Shown: piece by piece, positions 1 through 64,000 of the stretch
Layout of the letters: each line of letters opens with the position of its first letter
Numbering within the stretch: position 1 is the stretch's first letter
From: Natrinema halophilum
Lineage (GTDB): Archaea > Halobacteriota > Halobacteria > Halobacteriales > Natrialbaceae
NCBI RefSeq assembly: GCF_013402815.2
Contig: NZ_CP058601.1
Span: forward strand, 3,038,001 to 3,102,000
Reading direction: 5' to 3'
Length of the DNA: 64,000 nucleotides
The notes under the pieces: model-generated
What the model saw: only the letters and a program-made list of their open reading frames with translations
Databases searched by the model: none
Told to the model about the DNA's origin: nothing
Program-made: the position numbers and the translations under genes

Positions 1-155
1 TGCCGATCGCCTCTCGAGGCGGCGATCATGGCTGAAGCGATCGGTCGGCCGGACGTCGGGTCCGGGTGCCGGAGATCGCGTGACGTCGAACCGCGGTGCC
101 TTCGACGTCGGCCGCGCTGTGTCGTCGTTTCCTCGGACGATCTTCGCCCCTCAAA

Positions 156-208
156 TTTTAGGTCTACCTAAAAACCGATACGCTTTTATTGGTTTAGGCG
201 AACCTAAA
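156..208 (+). promoter_or_regulatory. Siderophore operon promoter with two DtxR-type operators
   Basis: Two inverted repeats flank a TATA-like element. The first, 156-173, is TTTTAGG-TCTA-CCTAAAA (perfect 7-base arms). The second, 193-208, is TTTAGG-CGAA-CCTAAA (perfect 6-base arms). Between them, at about 183-190, lies the AT-rich sequence CTTTTATT, a plausible TATA box. The TTAGG...CCTAA core resembles operators of DtxR/IdeR-family metal repressors, the family to which haloarchaeal Idr and SirR belong. A repressor on both sites would cover the TATA box and transcription start, so iron-dependent repression of the operon is the natural inference. Confidence 0.75.
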
Positions 209-279
209 GTTCGAATGCATCGAACGATAGTACAACGTTCTTCGGGAACGTATCGTCGGCGGACGGAGGGTGAGCTGTC

Positions 280-1649
<1,370 letters not shown>

Positions 1650-1653
<4 letters not shown>

Positions 1654-3215
1654 CTGGCGACGAGGGTGCGGAGTCGCTCCGCCCGAGAACCGACGCACCA
1701 ACGCCGCCCGCGGCCGCGGATGCCTTTCTCGGCCATCCCGACGGCAACGCCGCGTACGAGGACGCGATTCGTCGGGCGCGTGACGCTCTCGTCGAGTCGT
1801 TCGCGACGGCCGAGGGCCCGTATTCGGGGCCCGATCCCGAGGCGCTTCGGAAGCAGCTGGATGAACTGGCCGTCTTCCCCGACGAGGGCGAGTCGGTCGA
1901 GGTCGTCCTCGAGACGGTCGCCGACGAAATACTCGATCGCTCCGTTCGCGTTCACGACCCCGGCTGCGTCGCCCATCTCCACTGTCCGCCGGCGATTCCT
2001 GCGCTCGCCGCCGAAGTGTTGCTCTCGGGCTCGAACCAGTCGATGGACTCGTTCGATCAGGCCCCCGCGGCGTCGGTCCTGGAAGAACGCGTCATAGACG
2101 TCTGCTGCGATCTGTTCGAGTATCCATCCGGTGCCGACGGCGTGTTCACGAGCGGCGGGACGGAGTCGAACGTCCTCAGTTTGCTTCTGGCCCGCGACTG
2201 GTACTGCGAGACGCGATTCGACCGGTCCGTCCAGACGGCCGGATTGCCGCCCGAGGCGGCCGACCTCCGCGTCCTCTGCTCGGATGCCGCTCACTTCACG
2301 ACCGAACAGGCAGCCCACCTCCTCGGACTCGGTGACGACGCGGTCGTTACCGTTCCGACCGACGACGACCGCCGGATCGATCTGTCCGCGCTGGACGCGA
2401 CCCTCGAGCGTCTCGAGGCCGACGGCCGCCGTCCGTTCGCGCTCGTCGGCACCGCCGGGACGACGGACTTCGGCAGCATCGACCCGCTTTCGGCGCTCGC
2501 AGATCGGGCCGCCGACCGCGACCTGTGGCTCCACGTCGACGCCGCCTACGGCGGGGCGTGCGCGATCAGCGATCGACTCCGCCCGAAGCTCGCGGGGATC
2601 GATCGCGCCGACTCGATCAGCGTCGACTTCCACAAACTGTTCTATCAGCCGATCGGCTGCGGGGCCTTCCTCCTCCGCGACGGGGAGCGGTATCGGCTGC
2701 TCGAGCGGAACGCGGCCTACCTCAATCCCGAACGCGACGAGTCGACGGGGGTCCCGAACCTCGTTTCGAAATCGTTGCGGACGACCCGCCGATTCGATGC
2801 GCTGAAGCCCTTCGTGACGTTCAACGCGCTCGGACGGTCGGGGCTGGCCGATTGCGTCGAGTACGTCTGCGACCTCGCCGACGCGGTCGCAGCCGAGATA
2901 CGGTCCGAACCGGCGCTGGAACTGTGTTGCGAGCCCGAACTGAGCGCGGTCGTCTTTCGATACCGTCCGGACCGACCGAGCGGGCGGACCGATTCGAGCG
3001 AGCTGGCCCACGTCGACCGCGTGAACCGCACGCTCCGCGACGAGCTGCTGGCCGACGATGCGGTGCTTCTCGCTCGCACGGAAATCGACGGTATCGCGGC
3101 GTTGAAAATGACCCTACTGAACCCCCGAACGACGCTTTCGGACCTCCGAGACGCTCTCGAGACGGTCGTCGACCGGGGCGAGACGCTCGAATGCGAGGTG
3201 CTCGATCCGACATGA
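1650..3215 (+). CDS. L-2,4-diaminobutyrate decarboxylase (RhbB/Ddc-like)
   Basis: A PLP-dependent group II decarboxylase of 521 residues. It should decarboxylate diaminobutyrate to 1,3-diaminopropane, the diamine backbone of schizokinen and rhizobactin 1021. The family pattern is clear: TSGGTESN near residue 168, HVDAAYGG near 294, and the PLP lysine K329 in SVDFHKLFYQP. The start overlaps the aminotransferase stop by 4 bases and the 3' end overlaps the following synthetase by 4 bases, so translation is probably coupled. The alternative of glutamate or aromatic amino acid decarboxylase is disfavoured by the operon context. Confidence 0.9.
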
Positions 3216-5236
3216 CAACTAGACAGCCGACGGCAACGACGACGACCGACGAGGACCGCATCGACCCGACGCGCGTCGCCCGCGATGCGTCGGTGCACAG
3301 CTTCCTGAACAGCTACTGTCACGAGACCGGTGCCGGCGAGTTCGTCCCGGCCGCGGACGCACCCGTCGATTGCCAGCCGTCGAGCGGGCTCGCCCTCCGG
3401 TGTCCACTCCCGAACCAGGGGCTAGCGCTCGTCGTTCCCGTCGACTACCGCTCCCCCACCGACCGTCATCTGTTCGACCTGCCCGCCTACTACCGGGCCG
3501 AGAGCGACGGTGAACCGGTCGAACTGGACTACGTCACGCTCGCGACGCTCGTGACGAAGGAACTCGCACTCGAGCGGGGTGTCGACGGGAACCGCGACGA
3601 CCTCGTCGAACGGGTCGTCCGATCCTGTCGGAACATCGAGCGGTTCGTCGACGCTCGCGCGGACGACGACGCGACCCTGTACGGACAGTCGTTTGCCTTC
3701 TGCGAGGCCGAACAGTCGCTCGTTTTCGGCCACCTGCGCCATCCGACTCCGAAGAGTCGCCGCGGACTGGAACGCACCGCCGAACGGTACGCTCCCGAAC
3801 TCGAGGGCTCGTTCCAGTTGCACTACGTCCGCGCCGATCCGGACATCGTCGAGGCGGAGTCCGCCTGCGACGAATCCGCGGCCGAATGGGTCCGCGATGC
3901 GTTGCGGGCGGATCCGACGGTCGCCGAGTCGGTCCTCGACGGGTACCTCGCAGCCGACGACGTCCTCTTGCCCGTTCACCCGTGGCAGGCGGAGCGATTA
4001 CTCGATCGACCGGCCGTCCGGGACCTCGTCGCGGCGGGTCGCCTCGAGTCCCTCGGGCCGCTGGGGCGGGAGTTCCACCCGACCTCCTCGGTGCGGACGC
4101 TGTACGCGCCCGATTCGCCGTTTATGCTCAAGGGATCGCTCGCGGTCGAGATCACCAACTCGATCCGGACGAACAAGCGCCCGGAACTCGAGCGCGGCGT
4201 CGCGATTTCGGCGCTATTGGCGACCGAATTCGGCGACGAACTACGCGACCGATTCCCAGCGTTCGACGTGATCCGCGACCCAGCGTACATGACGATCGAT
4301 CCGGACGCGCTGGGTGTCGATGGCGACGAATCCGGTTTCGAGGCCGTGCTCCGGGCAAATCCGTTCCGCGGCGACGACGCTCGGCGGGCGACGCCCGTCG
4401 TCGCGCTCTGCCAAGATGCGATCGGTGACGGCCGGTCCCGTCTCGGTCGCATCATCGCGGCCATCGCCGAGCGCGAGAGCCGCGAGACCGCAGCCGTCAG
4501 CGAGGAGTGGTTCCGCCGGTATCTAGAAATCTCGGTCCGGCCGCTCCTGTGGCTCTACCTCGAGCAGGGGATCGGTCTCGAGGCGCACCAGCAAAACAGC
4601 GTCCTCACGCTTTCCGACGCCGGTTACCCCGCCGAGTTCCGCTATCGTGACAATCAGGGCTATTACTTCCCCGAGAGCGCGTCCGATCGGCTCGAAACGT
4701 ACCTCCCCGGAATCGGCGGCCGGGCGAACTCGATCTGTCCGGACGACGTCGCAGACGAGCGAATCCGCTACTACGTCGTGCTCAACAACGCCATCGGCGT
4801 CATCAACGCCTTCGGGACCGCGGGACTGGTCGATGAAGCTGTGCTCCTTCCGATACTCCGCGAGGAACTCGACTCTCTCAGTGAGTTCGACCGGCCGGGA
4901 ACGACGATTCTGGAGCCGCTGCTCGAGTCGCCGACCGTGCCTCGAAAGGCGAACTTGCTGACACGGCTTCGCGGGTTAGACGAACTGAACGCGCCCTCGC
5001 TCGACGAGCAGTCGGTCTACGCCGACGTTCGGAACCCGCTGGTCGACTCGTCGAAATCAGTCGGGCGAGCCAATGAGACGGGCAGGACAGATCAGGTCGA
5101 CGGGACGGATGAGTCCGGTCAGGTCGACGGGACGGATGAGTCCGGTCAGGTCGACGGGACGGATGAGTCCGGTCAGGTCGACGGGACGGGCAGGGTTGGT
5201 CAGTCCGACGACTCGGGTCCGGAGGGGCGCCGATGA
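3212..5236 (+). CDS. IucA/IucC-family NIS siderophore synthetase (RhbC position)
   Basis: An NRPS-independent siderophore synthetase of 674 residues. Enzymes of this family activate a carboxylate of citrate with ATP and condense it with an amine or hydroxylamine. Recognisable family segments are HPWQ around residue 258, an NSIRTNKRPE-type ATP/citrate segment near 318, and an EAHQQN motif near 458 followed by FRYRDNQGYY. The C-terminal FhuF-like region is followed by an unusual low-complexity tail made of nine-residue QVDGTDESG repeats. ATG at 3212 was chosen because it overlaps the upstream stop by 4 bases and starts the homologous region; the open frame upstream of it lies inside the decarboxylase gene. 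Which of the two synthetases makes the first amide bond cannot be told from sequence. Confidence 0.9.
   Translation: MTTRQPTATTTTDEDRIDPTRVARDASVHSFLNSYCHETGAGEFVPAADAPVDCQPSSGLALRCPLPNQGLALVVPVDYRSPTDRHLFDLPAYYRAESDGEPVELDYVTLATLVTKELALERGVDGNRDDLVERVVRSCRNIERFVDARADDDATLYGQSFAFCEAEQSLVFGHLRHPTPKSRRGLERTAERYAPELEGSFQLHYVRADPDIVEAESACDESAAEWVRDALRADPTVAESVLDGYLAADDVLLPVHPWQAERLLDRPAVRDLVAAGRLESLGPLGREFHPTSSVRTLYAPDSPFMLKGSLAVEITNSIRTNKRPELERGVAISALLATEFGDELRDRFPAFDVIRDPAYMTIDPDALGVDGDESGFEAVLRANPFRGDDARRATPVVALCQDAIGDGRSRLGRIIAAIAERESRETAAVSEEWFRRYLEISVRPLLWLYLEQGIGLEAHQQNSVLTLSDAGYPAEFRYRDNQGYYFPESASDRLETYLPGIGGRANSICPDDVADERIRYYVVLNNAIGVINAFGTAGLVDEAVLLPILREELDSLSEFDRPGTTILEPLLESPTVPRKANLLTRLRGLDELNAPSLDEQSVYADVRNPLVDSSKSVGRANETGRTDQVDGTDESGQVDGTDESGQVDGTDESGQVDGTGRVGQSDDSGPEGRR
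5093..5192 (+). repeat. 27-base in-frame tandem repeat, three copies plus a partial
   Basis: Copies begin at 5093, 5120 and 5147, and a fourth begins at 5174 and diverges after about 17 bases. Each copy encodes QVDGTDESG. The three full copies are identical in sequence, which points to recent expansion by slippage or unequal recombination. The repeat lies in the tail of the first siderophore synthetase, outside the recognisable catalytic region. Confidence 0.9.
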
Positions 5237-5898
5237 CGGCACGATCCCCGTCCCGCGGCCCGCACAATACTGTCGTCTCGGTGTACGATTTCGAGTACTA
5301 CGACGAGACGATCGATCGCCACATCGGGTTCCGTCCGGTCTCGCTCGAGCGTGACCTCGGCCGCTTGCACGCGTGGTTTGGTTCGCCCCACGTCAAACCC
5401 TACTGGGATCTCGACGAGCCCTTGCTCGCCTTTCGCGAGACGCTCCGGCAAAAGCTCGCGGACGACCACCGGACGCTGTACGTCGGCTGTCTGGATCACG
5501 TTCCGATGAGTTACTGGGAACGGTACTGGGCCGCCGCGGACGACCTGGCGGCGTACTACGATGCCGAGCCCGCCGATCAGGGCGTTCACCTCCTGTTCGG
5601 TCCCGAGGAATACCTCGGAGAGGGGTACGCGGCTCCCCTGCTTCGGACGATGATGGCGCTCCAGTTCAGCCATCCCGAGACCGACCGACTCGTCGCCGAA
5701 CCCGACGCCCGCAACGAGGCGGTTCTCGCGACCGCGGAACAGTGTGGCTGGGACCTCCGACGGGAGTTCGAATTCGAGGCGGAAGACAAGACGGCGGTCT
5801 TCGCCGTCTGCACGCGGGACCGATTCGAACGCGAAATCTGGCCGCCGACCGCCGCCGAGGCGGACGCGCGATCGCCCGAGGTGAGCGACGATGACTGA
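5233..5898 (+). CDS. Siderophore N-acetyltransferase (IucB/RhbD-like, GNAT fold)
   Basis: 221 residues. It should acetylate the N-hydroxylated diaminopropane to give the hydroxamate arm of the siderophore. It carries the AlcB-type start of the family: a GFRPVSLERDL stretch, then HAWFGSPHVKPYWDLDEP near residues 44-62, and an acetyl-CoA region around GPEEYLGEGYAAPLLR (about 117-132). It overlaps the upstream synthetase by 4 bases and the downstream monooxygenase by 8 bases. An internal start nearer the conserved region cannot be excluded, because the first 15 residues are not family-like. Confidence 0.88.
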   Translation: MTARSPSRGPHNTVVSVYDFEYYDETIDRHIGFRPVSLERDLGRLHAWFGSPHVKPYWDLDEPLLAFRETLRQKLADDHRTLYVGCLDHVPMSYWERYWAAADDLAAYYDAEPADQGVHLLFGPEEYLGEGYAAPLLRTMMALQFSHPETDRLVAEPDARNEAVLATAEQCGWDLRREFEFEAEDKTAVFAVCTRDRFEREIWPPTAAEADARSPEVSDDD

Positions 5899-7363
5899 GG
5901 ACGGCGATTCACGTCCCGTCATCGACCGCGGGCACTACGACGTCCTCGGTGTCGGCCTCGGCCCGTTCAACCTCGGACTTGCGGCGTTGCTCGACGGTGC
6001 CGATCCCGAACTCGACCTCGATGCCGTCTTCCTCGAGCAGGACCGCGAGTTCGCCTGGCACGAGGGGATGCTGATCGAGGGTGTGACGCTCGAGGTGCCG
6101 TTTCTCGCGGACCTGGTGACGATGGCCGATCCGACCAATCCCTACAGCTTCCTCAATTACGTCCGCGAATACGACCGCATCTACGAGTTTTACTTCTACG
6201 AGACGTTCCAAATCCCCCGCCGCGAGTACGACGAGTACCTCCGCTGGGTCGCCGAGGGCGTCCCGACGACGCGGTTCGGACGGGAGGTGACAAGAGTCGA
6301 GTACGAGGCTGCGGATAGCAGTCCGAACGGATCGAGAACGGAGACGACCGAGACGTCTCCGTCCGACGAGGGGACGTTCGTCGTCGAGGCCGTCGACCCC
6401 GACACTGGACGGCGATACTGCTACCGCGCCGCGGATCTAGTCGTGGGCGTCGGCTCACGGCCCGCACTGCCCGAGTTCGCCCGACCCTACGCTCACGCCG
6501 ACGGCTCGCTGTTCCATACTGCCGACTTCCTCGAGCGCCGCGACGACGTTCTCGCGACCGACGCGATCACCGTCGTCGGCTCTGGGCAGAGCGCGGCGGA
6601 AGTCGTCCTCGACCTGCTCGAGCGCCAGTCGGCCCATCAGTACCGACTCGACTGGCTCACCCGCTCGGACGGCTTCTTCCCCATGGAGTACTCGAAGCTC
6701 GGTCTCCAGCACTTCACGCCCGAGTACACTCGGTACTTCTACGACTTGCCGCAGTCGCGAAAGGACGACCTGCTGGCCGAACAGGACCTGCTGTACAAAG
6801 GGATCGATCCCGAGACCAGCGATCGGATCTACGACACCCTCTACGAGCGATCCATCGGCGACCGCGAGCCCGATTTCGGAATGCTCGCGACGACTGCCGT
6901 CGTCGACGTCGAACGGGTCGACGGCAGCTACTGGCTCGAGTGCGAGCAGCGCCAGCAGGAACGCGAGTTCGCACTCGAGACCGACGCCGTCATCCTCGGA
7001 ACGGGCTACCACCGGCCGATGCCGGCGTTTCTCGAGCCAATCGCCGATCGACTTGCGTTCGACGACCGGGAGCGACTCCGCGTCGACGAGGCGTACCGCC
7101 TCGACGGTGCTCTCGGCAACGCAGGCGGGTCCGGCGGCCGCGTCTTCGTCCAGAACGCCGGGATACACACGCACGGCGTGGGAACGCCGGACCTCGGTCT
7201 GGGTTGTTACCGGAACGCGGTTATCATCGACCAGCTGGCCGGCCGCGAGGTGTATCCCGTCGACCGGGAGACCGTCTTTCAGGATTTCGACGTCGACGCG
7301 TTCGCCAACCACGCGCCCGCTCGAACCGACGCTGTACGATCGCTTTCAATAGAGACGAAGTAA
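5891..7363 (+). CDS. Siderophore diamine N-monooxygenase (IucD/RhbE-like)
   Basis: A flavin-dependent N-hydroxylating monooxygenase of 490 residues, related to lysine/ornithine N6-hydroxylases. The expected reaction is NADPH- and O2-dependent hydroxylation of 1,3-diaminopropane. The FAD-binding segment is at the N terminus (GVGLGPFNLGLAALL, about residues 18-32), an NADPH-binding VVGSGQSAAEVVLDLLE lies near residues 227-243, and the C-terminal ATGY-like motif reads LGTGYHRP near 370. A short Ser/Thr/Glu-rich insert lies near residues 140-160. It overlaps the acetyltransferase by 8 bases and is 3 bases from the second synthetase. Confidence 0.92.
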   Translation: MTEDGDSRPVIDRGHYDVLGVGLGPFNLGLAALLDGADPELDLDAVFLEQDREFAWHEGMLIEGVTLEVPFLADLVTMADPTNPYSFLNYVREYDRIYEFYFYETFQIPRREYDEYLRWVAEGVPTTRFGREVTRVEYEAADSSPNGSRTETTETSPSDEGTFVVEAVDPDTGRRYCYRAADLVVGVGSRPALPEFARPYAHADGSLFHTADFLERRDDVLATDAITVVGSGQSAAEVVLDLLERQSAHQYRLDWLTRSDGFFPMEYSKLGLQHFTPEYTRYFYDLPQSRKDDLLAEQDLLYKGIDPETSDRIYDTLYERSIGDREPDFGMLATTAVVDVERVDGSYWLECEQRQQEREFALETDAVILGTGYHRPMPAFLEPIADRLAFDDRERLRVDEAYRLDGALGNAGGSGGRVFVQNAGIHTHGVGTPDLGLGCYRNAVIIDQLAGREVYPVDRETVFQDFDVDAFANHAPARTDAVRSLSIETK

Positions 7364-7366
7364 CTC

Positions 7367-9298
7367 ATGCAAAACGCACGACAAGGTTCGGAGACGGATA
7401 CGGAGTACGGACTCGACGGAATCGAACGGCTGAACGACGTGCTGACCGCGGACCGCTGGGACGACGTCGGACGGGAACTGCTCGGGAAGATCCTTCGAGA
7501 GTTCGCATACGAGGACATGCTCGAACCCAAGCCGGTCGACGTCGACGGCCCAAACGGCGAGTGGACGCGGTACGAGATCGATCTCGAGGGGACGCGCTAC
7601 CGCTTCGACGCCGTCGAACGGTACTGGGACAGCTATAGCGTTCGCGTCGACTCGATCGAACGCGATGCGGGCGACGGGTTCGAACCCGCCGCTGACCCCC
7701 TCCAGTTCGTTGTCGACGTCGAACCGACGGTCGAGATGGACTCCATTACGGCCGGCCACCTCGTCCGCGAATACAGCAAGACGCTGCTCGCGGATGCGCA
7801 CATCGACGCCGGCGATGACGTCGACGGTGCAGACGGTGATATCGCCGACGGTGAGGTTGCCGATACAACTGATAACGGCAGCGCCACCGACGATGCCGCC
7901 AGCCCCGCGGACTCCATCCTCGAGATGAGCTACGCCGAGATCGAAGGCGAAATGACCGGCCACCCGTGGCTTACCTTCAACAAGGGCCGGGTCGGCTGGG
8001 GGTACGACGACTACCGCGACTACGCACCGGAGTGCTCCGAGCCGATTCGGCTCTCCTGGTGTGCCGTCGCACGCGAGACGGCCTCGTTCGCCAGCGTCGA
8101 CGGACTCGACCACGAGTCCCTGCTCGAGTCGGAACTCGGGAGCCAGTACGGTCGATTCCGCGACGAACTCGTCCATCGGGGGCTCGAACCGGACGAGTAT
8201 CGGTTCCTGCCGGTCCACGACTGGCAGTGGAAGAACGCGATCGTCCCGCTGTTCGGTAAACAGATCGCGACGGACGACATCGTCCCGCTCGGGATGGGTC
8301 CGAACGAGTACCTGCCTATGCAGTCTGTCCGGACGTTCGTCAACCTCGACGAGCCCGCCAGGCACAACGTCAAGCTCCCGATGCAGATCTCCAACACGCT
8401 CGTCTGGCGCGGCTTGCCGGGCGAGCGCACCGAAGCGGCCCCCTCCGTCACGGAGTACATCAAACGCATCCGCGACTCGGACCCCTTCCTGCGCAACGAG
8501 TGCGAGGTCGTCTTGCCCGGCGAAATCGCGGGCGTGAACGTCGATCATCCGACCTTCGATGCGCTTTCCGGGCCGGCCTACCAGTACACCGAACTGCTTG
8601 GCTGCGTCTGGCGGGAGAGCGTCACGGACCTGATCGACGAGGACGAGCGGGCGATGACCCTCGCTGCGTTGCTACACGTCGAAGACGGAACGCCGGTGGT
8701 CTCGAAACTGGTCCAACGCTCCGCCCTCTCGCTCTCGTCGTGGCTCGAGGAACTGTTCGACACGATGCTCCCGCCGCTCCTGCACTATCTCTACCGGTAC
8801 GGAACCGCGTTCTCGCCCCACGGGGAGAACACGATCCTCGTTCTCGAGGACCACCGGCCGTCACGGCTCGGCGTCAAGGATTTCGTCGACGACGTCAACG
8901 TCGCCGACGCGCCGCTCGAGGAACTCCGTGACCTGCCGGCCGCACTCGACGACGTGCTCCTCTCGGTACCGCCGGAAGAACTGCGTCTGTTCGTCGTCTA
9001 CGGCCTGCTCGTCGGTGTCTACCGCTATCTCGCTGACTTGCTGGTCCGCCACCACGACTACTCGGAGGACCGGTTCTGGGGACAGGTCCGGACCGCGATC
9101 GAGGACTATCACGCGCGGTTCCCCGACCTCGAAGACCGGTTCGAGCTATTCGATCTGCTCGAGCCGACGGTTCCGAAGCTAACGCTGAACCGCAACCGGA
9201 TCGCCGACGTTGGCTACGGTGACCTCTCCGAGCGGCCCCACGCGATCGAACACGGTACCGTCCCGAACCCGCTGTACCAGGTCGGACCCGAGCGGTGA
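7367..9298 (+). CDS. Second IucA/IucC-family NIS siderophore synthetase (RhbF position)
   Basis: 643 residues, paralogous to the synthetase at 3212-5236. It probably adds the second hydroxamate arm to citrate. Seen: a GHPWLTFNKGRVGWG segment near residue 200, HDWQWKN near 285, an ISNTLVWRGLPGERTEAAPS stretch near 345, and SPHGENTILVLED near 484, all typical of the family. An Asp/Gly-rich insert (about residues 145-180) interrupts the N-terminal region, as is common in haloarchaeal proteins. It closes the operon. No exporter, receptor or uptake ABC genes follow, so transport must be encoded elsewhere. Confidence 0.9.
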   Translation: MQNARQGSETDTEYGLDGIERLNDVLTADRWDDVGRELLGKILREFAYEDMLEPKPVDVDGPNGEWTRYEIDLEGTRYRFDAVERYWDSYSVRVDSIERDAGDGFEPAADPLQFVVDVEPTVEMDSITAGHLVREYSKTLLADAHIDAGDDVDGADGDIADGEVADTTDNGSATDDAASPADSILEMSYAEIEGEMTGHPWLTFNKGRVGWGYDDYRDYAPECSEPIRLSWCAVARETASFASVDGLDHESLLESELGSQYGRFRDELVHRGLEPDEYRFLPVHDWQWKNAIVPLFGKQIATDDIVPLGMGPNEYLPMQSVRTFVNLDEPARHNVKLPMQISNTLVWRGLPGERTEAAPSVTEYIKRIRDSDPFLRNECEVVLPGEIAGVNVDHPTFDALSGPAYQYTELLGCVWRESVTDLIDEDERAMTLAALLHVEDGTPVVSKLVQRSALSLSSWLEELFDTMLPPLLHYLYRYGTAFSPHGENTILVLEDHRPSRLGVKDFVDDVNVADAPLEELRDLPAALDDVLLSVPPEELRLFVVYGLLVGVYRYLADLLVRHHDYSEDRFWGQVRTAIEDYHARFPDLEDRFELFDLLEPTVPKLTLNRNRIADVGYGDLSERPHAIEHGTVPNPLYQVGPER

Positions 9299-9407
9299 CC
9301 TGGCGCAGACGGTGCTCGAGTTCGTGGGTATTCGATCCACGCGAGCTCCGTCCGTAGCTGTGTCAGCGGTGAAGCGAGAGGGGATTGTCCGCCCTCGTCT
9401 CTTGTCT

Positions 9408-9434
9408 CGGGCGGTGTCAATCCGACACCGCCCG
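9408..9434. terminator. Perfect hairpin between the siderophore operon and sufU
   Basis: CGGGCGGTGTC at 9408-9418 and GACACCGCCCG at 9424-9434 form an 11-base-pair stem with a 5-base loop. It sits 110 bases after the last siderophore gene and 197 bases beyond the stop of the convergent sufU-like gene, so it could end transcription from either side. Archaeal termination usually relies on T-rich tracts, which are absent here, so an alternative role (a processing site or small structured RNA) is possible. I see no other gene in 9299-9630. Confidence 0.4.
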
Positions 9435-9630
9435 CTAAAAGACCTCCCACCTATGATCGAAGACGTGAATCGCGTCCTCGGGAAGGCCGACCGTCATCGA
9501 TTCGCCGCTCTCGCGAACGACGTGAACGAGGGCGCGGAAGCGAGTTCTTCTTCCGGTCTTTTGGGCCAGCTTTCGCTTCGAGCGCCGTGTTCGCACAGCG
9601 AGCACATCCGACACAGAAAACGGGGTAGCG

Positions 9631-10050
9631 TCAGTCCTCAGTCGTCGTCTTCTCCACGTCGAGTTCGCCCTGGTAGATCTCAGCGCCGTCCTGGGCGACC
9701 TTCTCGGCGAGGACGGCACATTTGACTCGCATCGGTGAAATGTCGACCCCTAGCATGTCGATTACGTCGTCGCGGTCCATCTCGAGCAGTTCGTCGACGC
9801 TTTTCCCGACGAGTTCGCCGGAGAGCATGCTGGCGGAGGCTTGACTGATCGCACAGCCATCGCCCTGGAAGGCGACCCGCTCGATCGTCTCCTCGTCCTC
9901 GTCGAGTTTGACGTCCATGCGGATCTCGTCGCCACACATCGGGTTCTCGCCGACGTGGGTAAACGTGGGATCCTTGAGCCCCCCGTAGTTCCGGGGGTTT
10001 TTGTAGTGGTCGAGGATCTGCTGTCGGTACATATCCGAACCCAGTCCCAT
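9631..10050 (-). CDS. sufU: SufU/NifU-like iron-sulfur cluster assembly scaffold
   Basis: 139 residues, an IscU/SufU-type scaffold that receives sulfur from a cysteine desulfurase and holds a nascent Fe-S cluster or zinc. The three conserved cysteines are visible: in NPMCGDEIRM, in GDGCAISQASASM and in RVKCAVLAEKV. The N terminus (MYRQQILDHYKNPRNYGG) is characteristic. The family member with the insert between the second and third cysteine is SufU, which works with SufS; a sufS gene lies 4 kb away on the same strand at 14139-15383. ATG at 10050 is preferred, although the ATG six codons later also fits. Confidence 0.9.
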   Translation of the reverse strand: MGLGSDMYRQQILDHYKNPRNYGGLKDPTFTHVGENPMCGDEIRMDVKLDEDEETIERVAFQGDGCAISQASASMLSGELVGKSVDELLEMDRDDVIDMLGVDISPMRVKCAVLAEKVAQDGAEIYQGELDVEKTTTED

Positions 10051-10139
10051 TGTCGTGTGCGGATAGGCCAGTGAGTTGTAAAAGGGTTCCGGGGACGAAA
10101 CGAACGGTCACGTCCGCGTTCCGTCGGCTTCCGCGTCCG

Positions 10140-10772
10140 TCACGCGTCTCCCGTAACCTCCTCGTCGAATCGCTCGAGGTACTCCCGCACGAACGCCGCA
10201 CGGTCGGCGGCGAGTTCGCGACCAACGTCGGTGTACATCCGCTCCGGCAGGTCGAGGATCTTCTCGTAGAAGTGGTCGTACTGGGTCGCACAGGTGCCGG
10301 CGTCGTCTCCGGTGGTCGAGCGGGAAGACCCGTGTATCGGCGTCCCGATTTCGCCGCCGTGGGCGAACACGCGGGCGATACCAACCGCGCCGAGCGCGTC
10401 GAGGTTGTCCGCGTCGGAGACGAGTTTCGCCTCGAGCGTTGCGGGTTCGATATCGTTCGAGTATCGATGTGCGCGGATACAGTGCTGGACGCGCTCGACC
10501 GCGTTCGGGGCTTCGTCGAAATCGTGCAGAATCCGCCCTGATTCCCGTGCACCCCAGGTTGCGTGATCGTCGATTTCGCCGCGATCCTCCTTGCTCCGGC
10601 CGATATCGTGGAGGAAAACGGCGAGTCGGACGATGCGTTCGTCGACCGATTCTGCGTGGCGATCGACGATCGTCTCAGCTAGCGCCTCGACCCGCTGGAC
10701 GTGGTGCCAGTCGTGGGCCGGTGACGCATCCGTGAAATAGGATCTGGCGCGGTTGCGAACTGCTTCGAGCAT
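10140..10772 (-). CDS. HD-domain phosphohydrolase
   Basis: 210 residues. A metal-dependent HD-superfamily hydrolase of the small YedJ/YpgQ-like group. Metal-binding residues are seen as H in DWHHVQRV near residue 20, HD in FLHDIGRSKED near 60, and a later H in QHCIRAHRY near 105. The natural substrate is unknown; nucleotide phosphates are usual for the group. A TATA-like AAAATATAG at 10797-10805 (CTATATTTT on the coding strand) lies about 28 bases upstream of the ATG at 10772, which fits a leaderless transcript and argues against the longer open frame that starts at 10859. Confidence 0.85.
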   Translation of the reverse strand: MLEAVRNRARSYFTDASPAHDWHHVQRVEALAETIVDRHAESVDERIVRLAVFLHDIGRSKEDRGEIDDHATWGARESGRILHDFDEAPNAVERVQHCIRAHRYSNDIEPATLEAKLVSDADNLDALGAVGIARVFAHGGEIGTPIHGSSRSTTGDDAGTCATQYDHFYEKILDLPERMYTDVGRELAADRAAFVREYLERFDEEVTGDA

Positions 10773-10992
10773 AGTTGAACGTATTTCGGCGGCGGGAAAA
10801 TATAGCCATCGTCCATGCGCGTCTGCCAACCGTGAACGGTCGATCGGCAAACGAATCACGAAAGACCGTGTTCACGAGGGAGGTTGGCATCGTTCGCGTT
10901 CGAATACTGGACCACTGTTCGAATTACCGTCTGCGGAAAAGTGACACGAGATGCGCCACCCCTGTCCCTTGAACTTTCAGTACGGTGCCACC

Positions 10993-12897
10993 CTATTCAT
11001 TTCTCTGCTCGAAGGACACTTCAGCGATACGGGTGCGGTAGGGGTCTCGACGCCCGGCTTCGGGCGGAATATTGATGTCGGGCGAATACTGGCTCACTGT
11101 CCAGAAACGACCGGTATCGGGATCGACCGAAATCCCGTTGTAGTCCCCCCAGCGAATCGACTCCGAATTCTCGTCATAATTGTAGTGTGACTCTCCGTCT
11201 TGAACGACCACGGCGTCTTCGATGACATTCTGGCTGAAGTCTGCGGTCCGTCCGCCGACATCCATTCGTGGGAATGTGTCGGGGCCGCTCACGTTGTGGG
11301 CGATGACCGTAGAATTACCATCAGAGTTAATCGTTGGGATGAAATACGACGATCCGGGGTCACCGTAGATACCACTCTGGACGAGTGAACGTGACTCTGC
11401 ATCGATCTCATACCACGTGATGGCCGATCGGACGTCACTCCCGTTCCAGCTGATGGCGGTGGCATGCGCGGTCCAGAGTGACCCGGTTTCGGCGTTGTAA
11501 TCGACGTTCATGAGCCGACGGCCGAGAGTGTCGATGGGCTTCTCTGAATCCGGTTGCGCAGCGGTCGGCGGACTGGCGTACGAATCGACTTCGACGATGA
11601 AACAGCGAAGCGTCGGATCGTCGAGCGGGCTGGTGAGTTCCCACTGCGTGAGTGTACTCGCAAGCGGCGCGTCTTCGGTTTGGGGAAACACGGTATTGAG
11701 GAAGTAATACGTGCCGTCACTGCCGCCAGAAAACGGCTGGAGTGCTGGCTGAACCGTGAAATCCTGGTAGCTGTCAGTCGGGTTGTCTAGATTATCGAAA
11801 TGGTGGGCGGTGACCGCGTCGCCGTCGTACATCGCTGCTTTGTCGAGTGTAACGATCGATACCGAGACGTCGCTGTCGTCGTTCGGGAAAAAGTTCTGTG
11901 AAAGATAAATCGCATCGCGATCGAGCCCTAACTGGGGGTAATCGACCAATCCAAGATTGTCGGGACCGTTGGCGTCCTCCGGTGGCAGTCGGTAGATGTG
12001 CCATTTACCGGTTGGGTCGCTCGTCGCGGAGGCTGCGACCACGAAATATCCTTTTGGCGGGCGAGGATCGGGGTCGCTAGCTGCGCTGGAACCGCTTTCT
12101 CCCATCGTTTCATATTTCCCAGGCCCGTCCGACCTTTCTTCGATTTCTTCGCGTCCGATTGTACTCCCGTCTTCTGCGATGCCTTGCTGGAGTTGTACCG
12201 CACAGAGGACGAATCGATCTTCCTTCCGATCATATCGTGCCCGCGGGTCAAATACGAGTGGAGTGTCGGAAACGAACCCGCTCTCCGGGGTGGCGATAAC
12301 TGGTTCCCAGATATCCTCGAGTCGGACCGTGAGTTCTTGTTCGCCAGTGTTCTTGTCGAATATGGCTACCTGTCGGTTGACTGCGTGTAGGTTTTTGTCG
12401 TGACTGGTGGCGATTTGTGAATCAGATGGTACCCCACCACGGGTTCCATCGACAGTGATACCGTCGTATTCGGTGCCAATCTGTAGCCCGCCGTCGCCTG
12501 CGTCGGGTCGATTCATCGGTACGATGCCGGACTCGGCCCGTTGTGCGCGCCCTGGAGGCCCTTGCTCCTTGATCGTCGCATGTTCGCCTTCTAGTCGGTC
12601 TTTGTTTTCTGGATCTGCGGGGGTTACGTTCGTGTCTGCCGCGCTCTCGTTTGGGTTGGGACTGGGGCCTTCTGGCGATGGAATGTCACTAAACGTGACT
12701 GATCCAGCGGGGTAGGCCTGTTGGAACGGTCCGTCGGCGCAATTAGTCGTCGCGGTTGCAACGTCAATGGCGTTTCCAAGCAGGCCGAGGCCAGCTATTC
12801 CTGCGCCGCTTCGTCGGAGCATTGATCGGCGGCCAACTGTCGGTAGTTTTTCTGTTCCGTCGGATTCGCTCTCTGCCCGTGAATTTTCACTCGACAT
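10993..12897 (-). CDS. Tat-exported 634-residue secreted protein, probable beta-propeller type
   Basis: The N terminus has a twin-arginine signal (GRRSMLRRSGAGIAGLGLL, around residues 22-40) with no lipobox cysteine, so the protein is probably released or wall-associated. After a Pro/Asn/Asp-rich linker the body contains repeated blade-like segments: a VNRQVAIFDKNTGEQE stretch, a DPRARYDRKEDRFV stretch, an SDPTGKWHIYRL stretch and a DYPQLGLDRDAIYLSQNF stretch. The same order occurs in bacterial secreted proteins of unknown function. No catalytic signature was recognised. It is a single gene with a 380-base AT-rich promoter region upstream. Function unknown. Confidence 0.8.
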   Translation of the reverse strand: MSSENSRAESESDGTEKLPTVGRRSMLRRSGAGIAGLGLLGNAIDVATATTNCADGPFQQAYPAGSVTFSDIPSPEGPSPNPNESAADTNVTPADPENKDRLEGEHATIKEQGPPGRAQRAESGIVPMNRPDAGDGGLQIGTEYDGITVDGTRGGVPSDSQIATSHDKNLHAVNRQVAIFDKNTGEQELTVRLEDIWEPVIATPESGFVSDTPLVFDPRARYDRKEDRFVLCAVQLQQGIAEDGSTIGREEIEERSDGPGKYETMGESGSSAASDPDPRPPKGYFVVAASATSDPTGKWHIYRLPPEDANGPDNLGLVDYPQLGLDRDAIYLSQNFFPNDDSDVSVSIVTLDKAAMYDGDAVTAHHFDNLDNPTDSYQDFTVQPALQPFSGGSDGTYYFLNTVFPQTEDAPLASTLTQWELTSPLDDPTLRCFIVEVDSYASPPTAAQPDSEKPIDTLGRRLMNVDYNAETGSLWTAHATAISWNGSDVRSAITWYEIDAESRSLVQSGIYGDPGSSYFIPTINSDGNSTVIAHNVSGPDTFPRMDVGGRTADFSQNVIEDAVVVQDGESHYNYDENSESIRWGDYNGISVDPDTGRFWTVSQYSPDINIPPEAGRRDPYRTRIAEVSFEQRNE

Positions 12898-13277
12898 TCA
12901 CTCCCATATACCGATGGTAATTGATAATATTAATCACCGATATGAGAGCCAATATATAAACAGTCGATGTGGTTATACCTACTCGTTTATCATAATAACA
13001 CTGATATGATTGGCTCAGTAGGTGCTGAAATGACGAACGATTCCACTACAGGCGGGCTCACCGCGCTCAACGGCAAGAGTGCAGTGAGGTTTCCCGACGA
13101 TCAGACGAACGAACGGACCAGCGATTACCTCGAGTATCGTCGTTCGTACCTCGACGTGGGGACGATACGCGCGCCGTTCGAGCGACAGCTGAACGACACC
13201 AAACCATGCATCTCAACAGCGCTGAAATTATACTAAACGTTTATGTAAAACGTCCCACATCACTGTCTGATACGGCA
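12898..13277. other. AT-rich intergenic region between divergent genes
   Basis: Contains AT-rich stretches at about 12915-12960 and 13000-13015 that could hold the promoter of the secreted-protein gene on the minus strand. A TATA-like TTTATGTAAA at 13240-13249 lies about 30 bases upstream of the ATG at 13278. No convincing gene was seen. Confidence 0.5.
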
Positions 13278-13907
13278 ATGATAGCAAACCTGTTGTTGTT
13301 GATACTCGGCGTCCTTTTGGCAGGGGGCGGGTTTCTGTTCTTCAAAGAAGGGCTCTATGCGCTCGGGTTCCTGATCGGACTGAGCGCCGGAGTGGTCTCC
13401 CTCCAGTCCGAGGCGACTACCGGACAGTGGGGGCTCGTCGTCCTCGTGGCGGCACCGATCATCGGAATCGCGCTCGCGGTATCCTTCCGGTATTTGATCG
13501 TCGCTATCCCTGGGGCGGTCGGCGGGGCTGCCGTCGCGATCGTTCTTACCGATCTCTCGCTGTCCGAACCGTCCAATCTCGTCGATCCCACCGTCCTCGC
13601 AGCCGCGATCGTTGGGATCGTTGCGGCGTGGTTTATCGAGACAGCGATCATGATCGCCGTGTCGGCATCCTGGGGAGCGACGCTCGTTTCGCTCTCGCTC
13701 GGCGGAGCGCTTTTCGAACCGGGAACGACCATTCGAACGAGCGTTCTCGAGCTCATCTCGGTGACCTACTGGTTCGTGTTTGGGCTCGGGATCGTAGTCC
13801 AGGTGGCCATCTGGTACTATTTACGGACCACGCTGGACGACGACGAAGAGTTCCGGGAGGTGCTCCTGGAGAGTGCCGGTCAACAGTACGAATCCTATCG
13901 CAGTTGA
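13278..13907 (+). CDS. Multi-pass membrane protein (possibly DUF4203/TM198-like)
   Basis: 209 residues, almost wholly hydrophobic, with about seven predicted membrane segments by eye: a first helix at residues 2-22 and others around 25-45, 52-68, 72-92, 105-130, 135-155 and 165-185. The polar C terminus carries an acidic DDDEEF stretch. The helix pattern and Gly-rich segments resemble DUF4203-type proteins, but this is only a resemblance. ATG at 13278 was chosen over an in-frame ATG at 13206 because a TATA-like box at 13240-13249 lies between them. No function can be assigned. Confidence 0.75.
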   Translation: MIANLLLLILGVLLAGGGFLFFKEGLYALGFLIGLSAGVVSLQSEATTGQWGLVVLVAAPIIGIALAVSFRYLIVAIPGAVGGAAVAIVLTDLSLSEPSNLVDPTVLAAAIVGIVAAWFIETAIMIAVSASWGATLVSLSLGGALFEPGTTIRTSVLELISVTYWFVFGLGIVVQVAIWYYLRTTLDDDEEFREVLLESAGQQYESYRS

Positions 13908-13920
13908 GACTGTCGACGTC

Positions 13921-14160
13921 CCTCGCCGTCAGCGTTCCCTCACACGAAGAGCTGACGCGCATCTACGAAGCGGCCAAACCGCTTCGAGCCGTGCCTCGAT
14001 TTGCTCGGCGAGACATCCCTCGCGCGTCAGCGAAACAACTGACGCGCCTGGCGAGAGCTATACTCTCGCTGGCCGTCGTGCACTCACGTCGCTCGTTCAC
14101 GCCGACGTCGTCGACATCTCCTCGCGGTCAGTTGTCGCTCACGCGAACAACTGACGCGCG
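13921..14160. repeat. Three degenerate copies of a ~41-base element at the sufS 3' end
   Basis: The copy at 14120-14160 spans the end of sufS and its stop. A related copy at 13921-13961 matches it at about 32 of 41 positions, and a shorter copy lies at about 14019-14048. The middle copy contains a perfect inverted repeat, GCGCGTCAG at 14022-14030 and CTGACGCGC at 14039-14047. The arrangement suggests old partial duplications of the gene end, and the hairpins could take part in termination. Confidence 0.6.
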
Positions 14161-15383
14161 TCGTCGATGGCCGCGACGAGTTTGTCGACCTCTTCTTTCG
14201 TGTTGTAGACGTAGAACGAGGCTCGAGCCGAGGCCGCGACTCCGAGCTTATCGTGCAGCGGCTGGGTACAGTGGTCGCCGGCACGGATCGCGACCGCGTG
14301 GTCGTTCATGATCGAGGCCAGGTCGTGGGCGTGGACGCTCTCGAGGTTAAATCCGACGAGACCGCCACGCTCCGGGCCGGGTTCGGGGCCGTAGATCTCC
14401 ACGTCCGGTTCGGCGGCGAGTTGCTCGTAGGCGTAGCGGGCGATTTCCTCCTCGTGGACCCGGATGCGGTCCATGCCGATCTCCTCGAGCCAGTCGATTG
14501 CGGCGACGAGGCCGACGGCTTCGGCGATCTGTGGGGTTCCGGCCTCGAACTTCCAGGGGAGTTCGTTCCAGGTCGAGTCCTCGTAGGTGACCTTCGTGAT
14601 CATATCGCCCCCGTAGAGGTACGGGTGCATGTCCTCGAGCAGGTCCTGCTTGCCGTAGAGGACGCCGATGCCGGTTGGACCGGCCATCTTGTGCCCGGAA
14701 AAGGCGTAAAAGTCGGCATCGAGGGCCCCGACGTCGACGGGTCGGTTTGGAACCGCCTGCGCGCCGTCGATGAACGCCAGCGCATCGTGGTCGTGGGCGA
14801 TATCGACGAGTTCAGAGACGGGGTTGACTGTGCCGAGGGTGTTGGAAACGTGGACCGCCGAGATCATCGCGGTGTCGTCTGTGATGAGTTCGCGGGCGTG
14901 GTCCATATCGAGGCGGCCGTCCGACGTAACCCGAATGTACTTGACGTCGGCGCCGGCACGTTTGGCGATCTGCTGCCACGTGACCAACGACGCGTGGTGT
15001 TCCATTTCTGTCAGCACGACGTCGTCGTCGGGGCCGAGTTCGTTCAGACCCCAGGAGTAGGCTATCAGGTTCTCGGCTTCGGTCGTGTTCTTGGTGAAGA
15101 TGACCTCCTCGCGGCCGTCTGCGCCGATGAACTCGGCGACTCTGTCGTGGGCCTCCTCGTAAGCGATCGAGGCCTCCTGGCTCAGGTGGTGGATCCCGCG
15201 ATGGACGTTGGCGTTGTACCCGCGGTAGTAGTCGCTCATCGCATCGACGACCTGATCTGGCGTCTGTGTCGTCGCCGCGTTATCGAGATAGACGACCTGT
15301 TGGCCGTCGAACTCCCGCTGGAGAATCGGGAACTCGTCCCGGATCGCTCCGACGTCGAGCGACTCGAGGTTCTGGTGACTCAT
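14139..15383 (-). CDS. sufS: Cysteine desulfurase SufS
   Basis: 414 residues, a group II (SufS/CsdA-type) PLP enzyme that removes sulfur from cysteine and passes it to the SufU or SufBCD system. The N terminus has the VYLDNAATTQTP segment, the PLP lysine lies in YAFSGHKMAGPTG near residue 227, and the persulfide cysteine lies in RAGDHCTQP near 362. The pairing with the SufU-like scaffold at 9631-10050 fits the SufSU partnership, although unrelated genes separate them. The ATG at 15383 starts directly at the homologous region. Confidence 0.95.
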   Translation of the reverse strand: MSHQNLESLDVGAIRDEFPILQREFDGQQVVYLDNAATTQTPDQVVDAMSDYYRGYNANVHRGIHHLSQEASIAYEEAHDRVAEFIGADGREEVIFTKNTTEAENLIAYSWGLNELGPDDDVVLTEMEHHASLVTWQQIAKRAGADVKYIRVTSDGRLDMDHARELITDDTAMISAVHVSNTLGTVNPVSELVDIAHDHDALAFIDGAQAVPNRPVDVGALDADFYAFSGHKMAGPTGIGVLYGKQDLLEDMHPYLYGGDMITKVTYEDSTWNELPWKFEAGTPQIAEAVGLVAAIDWLEEIGMDRIRVHEEEIARYAYEQLAAEPDVEIYGPEPGPERGGLVGFNLESVHAHDLASIMNDHAVAIRAGDHCTQPLHDKLGVAASARASFYVYNTKEEVDKLVAAIDDARQLFA

Positions 15384-15521
15384 TGGTGACTAGAATGGTC
15401 CGCACACAAAACACTCCTTCGGTCTTCACCCCGTCGACCGTTCCTTGCGCGACCGACTGTTGATACGAGCCGGTTGCGGTTCGGAGGTGCGAAGTTGCCT
15501 CCACCGTTGGCGGACTGAAAC

Positions 15522-15645
15522 CGGGAGCAGGGGTGGAATGCGAAGGGGGGAGCAGAGGCGGGATGTGAAGGAGGGAGCGGGGGTGGAATGCGAAGGGGGG
15601 AGTGGGGGTGGAATGCAAAGGGGGGAGCGGGGGTGTGAGGGGGAT
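15522..15645 (+). repeat. 25-base purine-rich tandem repeat upstream of sufS
   Basis: About five units of exactly 25 bases. Equivalent AG positions occur at 15526, 15551, 15576, 15601 and 15626. The unit reads roughly GGGAGCGGGGGTGGAATGCGAAGG with a few substitutions. The plus strand is strongly purine-rich, with runs of five or six G. A 25-base period is not a multiple of 3, so it is not a coding repeat. It lies 140-260 bases upstream of sufS in a gap (15384-15840) where I see no gene. Confidence 0.85.
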
Positions 15646-15840
15646 GGGAACTGAACGGCAGCGACACGCTCGTGCTATGAGTGCCCTGCCGCAATATCGG
15701 CTTCGAGTTGGTCGGAGTTACCAGTGTTCCCAAACAATATTGGTGGTCGTCGGCGACCGAGTCGACGCGACCGCGGAATCACACACCAACAGCATGGACG
15801 GATCTAGACCAAGCCAGCGATCTTCGCTAATTTTGACGGC

Positions 15841-16689
15841 CTAAAATACGGGTGGCTCGCTGAAGATCGATGGCTGCGTGCCCCGCAGTAGTAGCTCCGT
15901 ATATCGGGCGTACAGTTGCGTGACGACATTGAATAAATGGAGGACGACGAGGCCCACGAGAACGCCTATCGACGACACGGCCAGCGCCGCCGGAAGGGAG
16001 TCCACGTACAGCGAAATTAGTTCGCCATCGGCGATCGAGAGCGTAACCGGAGAGATATCGATGGTCCATCCGTCGTGCTGATAGGTTAGCTGGGGGACGA
16101 ACTCGATTGGATCGCCGATGTGGATTCCAACGGTCTCGTTTCGGTAGTGGAGCGGAGCGGCGACCAGTGCGTAGGTAAACGTCCCACCCAGGGTGAGCAT
16201 AACGAACGAAGCCGTCCCGAGTACGAACTTGCTGAACAGGTAGCCGACGCCTTTCCACGTTCCGCGGTCGAAAACGAGCCGCCGCGCGCGATCGCGAATA
16301 CTCCGTGGGGGTGCCGAGGTCGGGACGGAAACGCTGAGCAATCGATCGGCAAGAACGCGCTCGAGGGCAGCCAACTCAACCGTGGCAAACAGGACGAGCA
16401 GCGCGAGCGGACCGCCGATGCACACGAGGACGAGCGTGAGTGGAATCCAGGCGATCAGTAGTACGAACGGGTCCGTTGTGGCCATATCGACGAGTGCAAA
16501 CGAGAGGCCGATCGGGATGGCGGCCCCGGTGACGAGGACCGTGAAATACCCGATTCCGAGCGGAAACGAGAGCAACAAATAGACGATGTTGGCGTACGTC
16601 TGTTTGCGGCCGATGACGCCGAGAAACCGGCGACTCAGCGAGACAGTGCGGGCGAGTGCGTTTTCGACTGAGGCAAGTGGCAGTGACAT
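15841..16689 (-). CDS. Putative-sensor-domain integral membrane protein
   Basis: 282 residues with at least five hydrophobic segments, seen near residues 35-60, 60-80, 88-112, 150-178 and 233-262. The first membrane hairpin (YANIVYLLLSFPLGIGYFTVLVTGAA) and the following WIPL...GGPLALLVLF stretch match the bacterial and haloarchaeal putative sensor domain family (PF13796-like), which often sits in the membrane part of signalling proteins. There is no kinase domain. It is the last of four co-directional genes (winged-helix regulator, two small membrane proteins, this one), 10 bases after the preceding gene, so it is probably part of the signal-sensing unit controlling the divergent ABC transporter. 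Confidence 0.7.
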   Translation of the reverse strand: MSLPLASVENALARTVSLSRRFLGVIGRKQTYANIVYLLLSFPLGIGYFTVLVTGAAIPIGLSFALVDMATTDPFVLLIAWIPLTLVLVCIGGPLALLVLFATVELAALERVLADRLLSVSVPTSAPPRSIRDRARRLVFDRGTWKGVGYLFSKFVLGTASFVMLTLGGTFTYALVAAPLHYRNETVGIHIGDPIEFVPQLTYQHDGWTIDISPVTLSIADGELISLYVDSLPAALAVSSIGVLVGLVVLHLFNVVTQLYARYTELLLRGTQPSIFSEPPVF

Positions 16690-16699
16690 GCGTTTGATT

Positions 16700-17071
16700 T
16701 CACCCGGAATTGGGTCGCCGAAATGATCGAACGATGGCGATCAGGCCAAGCAGGTGACAGGCGGTGACGACGAGCAATACCGTCGCGTCGGCCGCGTCGG
16801 TCGTCAGTTCGACCGCGTGTGAGAGGACGAACGGCACGACCGTGAGGAAGGCGACGCCGATGGCCAGAAACAACATCGGCTGACTGTCGTTACGAACGAA
16901 CCCTCGATAGGCCGTCCACGTTACGACGGTGCCGAGTACGGCGCTTGCCAACCCGAGGAAAAAGATCGTCGTCGCCTCGTCGAGACCGACCACCGTCGTC
17001 TCGAGGAGGAAAACGACGGCCCGGGGTCCCTCGAGTACGGGAGCGATGGCGGATACGATGCTCGCGCTCAT
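16700..17071 (-). CDS. Small membrane protein, DUF7521-like, copy 2
   Basis: 123 residues with three hydrophobic segments around residues 30-52, 62-82 and 92-112, ending in a basic tail. Its layout and spacing resemble the neighbouring gene at 17255-17581, so the two are probably paralogues of a haloarchaeal small membrane family (I think DUF7521). ATG at 17071 was preferred over GTG at 17077 because a strong GGAGGTG ribosome-binding site sits directly before it and overlaps the GTG. It lies between a related gene and the putative sensor. Function unknown. Confidence 0.65.
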   Translation of the reverse strand: MSASIVSAIAPVLEGPRAVVFLLETTVVGLDEATTIFFLGLASAVLGTVVTWTAYRGFVRNDSQPMLFLAIGVAFLTVVPFVLSHAVELTTDAADATVLLVVTACHLLGLIAIVRSFRRPNSG

Positions 17072-17254
17072 CGACACCTCCTCGTCTTCGATCGGTCGGG
17101 GCGTGCGGCGTCGAACGGTTTCAGTATCATCGTCGTCGGGTCCGTGGTGGGTAATGGGGTCGGTGCGGTTGCAGTGGGTAGTGCAATCGACGCGGTTGCA
17201 GTGGTCGGTGCGGTCGGTGCGGTTGTGTCGATCGTCGCACAGGGTGTGACCATC

Positions 17255-17581
17255 TCACGGTCGGCCGTAGACGGTATAGAGGATCGCCGTGAGGCCGGCG
17301 ATCTCGCTCGCAGTCGCCAGTACGCTCGTCGTCAGCGAACTTGCGTCGAACACGGTCGGGAGCAAGAATCGGACGACAGTCGGCACCGCGGCCAGCAGCG
17401 CGATGCCGAGTGCGAGCCAGAGCAACGCGGGTCGGCGAGCGTCCCGGTAGCCGTCGTAGGACCGTTTGGCGATCCAGCAGGCGATCACGAACGCGGTTGC
17501 CTGACCGAGGAAGACGGCGATCGCGACAGTCGTCGAGCCGTCCGAAACAGTCTGTAGTGGGGCCCCGTTCATCGCGATCAC
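17255..17581 (-). CDS. Small membrane protein, DUF7521-like, copy 1
   Basis: 108 residues, with a hydrophobic segment near residues 18-37, a basic loop (AKRSYDGYRDARRPAL) and two further segments near 48-70 and 78-102. The GTG start at 17581 overlaps the stop of the winged-helix gene, a sign of translational coupling; an ATG three codons later is an alternative. It pairs with the related gene at 16700-17071. The 180 bases between the two hold imperfect GTGCGGTTGCAGTGG-type repeats and no gene. Function unknown. Confidence 0.65.
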   Translation of the reverse strand: MIAMNGAPLQTVSDGSTTVAIAVFLGQATAFVIACWIAKRSYDGYRDARRPALLWLALGIALLAAVPTVVRFLLPTVFDASSLTTSVLATASEIAGLTAILYTVYGRP

Positions 17582-17919
17582 AGATCCTCGAACAGTCGTG
17601 TAAACCGGTCGGCGGGCGCTTCGTCGCGGCGGTACACGTCCATCTCCATCGAGCCCTCGGCGATCTCGATCGCCACGCGCTCGAGTCGCGTGCTGTATAT
17701 CTTGTAGTGGTGTCCATCTGGATCCAGCTCCTGGTGCTCGTCGAGGAACCCCTTCGCTTCGAGTCGATCGATCCGTCGATAGATCGTCGGTGGCGACGCG
17801 TCACAGCGATCGGTGAGTCGGTCGACGGACATCGGTTCCTCGCTGGCGGCGATGAGGATGCGTCGGGCGTACTCGTCGTCGAGTAACGCGAGCACTTCCT
17901 GCTCCTCATCGTCGGTCAT
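17578..17919 (-). CDS. Winged-helix transcriptional regulator (ArsR-type)
   Basis: 113 residues. The helix-turn-helix is clear: a DDEYARRILIAASEEPMSVDRL helix start, DRCDASPPTIYRRIDRLEAKGFL as the recognition part (about residues 40-62), then a wing with HHYKIYSTRLERV. The start at 17919 is preferred to a longer frame because a TATA-like element (TTTTATATC on the coding strand, 17942-17950) is about 27 bases upstream, which implies a leaderless transcript. It heads a four-gene unit with small membrane proteins and a sensor-like protein and is divergent from an ABC transporter. It probably controls both directions through the palindromes in between. Confidence 0.85.
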   Translation of the reverse strand: MTDDEEQEVLALLDDEYARRILIAASEEPMSVDRLTDRCDASPPTIYRRIDRLEAKGFLDEHQELDPDGHHYKIYSTRLERVAIEIAEGSMEMDVYRRDEAPADRFTRLFEDL

Positions 17920-17941
17920 ACAGGACTTCGTAAGGATAGAT

Positions 17942-17978
17942 GATATAAAAGAGTCCACAGTTTCCGACTGTGAAACTG
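17942..17978. promoter_or_regulatory. Divergent promoter with nested palindromes
   Basis: TATATAAA-like sequence at 17942-17950 can serve the minus-strand regulator gene. Next to it are two overlapping perfect inverted repeats: CACAGT-TTCCG-ACTGTG at 17956-17972 and CAGTTTC-CGACTGT-GAAACTG at 17958-17978. Both lie between the regulator and the ABC ATPase gene, as expected for an autoregulatory operator of the winged-helix protein. Binding by that protein is inferred, not shown. Confidence 0.6.
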
Positions 17979-18021
17979 CGACTGCCGGTCTATGTGGGGC
18001 CCGACTGTAGTCGCTGGTAGG

Positions 18022-19077
18022 ATGACTGCTATCGAGACATCCGGTTTGACGAAGCAGTACGGCGAGCTCACTGCCGTCGATGACCTCGATCTCACTGTCG
18101 ACGAGGGCGAGGTGTTCGGCTTCCTCGGCCCGAACGGGGCGGGGAAGTCGACGACGATCAACATGCTTTTGGATTTCACTCGACCGACGGCGGGGTCAGC
18201 GACGGTTCTGGGCTACGACGCTCAGGCCGAGGCCGATTCGATCAGTCCCCGCGTCGGTATCCTTCCGGAGGGGTTCGACGTCTACCCGCGTCTGTCGGGC
18301 CGCCGGCACATCGAATTTGCCATCGAAACGAAAGACGCCGCCGACGATCCCGACGAGATCGTCGACCGCGTCGGGCTCTCGCCCGAAGACGCCGCCAGGC
18401 CGGCCGGCGACTACTCCAAGGGGATGCGACAGCGACTCGCGACCGGCATGGCGCTGGTCGGCGACCCCGACTTGCTGATTATGGACGAACCCTCGAGCGG
18501 GCTCGATCCCCACGGCATCCGCGAGATGCAGGATCTCGTTCGGACCGAGGCCGAGCGAGGAACGACCGTCTTCTTCTCGAGTCACATCCTGGAACACGTC
18601 GAGACGGTCTGTGACCGCGTGGGCGTGTTGAACGAGGGTGAACTCGTCGCCGTCGACACGATCGAGGGGCTTCGCGAGGAGATCGGTGGCGGCGCGACCA
18701 TGACGCTTACGCTCGCCGGGCCCGCCGACGAACACCGAACGGTCGCCACTACCGTCGAGGGAATCACCGACGTTGCCGCATCCGGTCGGACGCTCGAGTG
18801 CTCGGTCACCGATTCGGTCGCGAAAGCGGGTGTCGTGACTGCGCTCGCGGATGCCGGCGCGACGATTCGGGACGTACGAATCGAGGAAGTCTCGCTCGAG
18901 TCGCTGTTCACGGTGCTGACCAACGGCGATGCGGACGAAGTGACCGACGGCCTCGGGACGAAAACGGAGGCTGGCAGGGCGGATGCGGACGTAGCGGAAA
19001 CGGAGACGACGGATACGGACGTAGCGGAAACGGAGACGGCGGATGGGGGCGGGATCGAAGGGGAGGTGGCGCGATGA
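18022..19077 (+). CDS. ABC transporter ATP-binding protein (ABC-2 type)
   Basis: 351 residues. The nucleotide-binding domain has a Walker A GPNGAGKST near residue 40, an ABC signature YSKGMRQRL near 134, Walker B LLIMDEPSSGLD near 153 and a switch histidine in FFSSHILEH. This fits DRA/Nod-type exporters that pair with a membrane protein of the ABC-2 class, encoded next. The C-terminal third is a regulatory-like domain followed by a low-complexity tail in which a 30-base unit (near 18991 and 19021) repeats as DVAETET. ATG at 18022 starts at the domain boundary. Substrate unknown. Confidence 0.9.
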   Translation: MTAIETSGLTKQYGELTAVDDLDLTVDEGEVFGFLGPNGAGKSTTINMLLDFTRPTAGSATVLGYDAQAEADSISPRVGILPEGFDVYPRLSGRRHIEFAIETKDAADDPDEIVDRVGLSPEDAARPAGDYSKGMRQRLATGMALVGDPDLLIMDEPSSGLDPHGIREMQDLVRTEAERGTTVFFSSHILEHVETVCDRVGVLNEGELVAVDTIEGLREEIGGGATMTLTLAGPADEHRTVATTVEGITDVAASGRTLECSVTDSVAKAGVVTALADAGATIRDVRIEEVSLESLFTVLTNGDADEVTDGLGTKTEAGRADADVAETETTDTDVAETETADGGGIEGEVAR

Positions 19078-19949
19078 CGTCACACATTCCCACCGTCGCA
19101 CGCAAGGAATTCGACGACGCCGGTCGCTCGAAGCTCCTCTGGTCGTTGATCGGCCTCCTCGTCGGGCTCGTCGCCATCGGGTACGTCGCGATCTGGTACA
19201 CGATGGACGACGTTTCCGCGGCTGAGGTACTCAGCTTCCTCGGGATGCCGCTGCAGGTCATTCTCCCGGTCGCGGCGCTGATCGCCGGTTACATGGCCGT
19301 CGTCGGGGAACGGCGCTCGGGGAGTATCAAGCTCCTGCTGGGCCTGCCGCCGAATCGGACCGACGTCGTTATCGGAAAGCTGCTGGGTCGGATGGGTGTC
19401 GTCGGGCTCGCCGTCGGGCTCGCCTTCCTCGTCTCGCTGATCCTCGGAGCCGGTCTCTTCGGTTCGGTTCCGTTCCTCGATTGGCTCGGATTCGCCGCGG
19501 TATCGCTGCTGTTCGGGTTGACCTTCGTCGGCCTGGCCGTCGGGGTTTCCGCCGGAGTCTCTACGCGGGGGAAATCGATGGCGATCGTCGTCGGCCTCTA
19601 CATGGTGTTCGTCGCGCTGTGGGAGCTTCTCACCGCGGGGCCGTACTATCTGATATACGACGAGGGCCCGCCAGTCGCGGCCGAAACGTGGTACCTCGTC
19701 GTCCAGCAGTTCAATCCGATATTCGCGTACACCAATCTGGCCAGTTCCATCGTCGAGAACTCGATCTACCCCTTCAAGTTCCAGTACGGGCTCCAGTCGA
19801 TGGAGGCCTACGGGATGACACCCGCCGAACGATACCCGGGAGAGGCCCCGTTCTTCCTGCAGGACTGGTTCGGGGTCGTCGTCTTGCTGTGCTGGCTAGT
19901 CGTGCCCGTCGCGATCGGTTACGTCCGGTTCCAGAAGACGGACCTGTGA
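19074..19949 (+). CDS. ABC-2 type transporter permease
   Basis: 291 residues with six hydrophobic segments, near residues 20-42, 57-82, 105-130, 137-165, 168-190 and 260-282. The KEFDDAGRSKLLW start and the GERRSGSIKLLLGLPPNRTDVVIGKLLGR stretch are typical of NosY/CcmB-like ABC-2 permeases. It overlaps the ATPase stop by 4 bases (ATGA), so the two are translated together. The substrate is not evident; export of a toxic compound or lipid is possible. Confidence 0.9.
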   Translation: MTSHIPTVARKEFDDAGRSKLLWSLIGLLVGLVAIGYVAIWYTMDDVSAAEVLSFLGMPLQVILPVAALIAGYMAVVGERRSGSIKLLLGLPPNRTDVVIGKLLGRMGVVGLAVGLAFLVSLILGAGLFGSVPFLDWLGFAAVSLLFGLTFVGLAVGVSAGVSTRGKSMAIVVGLYMVFVALWELLTAGPYYLIYDEGPPVAAETWYLVVQQFNPIFAYTNLASSIVENSIYPFKFQYGLQSMEAYGMTPAERYPGEAPFFLQDWFGVVVLLCWLVVPVAIGYVRFQKTDL

Positions 19950-20103
19950 CGGCGTGGCGTCCCCCACGCAAAGCCCCACTGCAGCCTCGAGGGAGATACG
20001 GAAGCCCGGACGGCGACGAGCAGCGGGGCTCGTGACGGCGGATCGAGCGCGGGTACGCTGTACTTCGGCGACGAGAGAATCGGATGTCGGCCCGGTCTCG
20101 CGG

Positions 20104-21012
20104 TTATCGGATTCCGTGCGCCCGCAGCAGCCTGGCGCCCATCGCCGTGGTCCACTCGATACGGGTGGCGAGCGAGGTATCGTACCGGGTGACCTCCGTG
20201 AGGTATCCCGGCCGCTCGAGGTCGCCGGCGACCTTGTGCATCAGCTTCGGTTTGTTCCCGCGGAGCGTATTTCCGACAGTAACGCGGTAGGCTGATGGGT
20301 AGGCGCCGTCGACGTACTCGTCGTTCATGAACTCGGCCGTGTCCGCTGCGATTCGCCGTGAGTTGCCGACTGCGGACGGATAGATCGCTTGCCCGTATCC
20401 GTCCGGACCGAGGTCGGAACCCCAGATTCCTTTCGAACTGTGGAAGTCGATGACGACGGTCGGATCGATCTCCGTGATGAGGTTCCAGAGCTCTCTCGCG
20501 AGCGGCGTCGTCGGCGTCCGGTTTGCCGGAAACTGTCGGTTGAGATTCCCTCTCGGGCTGTTGTACGTTCGTTGGTCGACGGCGACCGCGTCCGCTTCCG
20601 GAAGGACGACGAGCGTCCCGCGTTCCGGTTTCCACTTGCTGATCCGAGAGGCCGCTTCAATCCCGGCCTGTTCGTTCCCGTCCATTCCACCGACGACCAT
20701 CGCCGTCGGTCCCGGACGTGCGGCATCGGTGATGAAGACCTCAGTTTCGTACGCCGTATTCGATTGCAACGTTAGCGATTCGCGGCGTGGTGGGTCCTGA
20801 TTGTCTTCATCCGGGGTGGTCGGTGCCTCCTCGCTCGGGTCTTCGGTGGGCGAGCTGGGACAGGGATCGTCTGCTCTCGCACTGACAGTGCCGACGGTGC
20901 CGATACCAGTGCTCACGGCCACTGCCGCTCCACTCGTAAGAAGCGATCGGCGGGTCGTCGGGCGGCTTCGATTCGATCCTTCGACGTCGTCCGTTGCGTT
21001 TGGGTCGGTCAT
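20104..21012 (-). CDS. Tat-exported M14/AstE-like zinc carboxypeptidase-fold protein
   Basis: 302 residues. A twin-arginine signal (TRRSLLTSGAAVAVSTGIG, residues 20-38) is followed by a Pro/Glu-rich linker and a domain of the M14 peptidase/succinylglutamate desuccinylase type. Seen: GGMDGNEQAG (residues 108-117), GNLNRQFP (155-162), VIDFHSS (187-193) and a late LTEVTRYDT that could hold the catalytic glutamate. The usual His of the HxxE metal motif is Asp111 here (DGNE), with E114 and H191 kept. ATG at 21012 was preferred to a TTG four codons upstream. Either a variant metal site or a non-classical enzyme is possible. Confidence 0.8.
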   Translation of the reverse strand: MTDPNATDDVEGSNRSRPTTRRSLLTSGAAVAVSTGIGTVGTVSARADDPCPSSPTEDPSEEAPTTPDEDNQDPPRRESLTLQSNTAYETEVFITDAARPGPTAMVVGGMDGNEQAGIEAASRISKWKPERGTLVVLPEADAVAVDQRTYNSPRGNLNRQFPANRTPTTPLARELWNLITEIDPTVVIDFHSSKGIWGSDLGPDGYGQAIYPSAVGNSRRIAADTAEFMNDEYVDGAYPSAYRVTVGNTLRGNKPKLMHKVAGDLERPGYLTEVTRYDTSLATRIEWTTAMGARLLRAHGIR

Positions 21013-21217
21013 ACGCCGGCTCAATCAATACCGAACGGTACAGAAAGTATTAGTACAATATGGAACGGTAATTAGCACATATCTACCAGTAGCGGATAAT
21101 TGTAATTCAGATCTGAAAACTCCCATATCGAGAACAGTATGATACGTGCCATCGAATATCAGCGTCCGCCGCCGTTGGGGAGACCCTACCGAAAGAGACC
21201 TGGCTCGGTAGTTCCAG

Positions 21218-21511
21218 TTATTGCATCCGCAGCAACTGCGCGTGCAGCGTCGGCCCCACTTCGAGAACGTTCGCTTCGTCGACAAAACCCTCCTCGATAG
21301 CCAGTTCGACGGCGCGGGTGCCGACGATGTTAGCGACTGCAGCCTGCGTGAGGCTCTCGACGATCGCCCGCTCGTCGGCTTCGTCACCCCCGTAGAACTC
21401 CTCGGTGACGGTCAGGGAAAGATCGCCTTCTTCGAACGTTTCGCCGAGAACGTCCTCGTCACAGACGGCGACGAGCAATCCTTCCTGGGTTTCTCGCTCG
21501 TTGAGGATCAT
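21218..21511 (-). CDS. DUF424-family archaeal protein
   Basis: 97 residues, acidic, a single small domain starting MILNERETQEGLLVAVCDE, with GETFEEGDLSLTV and a VGTRAVELAIEEG segment typical of the archaeal DUF424 family. Its function is unknown; archaeal distribution and neighbours suggest a basic cellular role such as translation or RNA metabolism, which is inference only. Its start directly abuts the stop of the TPR gene upstream (zero spacing), so the two form one transcription unit. Confidence 0.8.
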   Translation of the reverse strand: MILNERETQEGLLVAVCDEDVLGETFEEGDLSLTVTEEFYGGDEADERAIVESLTQAAVANIVGTRAVELAIEEGFVDEANVLEVGPTLHAQLLRMQ

Positions 21512-22429
21512 CTATTCGAGTTCCCACTCGCGGTCGCGATCGTCCTCACTGCTTGAATCAGCGATCCCGAGATCGTCCAATCCGAGGTCGTCCTGTCCCT
21601 CGGGCGGTGACCGACGTTCGGTACCTCGAGGGCCGGTTCCGACACCTGCATCGGCCCCGGCGGCACCCGGTTCTTGGCTGTATAGTTCCTCGCGGTCTTG
21701 CATCATCTGTTGTTCGGCTTGCTCGCGCATTCCGTTTGCCTCCTCCGCGATTTCCTCGGCCTGGTCGTACTCGCCCAGTTCTTCGAGGATTTCGGCTTTC
21801 TCTTCGAGGACCTTCGCGTTGCGGAGGCCGAGTCGGATCGCGTTGTCGATGCAGTGCAGCGCTTCCTCTGCCAGTCCGCGCTCGGAGAGGAAGAACGCGC
21901 GGTTGAACCAGCCCTCGGCGAACCGTTCGTCGATCTCGATTGCGCGCTCAGCGTGTTCGAGCGCCTGCGCAGTTTCGCCGAATTCCCAGAGGGCGTAGGC
22001 GAGGTTCGTCTCGGCGGTCGCGGCATGTTCGCTCTCGTCGTCGATTTGCAGCGCCTCGCGGTGGGCACCGATCGCCTCGTCGTACTCCTCGAGTTCGGCG
22101 TGGGCGACGCCCTTGTTGACCCACGCTTCCTGTTCGAGGCGCTCGTTCTCGGCGAAGCGTGCGGTCCGCTCGAAGGCGTCGGTCGCTTGCTCGTAGCGGT
22201 TGATCTGCATGTAGTTCAACCCGACGTCGAGCAATTCGGTGGCGTCGACGTCGCCCTGATCGATATTGTGCGCATCGAGCGTGTCGGTGACGATGCGCGA
22301 GTCCACGGGATCGACTTTCGAGGGATCGACGCCCAGTTCCGGCGGATCCAGATCGAACTGCTCGTAGGGGTCGCCGAACCCCTCACCTTCGGAGAACCGA
22401 TGGTCGCGTTCGTCGTCTCGGTCGGTCAT
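21512..22429 (-). CDS. Tetratricopeptide repeat (TPR) protein
   Basis: 305 residues, very acidic, cytoplasmic by absence of a signal or membrane segment. It contains about five TPR units between residues 60 and 230, e.g. ALNYMQINRYEQATDAFERT-like, EAWVNKGVAHAELEEYDEAI, NLAYALWEFGETAQALEH and GWFNRAFFLSERGLAEEALH. It is probably a protein-protein interaction scaffold. The C terminus is a disordered Gln/Glu/Gly-rich tail. It is immediately followed by the DUF424 gene. Confidence 0.88.
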   Translation of the reverse strand: MTDRDDERDHRFSEGEGFGDPYEQFDLDPPELGVDPSKVDPVDSRIVTDTLDAHNIDQGDVDATELLDVGLNYMQINRYEQATDAFERTARFAENERLEQEAWVNKGVAHAELEEYDEAIGAHREALQIDDESEHAATAETNLAYALWEFGETAQALEHAERAIEIDERFAEGWFNRAFFLSERGLAEEALHCIDNAIRLGLRNAKVLEEKAEILEELGEYDQAEEIAEEANGMREQAEQQMMQDREELYSQEPGAAGADAGVGTGPRGTERRSPPEGQDDLGLDDLGIADSSSEDDRDREWELE

Positions 22430-22508
22430 TACCTCGAATTGGCGGTGACGACTGTTAAGGGCTGCGACCCGGGTATCGGCGGCATTTCGCCATCACCGAC
22501 CTCGGTTC

Positions 22509-24266
22509 TTACCGTCCTCCGGCGAGCCGTCTGGTAGTGCCACGGAGCGACTGCGTCACCGCCGCGGGATGGGGGATTCCCAGTCGGTACCGGAGCCGGT
22601 CCTGACGCTTGAGCGGCTCGAAAACGGTCGGTTCCTGGAACTCCCAGATTTGCACCCGTGGGCCGCTTATCCCGTGTCGCTCGAGAACGGCGTTCGCCGC
22701 GCGGCGACCGGCCTCGTTGGCCGACTCCATGGAGGCCAGATCGGCGTTCGTTCGCACGTAATCGCTCGCCAGCGTCAGGTTCTCCACGTCGACGTCGGCC
22801 GGCGGCCGGTTTCGCAACGAGCCGACGGTGTTGATCAACAGCGGCGATCGGTTCTCGACGCCTTCCTCGTCGCCGGCTTCTTTCCGCGAGTCGAGGGATT
22901 GCTTTGCCGTCCCGCCTGAGGCGGTTTCACCGCCCGGCAGTCCGCTCGAGTGACCTACGCTTTCGTCGCCCGCCCGTTGGATCTCCGACGTAACACCGGT
23001 CTCGACGATCGCCGGGTCGAGAAACCAGTCGACGAGGAGGTCGTCGCGTAACCGTTCCTCGGGACCGTTCAGGTGATCTTTCAACTGCGCCCAGATCTCC
23101 GCAGCGATCTCCTCGCGCGTACACGATCTCGCAGGTTTGTCGAACAGGATTCCCGGCGCGTCCCAGTCCGATGCGATCACGGAGAGGACGCCCTCGACCT
23201 CGTCGGGACCGTGGCGATCGAGGTCGTAGCCGGTCCAGAACTGTCGCTGAGATATCGACGTCAGCGCCCACGGAGCGTCAGCGTAGACCTGATGGCCGCG
23301 CGTCAGGTCGACGTCGTCCGAGAGATAGAACTGGATGCCGCTCATCCAGGCCGTTTCGAGTCGACTGATCCGGTCGAGCTCGGGCGCGGTCCGAACGAGT
23401 TCCGTCGGAATCAGCTCGGGGGCAACCTCGACCGGTACGGCGAGAACGTATTCGTCGGCTGCGATCGTTTTCCCGCCGGCTACCGCGCCACCGGTGACGC
23501 GTCGACCATCCGCCTCGAGTCGCTCGACGAGGGTGTTCGAACGGAATTCGACGCCGAGCGTCTCGAGGTGGCTGAGCCACGGGTCGATCCAGGCCTCGCT
23601 CGTCGGCGCGTTCAGTACGCGTTCGGTCGGCTGCGTCGGATCGAACTGGCCGAACAGCAATCGCAGATAGACGGTGCCGATCGTCCGGGCGCTCCCGACC
23701 TGCGGCCGCAGCGCGACGAGCGACTGAACGGCGAACGCGAGCCGATCGCGAAATTCCGGGGAGCGGTTTTCGGCGTCGATGAACTCCCACCAGGAGACGT
23801 CGTCGAGTTCGCCCTCGCGTCGGGCTTCGCAGGCGGTCAGCAGGTACAGCAATCGCTCGAGCAGGAAGCGAACGTCTCTCGGCGGCAGGTCTTCGGCAAA
23901 CGCCGGACGCAGCGCCTCGAGCCAGCCGCGAACCGTATCGGGCGTTCCCGTCTGGGCGATCTGATCCGGCCCAGTCGCGCTGGCGATGAGCGTCTCCTCG
24001 GTCTCGACGAGGTTGTCCGAGACGGTTCCGTCCCCGTCGGGAATCCGTCTCATCGTATCGATGACGTGCCGGTAGAACGCCGGAAAGAACCGAAAGCCGT
24101 GTTCGCCGTGCAGCGCCGCAGACCCGTCGGTGATCGGCATCGACCGGGCCTTTCCGCCGAAGCGGTCGTTCGCCTCGAAGACGGTAACGTCGAACCCGCG
24201 CTCGGCGAGTTCGTGCGCTGCGGTGAGGCCTCCGATTCCGCCACCGAGAACGGCAACGTCGGTCAT
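22509..24266 (-). CDS. FAD-dependent oxidoreductase (phytoene desaturase/HpnE-like)
   Basis: 585 residues. The FAD-binding GGGIGGLTAAHELAERGFDV stretch starts at about residue 8, followed by FGGKARS and HGEHGFRFFPAF, which are features of amine-oxidase-fold enzymes acting on hydroxysqualene or carotenoids. The last quarter carries FAD contacts (NLTLASDYVRTNADLASMESANEAG). A Ser/Gly/Glu-rich insert lies near residues 430-470. The substrate cannot be fixed; squalene/carotenoid chemistry is typical for the family in haloarchaea. It stands alone, with about 80 bases to the TPR gene downstream. Confidence 0.8.
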   Translation of the reverse strand: MTDVAVLGGGIGGLTAAHELAERGFDVTVFEANDRFGGKARSMPITDGSAALHGEHGFRFFPAFYRHVIDTMRRIPDGDGTVSDNLVETEETLIASATGPDQIAQTGTPDTVRGWLEALRPAFAEDLPPRDVRFLLERLLYLLTACEARREGELDDVSWWEFIDAENRSPEFRDRLAFAVQSLVALRPQVGSARTIGTVYLRLLFGQFDPTQPTERVLNAPTSEAWIDPWLSHLETLGVEFRSNTLVERLEADGRRVTGGAVAGGKTIAADEYVLAVPVEVAPELIPTELVRTAPELDRISRLETAWMSGIQFYLSDDVDLTRGHQVYADAPWALTSISQRQFWTGYDLDRHGPDEVEGVLSVIASDWDAPGILFDKPARSCTREEIAAEIWAQLKDHLNGPEERLRDDLLVDWFLDPAIVETGVTSEIQRAGDESVGHSSGLPGGETASGGTAKQSLDSRKEAGDEEGVENRSPLLINTVGSLRNRPPADVDVENLTLASDYVRTNADLASMESANEAGRRAANAVLERHGISGPRVQIWEFQEPTVFEPLKRQDRLRYRLGIPHPAAVTQSLRGTTRRLAGGR

Positions 24267-24409
24267 AGGTAGTCGTCGGTCTCACCGGAAATAACTCGCT
24301 TCCCTAACGGTCGACCCTATCGCGGCCGGCCCTCGATCAGCTCCGACTCCGGTTCCGAGAGACGCGGCCGACGAAAGAGTCCATACACCAGGCACCCGTA
24401 CGATTCCAC

Positions 24410-24973
24410 ATGCAAAAGCGACTGTTCGTCAGCGTCGACCTCCCCGACGAGTTCGCCGAACCGATCGCCGACCTCCAGACTGATCTCGAGGGTGCAAGTG
24501 GGCTCAGCTTCACCGATCCCGAGCAGGCCCATATAACGATGAAGTTCCTCGGCGACGTCGACGCGGATCGGCTCCCCGCCCTCGAGCGGGAACTCGAGGC
24601 CGCCGTTGACGATGCCGACGTCGCTCCGTTCACCGTCCGATACGGCGGACTCGGGGTTTTCCCGAGTTTCGAGTACATCACCGTCGTCTGGATGGGCGTC
24701 GAGCACGGCGGCGAGCAGCTTGCGAAGTTGTTCGAGGCGATCGAAAACCGGACGACGGTGATGGGATTCGACGCCGAAAACCACGATTTCACCCCTCACG
24801 TTACGCTGGCACGAATGGAACACGCCGGCGGAAAAGACCGAGTTCAGGAGTTCGTTCGGGAACGCGATCCGACCATCGGCGAAACTCGCGTCAACGAGGT
24901 CCGATTGACCGAAAGCACCCTCACGGACGACGGACCGGTCTACTCGACGGTCGCGTCGTTCCCGTTAGAGTGA
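24410..24973 (+). CDS. thpR: RNA 2',3'-cyclic phosphodiesterase ThpR (LigT)
   Basis: 187 residues, the usual length for 2H-phosphodiesterases of the LigT/ThpR family that open 2',3'-cyclic phosphates on RNA ends. The N terminus (MQKRLFVSVDLPDEF) and the two HxTx catalytic motifs are clear: HITM at H41 and HVTL at H130, about 90 residues apart. ATG at 24410 gives the correct N terminus. It stands alone, divergent from the FAD oxidoreductase. Confidence 0.92.
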   Translation: MQKRLFVSVDLPDEFAEPIADLQTDLEGASGLSFTDPEQAHITMKFLGDVDADRLPALERELEAAVDDADVAPFTVRYGGLGVFPSFEYITVVWMGVEHGGEQLAKLFEAIENRTTVMGFDAENHDFTPHVTLARMEHAGGKDRVQEFVRERDPTIGETRVNEVRLTESTLTDDGPVYSTVASFPLE

Positions 24974-25185
24974 GGCGCTGCTCGCTACTCGAACTGGACC
25001 GGTCTCACTCGCCAGCGAATGCCCGCCAGCCGCTATTTCATCTCTCTGTTCCGTCTCCGAGCGTCGCCGCTCCGTCCGCGGACCGTGATCGGCACTGGAT
25101 CACGGTAATTGGTCCGGTGCCAACCGTTTCGTCAGGGGGCATCCCGTGGTATAATGGCGCGTTCTGCCGTAGCGGATTCGAGGCG

Positions 25186-26160
25186 ATGTCTGACGATCGG
25201 TCCGCCGCGAGCACGGGTCGCCGAGGGCGCGTCACTCGCCGAGAGGCCCTCGCTGCAATCGGCGGTGCGGCCCTTGCAACCCCGCTCCGACCCGGTGTCG
25301 ATACCGATAGCACCGGTACTACGGCGACTGACCCCCTCCCGAATGGGCCAGTTCGGATTCGCGTGTATCCCAGTTTCGTTCCACTTCAGGCACGGTTACG
25401 ATACGGGCTCGGTGAACTGCGCGGAAACTGGCCGCCGCCGTTCCGAGACGCGCTGGCTGCCATCGAATCCGCGTTCGAGCAAGTGATTGCGTACGCCCGC
25501 GAGCGCTCTCGCCTCGAGGATCTCGAGGTTCGTGTCGACCGCGGAGCCCCCGTTCTCTTTTCACTCCCGTCGATCCCGTCATCGGTCGATTCCGTTCTCC
25601 CGTCTCTCGAGGCCCTCCTCGAACGCTTTCGCGAACGGTTACGGGAGCGAGATGCGCCCGTCAGGCGGACCTGTCACGTCCTTTTGCGGTGGGCGCCGCT
25701 CAATTATCGCGTCGGGTACGGCGGGACGGTGGCACCGAACTCGATGACTGGCTCGGATGCCGGTGACACCGGCGCACAGACGGTCGCGAACGTCGGCGCA
25801 ACCGAATTCTGGGATTCGAGAGCGGTCACACGGAACATGGTGATCCACGAGACGCTCCATACGTTCCTCGAAGACGATATCGTTCACTCGGTCGGCGATA
25901 CGTACTGCGATCACGAACTCGGGGTTGCCGTCCGGACGGCCGATGATACCCTGCAAATTTCTCCGATCGCGACCGCTTACGCTGGTCCGGATCGGATCGG
26001 CGGGGGGACGCGCTTTCACGGCACCGGCTGTTACGATCACGACCGATTCGCCCGTCACGATGGAACCGAGGGGATCGAAAACTGGGTCTACACGACGGAA
26101 CTCAGTGAGGCGACGTGCGAAGCCGTGACTCGTTTTCTCGAGCACCGATTCGCGGGCTAA
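25186..26160 (+). CDS. Tat-exported protein with HExxH metallopeptidase-like motif
   Basis: 324 residues. A twin-arginine signal (TRREALAAIGGAALATPL, residues 17-34) marks it for export. The mature part has a central HETLH at residues 221-225 followed by a DHE at 242-244, the layout of a zinc metallopeptidase (H, H and a third ligand close by), and an LQISPIATAYAGPDR stretch. The protein is related by motif order to the signal-less protein at 49713-51008, in which the first His is Gln. Substrate unknown. The ATG at 25186 follows a TATAAT-like sequence at about 25150-25155, which fits a short-leader transcript; the open frame upstream is not protein-like. Confidence 0.7.
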   Translation: MSDDRSAASTGRRGRVTRREALAAIGGAALATPLRPGVDTDSTGTTATDPLPNGPVRIRVYPSFVPLQARLRYGLGELRGNWPPPFRDALAAIESAFEQVIAYARERSRLEDLEVRVDRGAPVLFSLPSIPSSVDSVLPSLEALLERFRERLRERDAPVRRTCHVLLRWAPLNYRVGYGGTVAPNSMTGSDAGDTGAQTVANVGATEFWDSRAVTRNMVIHETLHTFLEDDIVHSVGDTYCDHELGVAVRTADDTLQISPIATAYAGPDRIGGGTRFHGTGCYDHDRFARHDGTEGIENWVYTTELSEATCEAVTRFLEHRFAG

Positions 26161-26272
26161 CGGCTTCCACACGTGAGTCCGAGTCGACCGGGCAGCAGAT
26201 CGAGTCGGAGATCGCTCCAGTCCCTGCAAGATGGACAAGATTTTAAGCCAGCGTGGGCTACGTCCGGCTACT

Positions 26273-26425
26273 ATGGGTAAAAAATCGAAGGGCAAGAAGA
26301 AGCGACTTGCCAAACTCGAGAACCAGAATAGCCGCGTGCCAGCGTGGGTCATGATGAAGACCGACATGGAAGTCCAGCGCAACCCGAAGCGGCGCAACTG
26401 GCGGCGCAACGACACTGACGAATAA
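26273..26425 (+). CDS. rpl39e: 50S ribosomal protein L39e
   Basis: 50 residues, very basic, starting [21 protein letters not shown] and containing [11 protein letters not shown], typical of L39e, which lies near the ribosome exit tunnel. A TTTTAA box at about 26240-26246 precedes it by about 30 bases. It is followed directly by L31e and aIF6, the usual archaeal order. Confidence 0.97.
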
Positions 26426-26427
26426 CC

Positions 26428-26706
26428 ATGAGTGCCAGTGATTTCGAGGAACGCGTCGTAACCGTTCCTCTGCGCGACGTCAAGAAGGGCCCGAACCACG
26501 AGGCTGCGGATTACGCGATGCGTCTCGTTCGCGAACATCTCGCGAAACACTTCGCGGTCGACGAAGCGGCCATCCGACTGGACCCCTCTATCAACGAGAC
26601 CGTCTGGTCGAACGGGCGCTCGAATCCGCCGCGGAAACTGCGCGTCCGTGCGGCCCGCTTCGACGAGGACGGTGAAGCCATCGTCGAAGCCGAGGTCGCA
26701 GACTAA
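26428..26706 (+). CDS. rpl31e: 50S ribosomal protein L31e
   Basis: 92 residues, starting [35 protein letters not shown] and containing NETVWSNG and [12 protein letters not shown], the family core. It is 2 bases after the L39e stop and 2 bases before aIF6, so all three are one transcription unit. Confidence 0.97.
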
Positions 26707-26708
26707 AC

Positions 26709-27374
26709 TTGCAACGCCTCGCCTTCGCCGGGTCGTCCTACATCGGCGTCTTCGCCTGTGCGACCGACTCGCACGTGCTCGTTCGCCCCGACGCCGACGA
26801 CGATATCGTCGCCGACCTGACCGACGAACTCGAGGTTTCCGCCATCTCAACGACCGTCGGCGGCTCCTCGACGGTCGGCGCTCTAGCGACAGGAAACGAG
26901 AACGGCCTGCTCGTCAGCTCTCGCGTCCTCGAGTACGAACGGGAGACGCTCGAAGCAGCGGTCGACGTCACCGTCGCCGAACTGCCAGGAAGCATCAACG
27001 CTGCCGGAAACGTCGTCCTCGCGAACGATTACGGGGCGTACGTTCATCCAGACCTGCCCCGCGAGGCAGTTCAGATCGTCGAGGACACGCTCGAGGTGCC
27101 CGTCGAACGTGGCGACCTGGCTGGCGTCAGGACCGTCGGAACAGCAGCGGTGGTGACCAACACCGGCGTTCTCTGCCATCCGAAGGCGACCGACGAGGAA
27201 CTCGACGGTCTCGAAGCGGTTCTGGACGTTCGGGCCGACGTCGGCACGATAAACTACGGTGCGCCGTTAGTCGGTTCCGGACTCGTCGCGAACGAATCCG
27301 GCTACGTCGTTGGCGAGGAAACGACCGGTCCCGAACTGGGCCGAATCGAGGACGCACTCGGCTATCTGGATTGA
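26709..27374 (+). CDS. eif6: Translation initiation factor 6 (aIF6)
   Basis: 221 residues, an anti-association factor that keeps the large ribosomal subunit apart from the small one. The family pattern of repeated short beta/alpha units is visible: [61 protein letters not shown] and [15 protein letters not shown]. The TTG at 26709 is the only start that gives the complete N terminus and lies 2 bases after L31e. The genes usually next (L18Ae, prefoldin alpha) appear about 11.5 kb later. Confidence 0.95.
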
Positions 27375-28500
27375 GCATCTCTGATAAGGACGTTCGCGAC
27401 CACCTTTCGGTCTTCCCCGTGCATTTTTGCCGCCACGTCTCCCACCCGCTGGTCAGCCGATTAGCGAACGAACGGAAGCGACGGTCGTGGGTATCGCCAC
27501 GCCGTTCGTAAACGAGTCTCTGGTCGCGTGATCCCCCTCGGAGACACGTCGTTCGAAACACCGACGGGTATCCCTTTCTCGAGCGAAATCGACAGATTCG
27601 CAGTCAGAATGAAGTCTCAGCACCCTCGAACAGCGGATGGACACATCAACGACGTTGCGACGTTCGGCGACACGTTTGTCCGCGGATCTTGCGGGAGAGC
27701 TGCTCGGCGACGCGTCGCTCGATCGCGAGAGAGGACCGCACTCGGACGGTCCCGACGCATTCGACCTGTTCCGCCTGTAAAAGCGGAGGCTCTCTTCGCA
27801 AAACGTCGGTGGGAGTATCCTGGAAGTCGGACGGAATGCCTCCCCCTCCGAAATTTTTCCCAAGAGTATGTTACTGCTCTACTCGTGCGTGACCTCTCGC
27901 TCATAAAATAGCACTATAATATACATATTCAGAAACCACTCCGATTTCAGATACTAAGAGTTAGATTGCATGTATGGTTTGATATATGGCTATATTCTCT
28001 ATAAAACTCTACTATCTTCTGTAAAATCTCGCATTCGCACGACAAGTTTGGATAATAGGGGGTAAAAATATAAAAACGAAAGTTAGGCAGGGAAGAAACA
28101 ACTTCACGAATGAGATCCATCTAGAAACCTGTAGTCGGACAAAAAACGGCTACAGGAGAATAATTTGCCTATGTGCCGGATATTCTCGCTGTTATGACTA
28201 CCAGAATTCTATCATTATAAGTATTCGGGTAGCTTCGGAATTGATCGGTGACTCGACGACGGCTGATGAGGTACTAAAACGATCGTCCTTCCCCTCGTCG
28301 ATAATTCAATCGCCGCGCGCACGACCGTATCAGTTATCGAGTTCGGTGCGGAATGCGTTCGATCGCAGGGAGTTTCTATCGTACTGGATCAAAACGAATT
28401 ACGCCTATACGGGTGTAAAATTGATCGAGTCGGTTACCACAGCGGTGGTGAGGTCGACGCGATTGCGACCGAACACCGGATTCACCGGATGTAACGCGGA
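27375..28500. other. Non-coding boundary region, in part AT-rich
   Basis: About 1.1 kb between aIF6 and the IclR regulator. From about 27890 to 28240 it is markedly AT-rich against the GC-rich background. I see open frames but no convincing gene: none has a recognisable domain, start signal or continuous family resemblance. It marks the left edge of the accessory stretch. Confidence 0.6.
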
Positions 28501-29271
28501 TCACAGATACGAAACGTTGAGCTCGTATTCGTTGATGGCGCTGAGGAGGACCTGGGGAATTTCGTCGTTGAGCCACTCGCCCTGTAGTCTGTGGGATGGA
28601 CCGTCTATGCTCACTGCCCCGAGCAACGCGTCGTTCGGTCCGTAGACCGCTGCTCCGACGCTCGTCAGGCCTTTCGTGTTCTCTTCGGCGGCGTACGCGT
28701 AGCCCCGTCGGCGGATTTCCTCGATCTCCTCCCGGAGTTCGGCATCGTCAGTGATGGTATGTGCCGTCTTCCGTGGGAGCCCGTGTCGGTCGAGTATCTC
28801 CTCGAACCGTTCTTCGGAAAATTCCGCCAGTATCGCCTTTCCTGCCGCCGTCTGATGGAGGTACGTATGGCTCCCGACCCGTGCGGCGGTATTCACGCCG
28901 TTGGAACCGAGTTCCCGATACACGAAAACTCCCATCCCATCGTCTTCGACGATGAACGTCGCGAGCTCCCCGGTTTCTTCGCTGAGCCGTTCGAGACTCG
29001 GTCTAATTTGCTTGTACAGGCGGTGCTGATCGCGGACGTAGCCCCCGAGGTCGAGAAATCGAAACGAAAGGGTGTAGGTATCGTCTATCTGATCGACGTA
29101 ACCGTTCTCGGCGAGCGTCGTCACGTGCCGGTGGGCGGTACTCTTCGCGATGTCGAGTTCAGCGGCGAGTTCGGAGACTGACGCTCCGTCCAGTTCTTTG
29201 AGCGCCTCGATGACTGCCAGGAGCGTCTGCCCCGATTTTACCGTCCGACCGTTGGTTTCCGATTCTCCCAT
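28501..29271 (-). CDS. IclR-family transcriptional regulator
   Basis: 256 residues. The N-terminal winged helix (VKSGQTLLAVIEALKELDGASVSELAAELDIAKSTAHRHV, about residues 11-50) and the C-terminal effector-binding IclR domain (residues 80-250) with FVYRELGS, the LHQTAAGKAILA stretch, and LLGAVSIDGPSHR are seen. It should sense a small carboxylic or aromatic compound and control the neighbouring catabolic and transport genes. The start at 29271 is preferred to a longer frame, because a TATA-like AATACATAAG on the coding strand (29297-29306) lies about 27 bases upstream. It lies next to the VOC gene and divergent to the DapA-like gene. Confidence 0.9.
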   Translation of the reverse strand: MGESETNGRTVKSGQTLLAVIEALKELDGASVSELAAELDIAKSTAHRHVTTLAENGYVDQIDDTYTLSFRFLDLGGYVRDQHRLYKQIRPSLERLSEETGELATFIVEDDGMGVFVYRELGSNGVNTAARVGSHTYLHQTAAGKAILAEFSEERFEEILDRHGLPRKTAHTITDDAELREEIEEIRRRGYAYAAEENTKGLTSVGAAVYGPNDALLGAVSIDGPSHRLQGEWLNDEIPQVLLSAINEYELNVSYL

Positions 29272-29296
29272 GATTTCGAATGGGGGAACGAACGCA

Positions 29297-29321
29297 CTTA
29301 TGTATTCTGTATCACGGAATA
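29297..29321 (-). promoter_or_regulatory. IclR gene promoter with overlapping pseudo-palindrome
   Basis: TATTCTGT-ATC-ACGGAATA at 29303-29321 is a 19-base palindrome with one mismatched pair. It touches the TATA-like sequence CTTATGTATT at 29297-29306, about 27-35 bases upstream of the IclR start on the minus strand. The position over the TATA/BRE region fits an autoregulatory operator. Confidence 0.5.
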
Positions 29322-29466
29322 TCTTCTGTGTGGGTCCAGTCGAGGACGATCGAGCGATAGAAATCGAAATTCGCTTCGACATCCGTAGACGCCCACATCC
29401 TCTCGGTAGAAGGCGTGCTCGCTTTTTCCATCTCCAATCCACCCTCCCCTTCCGACGCCCATTATG

Positions 29467-29484
29467 TTATAATTCTTATTATAA
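29467..29484. promoter_or_regulatory. AT-rich perfect inverted repeat upstream of iclR
   Basis: TTATAAT-TCTT-ATTATAA, 7-base arms and a 4-base spacer, about 200 bases upstream of the IclR start in a gap (29272-29776) without a recognisable gene. It could be a second regulator site or an AT-rich coincidence. Confidence 0.3.
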
Positions 29485-29776
29485 TCTATGGAAAAATAAC
29501 ACGCCGTTCTCGAGCGTGGAACGATCGGTCGCGATTATCGAATCAGGCATCGAGATATCTGAACCTGCTCGACTGGCCTCGATCGTTACGGATGAATCGT
29601 CCCGTGGCGGCCCTGCAGCGGCTCTTGTCGCTGATAACGGACGGCAGCCGTGTTCGCAACTCGACCGTGGGATGCCAGCGGCGCTAGCGAAATGCGAAAC
29701 TGCACCGATTCGAACGAGCAACGAGGGTGGCAGAAGTCGGTGGTCGGCGTTCGAACACGGCGTAGTAACCCCGTCG

Positions 29777-30208
29777 TCAGGCCGACGGCGATTCGATAAG
29801 TTCGATCAGGTTCCCGTCCGGGTCCCGGAAGTAACAGATTTTGGCTCCGCTCTCGGACGCTTGACCCGGCGGGCTAACGAAGTCGGCGTCGTCGCGAAGT
29901 GACCGATAGGCATCTTCGATGTTATCGACTTCCAGACACAGGTGCGGGTAGCCGACGTCGCTCGGCGTCGTCCGTTCGTTGACGTTTCCGTTCGGTTTCG
30001 CGTGTTCCTCGAGTTCGAGACGGAAGCCGAAGCCGTCGAGAAACGCGACCTCCGCCTGCCCGTCGTCGACGCCCAGTAGGTCGCCGAACCGATCCGGATC
30101 CATCGAAAATCGATCGGCGACCGTCATCCCGAGTACGTCGCGATAGAACGCTATCGATCGGTCGAGATCCGAGACAGTAATTCCGTAGTGGTGCGCTGTT
30201 GGGTCCAT
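29777..30208 (-). CDS. VOC-family (glyoxalase/dioxygenase fold) protein
   Basis: 143 residues, a single vicinal-oxygen-chelate domain with the usual start (HHYGITVSDLDRSIAFYRDVLGM), a central HLCLEVDNIEDAYRSL and an end YFRDPDGNLIELIE. Likely metal ligands are H7, a mid-chain H (PHLCLEV) and the Glu of the last stretch. Lactoylglutathione lyase, extradiol dioxygenase and epimerase are all possible. It lies between IclR and the DapA-like gene and is probably part of the catabolic set. Confidence 0.85.
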   Translation of the reverse strand: MDPTAHHYGITVSDLDRSIAFYRDVLGMTVADRFSMDPDRFGDLLGVDDGQAEVAFLDGFGFRLELEEHAKPNGNVNERTTPSDVGYPHLCLEVDNIEDAYRSLRDDADFVSPPGQASESGAKICYFRDPDGNLIELIESPSA

Positions 30209-30325
30209 ACGATTGATTTCCGACGAGGATGTGATAGGTCTTTCGAGTGGGTTTTGGCTCCCAGTTCGCTTTGCTGTCGAGGAAACGCTTAAATATCCGC
30301 TTTTCGTCAGTGGGTATCACAGCCC

Positions 30326-31261
30326 ATGAAGGAAGCCTATGCTGACGTCAAGAATACTATCAAGAACGGCGTCATTCCGGCGACAGTAACGCCACTCACG
30401 CCCGACTACGGACTCGCTGAAGACGACCTCTACGACCACATCGATCACTTGAGTTCTGTCGACGGTATCGTCGCAGTGATCGCGAACGCCCACTCCGGCG
30501 AGAGCAAGATGACGCCAATGGACGTCAAAGAGGACGTCATCCGCGTTCACCGCGAAGCGGCAGGCGACGACGCGCTCGTCTTCTCCGGAATCAGCGGCGA
30601 AAGCACGACGCAGGCGATCAAACAGGCGAAGCGCGCCGAGGAAGCCGGTGCAGACGCCCTGATGCCGGTTCCGATCGACGTCTACAGCCACGGTGATCCG
30701 AACATCATCCTCGACCACTACAAGGGGATTGCCGAGGCTGTAGACGTGCCGCTGATTGCGTTCCAGTTCGGAAATTACGGCGATATCGCGCTGCCGATCG
30801 CAGCGTACGTCGAACTCTGCAAACTCGACGAGGTCGTCGCACTGAAAGACGCGACTTTCGACCCGGTCCGATACGAGCAGACCGTCCGGGCCGTCGAACC
30901 GGTCCGCGATCAGTTCACTCTCATGACCGGCGACGACACGTTCCTCTATCACTCGTACCTTCTCGGAGCTGAGACGGCACTCATTTCCTATGCGAACCTG
31001 ATCCCCGAGATGCACGTCGAGAAACTCCGAGCAGTCCACGACGGTGACCTCGAGCGAGCGCAGGAACTTCGCAGCGAGATGCTCGACCTGACGAACTTCC
31101 TCTACGGAGATCCGCCCGGACGATACCGGGTTCGACTCAAGGAGGCGCTTCACCTGATGGGGACGTTCGACCACGCGACGGTTCGACCGCCCCAGCAGGG
31201 GATGGATCCAGAGCGTCGCGACGAACTCAGGACGATCCTCCAGGACCTCGGCTGTCTCTGA
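30326..31261 (+). CDS. Dihydrodipicolinate synthase/N-acetylneuraminate lyase family protein
   Basis: 311 residues, a class I aldolase-type TIM barrel. The Schiff-base lysine is K174 in VVALKDATF. The strand-2 motif reads HSGES near residue 56, close to the TTGE motif of the family. The usual YNxP segment reads AFQFG (residues 145-149), so the catalytic tyrosine of DapA is missing from its normal place. This is therefore probably not a lysine-biosynthesis DapA but an aldolase or dehydratase of a catabolic path. A TATA-like CTTAAATA at about 30290-30297 is some 30 bases upstream of the ATG at 30326. Confidence 0.85.
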   Translation: MKEAYADVKNTIKNGVIPATVTPLTPDYGLAEDDLYDHIDHLSSVDGIVAVIANAHSGESKMTPMDVKEDVIRVHREAAGDDALVFSGISGESTTQAIKQAKRAEEAGADALMPVPIDVYSHGDPNIILDHYKGIAEAVDVPLIAFQFGNYGDIALPIAAYVELCKLDEVVALKDATFDPVRYEQTVRAVEPVRDQFTLMTGDDTFLYHSYLLGAETALISYANLIPEMHVEKLRAVHDGDLERAQELRSEMLDLTNFLYGDPPGRYRVRLKEALHLMGTFDHATVRPPQQGMDPERRDELRTILQDLGCL

Positions 31262-31315
31262 GATCGGGCGTTCGAACCGCGGTTCCCGTTTCACATCTCT
31301 CCCACCTAGCTTACG

Positions 31316-32284
31316 ATGATCGACCCGACACACGTATTCGACGCTGAAGATTCGATTAGACCGACCGTACGCGAAACCCCGATCGTCCACTCCCGGGCAC
31401 TCTCTGCGTCCGTCGACGCCGAGATCCATCTCAAACTCGAAAACCTCCAGCGAACGGGATCGTTCAAGATTCGGGGGGCGACCAACTACGTTACGACGCA
31501 CCTCGAGACGTTACAAGAGACCGGCGTGATCACGGCCAGTTCCGGAAATCACGCCCAGGGCGTCGCGTTCGCCGCGAACAGGTACGACCTCGAGGCGACG
31601 ATCGTCATGCCCGAGTCCACGCCCCGGAGCAAAGTCGAGGCGACGGAAAGTTACGGTGCCTCGATCGTCCTGTCAGGCGACGACTACGGGGCGGCGAAGG
31701 AACGTGCATACGAAATCCGAGACCGGGACGGCGCCACCTACGTCCCGACGTTCGACGACTGGACGGTCATCGCGGGCCAGGGGACCCTGGGCCTCGAAGT
31801 GCTCAGGACTCGACCCGACTGCGACGTTCTCGTCGTCCCGATCGGCGGCGGCGGACTCATCAGCGGTATTTCGCTCCTCGTGAAGGGGCTCAACCCGTCG
31901 GTCCGCATCGTCGGCGTTCAGGCCGACGGCGCTTCGACGATCGCTCGATCACTCGAGAAGGGGCAGGCGACGACGCTCGACTCCGTCGATACCGTCGCTG
32001 ACGGGATCGCGATCAACAGCCCGGGAACGAAACCACTCTCGGTCATCGAGTCCCACGTCGACGAGGTGGTGACCGTCGACGACGACGCGATCGAGCACGC
32101 GCTCGCGCGCCTGCTCGAGACCGACAAGGTCGTCGTCGAGGGGGCCGGGGCCGCGCCAGTAGCGGCGTTGCTGTCGGGGGCTATCGACGTCGAGGGCGAG
32201 GTCGTCGTCCCGGTACTCTCAGGTGGGAACATCGACCTCGACGTCGTCGGTGATATCGTTCAGGCCGAACTCGACCGTCGGTGA
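31316..32284 (+). CDS. Threonine/serine dehydratase family PLP enzyme
   Basis: 322 residues, fold type II, short form without a regulatory ACT domain. The PLP lysine is K51 in GSFKIRGA; the substrate loop SSGNHAQGVA is near residues 77-86; the Gly-rich phosphate loop PIGGGGLISG is at about 176-185. Threonine deaminase, serine racemase and threo-3-hydroxyaspartate dehydratase share this plan. It is 54 bases after the DapA-like gene in the same direction. Its last codons belong to a 31-base tandem repeat that goes on beyond the stop. Confidence 0.88.
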   Translation: MIDPTHVFDAEDSIRPTVRETPIVHSRALSASVDAEIHLKLENLQRTGSFKIRGATNYVTTHLETLQETGVITASSGNHAQGVAFAANRYDLEATIVMPESTPRSKVEATESYGASIVLSGDDYGAAKERAYEIRDRDGATYVPTFDDWTVIAGQGTLGLEVLRTRPDCDVLVVPIGGGGLISGISLLVKGLNPSVRIVGVQADGASTIARSLEKGQATTLDSVDTVADGIAINSPGTKPLSVIESHVDEVVTVDDDAIEHALARLLETDKVVVEGAGAAPVAALLSGAIDVEGEVVVPVLSGGNIDLDVVGDIVQAELDRR

Positions 32285-32346
32285 TATCGTTCAGGCCGAA
32301 CTCGACCGTCGGTGATATCGTTCAGGCCGAACTCGACCGTCGGTGA
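32247..32346 (+). repeat. 31-base tandem repeat, three copies, over the dehydratase stop
   Basis: Equivalent TGATATCG positions fall at 32251, 32282 and 32313, with a short fourth start near 32344. The first copy encodes the last residues of the dehydratase; the second and third lie outside the gene. The 31-base length shifts the frame at each step, and each copy starts with a TGA in register with the original stop. The copies are essentially identical, so the expansion looks recent. Confidence 0.9.
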
Positions 32347-32731
32347 TCGGAACGGGTCGACGCCGACCGACTCAGCCGTTCGATCCGGTGTGATCGACCG
32401 CGCCGTCAGCTTCGTCTCGTTTCGGCGCACGTAACTCGTTCTGAGGAGATGGACGACGCGCTCGCCGATCCCATCGGTTGTCTCGGCGACGGGTCGTCGC
32501 GTTATCCCAGACAGGAGCGTACGGCCTCCCTTTCCACAGGGGAAGCGGTCCGGCGATCGTTCGATAGACTGTCGGGCGACCACGTCAGTTATTCCGACGT
32601 ATTCCCGCTTCTCGACCGTCCGTAATATCGACTCACGATGACTCTCTACGACGGCCCCCTCACAACGTGGGGTCGTCGCTACCCATTCTAGTGCGAAACG
32701 TTTATCATATTGCCCTATGTACAAGGTTCTC
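32347..32731. other. Intergenic region upstream of the ABC transporter genes
   Basis: About 385 bases with no convincing gene. It ends with a TATA-like TTTATCAT at 32701-32708, preceded by the palindrome AAACGTTT (32697-32704), just upstream of the binding-protein gene. Confidence 0.5.
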
Positions 32732-33898
32732 ATGTCAGGTGATGGCAAGTCACTGCGCCGAATTACTAGTGTGCTCGATGATACGTTGCCGGAAAGCATC
32801 GATCGTCGATCGTTCCTGCAAGCGTCAGCCGCCGGATTGGTCACCGGGACACTCGCCGGTTGTCTCGGTAACGACGGGGGCAGCGGCCCCGAAACCAGCG
32901 ACACGATCCTCAGACAGCCCTGGGACGCGACACCGACGTGGGCGTTCGCACACGTCGGTCTCCAAAAGGGTCACTGGGACGACGCCGGTGTAACGCCGCC
33001 TAACGTCAAAACCGGCGAGAACTCTCCGGATACCGCACGACGGGTCGGTACGGGCGAAGAGGCGATGGGACACGGTGACTGGGCATCGACCACGAGCGGT
33101 CTCGCGGAGGGATACAACCTCCAGATGTTCGGGAACTCCAGGAACCGCCAGATTTTGACGTTTTTCTACGTCAAAGACCAACTCGCCGGGGAAGACGATC
33201 TCGAGAACGCGAACGTCGCACTGGCGTCGCCGTTCGCAGAAGTTACCTGGCCGGTTTACCCGTCGGTCGTCGGCGTGAACCCGGATGACGTCGGCAGCGC
33301 CGAGTTCGCCGAGCAGGAGGTCGTCACCGGGCTCTTGGAGTCGGGTGAGGTTAACGCGGTGTGGGGATCGCTCCAGCAACTCGCGGTCTACCAGCGCCAG
33401 CTCGATCTCGAGTTCGGCGTTTCGCCGCTTGGCACTCACGCGGACATCTACGGCTATCCGTTCTTTGCAAACGGCGAGTGGATCTCCGACGACGAGAACG
33501 TCGACTACGCGGTCGGAGTTCTCGAGGGGTATTCGAAGGCCCAGCGCTGGTGTATGCTCAACCCCGACGAGACCCTGGACATCCTGATCAACGAGGTGAA
33601 TACCGCACTACAGGCCCAGGAGCGGGCGCAACTGGAGGACGAACTCAAGGTTGCGGTGACCCTCTCGATGGGCGAGGAGGTTAAACAGAACGGGCTCGGC
33701 TCGATTACGGCCGGGAAAACGCAGGAGACACTCGACGTGGTCGGGGACGCGCTCGTCGACAATCCCGGAGACCTTCCGTCGGGAGAGGACCTGGTCCTGG
33801 CGGACATCCAGGACCAGGCGGAACTGGCGACGTTCGACGACGACGAGTATTCACAGGTCAAAGACTACGCCGGTCGCTGGAACGAGTACTTCCTGTAA
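32732..33898 (+). CDS. ABC transporter substrate-binding lipoprotein (NMT1/SsuA-like)
   Basis: 388 residues. A Tat signal with R25-R26 (DRRSFLQASAAGLVTGTLAGC) ends in a lipobox with C44, so the protein is lipid-anchored outside the membrane. The body resembles NMT1/THI5-like binding proteins of NitT/TauT-type importers, with LASPFAEVTWPVYPSVVGVNPDDV, GEVNAVWGSLQQLAVYQ and a C-terminal GRWNEYF. The ligand cannot be read from sequence. ATG at 32732 fits a leaderless transcript from the TATA-like box at 32701-32708; an in-frame ATG at 32717 is the alternative. It is followed by the ATPase and two permeases. Confidence 0.85.
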   Translation: MSGDGKSLRRITSVLDDTLPESIDRRSFLQASAAGLVTGTLAGCLGNDGGSGPETSDTILRQPWDATPTWAFAHVGLQKGHWDDAGVTPPNVKTGENSPDTARRVGTGEEAMGHGDWASTTSGLAEGYNLQMFGNSRNRQILTFFYVKDQLAGEDDLENANVALASPFAEVTWPVYPSVVGVNPDDVGSAEFAEQEVVTGLLESGEVNAVWGSLQQLAVYQRQLDLEFGVSPLGTHADIYGYPFFANGEWISDDENVDYAVGVLEGYSKAQRWCMLNPDETLDILINEVNTALQAQERAQLEDELKVAVTLSMGEEVKQNGLGSITAGKTQETLDVVGDALVDNPGDLPSGEDLVLADIQDQAELATFDDDEYSQVKDYAGRWNEYFL

Positions 33899-34051
33899 CC
33901 GAAACCCCACCGTTCGACAGCGCAGATCACCGTCCGATCGCTCTCGACCTCTGCGTGAGGAATCGCAGCTCTCGTGACCGGGCGGTCAGTAAATCGGCAC
34001 GTGAGTTCCGCACGTGAAGTTATTTGTACCCTGAACCAGAAACTCCTCTCA

Positions 34052-34861
34052 ATGTCTCTCACTGAGGAATCAACGCAACAGTCCGCGGCGATCCTCTACG
34101 ACAACGTGAAGAAGCGATACGACACTGAATCCGAATCGATTCTCGCCATCGAAGATATTTCTCTCAGTGTCGATCAGGGTGAGTTTATTTCCGTCGTCGG
34201 TCCGTCGGGTTGTGGCAAGTCGACGTTGCTCCACCTCGCAGCCGGGATTTTCGATCCGACCGACGGTCGCGTCGAGATCAACGGGGTCGACGTCCAGTCG
34301 GACGATCACCAGAAGAACAGCGTCGGTCTCGTTTTCCAGAGCCCCGTCCTGCTCGACTGGCGGACGGTATACGATAACATCATGCTCCCGGTTACGGTGA
34401 TGTCCGAGAACGGCGTTCTCGAACGAGACGAGGAATACTACCGGGAACGTGCATCGGACCTCCTTTCGATGACCGGCCTCGAGGAGTTCGCCGACGCGTA
34501 TCCCCAGGAACTCTCCGGCGGCATGCAACAGCGCGTGACGATCTGTCAGAGCCTCGTGTACGATCCGGACGTGTTACTGATGGACGAACCGTTCGGCGCG
34601 CTCGACGCGCTGACGAAGGACAAGATGAACGCCGAGTTGCTCCGGATCTGGAACGAGACGAACAAGACGATCCTGTTCATTACGCACGACCTCGAGGAGG
34701 CCGTTTTCCTTTCTGACCGCGTCGTCGTTCTCTCTCCGCGGCCCGCGAGCATCCTCGACGTGATCGACGTCGACCTGCCCCGCCCGCGAACGAAAGAAAC
34801 GCGCCACGACGAAACGTTCGTGGACCTGGTGTCTGATACGTATGAGTACTTCAGTGAGTGA
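34052..34861 (+). CDS. ABC transporter ATP-binding protein (SsuB/TauB-like)
   Basis: 269 residues. Walker A GPSGCGKST lies at residues 50-58, the ABC signature LSGGMQQRV near 153, Walker B LLMDEPFGALD near 173 and a switch histidine in FITHDLEEAVFLSDRV. The closest families are importers of nitrate, sulfonates and thiamine precursors. The ATG at 34052 follows a short leader. It overlaps the first permease by 20 bases. Confidence 0.92.
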   Translation: MSLTEESTQQSAAILYDNVKKRYDTESESILAIEDISLSVDQGEFISVVGPSGCGKSTLLHLAAGIFDPTDGRVEINGVDVQSDDHQKNSVGLVFQSPVLLDWRTVYDNIMLPVTVMSENGVLERDEEYYRERASDLLSMTGLEEFADAYPQELSGGMQQRVTICQSLVYDPDVLLMDEPFGALDALTKDKMNAELLRIWNETNKTILFITHDLEEAVFLSDRVVVLSPRPASILDVIDVDLPRPRTKETRHDETFVDLVSDTYEYFSE

Positions 34862-35672
34862 GTTTCAGGCGCGTCTGAGCGCTTCGGCGGGTTCCGTACT
34901 GTCGTCGCGGACAGGACGGTGGGGCCTCTCGCTCCTCGGAATCGGTATCCTGCTGGTCACCTGGGAACTGGCAGCCGGCGTTTTGGATGTGGTTCCAGAC
35001 TACGTTCTCGCAGCGCCGAGCGAAGTGGTCGTCACGTTTTTGGACCTGCAGGGGCTCATCTTCGAGAATCTATGGCCGACGCTTACTGCCGGTCTCCTGG
35101 GATTTTGCATCGCCGTAGTGCTATCGATAGTTATCGCCGTCCCACTGATCGTCTTCGACGGTTTGCGGAGGGCGCTCATGCCCGTCATCGTCGGTGCTAA
35201 TTCCGTTCCGCGCGTGACATTGGCGCCGTTGATCATCTTTTACATCGGGATCGGGACCTACTCGAACCTGCTGATCGCGACGTGGATCGCGTTTTTCCCT
35301 ATCTTTATCAACACGATCGACGGCCTCGATTCGATACCCGAGGAGACGGAGAACCTGATGACCGTCATCGGGGCGACGACGTGGCAGGAGTTCCGATACG
35401 TGCGATTTTTCAACGCCCTGCCGAGTATCTTCGACGGAATGAAAGTCGGCGTTTCCCTCGCGATGATCGGGGCCGTCGTCGGCGAATTCGTTGCGGGCCA
35501 GAAGGGGCTCGGTTTTCTCGCGCTATTCGGGTTGCGCGCTCTCAACCTCGACATGGTAATCGCCGTCGTCCTGTTGCTCGGATTGACGACGACGACGTTG
35601 ATCTTCGTAATGTACCTGCTTCAGGACCGAATCGTGTTCTGGCAAGAAGCCAGTTTCTTCGCCACGGAGTAA
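34842..35672 (+). CDS. ABC transporter permease 1 (SsuC/TauC-like)
   Basis: 276 residues with about six membrane segments. The cytoplasmic EAA-like loop is seen as MTVIGATTWQEFRYVRFFNALPSIFDGMK near residues 170-200. The order VPRVTLAPLIIFYIGIG before it is characteristic of NitT/TauT-type permeases. It overlaps the ATPase by 20 bases and is 2 bases from a second, different permease. Confidence 0.9.
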   Translation: MSTSVSEFQARLSASAGSVLSSRTGRWGLSLLGIGILLVTWELAAGVLDVVPDYVLAAPSEVVVTFLDLQGLIFENLWPTLTAGLLGFCIAVVLSIVIAVPLIVFDGLRRALMPVIVGANSVPRVTLAPLIIFYIGIGTYSNLLIATWIAFFPIFINTIDGLDSIPEETENLMTVIGATTWQEFRYVRFFNALPSIFDGMKVGVSLAMIGAVVGEFVAGQKGLGFLALFGLRALNLDMVIAVVLLLGLTTTTLIFVMYLLQDRIVFWQEASFFATE

Positions 35673-35674
35673 CA

Positions 35675-36451
35675 ATGTGGGAATCAATCAAACTCGGCGC
35701 TCGTTCGCAGTACAGACGGAAACGATGGTCCATGGTCGTCGTCCTCGGACTGCTCGCGGTCTGGGAAGGCTACTCCAGATTCCTGAACACGCGTGGCAAC
35801 ACGTACTTCCCGAGCATCGAGTTCACCTATCGACAGACGATGGCGAACAAGGACATGATCGTGGACGGTATCCTCGTGACGTTCTCCGAAGCCATCCTGG
35901 CGTTCGTATTCGCCATGATCATCGGAGTTGCACTTGGCGTCCTCATCTCGGAAGTCGCGACCGTTCGTCAGATGTCCATGCCCGTTATCGTGTTCGTCTA
36001 CTCGTTTCCACACGCGATTCTGGCACCGTTGTTCATCATCTGGTTCGGACGCGGAACGATGGCGGTCGGCCTGTTCGGCGCGTGGGTTGCGTTCTTCCCT
36101 GTCTTTATCAACACGCTCACCGGGATGTCCCAGACGAAAGAGGAGTTCAAGTATCTCGGAGACGTCATCGGCGCCTCCCGCTGGCAGATGCTGCGGTACA
36201 TCAAAATCTGGGAGGCCCTCCCGCATATCGCCAGCAGCACTCGTATCGCGGTCCAGCTCTCCCTCGTCGGCGTCATTATCGCGGAATTCCTGGCGACGGG
36301 AGACGGTCTCGGATTCCTGATCGTCAGAGCAACTCAGCGTGCCGAGATCGGATTCGCGTTCGGGACGATCATCGTCATAATGCTGGTCGCGGTCGCCTTC
36401 TACAAGATCGTCTCCCTGGCGCTGGATCAGGTCGTGTCCACGTACAGCTGA
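35675..36451 (+). CDS. ABC transporter permease 2 (SsuC/TauC-like)
   Basis: 258 residues with about six membrane segments. The coupling loop GDVIGASRWQMLRYIKIWEALPHIASSTR near residues 165-195 and FPHAILAPLFIIWFGRG mirror those of permease 1. It is a paralogue encoded 2 bases downstream, so the pore is probably a heterodimer, whereas most transporters of this class use two copies of one permease. The ATG at 35675 is the first start in the frame after the permease 1 stop. Confidence 0.9.
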   Translation: MWESIKLGARSQYRRKRWSMVVVLGLLAVWEGYSRFLNTRGNTYFPSIEFTYRQTMANKDMIVDGILVTFSEAILAFVFAMIIGVALGVLISEVATVRQMSMPVIVFVYSFPHAILAPLFIIWFGRGTMAVGLFGAWVAFFPVFINTLTGMSQTKEEFKYLGDVIGASRWQMLRYIKIWEALPHIASSTRIAVQLSLVGVIIAEFLATGDGLGFLIVRATQRAEIGFAFGTIIVIMLVAVAFYKIVSLALDQVVSTYS

Positions 36452-36698
36452 CCGTTTACTCGATTACGGACCCCTATCGTTTTCGGCTTCGCTGTGCCTG
36501 TCGACCCCATCGACCACCGACGCGTCCGTTAGGCGGCGTCGGGCTAGACCCCGATTAGACTGCTCTCCGGATACCTCTCATCGCGTTTCTGTACCACGTC
36601 TCCGGCTATCATCCCGAACGGCGAAAACAATCTGCGGTATCGACAATGGGTAGCGCAGCCCACAACGTCCACCGTGCCGTCAGTTCCGTCGCGAACGA

Positions 36699-37685
36699 TT
36701 ACTCGAACTCCGGAATCACTTCCTCGCCGAAGAGTTCGATCTGATCACGAACGAGTTCGGCGGGCATCCCCGAGTGGTGGAACCGGACTGCCAGATGGTC
36801 CAGCGGGAACCGATCGCGCATCTCCTCGATCTGTTCGGCGACCTCCTCGGGCGTTCCGAAGATGAACCGATCGTCGGCCAGTTCCTCGAAGTCTTCGACC
36901 GAGTCTCCCGACAAGAGCGGATGCGAGAACTCGCCGCCGTACTCGTCCATGTAGGTTCGGTGAACGTACTCCTTGCGCTCCATGACTTCCGCTTCGGTTC
37001 TTCCGATGACCGCTTCGCGCATGAGCGGATGTTCCATCGCGTCCCAGTCGGCGTTCTGAGACGCCGCGACCGCCCGTTGTTTCTCCTTTCGGTCCTGAAC
37101 GATCTCGAGGTCGGCGACCACTCCCGGTACCCAGGCGTCGCTGAATTTCACCGAACGGGCGATCTGCTTGTCGCCCCAGCCGCCGATCCACAGCGACGGC
37201 CGCGGTTCCTGTATCGTCTTCGGCAACGGCTGCCAGTCTTCGACCGAAAAGAACGGACAGTCGTAGCTGATCGGCTCTTCGGCCGAGAGGAACTCGTCGA
37301 TAAACTGAATGCCCTCGATCATCCGTCCGGCTCGCTCGTCCATCGGCACGCCGAACGCGTCGAATTCCTTTTCGACGTAGCCCAACCCGACACCGAGCGT
37401 CAGCCGGCCGCCGGAGATGTTGTCCAGCATGGCCGCCCGTTGAGCGACGTGCAGGGGATTGTACAGTGGCAGAATCATGACTGAGGTAACTAACTCGAGC
37501 GACTCGGTCGCCGTTCCGATGCTGGTCAAACGCGTGAGTGGCGACGGCCAATAGTTGTCGCCCTCGGTCGCCTGGTGGTCGTTTACCCAGCACGATTCGA
37601 AGCCGACGCGCTCCGCTAACTGACAATCTTCGGTGACGCCCTCCCAGGTATCACCACCTTCTATCGGGAAGATCCCAAATTTCAT
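36699..37685 (-). CDS. LLM-class (luciferase-like) flavin-dependent oxidoreductase
   Basis: 328 residues, a TIM-barrel flavoprotein that uses FMN or coenzyme F420. The start MKFGIFPIEGGDTWEG, the AERVGFESCWVNDHQ strand and the GRLTLGVGLGYVEKEFDAFG segment (around residues 105-125) are typical. F420 use is plausible in a haloarchaeon; alkane-sulfonate-type monooxygenase is another option. The start at 37685 is supported by a TATA-like AATACTTTT about 27 bases upstream; the longer frame to 37715 is therefore not used. It converges on the transporter operon and may act on its cargo. Confidence 0.88.
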   Translation of the reverse strand: MKFGIFPIEGGDTWEGVTEDCQLAERVGFESCWVNDHQATEGDNYWPSPLTRLTSIGTATESLELVTSVMILPLYNPLHVAQRAAMLDNISGGRLTLGVGLGYVEKEFDAFGVPMDERAGRMIEGIQFIDEFLSAEEPISYDCPFFSVEDWQPLPKTIQEPRPSLWIGGWGDKQIARSVKFSDAWVPGVVADLEIVQDRKEKQRAVAASQNADWDAMEHPLMREAVIGRTEAEVMERKEYVHRTYMDEYGGEFSHPLLSGDSVEDFEELADDRFIFGTPEEVAEQIEEMRDRFPLDHLAVRFHHSGMPAELVRDQIELFGEEVIPEFE

Positions 37686-37804
37686 ACCGAATAGAACCAC
37701 CGCACGTCGGACCAAAAGTATTTTGACCTTCAGCGCCGCTGTCTCGGGTGTTTCTGCTATTTTAGTTCCAGCGCAGCCGCTATCCGCGCCGCCGACGATG
37801 GCGC

Positions 37805-38104
37805 CTACACGCTCGCAAGACTGCGGCGCGTCGAGCCCTCACTCGGAGGTGTCGATCGGATAGCTCTCGAGATCCGGAGACCGTGTGCTTCACCGAATCG
37901 GACCGCATCTTCGCCTCGTCGTCGATTCCTCACGACTCGTCGACATCCCGTTTGGCTCGGATAGTCGACCGTGGGGGTGTGCCTCTTGAAACCGCATTCG
38001 TCGATGTGAAAGACGGCGATGTCACACTCGCCGTACTCGACTTCGTGCAGTACGCTGTCGCACTCCGTGCATCGAGTACCCAAACAGAGGCTCGTTACCC
38101 GCAT
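37805..38104 (-). CDS. Possible small Cys-rich zinc-ribbon protein
   Basis: 99 residues. The first half contains CLGTRCTECDSVLHEVEYGE and an FHIDECGFKRH segment, with Cys pairs spaced as in a zinc ribbon, and an SQTGC further on. The second half is Arg/Ser-rich and looks unconstrained, so the true gene may be shorter or decayed. No upstream promoter was identified. It is in the right-hand part of the accessory stretch. I do not recognise the family. Confidence 0.35.
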   Translation of the reverse strand: MRVTSLCLGTRCTECDSVLHEVEYGECDIAVFHIDECGFKRHTPTVDYPSQTGCRRVVRNRRRGEDAVRFGEAHGLRISRAIRSTPPSEGSTRRSLASV

Positions 38105-38859
38105 AAACCCTTCGACCTGCGAAAATAGACCGGTGACCTGACCGTCGAATCGGGACGAGATGGCGCGAATACCCAGTTCGGGGGTGCCGTTTGCTCGGCC
38201 TCGCTCGACCTGGTACTATCGGTCGCTTCACAGTTGCCGACACACGCTATTGGTACCTCGACTGACGTGGGATCATCCCTCGCTCGAGGCGCGCGCCGTC
38301 GTCCCTTTTATATGTTATAATTTCGATAGTATTGCCTAAGTAAAACTCTACATATTAGTAATAATATCTGATATTTAAATATTGAAGGTAAGGTAATTCG
38401 GAACGACGTCCCCTTAGTAACGTATTTTGTATACGATTTCAGAAGAATGCCATTACACACGGTGGGCCGGCTAAAAATCGCACTTTTAGTCTATATTGAT
38501 ACCAACAGGTCTAATAATCGACTAACTGTGGTTATCGATAGAAGATGACGTGAAACGCCGCTAAATGCCGTATTTGAAGTCGGAAACCGACGGATAGCTG
38601 ATTATCATTCACCAGCCGTTTCACCAAGTCAATTTCATCTGATAGGGTCGTATTATTCAGGGATACGATTTAGAAAATAGCAAAATGACCATTCGAGATA
38701 TAGTTATTAAAACAGTCATGTTTGGTGTTCTCCGTGGCCGAAAGAACCCCGATGACCCGGCGCCTGCTATCGGCCGATTCGCATCCGTCTACCGACTCGA
38801 TGCGCTGGCGACCGAACAGGAAGGGAAGATTCTTCCGACTGCCTGCCGGAGAGATAGAC
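38105..38859. other. AT-rich intergenic boundary region upstream of L18Ae
   Basis: About 750 bases without a convincing gene. From about 38290 to 38700 it is strongly AT-rich, matching the AT-rich stretch on the other side of the accessory block (27890-28240). A promoter for the L18Ae-prefoldin-FtsY unit should be in the last part of it. The short string ATGTTATAATT near 38314 also occurs near 29464. Confidence 0.55.
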
Positions 38860-39036
38860 ATGAGTCAATTTACGGTCAGTGGTCGATTCAAGAGTCGAGA
38901 CGGCTACGCGCCGTTCGAGACGACCATCGACGCCGAAAACGAGAACGTCGCCCGGGAACACGCCTTCTCTCAACTCGGCAGCCAGCACGGGCTCAAGCGG
39001 ACCGAAATCGAACTCGACGAGGTATCCGAACGATGA
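38860..39036 (+). CDS. rpl18a: 50S ribosomal protein L18Ae
   Basis: 58 residues, starting MSQFTVSGRFKSRDGYAPFE, the length and sequence type of archaeal L18Ae (also called LX). It overlaps the prefoldin gene by 4 bases (ATGA). In many archaea this gene follows aIF6 directly; here it is about 11.5 kb away. Confidence 0.95.
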   Translation: MSQFTVSGRFKSRDGYAPFETTIDAENENVAREHAFSQLGSQHGLKRTEIELDEVSER

Positions 39037-39482
39037 GTCAACAGCAACTCCAGCAACTGTCCCAGGAACTCCAGGAAATCGAAGAACAGATCGAAGCCCT
39101 CCAGACCAACGTCCAAGCCATCCAACAGGAGAAAACCGAGGTCGACGAGGCAATCGAGGCCCTCAGATCGCTCGAGACCGACTCGACGGTTCAGGTACCG
39201 GTCGGCGGCGGCGCGTACCTCCGAGCGACCATCGAAGACATCGACGAAGTGATCGTCGACCTCGGCGCCGACTACGCCGCGGAGTTCGAAGAGGGCGACG
39301 CCGTCGATGTCCTCGAAAACAAGAAAGAACGTCTCGACGACCGAATCGACGAGGTCAACGAGGATATCGCCGAACTCGAAACCGAGAGCAGCGAACTCGA
39401 ACAGCAGGCCCAGCAGATCCAGCAGCAGGCGATGCAACAGCAGATGCAGCAGATGGGTCAGGGTCAGGGCCCCGACGAGTAA
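39033..39482 (+). CDS. pfdA: Prefoldin subunit alpha
   Basis: 149 residues, the alpha subunit of the hexameric prefoldin chaperone that passes unfolded proteins to the thermosome. It has the two long coiled coils (about residues 3-45 and 90-135) joined by a small beta region (VQVPVGGGAYLRATIED, about 57-75). The C terminus is a Gln/Met-rich tail. It overlaps L18Ae by 4 bases and is followed after 24 bases by ftsY. Confidence 0.95.
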   Translation: MSQQQLQQLSQELQEIEEQIEALQTNVQAIQQEKTEVDEAIEALRSLETDSTVQVPVGGGAYLRATIEDIDEVIVDLGADYAAEFEEGDAVDVLENKKERLDDRIDEVNEDIAELETESSELEQQAQQIQQQAMQQQMQQMGQGQGPDE

Positions 39483-39506
39483 CGCGTCGGTCCTCACTCG
39501 CCACCC

Positions 39507-40907
39507 ATGTTCGATAATTTGAAGGAGAAACTCGGAAGCTTCCGCAAAGACGCCGAAGAAGCCGCCGAAGAGAACATCGAAGATGTCGACGAAGACGACA
39601 TCGAGGGCGCGGAACTCGACGAAGACGACATCGAGGGCGCGGAACTCGACGAAGACGACATCGAGGGCACGGAACTCGACGAAGACGACATCGAGGGCGC
39701 GGAACTCGACGAAGACGACATCGAGGGCGCGGAACTCGACGAAGACGATAGCGAGCCGGAGATGGACCAGCAGGAAGCGGAAGCTGACGAACCGACCGCC
39801 GGTCCGGGAGAGAGCGAACCGGCAGGAAGGGTGACTGCGACGGCCAACTCCCCCGGGTCACGACCAGCCGAGGCCCCTGGTCAGGAGCCTGCGGCCGACA
39901 CCGAACCCGAATTCGCCGAGGAATCCGCCGAACCGGAGGAAGGGTCGGACGGGACGGCGTCTCGTGAGGACGAGACGGCTGTCGACGACGGCGACGAATC
40001 CCAAGACGACGGTAGTTCGACCGGATTCGGTGCCAAGGCCCGATCCCTCGTCAAGGGGAAGTTCGTCATCGAGGAAGACGACCTCGAGGGCCCGCTTCAC
40101 GAACTCGAGATGGCACTGCTTTCGAGTGACGTCGAAATGGGAGTTGCGGAGGAGATTCTCGACAACATCCGCGACGAGTTGATCGGCGAGACTCGGACCT
40201 TTACCACCTCGACGGGCGAGGTCGTAGAAGAAGCGTTACACGATGCGATCTCCGACGTGATTAGCGTCGGCCAGTTCGACTTCGACGAGCGGATTGCAAT
40301 CGAGGACAAGCCCGTTACTATCATCTTCACCGGCGTCAACGGCGTCGGAAAGACAACATCAATCGCCAAATTGAGTCAGTACTTCGAGAACCGTGGGTAC
40401 TCGACCGTGATGGCAAACGGCGACACCTACCGCGCCGGAGCCAACGAGCAGATTCAAGAGCATGCCAATGCCCTGGAAACGAAGTGTATCAGCCACGAAC
40501 AGGGCGGCGATCCTGCAGCGGTGCTGTACGACGCTGTCGAGTACGCCGAGGCGAACGACGTCGATATCGTCCTCGGCGACACCGCAGGTCGACTCCACAC
40601 CAACGAGGGATTGATGGATCAACTCGAGAAAATCGATCGCGTTGTCGGCCCCGACATGACGCTGTTCGTCGACGAAGCGGTCGCCGGCCAGGATGCGGTC
40701 AATCGCGCGCGTGAGTTCAACGAAGCCGCCGAGATCGACGGGGCAATCCTAACGAAAGCCGACGCCGACTCCAACGGTGGTGCGGCAATCTCGGTCGCCC
40801 ACGTCACCGGGAAACCCATCCTGTTCCTCGGCGTCGGACAGGGCTACGATGATATAGAACGGTTCGACCCGGACGAGATGGTCGATCGACTACTCGCCGA
40901 CGAGTAG
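39507..40907 (+). CDS. ftsY: Signal recognition particle receptor FtsY
   Basis: 466 residues, the SRP-receptor GTPase. The C-terminal NG domain (from about residue 180) has the GTPase P-loop GVNGVGKTTSIAK near 272, the insertion-box segment DTYRAGANEQ near 311, DTAGR near 359 and TKADADSNGG near 415. The N-terminal half is a disordered, very acidic A domain containing five 10-residue repeats. It is preceded by prefoldin alpha. Its partner SRP54 lies at 62230-63618. Confidence 0.96.
   Translation: MFDNLKEKLGSFRKDAEEAAEENIEDVDEDDIEGAELDEDDIEGAELDEDDIEGTELDEDDIEGAELDEDDIEGAELDEDDSEPEMDQQEAEADEPTAGPGESEPAGRVTATANSPGSRPAEAPGQEPAADTEPEFAEESAEPEEGSDGTASREDETAVDDGDESQDDGSSTGFGAKARSLVKGKFVIEEDDLEGPLHELEMALLSSDVEMGVAEEILDNIRDELIGETRTFTTSTGEVVEEALHDAISDVISVGQFDFDERIAIEDKPVTIIFTGVNGVGKTTSIAKLSQYFENRGYSTVMANGDTYRAGANEQIQEHANALETKCISHEQGGDPAAVLYDAVEYAEANDVDIVLGDTAGRLHTNEGLMDQLEKIDRVVGPDMTLFVDEAVAGQDAVNRAREFNEAAEIDGAILTKADADSNGGAAISVAHVTGKPILFLGVGQGYDDIERFDPDEMVDRLLADE
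39591..39740 (+). repeat. 30-base in-frame tandem repeat in ftsY, five copies
   Basis: Copies start at 39591, 39621, 39651, 39681 and 39711, each encoding EDDIEGAELD (the third has T for A), followed by a partial sixth. They are nearly identical at the DNA level. The repeats fall in the acidic A domain and would change its length without disturbing the GTPase. Confidence 0.92.
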
Positions 40908-40985
40908 CCGACTACCGGTCATCATCAGAACTTCAGTTGTTTGCCATTTCGGAAGACACTTATTATTCGTCCGAGATGGCCCTGT

Positions 40986-41624
40986 ATGAACCCTCCTCGC
41001 TCTCGGCGGGCGTTCCTCGCGTCGTTCGCGACGACCGCAGCAGTAGCGACGGGCGGGTTTCAGCGAAGCGCCTCCAACGGGGAGGCACTGTCGCTCGATT
41101 CAGGCCTCGTCCCTGCCGACAGGTACGAGTGCAGTGCAATCACGCGTCCGACTCCTCTCGCGCCGGCCGCCGAAGATGCACTCGAGCCGAGAACGTATCC
41201 GACGCCGCCGGCTGAGCTGATTTCCGACGACAATCGCGGTTCGATAGACCGTCCGTCGTCGCTTCAAAACAGCGCTCTCGAGTACGCCACGAAATTCGAG
41301 CGAGCGTATCGACAGAACGCGTTTCTTACTAAATATGGATCTGTAACGCGGTTCTTCGCCCTTCAGCGCACCGCCTCGCAGACGTCTCTTATCGACTCGT
41401 CTAACGCTGCTCACGCGGTTCTGGTTGCGATCGTTTACAATCTGACGAAGCAAACCCAACAGTCGCCGCCGAGCGACGAATGGGACATTCGCGCCACCTA
41501 CTATTTCGACGACCGGATCGCTCTCCGGGCGCAGTATGATGGTATCGCTGAGAAACCGACGCTTTCCCCCGATCCCCGACGCGATGGCGAACTCGTCGCC
41601 TGTTTCGGATACAGATACCGATAG
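40986..41624 (+). CDS. Exported haloarchaeal protein of unknown function
   Basis: 212 residues. The N terminus SRRAFLASFATTAAVATGG (residues 6-24) is a Tat signal. The mature part has no recognised domain; it contains ALEYATKFERAYRQNAFLTKYG, an ATYYFDDRIALRAQYDGI strand-like stretch and ends GYRYR. A CTTATTAT box at about 40958-40965 lies about 25 bases before the ATG at 40986, consistent with a leaderless transcript and with not using an upstream ATG at 40941. Function unknown. Confidence 0.7.
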   Translation: MNPPRSRRAFLASFATTAAVATGGFQRSASNGEALSLDSGLVPADRYECSAITRPTPLAPAAEDALEPRTYPTPPAELISDDNRGSIDRPSSLQNSALEYATKFERAYRQNAFLTKYGSVTRFFALQRTASQTSLIDSSNAAHAVLVAIVYNLTKQTQQSPPSDEWDIRATYYFDDRIALRAQYDGIAEKPTLSPDPRRDGELVACFGYRYR

Positions 41625-41944
41625 CTATCGGTTATCGACCGTCAACAGTCGACGCCACCCGTGATTACGAACTACCGGTGTTTGTTGCTTCTATCACCGA
41701 CGCGCCTATTGCGATACGCTGCTTTGAACGGCGTATTTTGATCTTCTGCCCGAATTTCCGGCTTCCTCGATCGATAACGCCAACTCTTGGAGGCAATATT
41801 TACTGGTGAAAACGACCCACGTCATGATTCGCCGAGTTGCTTGACTGTATAGGCGAGGGGGTGTATTATTCGGTAAACAATGGTCCGCACGAATTTCGAA
41901 AGCGTCGGTTCTTTTGATTCTGCACGACTCACGAGGTGGGTCGT
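41625..41944. other. Intergenic region upstream of the siroheme reductase
   Basis: About 320 bases, no gene recognised. A GTATTATTCGG sequence at about 41862-41872 could be the promoter element of the reductase gene. Confidence 0.4.
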
Positions 41945-43687
41945 ATGAATACAGTCGAAGAACACAAACAGGAGAAACATCCTCTCGACGTCATCGACGA
42001 CGTCCACGAATACGCCGAAGAAAACCTGTCTTTCGAGGAAATCGAGGATCGAGCCGGCGGTGGCGAGTGGGAGCGCCTGAAGTGGGCCGGAATGTACGCC
42101 CAGAAGCAGGAGGGTTACTTCATGATCCGAACCAAGGTGCCTGGGGGATATCTGACACCGGAACAGGCCGAAGTGATCGGCGAGGTCACCGACGACCTGG
42201 CTGTCGCCCCCGAAGAGTACGGTGGCGAAGAACAGAACGAACTCTGGGGAGACGCATACCTCGATATCACGACCCGGCAGGACATCCAGAAACACTGGAT
42301 CCGCGTCGAAGACGTGCCCGAAATGTGGGAGCGCTACGACGAGGTCGGGCTGACGACGGTACAGGGCTGTGGCGACTCAGCGCGGAACGTGCTGGGCTGC
42401 CCCGCGGCCGGACTCGACGACCACGAGTGTTTTAATGCACAACCGGTCATCGAAGCCGTCTCGGACTTCTTCACCGAGAATCGCGAGTACGCCAACCTTC
42501 CGCGGAAGTTCAAAATGACGATCACCGGCTGCGCCCACGACTGTGCGCAGTCCCAGATCAACGACGTCGGGCTCGTCCCCGCGAAGAAGGAGATCGACGT
42601 CTCCGGCGAAGCCGGAGGCTCGTCGGACTCGTCCGACGGTGGCGATCACCTCTACGGTTTCCACGCCCGCGTTGGCGGCGGCCTCTCCGACGGACCGCGG
42701 ATGGGCTCCGAACTCGACGTTTTCATCAAACCCGAGGACGCTGTCGAGTTCTGTCGCGCCGTCGCCCAGACGTTCAAGGAAATCGGTGACCGCAACAACC
42801 GCGGCGTCTGCCGCATGCGCTACCTCGTAGAGCAGCTCGGTCCCGAGAAATTCGAGGAGGCGATCCGCGACCGCTGTACGATCGACCTGCCCACCGCCGG
42901 CCGGAACCTGACCGTCGGCTACCAGGGCGACCACGTCGGCGTTCGCGACCAGAAGCAAGACGGCCTGCAGTACGTTGGCTTTAACGTCGTCGCAGGCCGC
43001 ATGGGCGGCGACGAGTTCGCCGCTGCCGCCCGCGCCGCCGAGAAGTACGGCACCGATGACGCCTCCGTCCGCCTGGCGACTGACCAGAACTTCCTCATCA
43101 CCCACATTCCCGAAGAGAACGTCGACGACCTCCTCGCGGAGCCGTTCGCCCAGGAGTACAGCCCCGATCCGGGGCCGTTCTCGCGGGGTGCGGTCGGCTG
43201 TACGGGCAGTGAGTTCTGTAACTACGCGATCATCGAGACGAAAAAGCGAACCAAGCGTTGGGCTCGCGAGCTCGACGACCGTATCGACGTCCCCGACGAC
43301 ATCGAGGCCATCCGGATGCACATGTCCGGCTGCTCGGCGTCCTGCGCCCAACCCCAGATCGCCGACATCGGCTTCCGCGGCGAAACCGTCAAACTCGAGG
43401 ACGAAGACAGTTCCAACGAGGAGGGCGACACCCTCGTCGAGGGGATGGACTTCGGCCTCGGCGGCTCGTTAGGTGCCGACAACGAGTTTTTGGACTGGGT
43501 CCAGAACGCGGTGCCCGCCGACTCCGTGATCCCGGCGCTCGAGCAACTGTTCGACGCCTATTCCGAGGATCGCAACGACAGTGAGAAGTTCTACCAGTGG
43601 TGTCGTCGCGTCGACAACGACCGGCTTCGCACGATCATGCAAGGGGCCGATGCGCCGGTCGCACGGGGTGTTGCCCATGGGGACTGA
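41945..43687 (+). CDS. Siroheme/4Fe-4S sulfite or nitrite reductase
   Basis: 580 residues, a ferredoxin-type assimilatory reductase with the doubled SiR/NiR domain plan. The siroheme-4Fe4S cysteines are seen in CTGSEFC (C419 and C425) and CSASC (C463 and C467). An earlier half-site in TGCAHDCAQSQ (about residue 197) belongs to the other domain copy. Six-electron reduction of sulfite to sulfide or of nitrite to ammonia is the expected reaction; the families cannot be told apart by eye. A Gly/Ser-rich insert is near residues 222-235. ATG at 41945 is preferred over a GTG three codons earlier. It overlaps the following FrhB-type gene by 11 bases. Confidence 0.88.
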   Translation: MNTVEEHKQEKHPLDVIDDVHEYAEENLSFEEIEDRAGGGEWERLKWAGMYAQKQEGYFMIRTKVPGGYLTPEQAEVIGEVTDDLAVAPEEYGGEEQNELWGDAYLDITTRQDIQKHWIRVEDVPEMWERYDEVGLTTVQGCGDSARNVLGCPAAGLDDHECFNAQPVIEAVSDFFTENREYANLPRKFKMTITGCAHDCAQSQINDVGLVPAKKEIDVSGEAGGSSDSSDGGDHLYGFHARVGGGLSDGPRMGSELDVFIKPEDAVEFCRAVAQTFKEIGDRNNRGVCRMRYLVEQLGPEKFEEAIRDRCTIDLPTAGRNLTVGYQGDHVGVRDQKQDGLQYVGFNVVAGRMGGDEFAAAARAAEKYGTDDASVRLATDQNFLITHIPEENVDDLLAEPFAQEYSPDPGPFSRGAVGCTGSEFCNYAIIETKKRTKRWARELDDRIDVPDDIEAIRMHMSGCSASCAQPQIADIGFRGETVKLEDEDSSNEEGDTLVEGMDFGLGGSLGADNEFLDWVQNAVPADSVIPALEQLFDAYSEDRNDSEKFYQWCRRVDNDRLRTIMQGADAPVARGVAHGD

Positions 43688-45357
43688 CGGTGAGGACGAT
43701 CGAAACGAGTCCAGAAGCTGCGGCGACGAGCGTCGATTCCCCCACGTCCCTGCATCGGACGACGATGACGACGCCGTCATCGTGCCCGATGCGAGCAGCG
43801 GTGAGGCACGCTCTCGCGAGGGCGCGGACCACGCTCGAGAGGGTGCCATCGCCACGGACGGCGGCGGGGCCAACGGCGACAGTTGCTCGCCCGATACCTG
43901 CACCTGCGGCGAGAAGACCCGGGACGGGACGGCGAATCAGCCCGTTGCGACCGACGGGGGTGACGCGAACGTAGCGAGTGAATCCTCGTCAGAGCTCCGC
44001 TCTGACGGTGCCGGCGTTGCCAACGTCGACGAGATGGGCGACCTCGGCGACCTCGAATTCACCGAGCCCGCCGAAAACGTCAGTCAGGACGTCGACAACG
44101 GTTCGCCCGACGCGCGCGTCGGAATCCCGGATGGCGCCGATCTCGAAACGCCGGAGTACTCGATCCGGTCGCAGATGAACGACATCGAGACGCCGGACGA
44201 AAAGACCTGGTTCATGGAATTAGACGAGGCCGTCATCGACGACGGCCGCTGTATCCAGTGTGGGACCTGCGTCGCCGCCTGTCCGTCGGACTCGATCGGG
44301 ATCGGCGACGACGGTCTGCCGAAACTGGTCAAGATGTGTACCGGCTGTTCGCTCTGTTGGGACTTCTGTCCCCGCGGCGGCCTCCGGTACGAGCGCCAGT
44401 GGAAGATCACTGGCGGCGAGGACAACGTCAAGGGTGCCGGCGATCCGATCACGGAGTTCTCCGCGAAGGTCGAGGACGACCTGGACCGACGGGGCCCAGG
44501 ACGGCGGCGTCGTCACCGGGGTCCTCGCAACGCTGCTCGAGGAAGGCGAGATCGACGGCGCGCTCGTCGCCACCGAGAGCGACGAGGAGGCCTGGAAGGC
44601 AGAGAGCTACCTCGCGACGACCACCGAGGAGCTCATCGAGAACGCCGGGACCGTCTACAACCAGACGATGGCCCTCGGCAACCTGAACTTAGAGCAGTGG
44701 GAGCACAAGCTTCCCGACAAGTCCTGGGACGAACTCAGTCTCGCTATCGTCGGTACGCCCTGTGAGATCGAGGGCATCCGCGCCCTGCAGGACTTCGAGT
44801 GGGACTACCAGGCACAGAACGAGGGCGTTCGCGCGGTCGACTATACGATCGCGCTGATGTGTACGAAGAACTTCAACTACTACAGCCTCATGGGCGAACA
44901 GTTGGAGGAAAAACGAGACATTTCGCCCGACGAGATCGGCAAGATGGACGTCCTCCACGGCAAGATGATGGTCTACGGCCACGACGGCGAGATGATCTTA
45001 GAGGAAGACATCGAGAACTTCCACGACGCTGCGCTCAAAGGCTGTGACGAGTGTGCCGACTTCACCGGCTTCTGTGCCGACATCACCGTCGGCTCCGTCG
45101 GCTCGTCCGACGAGTACTCGAGCGTCATCGTCCGCACCGAGCAGGGGATGAACGCCTGGGAGTTGACCGAGCCGAAACTCGATTACCACGACCTCGAGGA
45201 CAAAAGCGCGGTCGGCAAACTCCAGGGCTGGGACAAGAAGAAGGCCTTCGAGAGCTTAGAGCGCCCCTTCGATCCGGATGCGCCTCGGTTCATCGACTAC
45301 ACGGACCACGCCGAGAACTACGGCACGGCGCTGAACCCGCACGATCAGGGGCACTGA
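43677..45357 (+). pseudogene. Ferredoxin plus FrhB-family F420 oxidoreductase subunit, frameshifted
   Basis: The gene reads in one frame from ATG 43677 to about 44486 and continues in the next frame to 45357. Removing one C of the pair at 44486-44487 joins the two parts as VEDDLDDGAQDGGVVTG. The product would be about 559 residues: a long low-complexity acidic N terminus (1-150), two 4Fe-4S motifs (C192/C195/C198/C202 and C221/C224/C227/C231), then a coenzyme F420 hydrogenase/dehydrogenase beta-type domain with GDQ...VGTPCEIEGIRAL and a DECADFTGFCADI Cys pair. It overlaps the siroheme reductase, suggesting electron supply from F420H2. Sequencing error, real inactivation and recoding are all possible. 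Confidence 0.75.
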
Positions 45358-45494
45358 TCGAGCCCTCCTCTCTTCGCTCGCTTCCTATCCATCTCACCGC
45401 CTCGTTCACTTTTGCTATCCATCTCACCGCCGCTTCTCAAGCCCTCGAGCGGGTCCGAGCACGACGAGTGACACTGAGGAGCGTTCGACTCCTC

Positions 45495-45899
45495 TCACAC
45501 CGGCTCGAACCGGTAGCCGTCCCAGTCCTGACTCTCGGGCTCGCGAATGCCGGCGCCGGGTTCGCGGAGTTCGTCGACGTGAACAGGACGGACCTCGTCG
45601 CCCGTCTCGACCTCACCGGTGGTCAGTTGGCCGATCGCACGGACCGACTCGCCGTCACCGTCGGACTTCGTCTGACTTTCCGAGGCCCCCTGGGCCTCGC
45701 TTACGTCGAACTCGACGATGGCGATGTGGTTGGGTTCGCGGACGCCGGGCGGCGTCGCGGTACTGGTCGTCCAGGTAACGATTTCGGCGGTGAATTCGCT
45801 GAGATCGATCGTTTCGACCGGCTCCGCGCCGTTCGGGCCGCGCGCGTGGCCGGGATAGCTGATCGAGCCGTCTTCGTAGCGGGTCGCGTCCATGCTCAT
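45495..45899 (-). CDS. DUF35 OB-fold protein, thiolase partner
   Basis: 134 residues. It resembles the acyl-CoA-associated DUF35 OB-fold proteins: SISYPGHARGPNG, ETIDLSEFTAEIVTWTT, NHIAIVEFDVSE and IGQLTTGEVETGDEVRPVHVDE strands are seen. The N-terminal zinc-ribbon cysteines found in many DUF35 proteins are absent. It overlaps the thiolase-like gene by 4 bases (ATGA), so the two are made together, as in archaeal acyl-CoA condensing complexes where DUF35 holds the CoA entry. It contains a short Ser/Gly/Asp-rich insert. Confidence 0.75.
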   Translation of the reverse strand: MSMDATRYEDGSISYPGHARGPNGAEPVETIDLSEFTAEIVTWTTSTATPPGVREPNHIAIVEFDVSEAQGASESQTKSDGDGESVRAIGQLTTGEVETGDEVRPVHVDELREPGAGIREPESQDWDGYRFEPV

Positions 45900-47086
45900 T
45901 GTGCAGCCTCCATGATGGTGGTGATCACGCAGTTACCGAAGCCGCCGACGTTACAGCACAGCCCCGTCTCCGCGTCGACCTGTCGCGGGCCGGCCTCGCC
46001 GACGAGCTGTTCGTAGATCTCGACGCCCTGGGCGACGCCGCTCGCGCCGAGCGGGTGCCCCTTCGATTTGAGCCCGCCGGAGGTGTTGATCGGCAATTCC
46101 CCGTCGCGCTCGGTGTGTCCCTCCCCGACGAGCTTCCAGGCCTCGCCCTGCTCGGCGAATCCCAGCCCTTCCATCTGCAGGAACTCGAGAATGGTGAACA
46201 TATCGTGGAGTTCGGCCACCTCGATGTCTGCGGGCTCGAGGCCGCTCATTTCGTAGGCCCCCGAGCCGCTGTCGACGACCCCGCCCATCACGGTCGGGTC
46301 CTTGCGCTCGTGGACGACGTGGGTATCGCTCGCGCCGTCGATCCCCGAGATGACGGCGTACTCGTCGGCGTACTCCTCGGCGATGGACTCGGGACAGAAC
46401 ATGAGCGCGGCCGAGCCGTCCGTGATCGGACAGAAGTCGTACAATCGCAGCGGGTCGGCGACGATCGGAGACTCGAGGATGGTCTCCTCGTCTACCGCCT
46501 TCTGGAACTGTGCGTTGGGGTTATCGATACCGTTCCGGTGGTTCTTGGCGGCGACGTGCGCCAGGCTCTCCCGGGGTGCGTCGAATCGCTCCAGGTAGTG
46601 GCGCGCGGTGAGCCCGGCAAAGGACGGCAGCGTGACCCCGTGTTTGTACTCGACGGGATGGCCCACGGAGGCGATGATGTCGGTCGATTCGGCGGTCGAC
46701 CGATGGGTCATCTTTTCGCCGCCGACGAGCAGCGTCATGTCGCTGTCCCCGCTTACCACCGACCGCCACGCGGCGTATATTCCTGCGCCGCCGCTGGCAC
46801 TCGTCTGATCGACGCGTTGGGTGTAGGCCGGTATCGTTCCAAGCTCGTGAACTAACGCGTTCATCACGCCGGTCATTCCCTCGAACTCGCCGCTGGTCAT
46901 ATTCGAGACGTAGAGGTGCTCGATCTCGTCCGCATCGACGCCTGCATCGTCGAGACACTCCGTTCCGGCCTCGGCGAGAAGGTCCATGATCCACTCATCC
47001 TCGCGGTGTCCGAACTGCGTCATCGACGCGCCGATCACAGCCACGCGGTCCGTCCGGCCGTCCGACGATCGTCGGTGAGCAGTCAT
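45896..47086 (-). CDS. Thiolase-family protein lacking the usual active-site cysteine
   Basis: 396 residues, of the acetyl-CoA acetyltransferase/SCP-x thiolase type. The nucleophile region reads TSASGG (residues 95-100), so Ser96 is in the usual Cys position. The catalytic histidine motif GGLKSKGHPLGASG near residue 345 and the late C-x-x-GG (CCNVGGFG) are present. Substrate and reaction are uncertain. The DUF35 gene overlaps its end by 4 bases. ATG at 47086 was preferred to a longer frame starting at 47137 because the sequence becomes family-like shortly after. Confidence 0.82.
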   Translation of the reverse strand: MTAHRRSSDGRTDRVAVIGASMTQFGHREDEWIMDLLAEAGTECLDDAGVDADEIEHLYVSNMTSGEFEGMTGVMNALVHELGTIPAYTQRVDQTSASGGAGIYAAWRSVVSGDSDMTLLVGGEKMTHRSTAESTDIIASVGHPVEYKHGVTLPSFAGLTARHYLERFDAPRESLAHVAAKNHRNGIDNPNAQFQKAVDEETILESPIVADPLRLYDFCPITDGSAALMFCPESIAEEYADEYAVISGIDGASDTHVVHERKDPTVMGGVVDSGSGAYEMSGLEPADIEVAELHDMFTILEFLQMEGLGFAEQGEAWKLVGEGHTERDGELPINTSGGLKSKGHPLGASGVAQGVEIYEQLVGEAGPRQVDAETGLCCNVGGFGNCVITTIMEAAQ

Positions 47087-47224
47087 AGACGCACACCGTC
47101 CGTTCCCGGTCGCTGGACAGTTCGCGGACGGTTCCACGGGCGGAGCTGGTCCGGCAGGTCGGACGAGACGACCGATCCGGAGATTCTCGATGGTCTGCGA
47201 TCGATTACGGGGTAGCGAATGGGC

Positions 47225-47437
47225 TTATCGGCTCCCATAGTTCCCCTCGACGCGCTGCGTGAATCCCTGCAAGACGAGCGACTGGCGGATTGGTCGCAGC
47301 GCCAGCGTCGGTACCCCGAGACTGCTCTGGAATCGGGTTTCGGTCGCTTCTTCGGTGACTCCGGCCGCGTCGTCGGTGTCTGTCTGTGGCGACGGCAGTT
47401 CGTTCAGGGCTGCCACCACCGTATTACTTATAGCCAT
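47225..47437 (-). CDS. Possible small protein, uncertain
   Basis: 70 residues starting MAISNTVVAALNELPSPQ. No domain is recognised. A TATA-like TTTATGTAT on the coding strand at about 47459-47467 is about 27 bases upstream of the ATG at 47437, which supports it as a leaderless gene. Against it is the absence of a recognisable family. It lies between the thiolase gene and the AEC transporter. Confidence 0.3.
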   Translation of the reverse strand: MAISNTVVAALNELPSPQTDTDDAAGVTEEATETRFQSSLGVPTLALRPIRQSLVLQGFTQRVEGNYGSR

Positions 47438-47647
47438 CACCGACAAATGCAACGAACACATACATAAATTCAGTGTGGTGAACTACACCATGGTTGTGCG
47501 GAATCGACGGTGGAATGGCTCGTAGTCGCTGATGCCGGTGAAAATAAACGTTTAATAGTTTATTATGGATGGTCATAGCGGACGCGGCGTTCGCTGAGGC
47601 CGGACGGAGAGCCTCTGTACGGGATCCGAACAGCGGCCGACCGTCGC

Positions 47648-48607
47648 TCAGATCACCACGCCGGACTGCAAAATTGCGATCGTGATGGTCAGGGCAGGAA
47701 TCGAAAGCAGCGTCGTCAGAAACACGCAGGTCGAGACGTACTCCGAAACGAGCACGCCGTCCGAGCGGGCGCTGCCGGCGAACTCGATCATCAAAACGAG
47801 CGGTGTCACGGCGGCGGGCATCGCCGTCTCGAGGACGAACACGCGCGCGACGGTAGGGTTTTGGAAGCTCAGCGCGGACGCGACTCCGAGGCCGACGACG
47901 GGTGCGACCCCCAGCTTGAGAGCGGTCGCGGGCCACGCCCGCGAGACTGCGGCGGCCGTATCCGTACGCGCGAGCTGGATCCCGAGAATGAGCAACATTA
48001 GCGGAATCGAGGCGTCGCCGACGAGCTTGAGCGTTTCCATGCTCGCGGTTTCGGCGGCTGGAACGAGATCAAGTGCTCGGACGCCCAGCGCCGCGACGAC
48101 CGCATACACCAGCGGAATGTAGAACACTCGCCGGACGCCCTCGAGGCCGGCGGAGCCGCTACTCCGGGAGGCGACGTAGACGCCGATGGTGTACATCAAG
48201 ACGGACTGAACTGAGAGAAAGAGGACGGCAGTCTGGCGGCCGACGTCGCCGAACGCGAAATCCGAGACGGGAACGCCGAGATTTCCCGAGTTGCAAAAAA
48301 TCGTGACCAGCACCAACCCGCTCAACGCCGGTTCTTGCTCATCAACGGCACGTCCGACGACCTCGGCGATTGCCCACATCGCCGCCGTGAATGCGGCGAT
48401 CCCGACCGCGATCCGCAGGAGCGTCGCCGCCTCGAGTTCCGTGACGGCGAGGCTATGGAACACCAGCGCAGGGGCCAGGACGTAAATGACGGCCGTGTTC
48501 AACGGCTCTGGGTCGATATCCTTGACAGTGGCCAGAACGTAGCCCACGCCTGCGATAGCGACGATCGGTCCGATAGCGGAGGCGAAAATACCGAGGAGGC
48601 CGGTCAT
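47648..48607 (-). CDS. AEC-family (auxin efflux carrier type) transporter
   Basis: 319 residues with about ten membrane segments in two inverted halves. The first is GLLGIFASAIGPIVAIAGVGYV; the middle has an FCNSGNLGVPVSDFAFG turn near residue 105 and the second half starts near GDASIPLMLLILGIQLA (about 195). This matches the AEC/PIN-like carrier family, whose archaeal members may move carboxylates or other small anions. The ATG at 48607 is preferred to an upstream frame with a basic extension. No partner gene is adjacent. Confidence 0.85.
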   Translation of the reverse strand: MTGLLGIFASAIGPIVAIAGVGYVLATVKDIDPEPLNTAVIYVLAPALVFHSLAVTELEAATLLRIAVGIAAFTAAMWAIAEVVGRAVDEQEPALSGLVLVTIFCNSGNLGVPVSDFAFGDVGRQTAVLFLSVQSVLMYTIGVYVASRSSGSAGLEGVRRVFYIPLVYAVVAALGVRALDLVPAAETASMETLKLVGDASIPLMLLILGIQLARTDTAAAVSRAWPATALKLGVAPVVGLGVASALSFQNPTVARVFVLETAMPAAVTPLVLMIEFAGSARSDGVLVSEYVSTCVFLTTLLSIPALTITIAILQSGVVI

Positions 48608-49212
48608 GGGTCGGCGCCTGCGCTCGTCTGGACGCATTCGATATACGAGGGAGTCGGCAGAACGGCGGTGAGTTGGTGCATTTGCGGCCAGGTATTCTCT
48701 GCGCCCGATATGGAGCTTTCGATATCTGAAGGGGCTGTATGTCCCGTCGAACGAACGAACGCCAGCAAACTCAACCGGGTTAGTCGGGGATGGCGGGTCG
48801 GCTGCCGAAACGGCGATCCCTCTTTACGTGCTTCTGGTCACAAAGTGCAGCGACGACGGGAGAGCGGTCACGTCTCGAGTCGGTTTCAGTCGACCAGCGG
48901 CGGGTTTCGCCCGTATCGTCGACTCTGGCGACGCATGTGGTTCGTCGTCAGCGGTTAGTGGACCGATTCCGAGTCTGGGATTTACCAATGCGGAGTCCAT
49001 CGCCCAGATTCGAATCGCTCTCGGCCCGTCTCAGCAACGTCACTCATCGAGCACAGCGCCGACGCCGGCCGATTCGGACTGCGTTTTCGAGGGATACCGA
49101 ATCGAACGGACGGTAGTTTCACATATATATCCATTATTATTTTCATTATTAAATAATGTTATTGTAGTTTCATACACAAATATTAAAACATTTTGTAGTG
49201 TAATGCCGTAGC
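48608..49212. other. Intergenic region without a recognised gene
   Basis: About 600 bases. Open frames here are arginine/serine-rich shadow-type frames with no family resemblance. From about 49110 to 49200 it is AT-rich and probably holds the promoter of the Tat protein gene that starts at 49213. Confidence 0.5.
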
Positions 49213-49716
49213 ATGGTAGAGGATGACGCTCAAGTTACCGGTATCGAGGAAGTGAGCCAGGTCTCGGTTTCACGCCGCCGAATGTTACAGGCGAGCACGA
49301 CGACGATCGGCGGAGTAGGGATCGCCAGCAATGCGAGCGCACACGGGGGCTCAGACCCGTGCGAACAGGTGGTACCGGACCTCGCAATCGTCAATCGGGA
49401 CGACCAGCCCCGTTCCGTCGAAGTGGCGACGGAAAACGACGATGCGGCACCGATGCACGGTCATCGGACGATGCGGATCGAACCGGGCGACACTCGGACG
49501 ATCGACGCCATCTCGTCGGCGGTCGAAGAAGACCGCGTCCATGCGATGGTCGACGAAGACGAGACGGTCGTTCAGGAACTGGCTGCACTCCGTCCCGAAC
49601 GGTTCCGACACGGAATCCAGATCACGATCCACTCGGGCGAGACCCGCGTGGAAACCCAACACGCCGACTTGCCCCCAGTCGAGCAAGCACGGATGCTCGC
49701 GAGGTGCGAGGAATGA
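49213..49716 (+). CDS. Small Tat-exported protein coupled to the PKD/PPC protein
   Basis: 167 residues. A Tat signal VSRRRMLQASTTTIGGVGIASNASA (residues 19-43) is followed by an Asp/Glu-rich domain with no match to a known family that I recognise. The gene's stop overlaps the start of the next gene by 4 bases (ATGA). Since the next protein has extracellular-type domains but no signal of its own, the two may be exported or work together. Function unknown. Confidence 0.75.
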   Translation: MVEDDAQVTGIEEVSQVSVSRRRMLQASTTTIGGVGIASNASAHGGSDPCEQVVPDLAIVNRDDQPRSVEVATENDDAAPMHGHRTMRIEPGDTRTIDAISSAVEEDRVHAMVDEDETVVQELAALRPERFRHGIQITIHSGETRVETQHADLPPVEQARMLARCEE

Positions 49717-51008
49717 GTGCTATTTCCGTCTACGTGTATCCAAACACGCGATCCGAAGACGATCTCGCGAGGATCGCAAAGAACGCAGTGGAGGCCGGTC
49801 TCGAGGGTATTACTTCGGACTCGAGGATCGGCGGGTACGACGTCGAGATCCGTAACAGGTATCCGAACCAGCGGGCAGGGAGTTTGCGTGGCTTCTTCGA
49901 CGCTTTTCGAACCTGGCGGGAACGGAACGGGTTTACCGGTACCGGCTGTCACCTCGGCATCGGTAGCGGCTTTGGCGGCGGCCTCGCAGATAACGGGCAG
50001 TATTCGAACGCGTTTAACGGGGACGCCAACTGCGTCGTTGGTGGCCGATCCGGCGGCGGAAGTTTCTTCAAAAACGCCGCGATTCAGGAGACGTTGCATA
50101 CGTTGATCGATCCCGGCCTTCCACAGGTTTCTCAGATGATCGGGCAGAACGACGAACACACCCTGGGAATGATTTATCAGGATCGGTCCGTTTCTCCGAT
50201 GGTCACCGGATACGTGCGGCGGGGACTCGGGAATTCGGGGACCTGTAGAAATAACCTGAATGCGGGCCAGCGGACCACGAATACGTCCCCGTGTTCTGCG
50301 GACGCCGTGGAATACACCTGGATCGATCGCACCGGCGGCCGCGACGGTGGCGACGGAGGCGGCAATGACAGGGGCGGCAACGATGAAGGCGGCGACGGAA
50401 CCCGGGGCCCCTCCGTGGACGTCAGGGTCAGCGCCACAGAAGTGGACGTCGGCGAAACGATCCAGTTCGACGGCCGCAGATCGTCTGATCCCGACGGTTC
50501 GATCCAGTCCTACGAGTGGTCGTTCGGCGATGGTTCGACTGCAACGGGAGGGACTGTTCAGCACGCCTACGAATCGCCGGGCGACTTTCAGGCTTCGCTC
50601 ACTGTTACGGACGACGACGGATTCACCGACACGGGATCGTTTTCGATCACCGTCCAGGGCAGCAGGACGGCCGGAAACTGCGGTGACGTGAGCACTGGGG
50701 GCGAAGTAACCGGCCGTCTCGCCGGCTGGTGGGACGGGAACAAGTATCAGTACGCGAGCGCGCTCGCGAATCCATGCGAGGTGACGATCACGATGGAGGG
50801 GCCAGGCGACGCCGACTTCGATCTGTACGTCACGACCGATGGGCGGACGCCACGGTCCAACAACTACGACGAAAAATCGGACGATCCGAACAGTCGGGAG
50901 TCGGTTACGGTCAGCAACGTAACCCCGGGCCAGCAGTTCGGCATCCTCGTCGACTCCTATAGTGGAGCCGGTTCCTTCCGGCTCAGTGTAACGGAACGCG
51001 GCACGTAA
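49713..51008 (+). CDS. Metallopeptidase-like protein with PKD and PPC domains
   Basis: 431 residues. The N-terminal 210 residues match in motif order the Tat protein at 25186-26160: CHLGIGSGFGGG, QETLHT at 125-130 (in place of HETLH), NDEHTLG near 146-152 and VSPMVTGY. Then a Gly/Asp linker, a PKD domain (GETIQFDGRRSSDPDGS ... YEWSFGDGSTA, about 250-300) and a PPC-type beta domain (DADFDLYVTTDGRTP, to the end). No signal peptide is seen at ATG 49713, although the domains are typical of secreted proteins. With the first His replaced by Gln, catalysis is doubtful. Confidence 0.75.
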   Translation: MSAISVYVYPNTRSEDDLARIAKNAVEAGLEGITSDSRIGGYDVEIRNRYPNQRAGSLRGFFDAFRTWRERNGFTGTGCHLGIGSGFGGGLADNGQYSNAFNGDANCVVGGRSGGGSFFKNAAIQETLHTLIDPGLPQVSQMIGQNDEHTLGMIYQDRSVSPMVTGYVRRGLGNSGTCRNNLNAGQRTTNTSPCSADAVEYTWIDRTGGRDGGDGGGNDRGGNDEGGDGTRGPSVDVRVSATEVDVGETIQFDGRRSSDPDGSIQSYEWSFGDGSTATGGTVQHAYESPGDFQASLTVTDDDGFTDTGSFSITVQGSRTAGNCGDVSTGGEVTGRLAGWWDGNKYQYASALANPCEVTITMEGPGDADFDLYVTTDGRTPRSNNYDEKSDDPNSRESVTVSNVTPGQQFGILVDSYSGAGSFRLSVTERGT

Positions 51009-51185
51009 CGGGAGTACTGTGGGATTTCGGCCCGTCTTTCGGCTCGCGAGTTTCCCGTTCCATCCTCGTAACACAATACGTTCGAACGGTCTCGACCGTG
51101 GCGGCTATGAATGCGAACGGAAGCGCCAACTATTCGGTTTCGTTCGACCGAAGGCGCTTTGTGCGACTACCGACTGGTATTCCAC

Positions 51186-51851
51186 ATGAATCCCTCGAGC
51201 TGGCGGACATATCTCGTCACACAGGCGTCGCTTTCCGGCGATCGATCGACGCCCGAAATCGTCCGCAAAGCCATCGACGGCGGCGTCGACGCCGTCCAAC
51301 TGCGTGAGAAAGACTCGAGTGCTCGATCACGGTACGAACTCGGCCACGAACTGCGCGAACTGACCGCCGAGGCGGGCGTCGACCTCATCGTCAACGACCG
51401 GATCGATATCGCACGTGCGATCGATGCGGATGGCGTTCACGTCGGCCAGTCGGATCTGCCGGTCGCGGCCGCCCGGAACTTGCTCGGCTCGGACGCTATC
51501 GTCGGTTGCTCGGCGTCAACGGCTGCGGAGGCCAGGAAAGCTGAAGCCGAGGGAGCCGATTACCTCGGCGTTGGTGCCGTCTACGGAACGTCCTCGAAGA
51601 ACGTCGCCGACGAAAAAGACGGGGTCGGTCCAGAGCGGATCGCCGCGGTCGCCGACGCAGTCTCGATTCCGCTCGTTGCGATTGGCGGCATTACTGCCGA
51701 CAACGCCAGTCGGGTCGTAACGGCAGGTGCTGTCGGTGTGGCGGTCATCAGCGAGATTACGGCGGCTGCGGAGCCACGGGCCGCAACCGAATCGCTCGTT
51801 GGGGCCGTCGAAACGCCGAAGGCAGTCGATACCGGAGCTAGACCAGAATGA
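51186..51851 (+). CDS. thiE: Thiamine-phosphate synthase
   Basis: 221 residues. ThiE joins the HMP pyrophosphate and thiazole phosphate to thiamine phosphate. The barrel features are seen: VDAVQLREKDSSARSRYELG (residues 31-50), VNDRIDIARAIDADGVHVGQSDLP, GADYLGVGAVYGTSSK and AIGGITADNASRVVTAGAVGVAVIS. ATG at 51186 begins at the homologous region; a longer frame upstream does not look like ThiE. It overlaps thiM by 4 bases. No TPP-riboswitch-like structure was recognised upstream. Confidence 0.95.
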   Translation: MNPSSWRTYLVTQASLSGDRSTPEIVRKAIDGGVDAVQLREKDSSARSRYELGHELRELTAEAGVDLIVNDRIDIARAIDADGVHVGQSDLPVAAARNLLGSDAIVGCSASTAAEARKAEAEGADYLGVGAVYGTSSKNVADEKDGVGPERIAAVADAVSIPLVAIGGITADNASRVVTAGAVGVAVISEITAAAEPRAATESLVGAVETPKAVDTGARPE

Positions 51852-52678
51852 GTGTGACAGACATCGCCGCCGCCGACCTTGCGGACTCGGTCCGGATCGT
51901 CCGACAGACGGAGCCGCTCGTGCAGTCGCTGACCAACACGGTGACGATCAACGACGTGGCGAACGTGACGCTCCACTGGGGCGGATTGCCGGTAATGGCC
52001 GACTCGTTCGGTGACGCCGGTGAGATGGCCGAACTCGCACGCGCTGTGCTGATCAACACCGGCCAGGTACCCGACGGCCGTGTCGAGGCCATGCACGAAG
52101 CTGGTCGGAAGGCAAACGAGCGCGGTATCCCGGTCGTCCTCGACCCCGTCGGTGTGGGGTCGACACCCTCACGTCAGGCAGTCGCCGAAAGCCTCCTCTC
52201 CGACATCGACTTCACTGTGATCAATGGAAACTACGGCGAGATTAGCGCGCTTGCGGGCGTCGAAGCGGAAGTCAAGGGGGTCGAATCCGTCGGCGACTAC
52301 GACGCGATCGACCGGACGGCGCACTCGCTCGCCGAGTCGACCGATGCGATCGTCGTCGCCTCGGGCATCGACGACATCGTTGCGGACGCCGACGGCGCAG
52401 TCCGACTCACCGCCGGCCACGAGATGCTGGGCGAAGTCGTCGGTACCGGTTGTATGCTCGGCGGGACCATCGCAACGTTCTGCGGTGCTATCGACGATGC
52501 CTCGACGGCCGCCGTTCACGGCACGCTCGGATTCGGCATCGCCGGCGAGCGCGCGGCCGACCTCGAGTACGCGGGGCCGGGGAGCTATCGGACGAACTTT
52601 CGTGATGCGGTTTCGGGGATTACGAGCGACGTCGCCGCCGCTCTCGACCTCGAGGATCGCGTCGAGACGGTCCACTGA
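51848..52678 (+). CDS. thiM: Hydroxyethylthiazole kinase
   Basis: 276 residues. ThiM phosphorylates 4-methyl-5-hydroxyethylthiazole for salvage into thiamine. Marks include VQSLTNTVTINDVANVTLHWGG (residues 19-40), DPVGVGSTPSRQ near 99 and GTGCMLGGTIATFC near 200, the ribokinase-like catalytic segment. It follows thiE with a 4-base overlap, so the pair is a thiazole salvage and thiamine-phosphate unit. Confidence 0.95.
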   Translation: MSVTDIAAADLADSVRIVRQTEPLVQSLTNTVTINDVANVTLHWGGLPVMADSFGDAGEMAELARAVLINTGQVPDGRVEAMHEAGRKANERGIPVVLDPVGVGSTPSRQAVAESLLSDIDFTVINGNYGEISALAGVEAEVKGVESVGDYDAIDRTAHSLAESTDAIVVASGIDDIVADADGAVRLTAGHEMLGEVVGTGCMLGGTIATFCGAIDDASTAAVHGTLGFGIAGERAADLEYAGPGSYRTNFRDAVSGITSDVAAALDLEDRVETVH

Positions 52679-52771
52679 ATCGACCGAATCGGCTCCGAGC
52701 GTCGCTGCCCACCGTCACGAAAGACGAACTGTACTGAAACTATTTTAGTATGGCCGGCCGAACTGGAAACT

Positions 52772-53044
52772 ATGGCACGAGACGAACTCGAAAACGCGGC
52801 TGAGTCGATCGAACGGGCGGCAGACGAAACGTCAGATGACACGGCAGCGGACCGGCTCCAGACCCAATCGGAAAAGTTCGCGGAGTACGCTACGGCCGAC
52901 CGCGGTCCCGATCACGGTCAACTCGCACGCCACGAACACATTCTGAACGAAATCGCCGACGACGAAGGCGGCAACGTTGCATCGAACATCGAGGACGCAC
53001 TCGAATCGATCAGCGCATTCCGCGAGACGGTCGAGGGCGTCTAG
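52772..53044 (+). CDS. Small acidic haloarchaeal protein
   Basis: 90 residues, acidic and helical, no membrane segment. It resembles the small conserved haloarchaeal helical proteins (ELENAAESIERAADETSDDTAADRLQTQSEKFAEYA). A CTATTTTAG box at 52739-52747 lies about 27 bases upstream of ATG 52772, so it is a leaderless gene. Function unknown. Confidence 0.75.
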   Translation: MARDELENAAESIERAADETSDDTAADRLQTQSEKFAEYATADRGPDHGQLARHEHILNEIADDEGGNVASNIEDALESISAFRETVEGV

Positions 53045-53238
53045 CGGTCCGATCACGGTCACGGTTCGGTGTCTCGAGGATCGTCGGCTACCGGGTCGGT
53101 CGCCGAGAGTTGGTCGGTCGACGGGAGACGGCGGGTTACGTTTTCGTCGGCCGTCGCCTCAACGGCCTTTCGATGAAATCTCAGCATCCGAGTAGCGGCG
53201 AAGTCGACCGGTCGACTTCCGTCTCGGTACGTGGATCA

Positions 53239-53445
53239 TCAGCTGTCGACTCGAATCGGGCCCACCTCGAAGTAGACGAGACCGGTATAGATCGATCCGA
53301 GTACGAGCGAACTGACGAACAGAACCGTCCACAACGGCGGCTCTGATGGCTGGCGTATCGTGGCAACTCCGTATGCCATCCAGAGCGCTCCGACGGTGAT
53401 ATTCGCTCCCTGTTTTACCGCATGCTTCGACCGCGAATCACCCAT
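53239..53445 (-). CDS. Small two-helix membrane protein
   Basis: 68 residues with two hydrophobic segments (about 14-30 and 38-62) separated by a short polar turn (RQPSEPPLW). A TTTTAATAC box on the coding strand at about 53469-53477 lies about 27 bases upstream of the ATG at 53445, supporting a real leaderless gene. Function unknown. Confidence 0.7.
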   Translation of the reverse strand: MGDSRSKHAVKQGANITVGALWMAYGVATIRQPSEPPLWTVLFVSSLVLGSIYTGLVYFEVGPIRVDS

Positions 53446-53543
53446 ATTTGGTGTCCCGAGGTCGGTTGTATTAAAATAACAAGGATTGAACTCCTGTCGA
53501 ACTCTGCTCGATCTCGAGTACGGAACCCGTCCGACCGCTGGGT

Positions 53544-54179
53544 TCAGCAGACGGGTTTGGGGTTCGCTCCCATCTCCTCGAGCGTGTCGACGTATTCGTC
53601 GTAGGCGGCCTGGATCGCGCCCGTCGCTGCCTTCTCGGCGCGATCCCAGTCCTCGTCGCTCTCGCAGACCGTTTCGAGGAGTTCTTTCGCCCGTTCGAGT
53701 TGGTCCTCCAGGTCGTCACCGAACCCACGGAACAGGCTCGCGGTCTGGGGATCAGCGTCGCCGACGAAGTAGCCGACGACCTGGTCTTTCGAGCGCTTGC
53801 TCGCGAGGTTGCGGCCGACGAACGCACCGACGCGTTCGATGGTCTCCTCTCGGTCGCGGAGGTATTCGTGTAGGGTGGGGACGTCGGTCGGCTCGTATTC
53901 GTCGTCGCTGAGTTTCTCGTCGACAGTCTCGTAGTGGTCTTGCTCTTCTTCGGCGGTGGTCTTGAAGGCCGCACGCACCTCGTCTGTGGCCTCGTCGTCG
54001 GCCCACTCGAGGAACGTCTGCCAGGCGGCGTACTCGGCGTCGGCGGTGGCCTCGAGGACGGGTTCAGTGTCGATGTCGCCACCGGTGTCGGCGTAGAGTG
54101 ACTTCGATGAGCCGAGTCGTGAGAGCGCGGTCTGGTTTTCCTCGCTGACAGTCTCGACGAACGTATCCGGATCGGTCAT
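53544..54179 (-). CDS. Rubrerythrin/ferritin-like family protein
   Basis: 211 residues, all helical and very acidic. The repeated E..E..H pattern (ATADAEYAAWQTFLEWADDE and AEEEQDHYETV) fits a four-helix ferritin-like fold with a di-iron site, with a second set in the later half. No rubredoxin-type Cys pair is present; the protein ends GANPKPVC. The start at 54179 begins at MTDPDTFVE; the longer frame to 54644 overlaps the next gene and is not protein-like. Oxidative stress defence or iron handling is plausible. Confidence 0.8.
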   Translation of the reverse strand: MTDPDTFVETVSEENQTALSRLGSSKSLYADTGGDIDTEPVLEATADAEYAAWQTFLEWADDEATDEVRAAFKTTAEEEQDHYETVDEKLSDDEYEPTDVPTLHEYLRDREETIERVGAFVGRNLASKRSKDQVVGYFVGDADPQTASLFRGFGDDLEDQLERAKELLETVCESDEDWDRAEKAATGAIQAAYDEYVDTLEEMGANPKPVC

Positions 54180-54360
54180 GGAGGGTGTTTCGTGTGCGCT
54201 CGAGTTATGTCTATCGAGCCGTCGCCCTCGGAACCCGACCGTCGGCATCGGCGTACCCCGCCGTCTCCGCGGCGGTTGGTGATAGGCATCAATTACTGTT
54301 CGAAATCTGAACTCCAACGGCGTCATAACAATTACCGAACCCGGAAAGTCATCGAACGGA

Positions 54361-55575
54361 ATGAAACGACGAGCGTATCTCGTGACGGCCGCTGCAGCGA
54401 CGCTTGGCGGCTGTTCCGCCCTGACCGATTCGGAAACGAGCGAACCGTCAGACGACGGTGGCGATCCATCTGACTCCCCGGATGAGACAGTCGACGAAGA
54501 ACCCGGTTCGTTCGACCGGTTCGACGACCTTTCCATGTGGACGGTGATGGAAGGGACGCTGGAACTCGACTCGGAGCGGGCGTACGTCGGCGACCAGTCC
54601 GGCCGTATGTCGGCCTCTCTGAACGAAAAACGAGTCATGATCAAGCGATGGTTCGATCAGCCGCGTGATCTCTCGAACGAATTCCCCGCGCTGGCGCTTG
54701 CAACCGACCAGTCGACCGATCCGTTCGTCCAGCTTTCGGACACCGACGGGAACCGGCTGATCATGCAAGCGAAAGTCAAGCCCGGTCTCCCGCTTACACA
54801 CCACGACCTCGGCGTGGTCGGCACCGACGGAGATCCGGATCTGAGTTCGATCGCACACGTGAAAATCTCATCGTGGGCGGGTGACAGCGAGGCGAGGGTC
54901 TGGTGTGACGACCTCCATTTCGTTTCGCGGCCGGACACCGGGAAAGTCCTCATCCAGTTCGACGACGGTACCAGGTCAGCGTATACCCGGGCCCGCTCGA
55001 CCCTCGCGAGTTACGGATTCCCCGCGACTGCGTTCGTCTCGACCGACGACGTCGGCGGTTCGGGGTATCTCAGCAGCGACCACCTCGAGACCCTTCAGAA
55101 CGACGGCTGGACGATCGCCAGCCGGGGCAAAACCGGACGCGGCCTCGTCGGTCTGAGCGAGTCGGCACTGCAGGACGAAATCCAGGGCGCCATCGACTGG
55201 CTCGAGAACAACGGGTTCGAAGACGGCGCCGGCTACTTCGCCTACCCCCTCAATCGATACGACGTGTCCGCGATGAACGTCGTCGACGAGCACCACGATA
55301 TCGGTTTCATCGCCGGTCACGCCGGTCACGCGGACCTGTTGAACCCCGCGCTCGCGCCGCGGGCGGTCAGTCCGACGGCCGACCAGGCCCGATCGCTGCT
55401 CGATCGGACGGCGCGGTACCGGACGATCGCCACGCTGAGCTACGGCGACCTCTCCGGCGAGACGGGGTCGGCGTTCGAAGAGACGATGTCGTATCTCAGC
55501 GACCTCGAGTCGGCCGGGGACCTCGAGGTCGTCGGGCCTGACGACGTCGCGTCGAATCACATCTACGACGCGTAG
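54361..55575 (+). CDS. NodB-like polysaccharide deacetylase-fold lipoprotein, metal histidines missing
   Basis: 404 residues. The signal (MKRRAYLVTAAAATLGGC) ends with a lipobox and Cys18, so it is a lipid-anchored outer-surface protein. A lectin-like region (about 50-190) precedes a NodB-type deacetylase domain (about 195-400). The Asp-Asp pair is present (FDDGT, D201/D202). Where the metal-binding HxxxH normally stands the sequence reads SRGKTG (R255 and G259). Hydrolysis by the usual mechanism is therefore doubtful; a binding role is possible. The gene is alone. Confidence 0.8.
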   Translation: MKRRAYLVTAAAATLGGCSALTDSETSEPSDDGGDPSDSPDETVDEEPGSFDRFDDLSMWTVMEGTLELDSERAYVGDQSGRMSASLNEKRVMIKRWFDQPRDLSNEFPALALATDQSTDPFVQLSDTDGNRLIMQAKVKPGLPLTHHDLGVVGTDGDPDLSSIAHVKISSWAGDSEARVWCDDLHFVSRPDTGKVLIQFDDGTRSAYTRARSTLASYGFPATAFVSTDDVGGSGYLSSDHLETLQNDGWTIASRGKTGRGLVGLSESALQDEIQGAIDWLENNGFEDGAGYFAYPLNRYDVSAMNVVDEHHDIGFIAGHAGHADLLNPALAPRAVSPTADQARSLLDRTARYRTIATLSYGDLSGETGSAFEETMSYLSDLESAGDLEVVGPDDVASNHIYDA

Positions 55576-55823
55576 TCGAATGGAAAATGGCGACTTCGCC
55601 CGACGGAGTTCGACGATTTTTCGGCAGCGTGACTATCGACGATGCCTACTATCTCCCTCGGCCTCTAGCGGTAGGCAACGAGAAAAGCCTGTAATTACGG
55701 CGTTGATTGCGTTCTATCCCGAACGGCGGGGCGGGTCTGATGTCGCGGACCCTCGTTCATACCGTCCCGCCTTCGGTACGTGCCGTGCGCACAAAACGAG
55801 CCGTCTCTGAGGCCGACGTCGCG

Positions 55824-56681
55824 TCAGTTGCCCTTTTCGACCGGCGCGTTGATCAAGTTGCCCCACTCGGTCCAGGACCCGTCGTAGTTGACGGTATCGT
55901 CGTAGCCGAGCAGCTCGTGCAGCGCGAACCACGCGACGGACGAGCGCTCGCCGATGCGGCAGTAGGCGACGGTCGTCTCGTTGCCGTCGATGCCTTCGTC
56001 GGCGTAGAGTTCCTCGAGTTCATCGCGGTCCTTGAAGGTGCCGTCGTCGTTCGTTACGGCGGCCCACGAGATGTTGCTCGCGCCGGGGATGTGACCGCCG
56101 CGCTGGGCGGTTTCCTGGAGTCCTGGCGGGGCGAGCACTTCGCCGGAGAACTCCTCGGGCGAGCGAACGTCGACGAGCGGAACGCCGCGTTCGATTGCGT
56201 TCTCGACGTCTTGGCGGTAGGCACGGATGCTCTCGCGCGGGCCAGCGGCGTCGTACTCGGTTTCGGAGAAGTCGGGTTCCTCGTCGGTGGTCGGATAGTC
56301 GTTTTCGAGCCAGTACTCGCGGCCGCCGTCGAGAAGGTAGACCTCGTCGTGACCGTAGTACTTGAACTGCCAGTAGGTGTAGGCGGCGAACCAGTTGGAG
56401 TTGTCGCCGTAGAGGACGACCGTGGAATCCTCACTGATGCCGTGACTGCCGAGTAGATCCTCGAAATCGTCTTTCGAGAGGATATCGCGGGTAGTCTGAT
56501 CCTGCAGCTGGGTTTCCCAGTTGAACCCGATCGCACCGGGCGCGTGTTCCTCCTCGTAGGCTTCCGTGTCGACGTCGACTTCGACCAGTCGCAGGTCGGA
56601 GTCGTCGTCCTGAAAGTCCTCGAGTCGATTTTCGACCCAGTCGGCCGTGACGAGTACGTCGTTGGCGTAGTCGGTTGCCAT
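55824..56681 (-). CDS. Rhodanese-domain sulfurtransferase (tandem type), copy A
   Basis: 285 residues, two rhodanese domains in tandem. The first (about 1-140) is catalytically silent; the second has the active-site loop AYCRIGERSS near residue 247 with the persulfide cysteine. Marks are the DVRSPEEFSG, HIPGASNISW and YDGSWTEW segments. It should move sulfane sulfur, e.g. from thiosulfate or 3-mercaptopyruvate. ATG at 56681 was preferred to a longer frame starting at 56708. It is divergent from the second rhodanese gene. Confidence 0.9.
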   Translation of the reverse strand: MATDYANDVLVTADWVENRLEDFQDDDSDLRLVEVDVDTEAYEEEHAPGAIGFNWETQLQDQTTRDILSKDDFEDLLGSHGISEDSTVVLYGDNSNWFAAYTYWQFKYYGHDEVYLLDGGREYWLENDYPTTDEEPDFSETEYDAAGPRESIRAYRQDVENAIERGVPLVDVRSPEEFSGEVLAPPGLQETAQRGGHIPGASNISWAAVTNDDGTFKDRDELEELYADEGIDGNETTVAYCRIGERSSVAWFALHELLGYDDTVNYDGSWTEWGNLINAPVEKGN

Positions 56682-56960
56682 AGCCAGGCGTTCGATGGCG
56701 ACACACAAAGGGACTACTTAACCGGTCAATTCGGTCACCTATCGACCCTTCCGGTTATATTTGCCTATTCTGTCAGCGCGTATCGACGAAACGCTCGTTA
56801 TAGCTGCCAATTTCGATGGTTTCGAGTCCCGCGTTTCATTTTTCGGATGAAACACATCGTATTCCGCAGCTGAAATAAGCAAAAATTGCCACTGTCCCGG
56901 TACTCGAAACTGACGTCGAAACCGGTGCGTTCTCGAGTCTGCGCGAGTATACGGAGACTA

Positions 56961-57761
56961 ATGGACGAAACAGTCGTCGTTTCCCCCGACTGGCTCGCAT
57001 CGCGACTGGACGAACCCGCCGTCCGCATCGTCGACGTACGGGACGCCTGGGAATACGACGGCATCGGGCACGTCCCCGGTGCAGTGAACGTCCCGTTCGA
57101 CAGCTATCGCGACGAGAGCGACGTCGACCGCGGGACCCTTCCCGGTGCCGATGCCTTCGCGGACTTGCTCGGCGATGCCGGTATCGAACCCGACGACACG
57201 ATCGTCGCGTACGACGACACTCACGGCGTCTTCGCCGCCCGGTTCGTGCTCACGGCCATCGAATACGGCCACGACGACGTCCGTCTACTCGACGGCGACT
57301 ACAGTGCCTGGAACCGGGAGTACGAGACCACGAGCGACGAGCCCGACATCGAACGGACGACCTACGAGCCCGATCCGCTTTCGCCCGACGAGACCCCGCT
57401 CGTGGGCTACGAAGCCGTCGAAGACGCACTCGAGCGAGACGCCGTGTTCGTCGACACGCGCGAGAAAGACGAGTTCGAAGAGGCTCGCCTGCCTGGCGCC
57501 CTCCGATTCGACTGGCGAGAGGTCGTCGACGAGGAGACGCGGCGCCTGAAACCGCCGGCCGAACTCGAGGACTTGCTCGAAGACTACGGGATCACCCCGG
57601 ACCGCGAGATCGTCCTCTACTGTAACACCGCGCGGCGGATCAGCCACACCTACGTCGTCCTCACGGCGCTCGGTTACGAGAACGTCCGGTTCTACGAGGG
57701 GAGTCTCACCGAGTGGCTCGCCCACGATGGCGAGGTCGAAACCGGGCCCGTGGACACGTAA
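56961..57761 (+). CDS. Rhodanese-domain sulfurtransferase (tandem type), copy B
   Basis: 266 residues, two rhodanese domains; the first has IVDVRDAWEYDGIGHVPGAVNVPFD (about 23-47), the second ends in the active loop LYCNTARRISH near residue 221 with the Cys, and YEGSLTEWLAH. The loop chemistry (NTARR rather than RIGER) differs from copy A, so acceptor and donor may differ. ATG at 56961 starts at the domain. It shares a divergent intergenic region of about 280 bases with copy A. Confidence 0.9.
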   Translation: MDETVVVSPDWLASRLDEPAVRIVDVRDAWEYDGIGHVPGAVNVPFDSYRDESDVDRGTLPGADAFADLLGDAGIEPDDTIVAYDDTHGVFAARFVLTAIEYGHDDVRLLDGDYSAWNREYETTSDEPDIERTTYEPDPLSPDETPLVGYEAVEDALERDAVFVDTREKDEFEEARLPGALRFDWREVVDEETRRLKPPAELEDLLEDYGITPDREIVLYCNTARRISHTYVVLTALGYENVRFYEGSLTEWLAHDGEVETGPVDT

Positions 57762-57898
57762 CTGCTGATCCCCCACTTTCTCGATCGCTGTGGGTGGGTG
57801 CGACCAATACGAGGCGTGTGGCCGGCCTCGAACGAATACTGTGCGGTGGGAACTAACTCTCCCAAACCGGTACCAACGATCGGCACACAGCAAGGGCC

Positions 57899-58648
57899 AT
57901 GAACGAGCCAGTCGGCCGGCGTCGATTTCTCTTCGCAACTGCCGGCGCGGGGACGATCGCCGGCTGTACGTCGTCGGACCTCGCTGAATCGCCGTCGAAC
58001 GAGACGCCGGAGACGTCGGACGCATCCGTTTCGACGGAGATCGGGCGGGTGTCGGCGGCGCTTCAGTACGTGCGCCCTACACGCTCCGAACGGCGGCCCG
58101 AGGTCCTCGCGACCGATGGCGGCCAGTACGTCATCGTCACGGTCGGCGAACGGACGATCGACGCGAGCGACGTCGTCCTTCGACTGGACGACACGGAGTA
58201 CACCGATACGTTCACCGCGAACCGAGACGGACGGCTGCACGTCGGATTCGAAGTCCCCCAAGACGTGGCGGCGGAGAACGGCACCGCACTGGTCGGCGAG
58301 GCAAGGCACCCGATCTACCGGGACGTCCTCGATCGACTGGCGGACCCGCCCCGATTTACCAACGTCTCGTTCGACGCTCGAGCGGAGATCCGACCCGGTG
58401 CGATCATGGGACTCGACGTTCGGATCTGGAACAGGGGTGGACCAGGCCCGTTCACGGCCGTCTTCGACGTTCCGGACGCGCAGCCGTCGGTGTTCTCGGA
58501 GCAGGTCGACAGCGGTACGTTCGCGGGCTACACGACACACGTGACGATCGACGACGACGCGGAATCGGGTGGCCGAACGGCGGTTTTCGACACCGGATTC
58601 GAGCGGTACACAGTTCCGTACACGATCGTTTCGCCGGCCGGGAACTGA
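57899..58648 (+). CDS. Tat-type lipoprotein of unknown function
   Basis: 249 residues. The signal GRRRFLFATAGAGTIAGC (residues 6-23) has twin-arginine and a lipobox Cys23. After a Ser/Thr/Glu-rich linker two beta-rich regions follow, with VIVTVGERTIDASDVVLRLDD and GLDVRIWNRGGPGPFTAVFDVPD, the latter like a CARDB-type adhesion strand pattern. No catalytic site is seen. Located next to the histidine kinase gene, convergent with it. Confidence 0.75.
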   Translation: MNEPVGRRRFLFATAGAGTIAGCTSSDLAESPSNETPETSDASVSTEIGRVSAALQYVRPTRSERRPEVLATDGGQYVIVTVGERTIDASDVVLRLDDTEYTDTFTANRDGRLHVGFEVPQDVAAENGTALVGEARHPIYRDVLDRLADPPRFTNVSFDARAEIRPGAIMGLDVRIWNRGGPGPFTAVFDVPDAQPSVFSEQVDSGTFAGYTTHVTIDDDAESGGRTAVFDTGFERYTVPYTIVSPAGN

Positions 58649-58690
58649 CGTCGAGAGCCGGCGCGGTGTCGTGGGCGTACGACTATCGCG

Positions 58691-60271
58691 TTACGATTCA
58701 TCCGCCGCGATGGCTGGCAGCGTAAACTGAAACGTCGCTCCCTCGGCTGAGTCGGAGTCGAGCCAGATCTCGCCGCCGTGGCGCTCGACGATACGCCGAC
58801 AGAGCGTGAGGCCGATCCCCGTTCCGGCGTGTTCCTCGCGGGTATGGAGTCGCTGAAACACCTCGAAGACGCGTTCCTCGTCGTCGGGAGCGATCCCGAT
58901 CCCGTCGTCGCTGACCGAGACGAGCCAGTCGCTGCCCTCCCGTCGAGCCTCGACGCTGACTCGCGGGGGCTCGTCGCCGCTGTATTCGATCGCGTTGGAC
59001 AGCAAGTTCTGGAATAGTTGTCGTAACTGGTCGACATCGCCCTCGACGCGGGGTAACGACTCGCTCGAGAGGCACGCATCGGTCTCCTCGAGTCTGAGTT
59101 CCAGATCGCTCCGCACGTCGGCGAGTACGGCGTCCAGATCGACGGGTTCGAGCGGATTGCCCCGCGTTTCGACTCGCGAGTACGCGAGGAGGCCGTCGAT
59201 CATCGCTTGCATCCGATCGGCTCCGTCGACGGCGAATTCGACGAATTCGCGGCCATCGGTATCGAGTTCGCCGCTGTACCGGTCTTCGAGTAGCGTGAGG
59301 TAACTCGAGACCATCCGCAGGGGCTCTTTGAGGTCGTGAGAGGCGGCGTTGGCGAACTGCTCCAATCGTTCGTTCGACGCTTCGAGTTCCCGTTCGGACT
59401 GTTGGCGCTCGAGTTCGGAACTCACCCAGTTGCCGAGCAGTTCGACGAACGTGACCTCCCAGTCGGTGAATTCCTCGACGCGTGCATCCATGTCGTAGAA
59501 ACAGAAGGTTCCGTACACCTCGCCGCCGACCGAGACCGGCGTCCCGAGATAACAGGAGATTCCCCAGTCGGCGTTTCCGGCGCGGTCGGCAAATTCCGGT
59601 GCGTCCCTTTCGACGTCCTCGAGGACTAGCGTCTGTTCGGTGTTGACGACGTGTTCGCAGTTCGTCGCTGAAAGCGGCGTGGTGTCGCCCGCCTCGAGGT
59701 CGGCGTCGGCCGGGGCGTCGACGGCCTCGAAAATGTACTCTCCAGCGTCTTCGTGGACGCGCGAGAGCGTCGCGTAGTCCGTGTCGATCGTTCGCCGGAC
59801 GACGCCCAGAAGCGAGTCGATCCGTTCGCTAAACGGTCGGTTGGGATCGGCGATCACTTCATAGGCGTCCTGTAGCGCCCGTTCACGATCTCGGAGATGC
59901 TCCGTTCGTCGAGCGCGATCGCTGTCGATGCGGACGGTCACCGTGAGTCCCGTCTCGGAGGGATACGCACGTCCCTCGAGGTGTCCGCCGAGCGACTCGG
60001 CGAACGTCTCGAACGCGACCGATTCCTGTGTCTCCATCGCCAACTCGTACTCGTCTCGTCTCCTCGATCCGATCGCATCTGGAATCTCATCCCAGACGAC
60101 CGTCCCACGCAACTCCGACTCGGGTCGGTCGAGCAATCGCTCGGCCTGCTCGTTGCAAAAGGCGACCTGCCACTCCTCGTCGAGTGCGAAGACGGCATCG
60201 GTGATGCGTCCGTAGGCCGCCGCCGGATCGTCACCGTCGCGCGGATCGGGAGAGTACCTTCGCTCGGTCAT
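58691..60271 (-). CDS. PAS-GAF sensor histidine kinase
   Basis: 526 residues, cytoplasmic (no membrane segment seen). Order: PAS (about 15-115), a coiled-coil linker, GAF (about 135-285, with an NCEHVVNTEQTLVLED segment and YLGTPVSVGGEVYGTFCFYD), HisKA with H312 in SHDLKEPLRM, and HATPase (about 410-526; N-box NLLSNAIEYSGD and G-box VSDDGIGIAPDDEERVFEVFQR). It should phosphorylate a response regulator, which is not in the window. GAF suggests a soluble ligand or redox/light cue. Confidence 0.92.
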   Translation of the reverse strand: MTERRYSPDPRDGDDPAAAYGRITDAVFALDEEWQVAFCNEQAERLLDRPESELRGTVVWDEIPDAIGSRRRDEYELAMETQESVAFETFAESLGGHLEGRAYPSETGLTVTVRIDSDRARRTEHLRDRERALQDAYEVIADPNRPFSERIDSLLGVVRRTIDTDYATLSRVHEDAGEYIFEAVDAPADADLEAGDTTPLSATNCEHVVNTEQTLVLEDVERDAPEFADRAGNADWGISCYLGTPVSVGGEVYGTFCFYDMDARVEEFTDWEVTFVELLGNWVSSELERQQSERELEASNERLEQFANAASHDLKEPLRMVSSYLTLLEDRYSGELDTDGREFVEFAVDGADRMQAMIDGLLAYSRVETRGNPLEPVDLDAVLADVRSDLELRLEETDACLSSESLPRVEGDVDQLRQLFQNLLSNAIEYSGDEPPRVSVEARREGSDWLVSVSDDGIGIAPDDEERVFEVFQRLHTREEHAGTGIGLTLCRRIVERHGGEIWLDSDSAEGATFQFTLPAIAADES

Positions 60272-60331
60272 TTGGTCTGATACGGGTTCTGCGACGGAAA
60301 AGCTATCCGTCGGCAGTTACCTGCCGGCCAC

Positions 60332-61777
60332 CTATCGGGTCGTTACGTCTCGCCAGTCCGGAGCCGTCGAATATTTCGCGTCGGCGAGTTCGTCGAACGC
60401 GGAATAGAGCACCTCGTTCAGCGCCGGATGGACGTGGACCGGCTCGGCGACGTCGTCGACGGCCCCCTCGGCGCTGTCCATCGCGACGACGACCTCGTGG
60501 AGCAGCGTCGACGCCTGCGGGCCGACGATGTGACAGCCCAGAATCTCGCCGTCCGGGGAGGCGATCGCCTTTACGAATCCGTCGTCAGCGCCGAATACGA
60601 GCCCCAGCGGTGCGGCTTCGTAGGGTGTTTTCACCGCCTCGTACTCGCGGCCATCGTCCTCGAGTTCGCCTTCGGTCTGCCCGACGCTTGCGACCTGGGG
60701 GGAGGTGAATATCGCGTGTGGCATCGCCTCGTAGTCGACCGTCTCGCCGGCGTCGTCCAGAACGTTCGCCGCGACGAGTTTCGTCTCGTAATCGGCCGCA
60801 TGCTTGTACGGTTGCACGCCGAGTACGTCGCCGAGCGCCCAGATCCCGTCTGCGGTCGTTTCGAGGGTTTCGTCGGTCTCGACGTACCCCTTCTCGTCGA
60901 CTTCGACGCCCGTCGTCTCGAGGTCGAGAGCGTCGGTGCTGGGCCGTCGCCCGGTGGCGAGCAGCAACTCGTCAGCGGTCAGTTCGATCGAATCGCCCGC
61001 GCTGCCATCGTCATCTGCGACCGTCGCTGTCACTGTTACGCGATCGTCCGCCTCGTCGACCGATGCGGCTTCGTATCCAGTGTGGACGGTGCAGTACGTC
61101 TCGAGTGACTCGGTTACGACCGCGCTCACGTCGTCGTCTTCTCGGGGGACGAGCCGATCGCTGCGGCCGACGATCGAGACGTCGGCCCCGAGCGCGCCGA
61201 AAAAGTAGCCGAGCTCGGTACCGATGTAGCCTCCGCCGACGATCACGAGTTCGTCGGGCCGTTCGTCGAGGTAGAGCGCGTCGTCGCTCGTGAGAAACGC
61301 GACGTCTTCGATGCCGTCGATCGGCGGGACCAGCGGCTGGCTCCCGACGGCAATGACGACGCTTTCACCGCGAATTCGTTCGCCGTCTGCCCCGGCCTCG
61401 GTCGAGTCGATTTCGAGGGCGCGCTCGTCGACGAACGCGCCCTCTCCCCGGTAGAGGACGACGTTGTCGTTGTCTCGGAGGCTCGAGGCCTGTCGATCGG
61501 CCTTCTCGTAGACCGTGTCGTGGATCGACGACGTGATCCCCGCGTAGTCGATCGCTTGTGTCTCCGCGTCGATGCCGAACTCGTCGGCACGTCGCAGTTC
61601 GTCCACGATATCTGCCCGATGAATAAGCGCTTTTGACGGCACACACCCCCTCGTCACACAGGCTCCGCCGAGCGGCCCGCGCTCGATTACGGCCGCCTCG
61701 AGGCCCTGCCGAGCGGCTGCCGTGGCGACCTGACTTCCCGATCCCCCGCCGATAACGACGATGTCGTATTCGTCCAT
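60332..61777 (-). CDS. Dihydrolipoamide dehydrogenase-like pyridine nucleotide-disulfide oxidoreductase
   Basis: 481 residues. FAD-binding IVVIGGGSGSQVATAAARQ is at the N terminus, the redox pair is C40 and C45 in GGACVTRGCVPSK, the NAD-binding VIVGGGYIGTELGYFFGALGADVS is near residues 175-200, and the His-Glu pair lies in HVHPALNEVL near residue 450. This is the plan of lipoamide dehydrogenase, mercuric reductase and related enzymes. The 2-oxoacid dehydrogenase genes are not adjacent, so the true substrate is open. ATG at 61777 was preferred to a start at 61792. Confidence 0.88.
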   Translation of the reverse strand: MDEYDIVVIGGGSGSQVATAAARQGLEAAVIERGPLGGACVTRGCVPSKALIHRADIVDELRRADEFGIDAETQAIDYAGITSSIHDTVYEKADRQASSLRDNDNVVLYRGEGAFVDERALEIDSTEAGADGERIRGESVVIAVGSQPLVPPIDGIEDVAFLTSDDALYLDERPDELVIVGGGYIGTELGYFFGALGADVSIVGRSDRLVPREDDDVSAVVTESLETYCTVHTGYEAASVDEADDRVTVTATVADDDGSAGDSIELTADELLLATGRRPSTDALDLETTGVEVDEKGYVETDETLETTADGIWALGDVLGVQPYKHAADYETKLVAANVLDDAGETVDYEAMPHAIFTSPQVASVGQTEGELEDDGREYEAVKTPYEAAPLGLVFGADDGFVKAIASPDGEILGCHIVGPQASTLLHEVVVAMDSAEGAVDDVAEPVHVHPALNEVLYSAFDELADAKYSTAPDWRDVTTR

Positions 61778-61898
61778 GCCGGCTTCGACCACGGACGACG
61801 GCCTAAAATTGGAGCCTGCTATCCGAACTGCGCGTTTCCTCCGTCGATCGAACTCGCTGCCGCAGCTTCAACGCAGCTACCGCCCGTCCATAGCCCGT

Positions 61899-62120
61899 CT
61901 ACAGCCAGTCGTCGCCTGGGTCGTCGTCCGTCGCTTCCCTGTACGACTCGACCGCCGCCGCCAGGTTCGCGAGCGCCTCCTCGGGCGTCTGCCCCTGGCT
62001 CGAGACGCCGGTTACCTCGTCGTCGGCGATGTGAAGTCCGTGGTCGTTTTCACGCATGGTTACGTCCGCATCCTCGAGGGCCTCGTACTCCGAAGGATCG
62101 ACGTCCGCATCGGAACTCAT
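61899..62120 (-). CDS. HicB-like antitoxin-type protein without HicA
   Basis: 73 residues with a HicB/UPF0150-like pattern: VTMRENDHGLHIADDEVTGVSSQGQTPEEALANLAAAVESYREA. No HicA-type toxin gene is adjacent, so it may act alone or as a small regulator, as many haloarchaeal HicB-like proteins do. ATG at 62120 gives the complete domain; a longer frame upstream is not related. It is between lpd-like and srp54. Confidence 0.75.
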   Translation of the reverse strand: MSSDADVDPSEYEALEDADVTMRENDHGLHIADDEVTGVSSQGQTPEEALANLAAAVESYREATDDDPGDDWL

Positions 62121-62229
62121 ATCCACTGATTGTCGCGGTCGAGTGAAATACCCACCGACGCCGCACCCCAAATCCGACCTGTCGGTCGTAGAAAAAGCCT
62201 TTAACGCCATCGCCCCGTAGACGAAGCAA

Positions 62230-63618
62230 ATGGTACTCGACGATCTCGGGAGTTCTCTGCGGGGCACCCTCGATACACTCCGCGGAAAGTCGCGACTCAG
62301 CGAGGAAGACGTCGAGGAGATCGTCAAGGAGATCCAGCGGTCCTTGCTCTCCGCCGATGTCGACGTCTCGCTCGTAATGGAGCTTTCGGACAATATCAAA
62401 GAGCGCGCACTCGAGGAAGAGCCCCCCGCCGGAACCCCCGCGCGGGACTTCGTCCTCCGTATCGTCTACGAGGAACTGGTCGATCTCATCGGCGAGTCGA
62501 CCGATCTCCCGCTCGAAGAACAGACCATCCTGCTGGCGGGCCTGCAGGGGTCGGGGAAGACGACTTCCGCCGCGAAGATGGCCTGGTGGTTCTCGACGAA
62601 GGGGCTTCGACCGGCAGTTATCCAGACCGACACCTTCCGGCCCGGCGCGTACGACCAGGCCGAAGAGATGGCCGAGCGAGCCGAAGTCGATTTCTATGGG
62701 AATCCGGACAACGACGATCCTGTCGAGATCGCCCGGAACGGACTCGAGGAAACCAGCGATGCCGACGTTCACATCGTGGACACGGCGGGACGCCACGCTC
62801 TCGAAGACGATCTGATCGACGAGATCGAGCAGATCGAAGACGTCGTCGATCCGGATACGTCGCTGCTCGTCCTCGACGCCGCGATCGGCCAGGGGGCGAA
62901 AGATCAGGCCCAGCAATTCGACGAATCCATCGGGATCGACGGCGTCGTCATCACGAAACTCGACGGGACGGCGAAAGGTGGCGGCGCACTGACCGCGGTC
63001 GACCAGACCGACTCGTCGATCGCCTTCCTCGGGACCGGAGAAGAAGTTCAGGACGTGGAACGCTTCGAGCCAGACGGATTCATCTCGCGGCTGCTCGGGA
63101 TGGGCGATCTCGGCCAGCTCGCCGAGCGCGTCGAACGCGCCATGCAGCAGACCGGGGAGGAAGAAGAGGAGTGGGACCCCGAGGACATGTTACAGGGGCA
63201 GTTCACCCTGAACGACATGCAAAAACAGATGGAGGCGATGAACAACATGGGGCCGCTCGATCAGGTGATGGACATGATCCCGGGCTTTGGCGGCGGGATC
63301 AAAGACCAATTGCCGGACGACGCGATGGACGTCACTCAGGAACGGATGCGTACGTTTAGCGTGATCATGGACTCGATGACCGACGCCGAAAAGGAGTATC
63401 CCAAGGCTATCGGCGCGAGCCAGATCGAGCGCATCGCCCGCGGTTCGGGGACGAGCGAGGAAGAGGTCCGAGAACTCCTCCAGCAGTACAAGATGATGGA
63501 ACGTACCATCAAGCAGTTCCAGGGAATGGGCTCCGAACAGGAGATGCAACGCATGATGAAGCAGATGCAACAGGGTGGCGGGGGCGGCGGTATGGGCGGT
63601 ATGGGTCCGTTCGGATAG
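62230..63618 (+). CDS. srp54: Signal recognition particle protein SRP54
   Basis: 462 residues. The NG GTPase domain (about 1-295) has [13 protein letters not shown] near residue 104, [10 protein letters not shown] near 137, DTAGRHALE near 182 and [13 protein letters not shown] near 240; the methionine-rich M domain (about 300-450) binds signal peptides and 7S RNA; the C terminus is Gly/Met-rich. It works with FtsY (39507-40907) in co-translational membrane insertion. A CCTTTAACG box at about 62191-62199 is some 35 bases upstream of ATG 62230. Confidence 0.97.
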
Positions 63619-63737
63619 GGCCGGATGATCAGTATTCCGTTGTCCCGATTGCCACTCGAACGACCTCGTTTTTCAATTTCGGTGACACTCTCTGTGCCAC
63701 TACGTTAATGCACCTCTAGACGTACCTTCGGGTAGTA

Positions 63738-64000
63738 ATGAACCGTCGACAGTATCTCACTCGCACGTGTGCGGCCACTGGTCTTCTCGCTTCGGTCGCC
63801 GGCTGTCTCGGCGACCTCAACGGGGCATCCGACACGAACGACGACAATACCGACGTCGCTAGTCGGGCAGGCGAACGCGCGATCGCTCGCGCCGCCGGCA
63901 AACTCAACAAAGCCGCGCAGTCGCTTTCCGAACTCGGGAACCTTGAGGACCCTGAGAACGTCGAATTCGACCCTTCGGAGCCACGTAACAAGATCTCGGC
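63738..64000 (+). CDS. Tat-type lipoprotein, N-terminal part only
   Basis: The frame starting at ATG 63738 encodes MNRRQYLTRTCAATGLLASV and then AGCLGDL with a lipobox Cys (residue 23), followed by an Asp/Asn-rich linker and a helix-like ARAAGKLNKAAQSLSELGNLED stretch. It runs off the window end, so the rest is not seen. A lipid-anchored surface protein is the likely role. Confidence 0.75.
   Translation, partial: MNRRQYLTRTCAATGLLASVAGCLGDLNGASDTNDDNTDVASRAGERAIARAAGKLNKAAQSLSELGNLEDPENVEFDPSEPRNKIS

Follow-up and report, generated by a model that had tools for sequence, protein, structure and literature searches.

Whether, and by which route, a protein leaves the cell when it bears domains typical of exported proteins but has no export signal is the question raised by two overlapping genes in the window, by which we mean the whole stretch of 64,000 nucleotides that was analysed. 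The start codon of this protein (ORF B) overlaps the stop codon of a small Tat-signal protein (ORF A). The features of the locus are listed below.

49120..49212, + strand: AT-rich stretch 5' of ORF A, candidate promoter region (by eye)
49213..49716, + strand: ORF A, 167 aa, proposed Tat carrier (from the sequence; TIGR01409 below cutoff)
49213..49344, + strand: twin-arginine signal region of ORF A, residues 1-44, with SVSRRRMLQASTTTIGGVGIASNASA
49713..49716, + strand: ATGA overlap, the stop of ORF A and the start of ORF B (from the sequence; also in G030 and G032)
49713..51008, + strand: ORF B, 431 aa, signal-less, with predicted metzincin-fold domain, linker, PKD domain and PPC-like tail
49713..50327, + strand: predicted metzincin-fold domain, residues 1-205 (AlphaFold2 model, Foldseek, VIA-align)
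50085..50099, + strand: QETLH, residues 125-129, in which Gln takes the place of the first His of the zincin motif (alignment of relatives)
50328..50408, + strand: Gly/Asp-rich linker, residues 206-232 (from the sequence)
50409..50654, + strand: PKD domain, residues 233-314 (PF18911)
50670..51005, + strand: PPC-like C-terminal domain (PF04151 under cutoff; similar tails on Tat-signal proteins of the genome)

The initial annotation described a signal-less protein overlapping a Tat-signal gene, and this description was borne out. The ATG of ORF B overlaps the TGA of ORF A (ATGA), with an identical 4-nt overlap in G030 and G032, and the N-terminus of ORF B has no hydrophobic segment and no export signal of any kind. 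A signal missed upstream, in another start, was rejected: the in-frame extension is hydrophilic (best 13-residue Kyte-Doolittle mean -0.28), and in G030 and G032, which have the same architecture, such a signal is ruled out because the open frame starts just two codons 5' of the equivalent ATG. The overlap suggests translational coupling of the two ORFs. The pair is followed by what we take to be thiE- and thiM-like genes and preceded by a presumably transporter-like, divergent gene (by eye), so the neighbourhood gives no functional hint. Its gene content and acidic proteins point to a haloarchaeal host.

ORF A consists of a twin-arginine signal and a mature part of about 120 residues. It contains SVSRRRMLQ followed by an uncharged stretch and was accepted by the rule of this analysis (RR motif plus hydrophobic stretch), whereas TIGR01409 scored 13.3 bits, below its curated cutoff of 16.7. 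The mature part is probably a beta-sandwich, judging from a model with eight strands and low confidence (pLDDT 58.6). A fold search with this low-confidence model returned generic beta-sandwiches, none at E <= 0.001, and Pfam gave only FixG_C (Ig-like; E 0.045, under cutoff) and one weaker match.

Regarding ORF B, the PKD domain named in the initial annotation was confirmed (PKD_4, PF18911; E 8.9e-23, 80.6 bits against a curated cutoff of 27), the PPC domain was only weakly matched (PF04151; E 5.7e-4, with 21.1 bits falling short of the 25.9 cutoff), and the N-terminal domain of 205 residues had been overlooked. Pfam found nothing in residues 1-205, and the tyrosinase copper domain was absent among the Pfam matches of ORF B. 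The AlphaFold2 model of these residues, based on a 40-row alignment, had a mean pLDDT of 95.2 and a pTM of 0.92. Foldseek returned ADAM33 as the best match (E 3.0e-4), and VIA-align superposed the model on the Bacteroides fragilis metalloproteinase 4on1 (Z 13.6, rmsd 2.8, 162 residues), ADAM33 (1r55, Z 12.8) and archaemetzincin (2x7m, Z 12.2), with rmsd values of 2.8-3.2 over the three. Residues 1-205 of ORF B thus have a predicted metzincin fold. The modelled domain begins at residue 1, with its first strand at residue 4 and no propeptide.

At the sequence level this metzincin-like domain lacks a convincing Pfam or NCBIfam family match. None of the 40 rows of the metzincin alignment matched an NCBIfam peptidase family at E 0.1, Pfam gave weak matches only (e.g. 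SprT-like, E 0.046), and a profile search of solved structures returned a few weak snake venom metalloproteinase matches (best E 0.0043) amid unrelated weak ones.

Twelve aligned members have H80, E126, H129, H149, G152, P162, Y167 and C178 in common (window numbering). The zinc motif is HExxH in most relatives, versus QETLH in the window; ORF B does not show HExxHxxGxxH, since the motif reads QETLH and the next conserved His lies 20 residues on. The canonical form occurs in the carrier-linked L200 (HELVHLYGAQH) and in the distant own-signal relatives L228 (HEVGHTLGLRH), L229 and L231. SPMVTGY in ORF B has a similar stretch (SPM-Y) in relatives, and this conserved stretch may be the Met-turn. 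Gln replaces the first His in 10 of 42 rows, all of them signal-less (10 of 26 signal-less rows); the best tree places four such changes, one of which is forced by well-supported branches. QExxH was also seen in the signal-less L154, L158 and L159, and the own-signal L090 has MExxH. In L161, L162 and L163, HNxxH replaces HExxH, another way of losing the usual active site. Because its metal site is altered by the Gln, ORF B is probably not a normal protease, and a role in binding or as an altered enzyme is more likely; the proteins that keep HExxH beside a carrier in many related genomes are probably peptidases.

Relatives of residues 1-205 were present in 28 of the 125 genomes of the family. 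Class-wide, the two metzincin profiles A1 and A2 matched in 86 and 95 of 391 genomes, respectively. In a phylum-level search 14 of 294 genomes matched, all 14 of one order; absence outside this order is only suggested, because the share of the 294 genomes lying outside it is not shown. The window domain had no relative in a set of named genomes. A paralogue of the domain lies in the same window at 25186..26160 (+), with a start chosen by hand; it has a Tat signal of its own (VTRREALAAIGG) and an intact HETLHT, making it a candidate secreted peptidase without a family name.

To count pairings, a carrier was defined as a same-strand ORF with an RR motif plus an uncharged hydrophobic stretch and with its near edge between -30 and +15 nt relative to the gene. 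By this rule a carrier was found beside 24 of the 30 intact signal-less genes and beside 0 of the 59 unique relatives that bear a Tat signal themselves. Fisher's test gives p 1.8e-16 for this difference, which is not a true probability because the sequences are related, some of them nearly alike. Near relatives among the 24 (L097-L099, L102/L103 and L158/L159) are likewise not independent. The loose adjacency background in the window was 6 of 51 greedy ORFs. The carrier was located upstream of the cargo in 12 pairs and downstream in 12; L097-L099, which have upstream carriers, also have a downstream Tat lipoprotein.

The starts of the 30 signal-less genes were chosen by hand (GTG in L088, L101, L153 and L158), and L087, L089, L096, L107, L163, L164, L166, L168 and L169 were excluded as broken or partial. 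In L101 an RR was flagged inside the first strand and judged to be no signal. The own-signal set comprised only A1 matches of at least 130 bits with duplicates merged; L067, L068, L073 and L075 left it for want of a signal. Outside both counts were L090, L155, L092, L093, L100, L108, L109 and L200-L232.

The six genes without an accepted carrier were inspected individually by eye. L156 and L160 adjoin an RR-bearing ORF that the rule did not accept, L105 and L161 lie near an ORF that resembles a carrier but has a disrupted frame or signal, and in L106 the carrier runs off the contig. For L167, which is only distantly related (18.9 bits), no carrier was found. Cargo or carrier is interrupted by frameshifts or stops in L087, L089, L096, L105, L161, L163, L164, L166 and L207, and these broken pairs look as if they reflect either a fast turnover of modules or assembly errors.

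Beyond the 30, the same rule found no carrier for the signal-less L067, L068, L073, L075, L092, L226 and probably L093, the last being unsure since an RR was flagged late in its N-terminus. All seven have an intact HExxH, and L067, L068, L073 and L075 belong to the own-signal branch. The outlying proteins may stay in the cytoplasm, may be decayed, or may rely on a carrier encoded at another locus. L226 is one of seven weak loci; of the others, L227-L231 each encode a protein with a Tat signal of its own, beside which the rule accepted no carrier, and L232 is broken and lies beside a Tat ORF. In a looser listing, L226 and four of L227-L231 also had RR-bearing ORFs nearby, but out of frame, and these were not taken as carriers. 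With these outsiders added, the counts become 24 of 37 signal-less versus 0 of 66 own-signal relatives (the latter including L155, L090 and L227-L231). A carrier is therefore usual in the group of the window, and no law for every signal-less relative.

By their sequences the carriers are of at least two types. The long type, present in most pairs, has about 200 mature residues, often ending like NHGxLxV. The short type, that of the window, scored highly in the window, G030, G032 and G403 only (391 genomes), and hhalign did not establish homology between the two types (probability 2.8%). Other Tat proteins serve as putative carriers in L095, L165 and L097-L099.

A search of the class with the long carrier matched in 281 of 391 genomes, mostly by short matches covering little beyond the signal. 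All 18 matches of at least 90 bits lay beside a gene of the family (broken in L087 and L096); 15 of these 18 had built the profile. A fairer carrier-first test was read from 11 weaker matches (loci L200-L210). Six of them (L200, L201, L202, L203, L206 and L207) adjoin a same-strand signal-less ORF with HExxH or QExxH, with an overlap of 1-17 nt (depending on the start) or a 2 nt gap. None of these six cargo ORFs was matched by profiles A1 and A2 at E 10. Five of the six pairs pass the pairing rule, and in L207 the carrier frame is broken. The match in L204 lies beside a divergent metzincin-like gene; no such neighbour was found in L205, L208, L209 and L210. The 21 loci searched for weak matches to the short carrier (E 3.4e-9 at best) contained no metzincin match, and four of the five loci viewed encode Tat lipoproteins. 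In L074, L097, L098, L099, L101, L204 and L206 the pair has a further lipoprotein gene behind it or close by, mostly one with an RR signal; such a lipoprotein could anchor the complex at the membrane.

Other observations bear on the location of ORF B. C178 and C194 are invariant in all 16 signal-less rows, and C178 in all 40 rows. PKD/PPC tails like that of ORF B were looked for elsewhere in the genome; of 19 other matches to ORF B seven were examined, representing six distinct genes, each of which encodes a Tat signal. In G032 and G030 the pair is preceded by a gene (L102 573-2324, +; L103 484-2223, -) for a Tat-signal protein with beta-propeller-like repeats, and in the L011/L102 region the end of the repeat protein bears the same PKD and PPC-like tail as ORF B. 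This common tail suggests tail shuffling.

We consider it likely that ORF A carries the folded ORF B out of the cell through the Tat pathway (co-export, or "hitchhiking"). ORF B would fold in the cytoplasm without a targeting signal of its own, the products of the overlapping genes would bind one another, and the twin-arginine signal of ORF A would direct the A-B complex, already folded, through the Tat translocase. Once outside the cell, ORF B would probably attach to a surface or polymer by its PKD and PPC-like domains. Hitch-hiker export had already been proposed in the initial annotation; the proposal was strengthened by the pairing counts and by the occurrence of either gene order, and is weakened by the signal-less relatives that are carrier-less, by the Tat score of ORF A below its cutoff, by carrier types with no established homology and by the frequency of overlapping genes in prokaryotes, and A-B binding, co-export, outside location and function are still what we infer. 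It is conceivable, and in our opinion rather doubtful, that the pair belongs to a widespread archaeal system in which metzincin families ceded signal and prodomain to a Tat protein acting in trans as chaperone, lock and ticket. The carrier would silence the protease inside, escort it and release it outside, carrier and signal would have been swapped several times, and some cargo, such as that of the window, would have lost catalysis and kept binding.

Could the Tat protein instead be an exported inhibitor, trans-propeptide or immunity partner, with the metzincin exiting otherwise or on lysis? Metzincins usually need a prodomain, and the domain of ORF B starts at its first strand; the carrier modelled, with low confidence, as a beta-sandwich also fits an inhibitor. 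However, the pair is kept where the first His is Gln, where inhibition seems pointless, and no carrier stands beside the 59 own-signal relatives, where an inhibitor would still be useful, so that we regard this as unlikely. Because the window cargo has the Gln yet keeps its carrier, silencing a protease is hardly the only task of the carrier here; a trans-propeptide role is possible in the pairs with HExxH. It also seems quite improbable that ORF B is cytoplasmic, its PKD and PPC-like domains being no proof of export and its neighbour an operon partner with another task. The missing signal of ORF B and the carrier-less signal-less relatives agree with such a location, as does, by weak analogy, MelD2, which according to the available excerpt of PMC2758597 stays inside and whose MelC-like helper lacks a Tat signal. 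Against it stand the recurrent pairing with Tat proteins, the relatives in which this domain has a signal of its own, the conservation of both Cys residues, and the presence of Tat signals in all six further tail-bearing genes that were examined.

Two further explanations derive both ORFs from a single protein. Gene fission, the alternative offered in the initial annotation, would have split one Tat protein into ORF A (signal and first domain) and ORF B (remainder). The ATGA overlap and the existence of own-signal forms would suit this. In the own-signal relatives that were read, however, the metzincin domain directly follows the Tat signal, without an ORF A-like domain, and simple ancestral fission was rejected for this reason; the downstream carrier in 12 of 24 pairs and the different carrier types also argue against it, leaving it highly improbable. 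Fused versions were looked for, and the nearest are L155 and L090, two carrier-less proteins of the signal-less clade that have a Tat signal of their own; in them the fusion is confined to a signal. A rare frameshift at the overlap, by which A and B would be fused into one Tat-signal protein, has hardly any probability: the frames do overlap, but no slippery run was seen at the junction (by eye), and fusion could not put the signal first where the carrier follows the cargo, as in half of the 24 pairs.

The tree of 40 rows showed a clean split of signal-less and own-signal rows. When L155 and L090 were added, well-supported branches required a minimum of three changes between own signal and carrier, the placement of these two being unsure because both are long branches. 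The clade of the window protein consists of the window, G403, G030 and G032 (support 98/94), which coincides exactly with the distribution of the short carrier at high score.

If co-export by ORF A is true, predicted secretomes miss a family of extracellular metzincins, because signal-less proteins are normally scored as cytoplasmic. The pairs would then be a candidate archaeal example of Tat hitchhiking with a peptidase fold as cargo, and a natural set of many Tat hitchhiker pairs, in both orders and with several carrier types, for study of the carrier-cargo interface. The analysis also links an unnamed protein family with the metzincins. In the open-access literature, as far as its text was available, no report was found of Tat hitchhiking of metzincins, nor of such a pair in haloarchaea or other archaea.

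In predicted fold, residues 1-205 of ORF B resemble the adamalysins/ADAMs, the fragilysin family and archaemetzincin; unlike these metzincins, the window protein has neither HExxHxxGxxH nor a propeptide, and no convincing sequence family match. As to export, the available part of PMC4273604 describes E. coli PaoABC and hydrogenase-2 HybOC, in which a Tat-signal subunit carries signal-less subunits; unlike the pair described here, these are cofactor enzymes without a peptidase fold, and their carriers are functional subunits of the enzyme. The FAD glucose dehydrogenase of Burkholderia cepacia similarly has a small Tat-signal partner beside the cargo subunit, the gamma subunit (168 aa) being needed for folding and secretion of the catalytic alpha subunit (PMC6719666, as far as the text was available). 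It is, however, a redox enzyme with FAD and an iron-sulfur cluster, and gamma has five helices, whereas the model of ORF A is mostly strands. The closest mechanism, by analogy and on the portion of PMC2758597 at hand, is that of Streptomyces MelC1/MelC2, in which the tyrosinase cargo is secreted by hitchhiking on its helper. There, too, a small Tat-signal helper lies beside a signal-less metalloprotein, with the helper gene first, and in one species the helper stop overlaps the cargo start. MelC2 is a copper tyrosinase of a bacterium, whereas the pairs described here combine a predicted metzincin fold, probably archaeal genomes, both gene orders and several carrier types.
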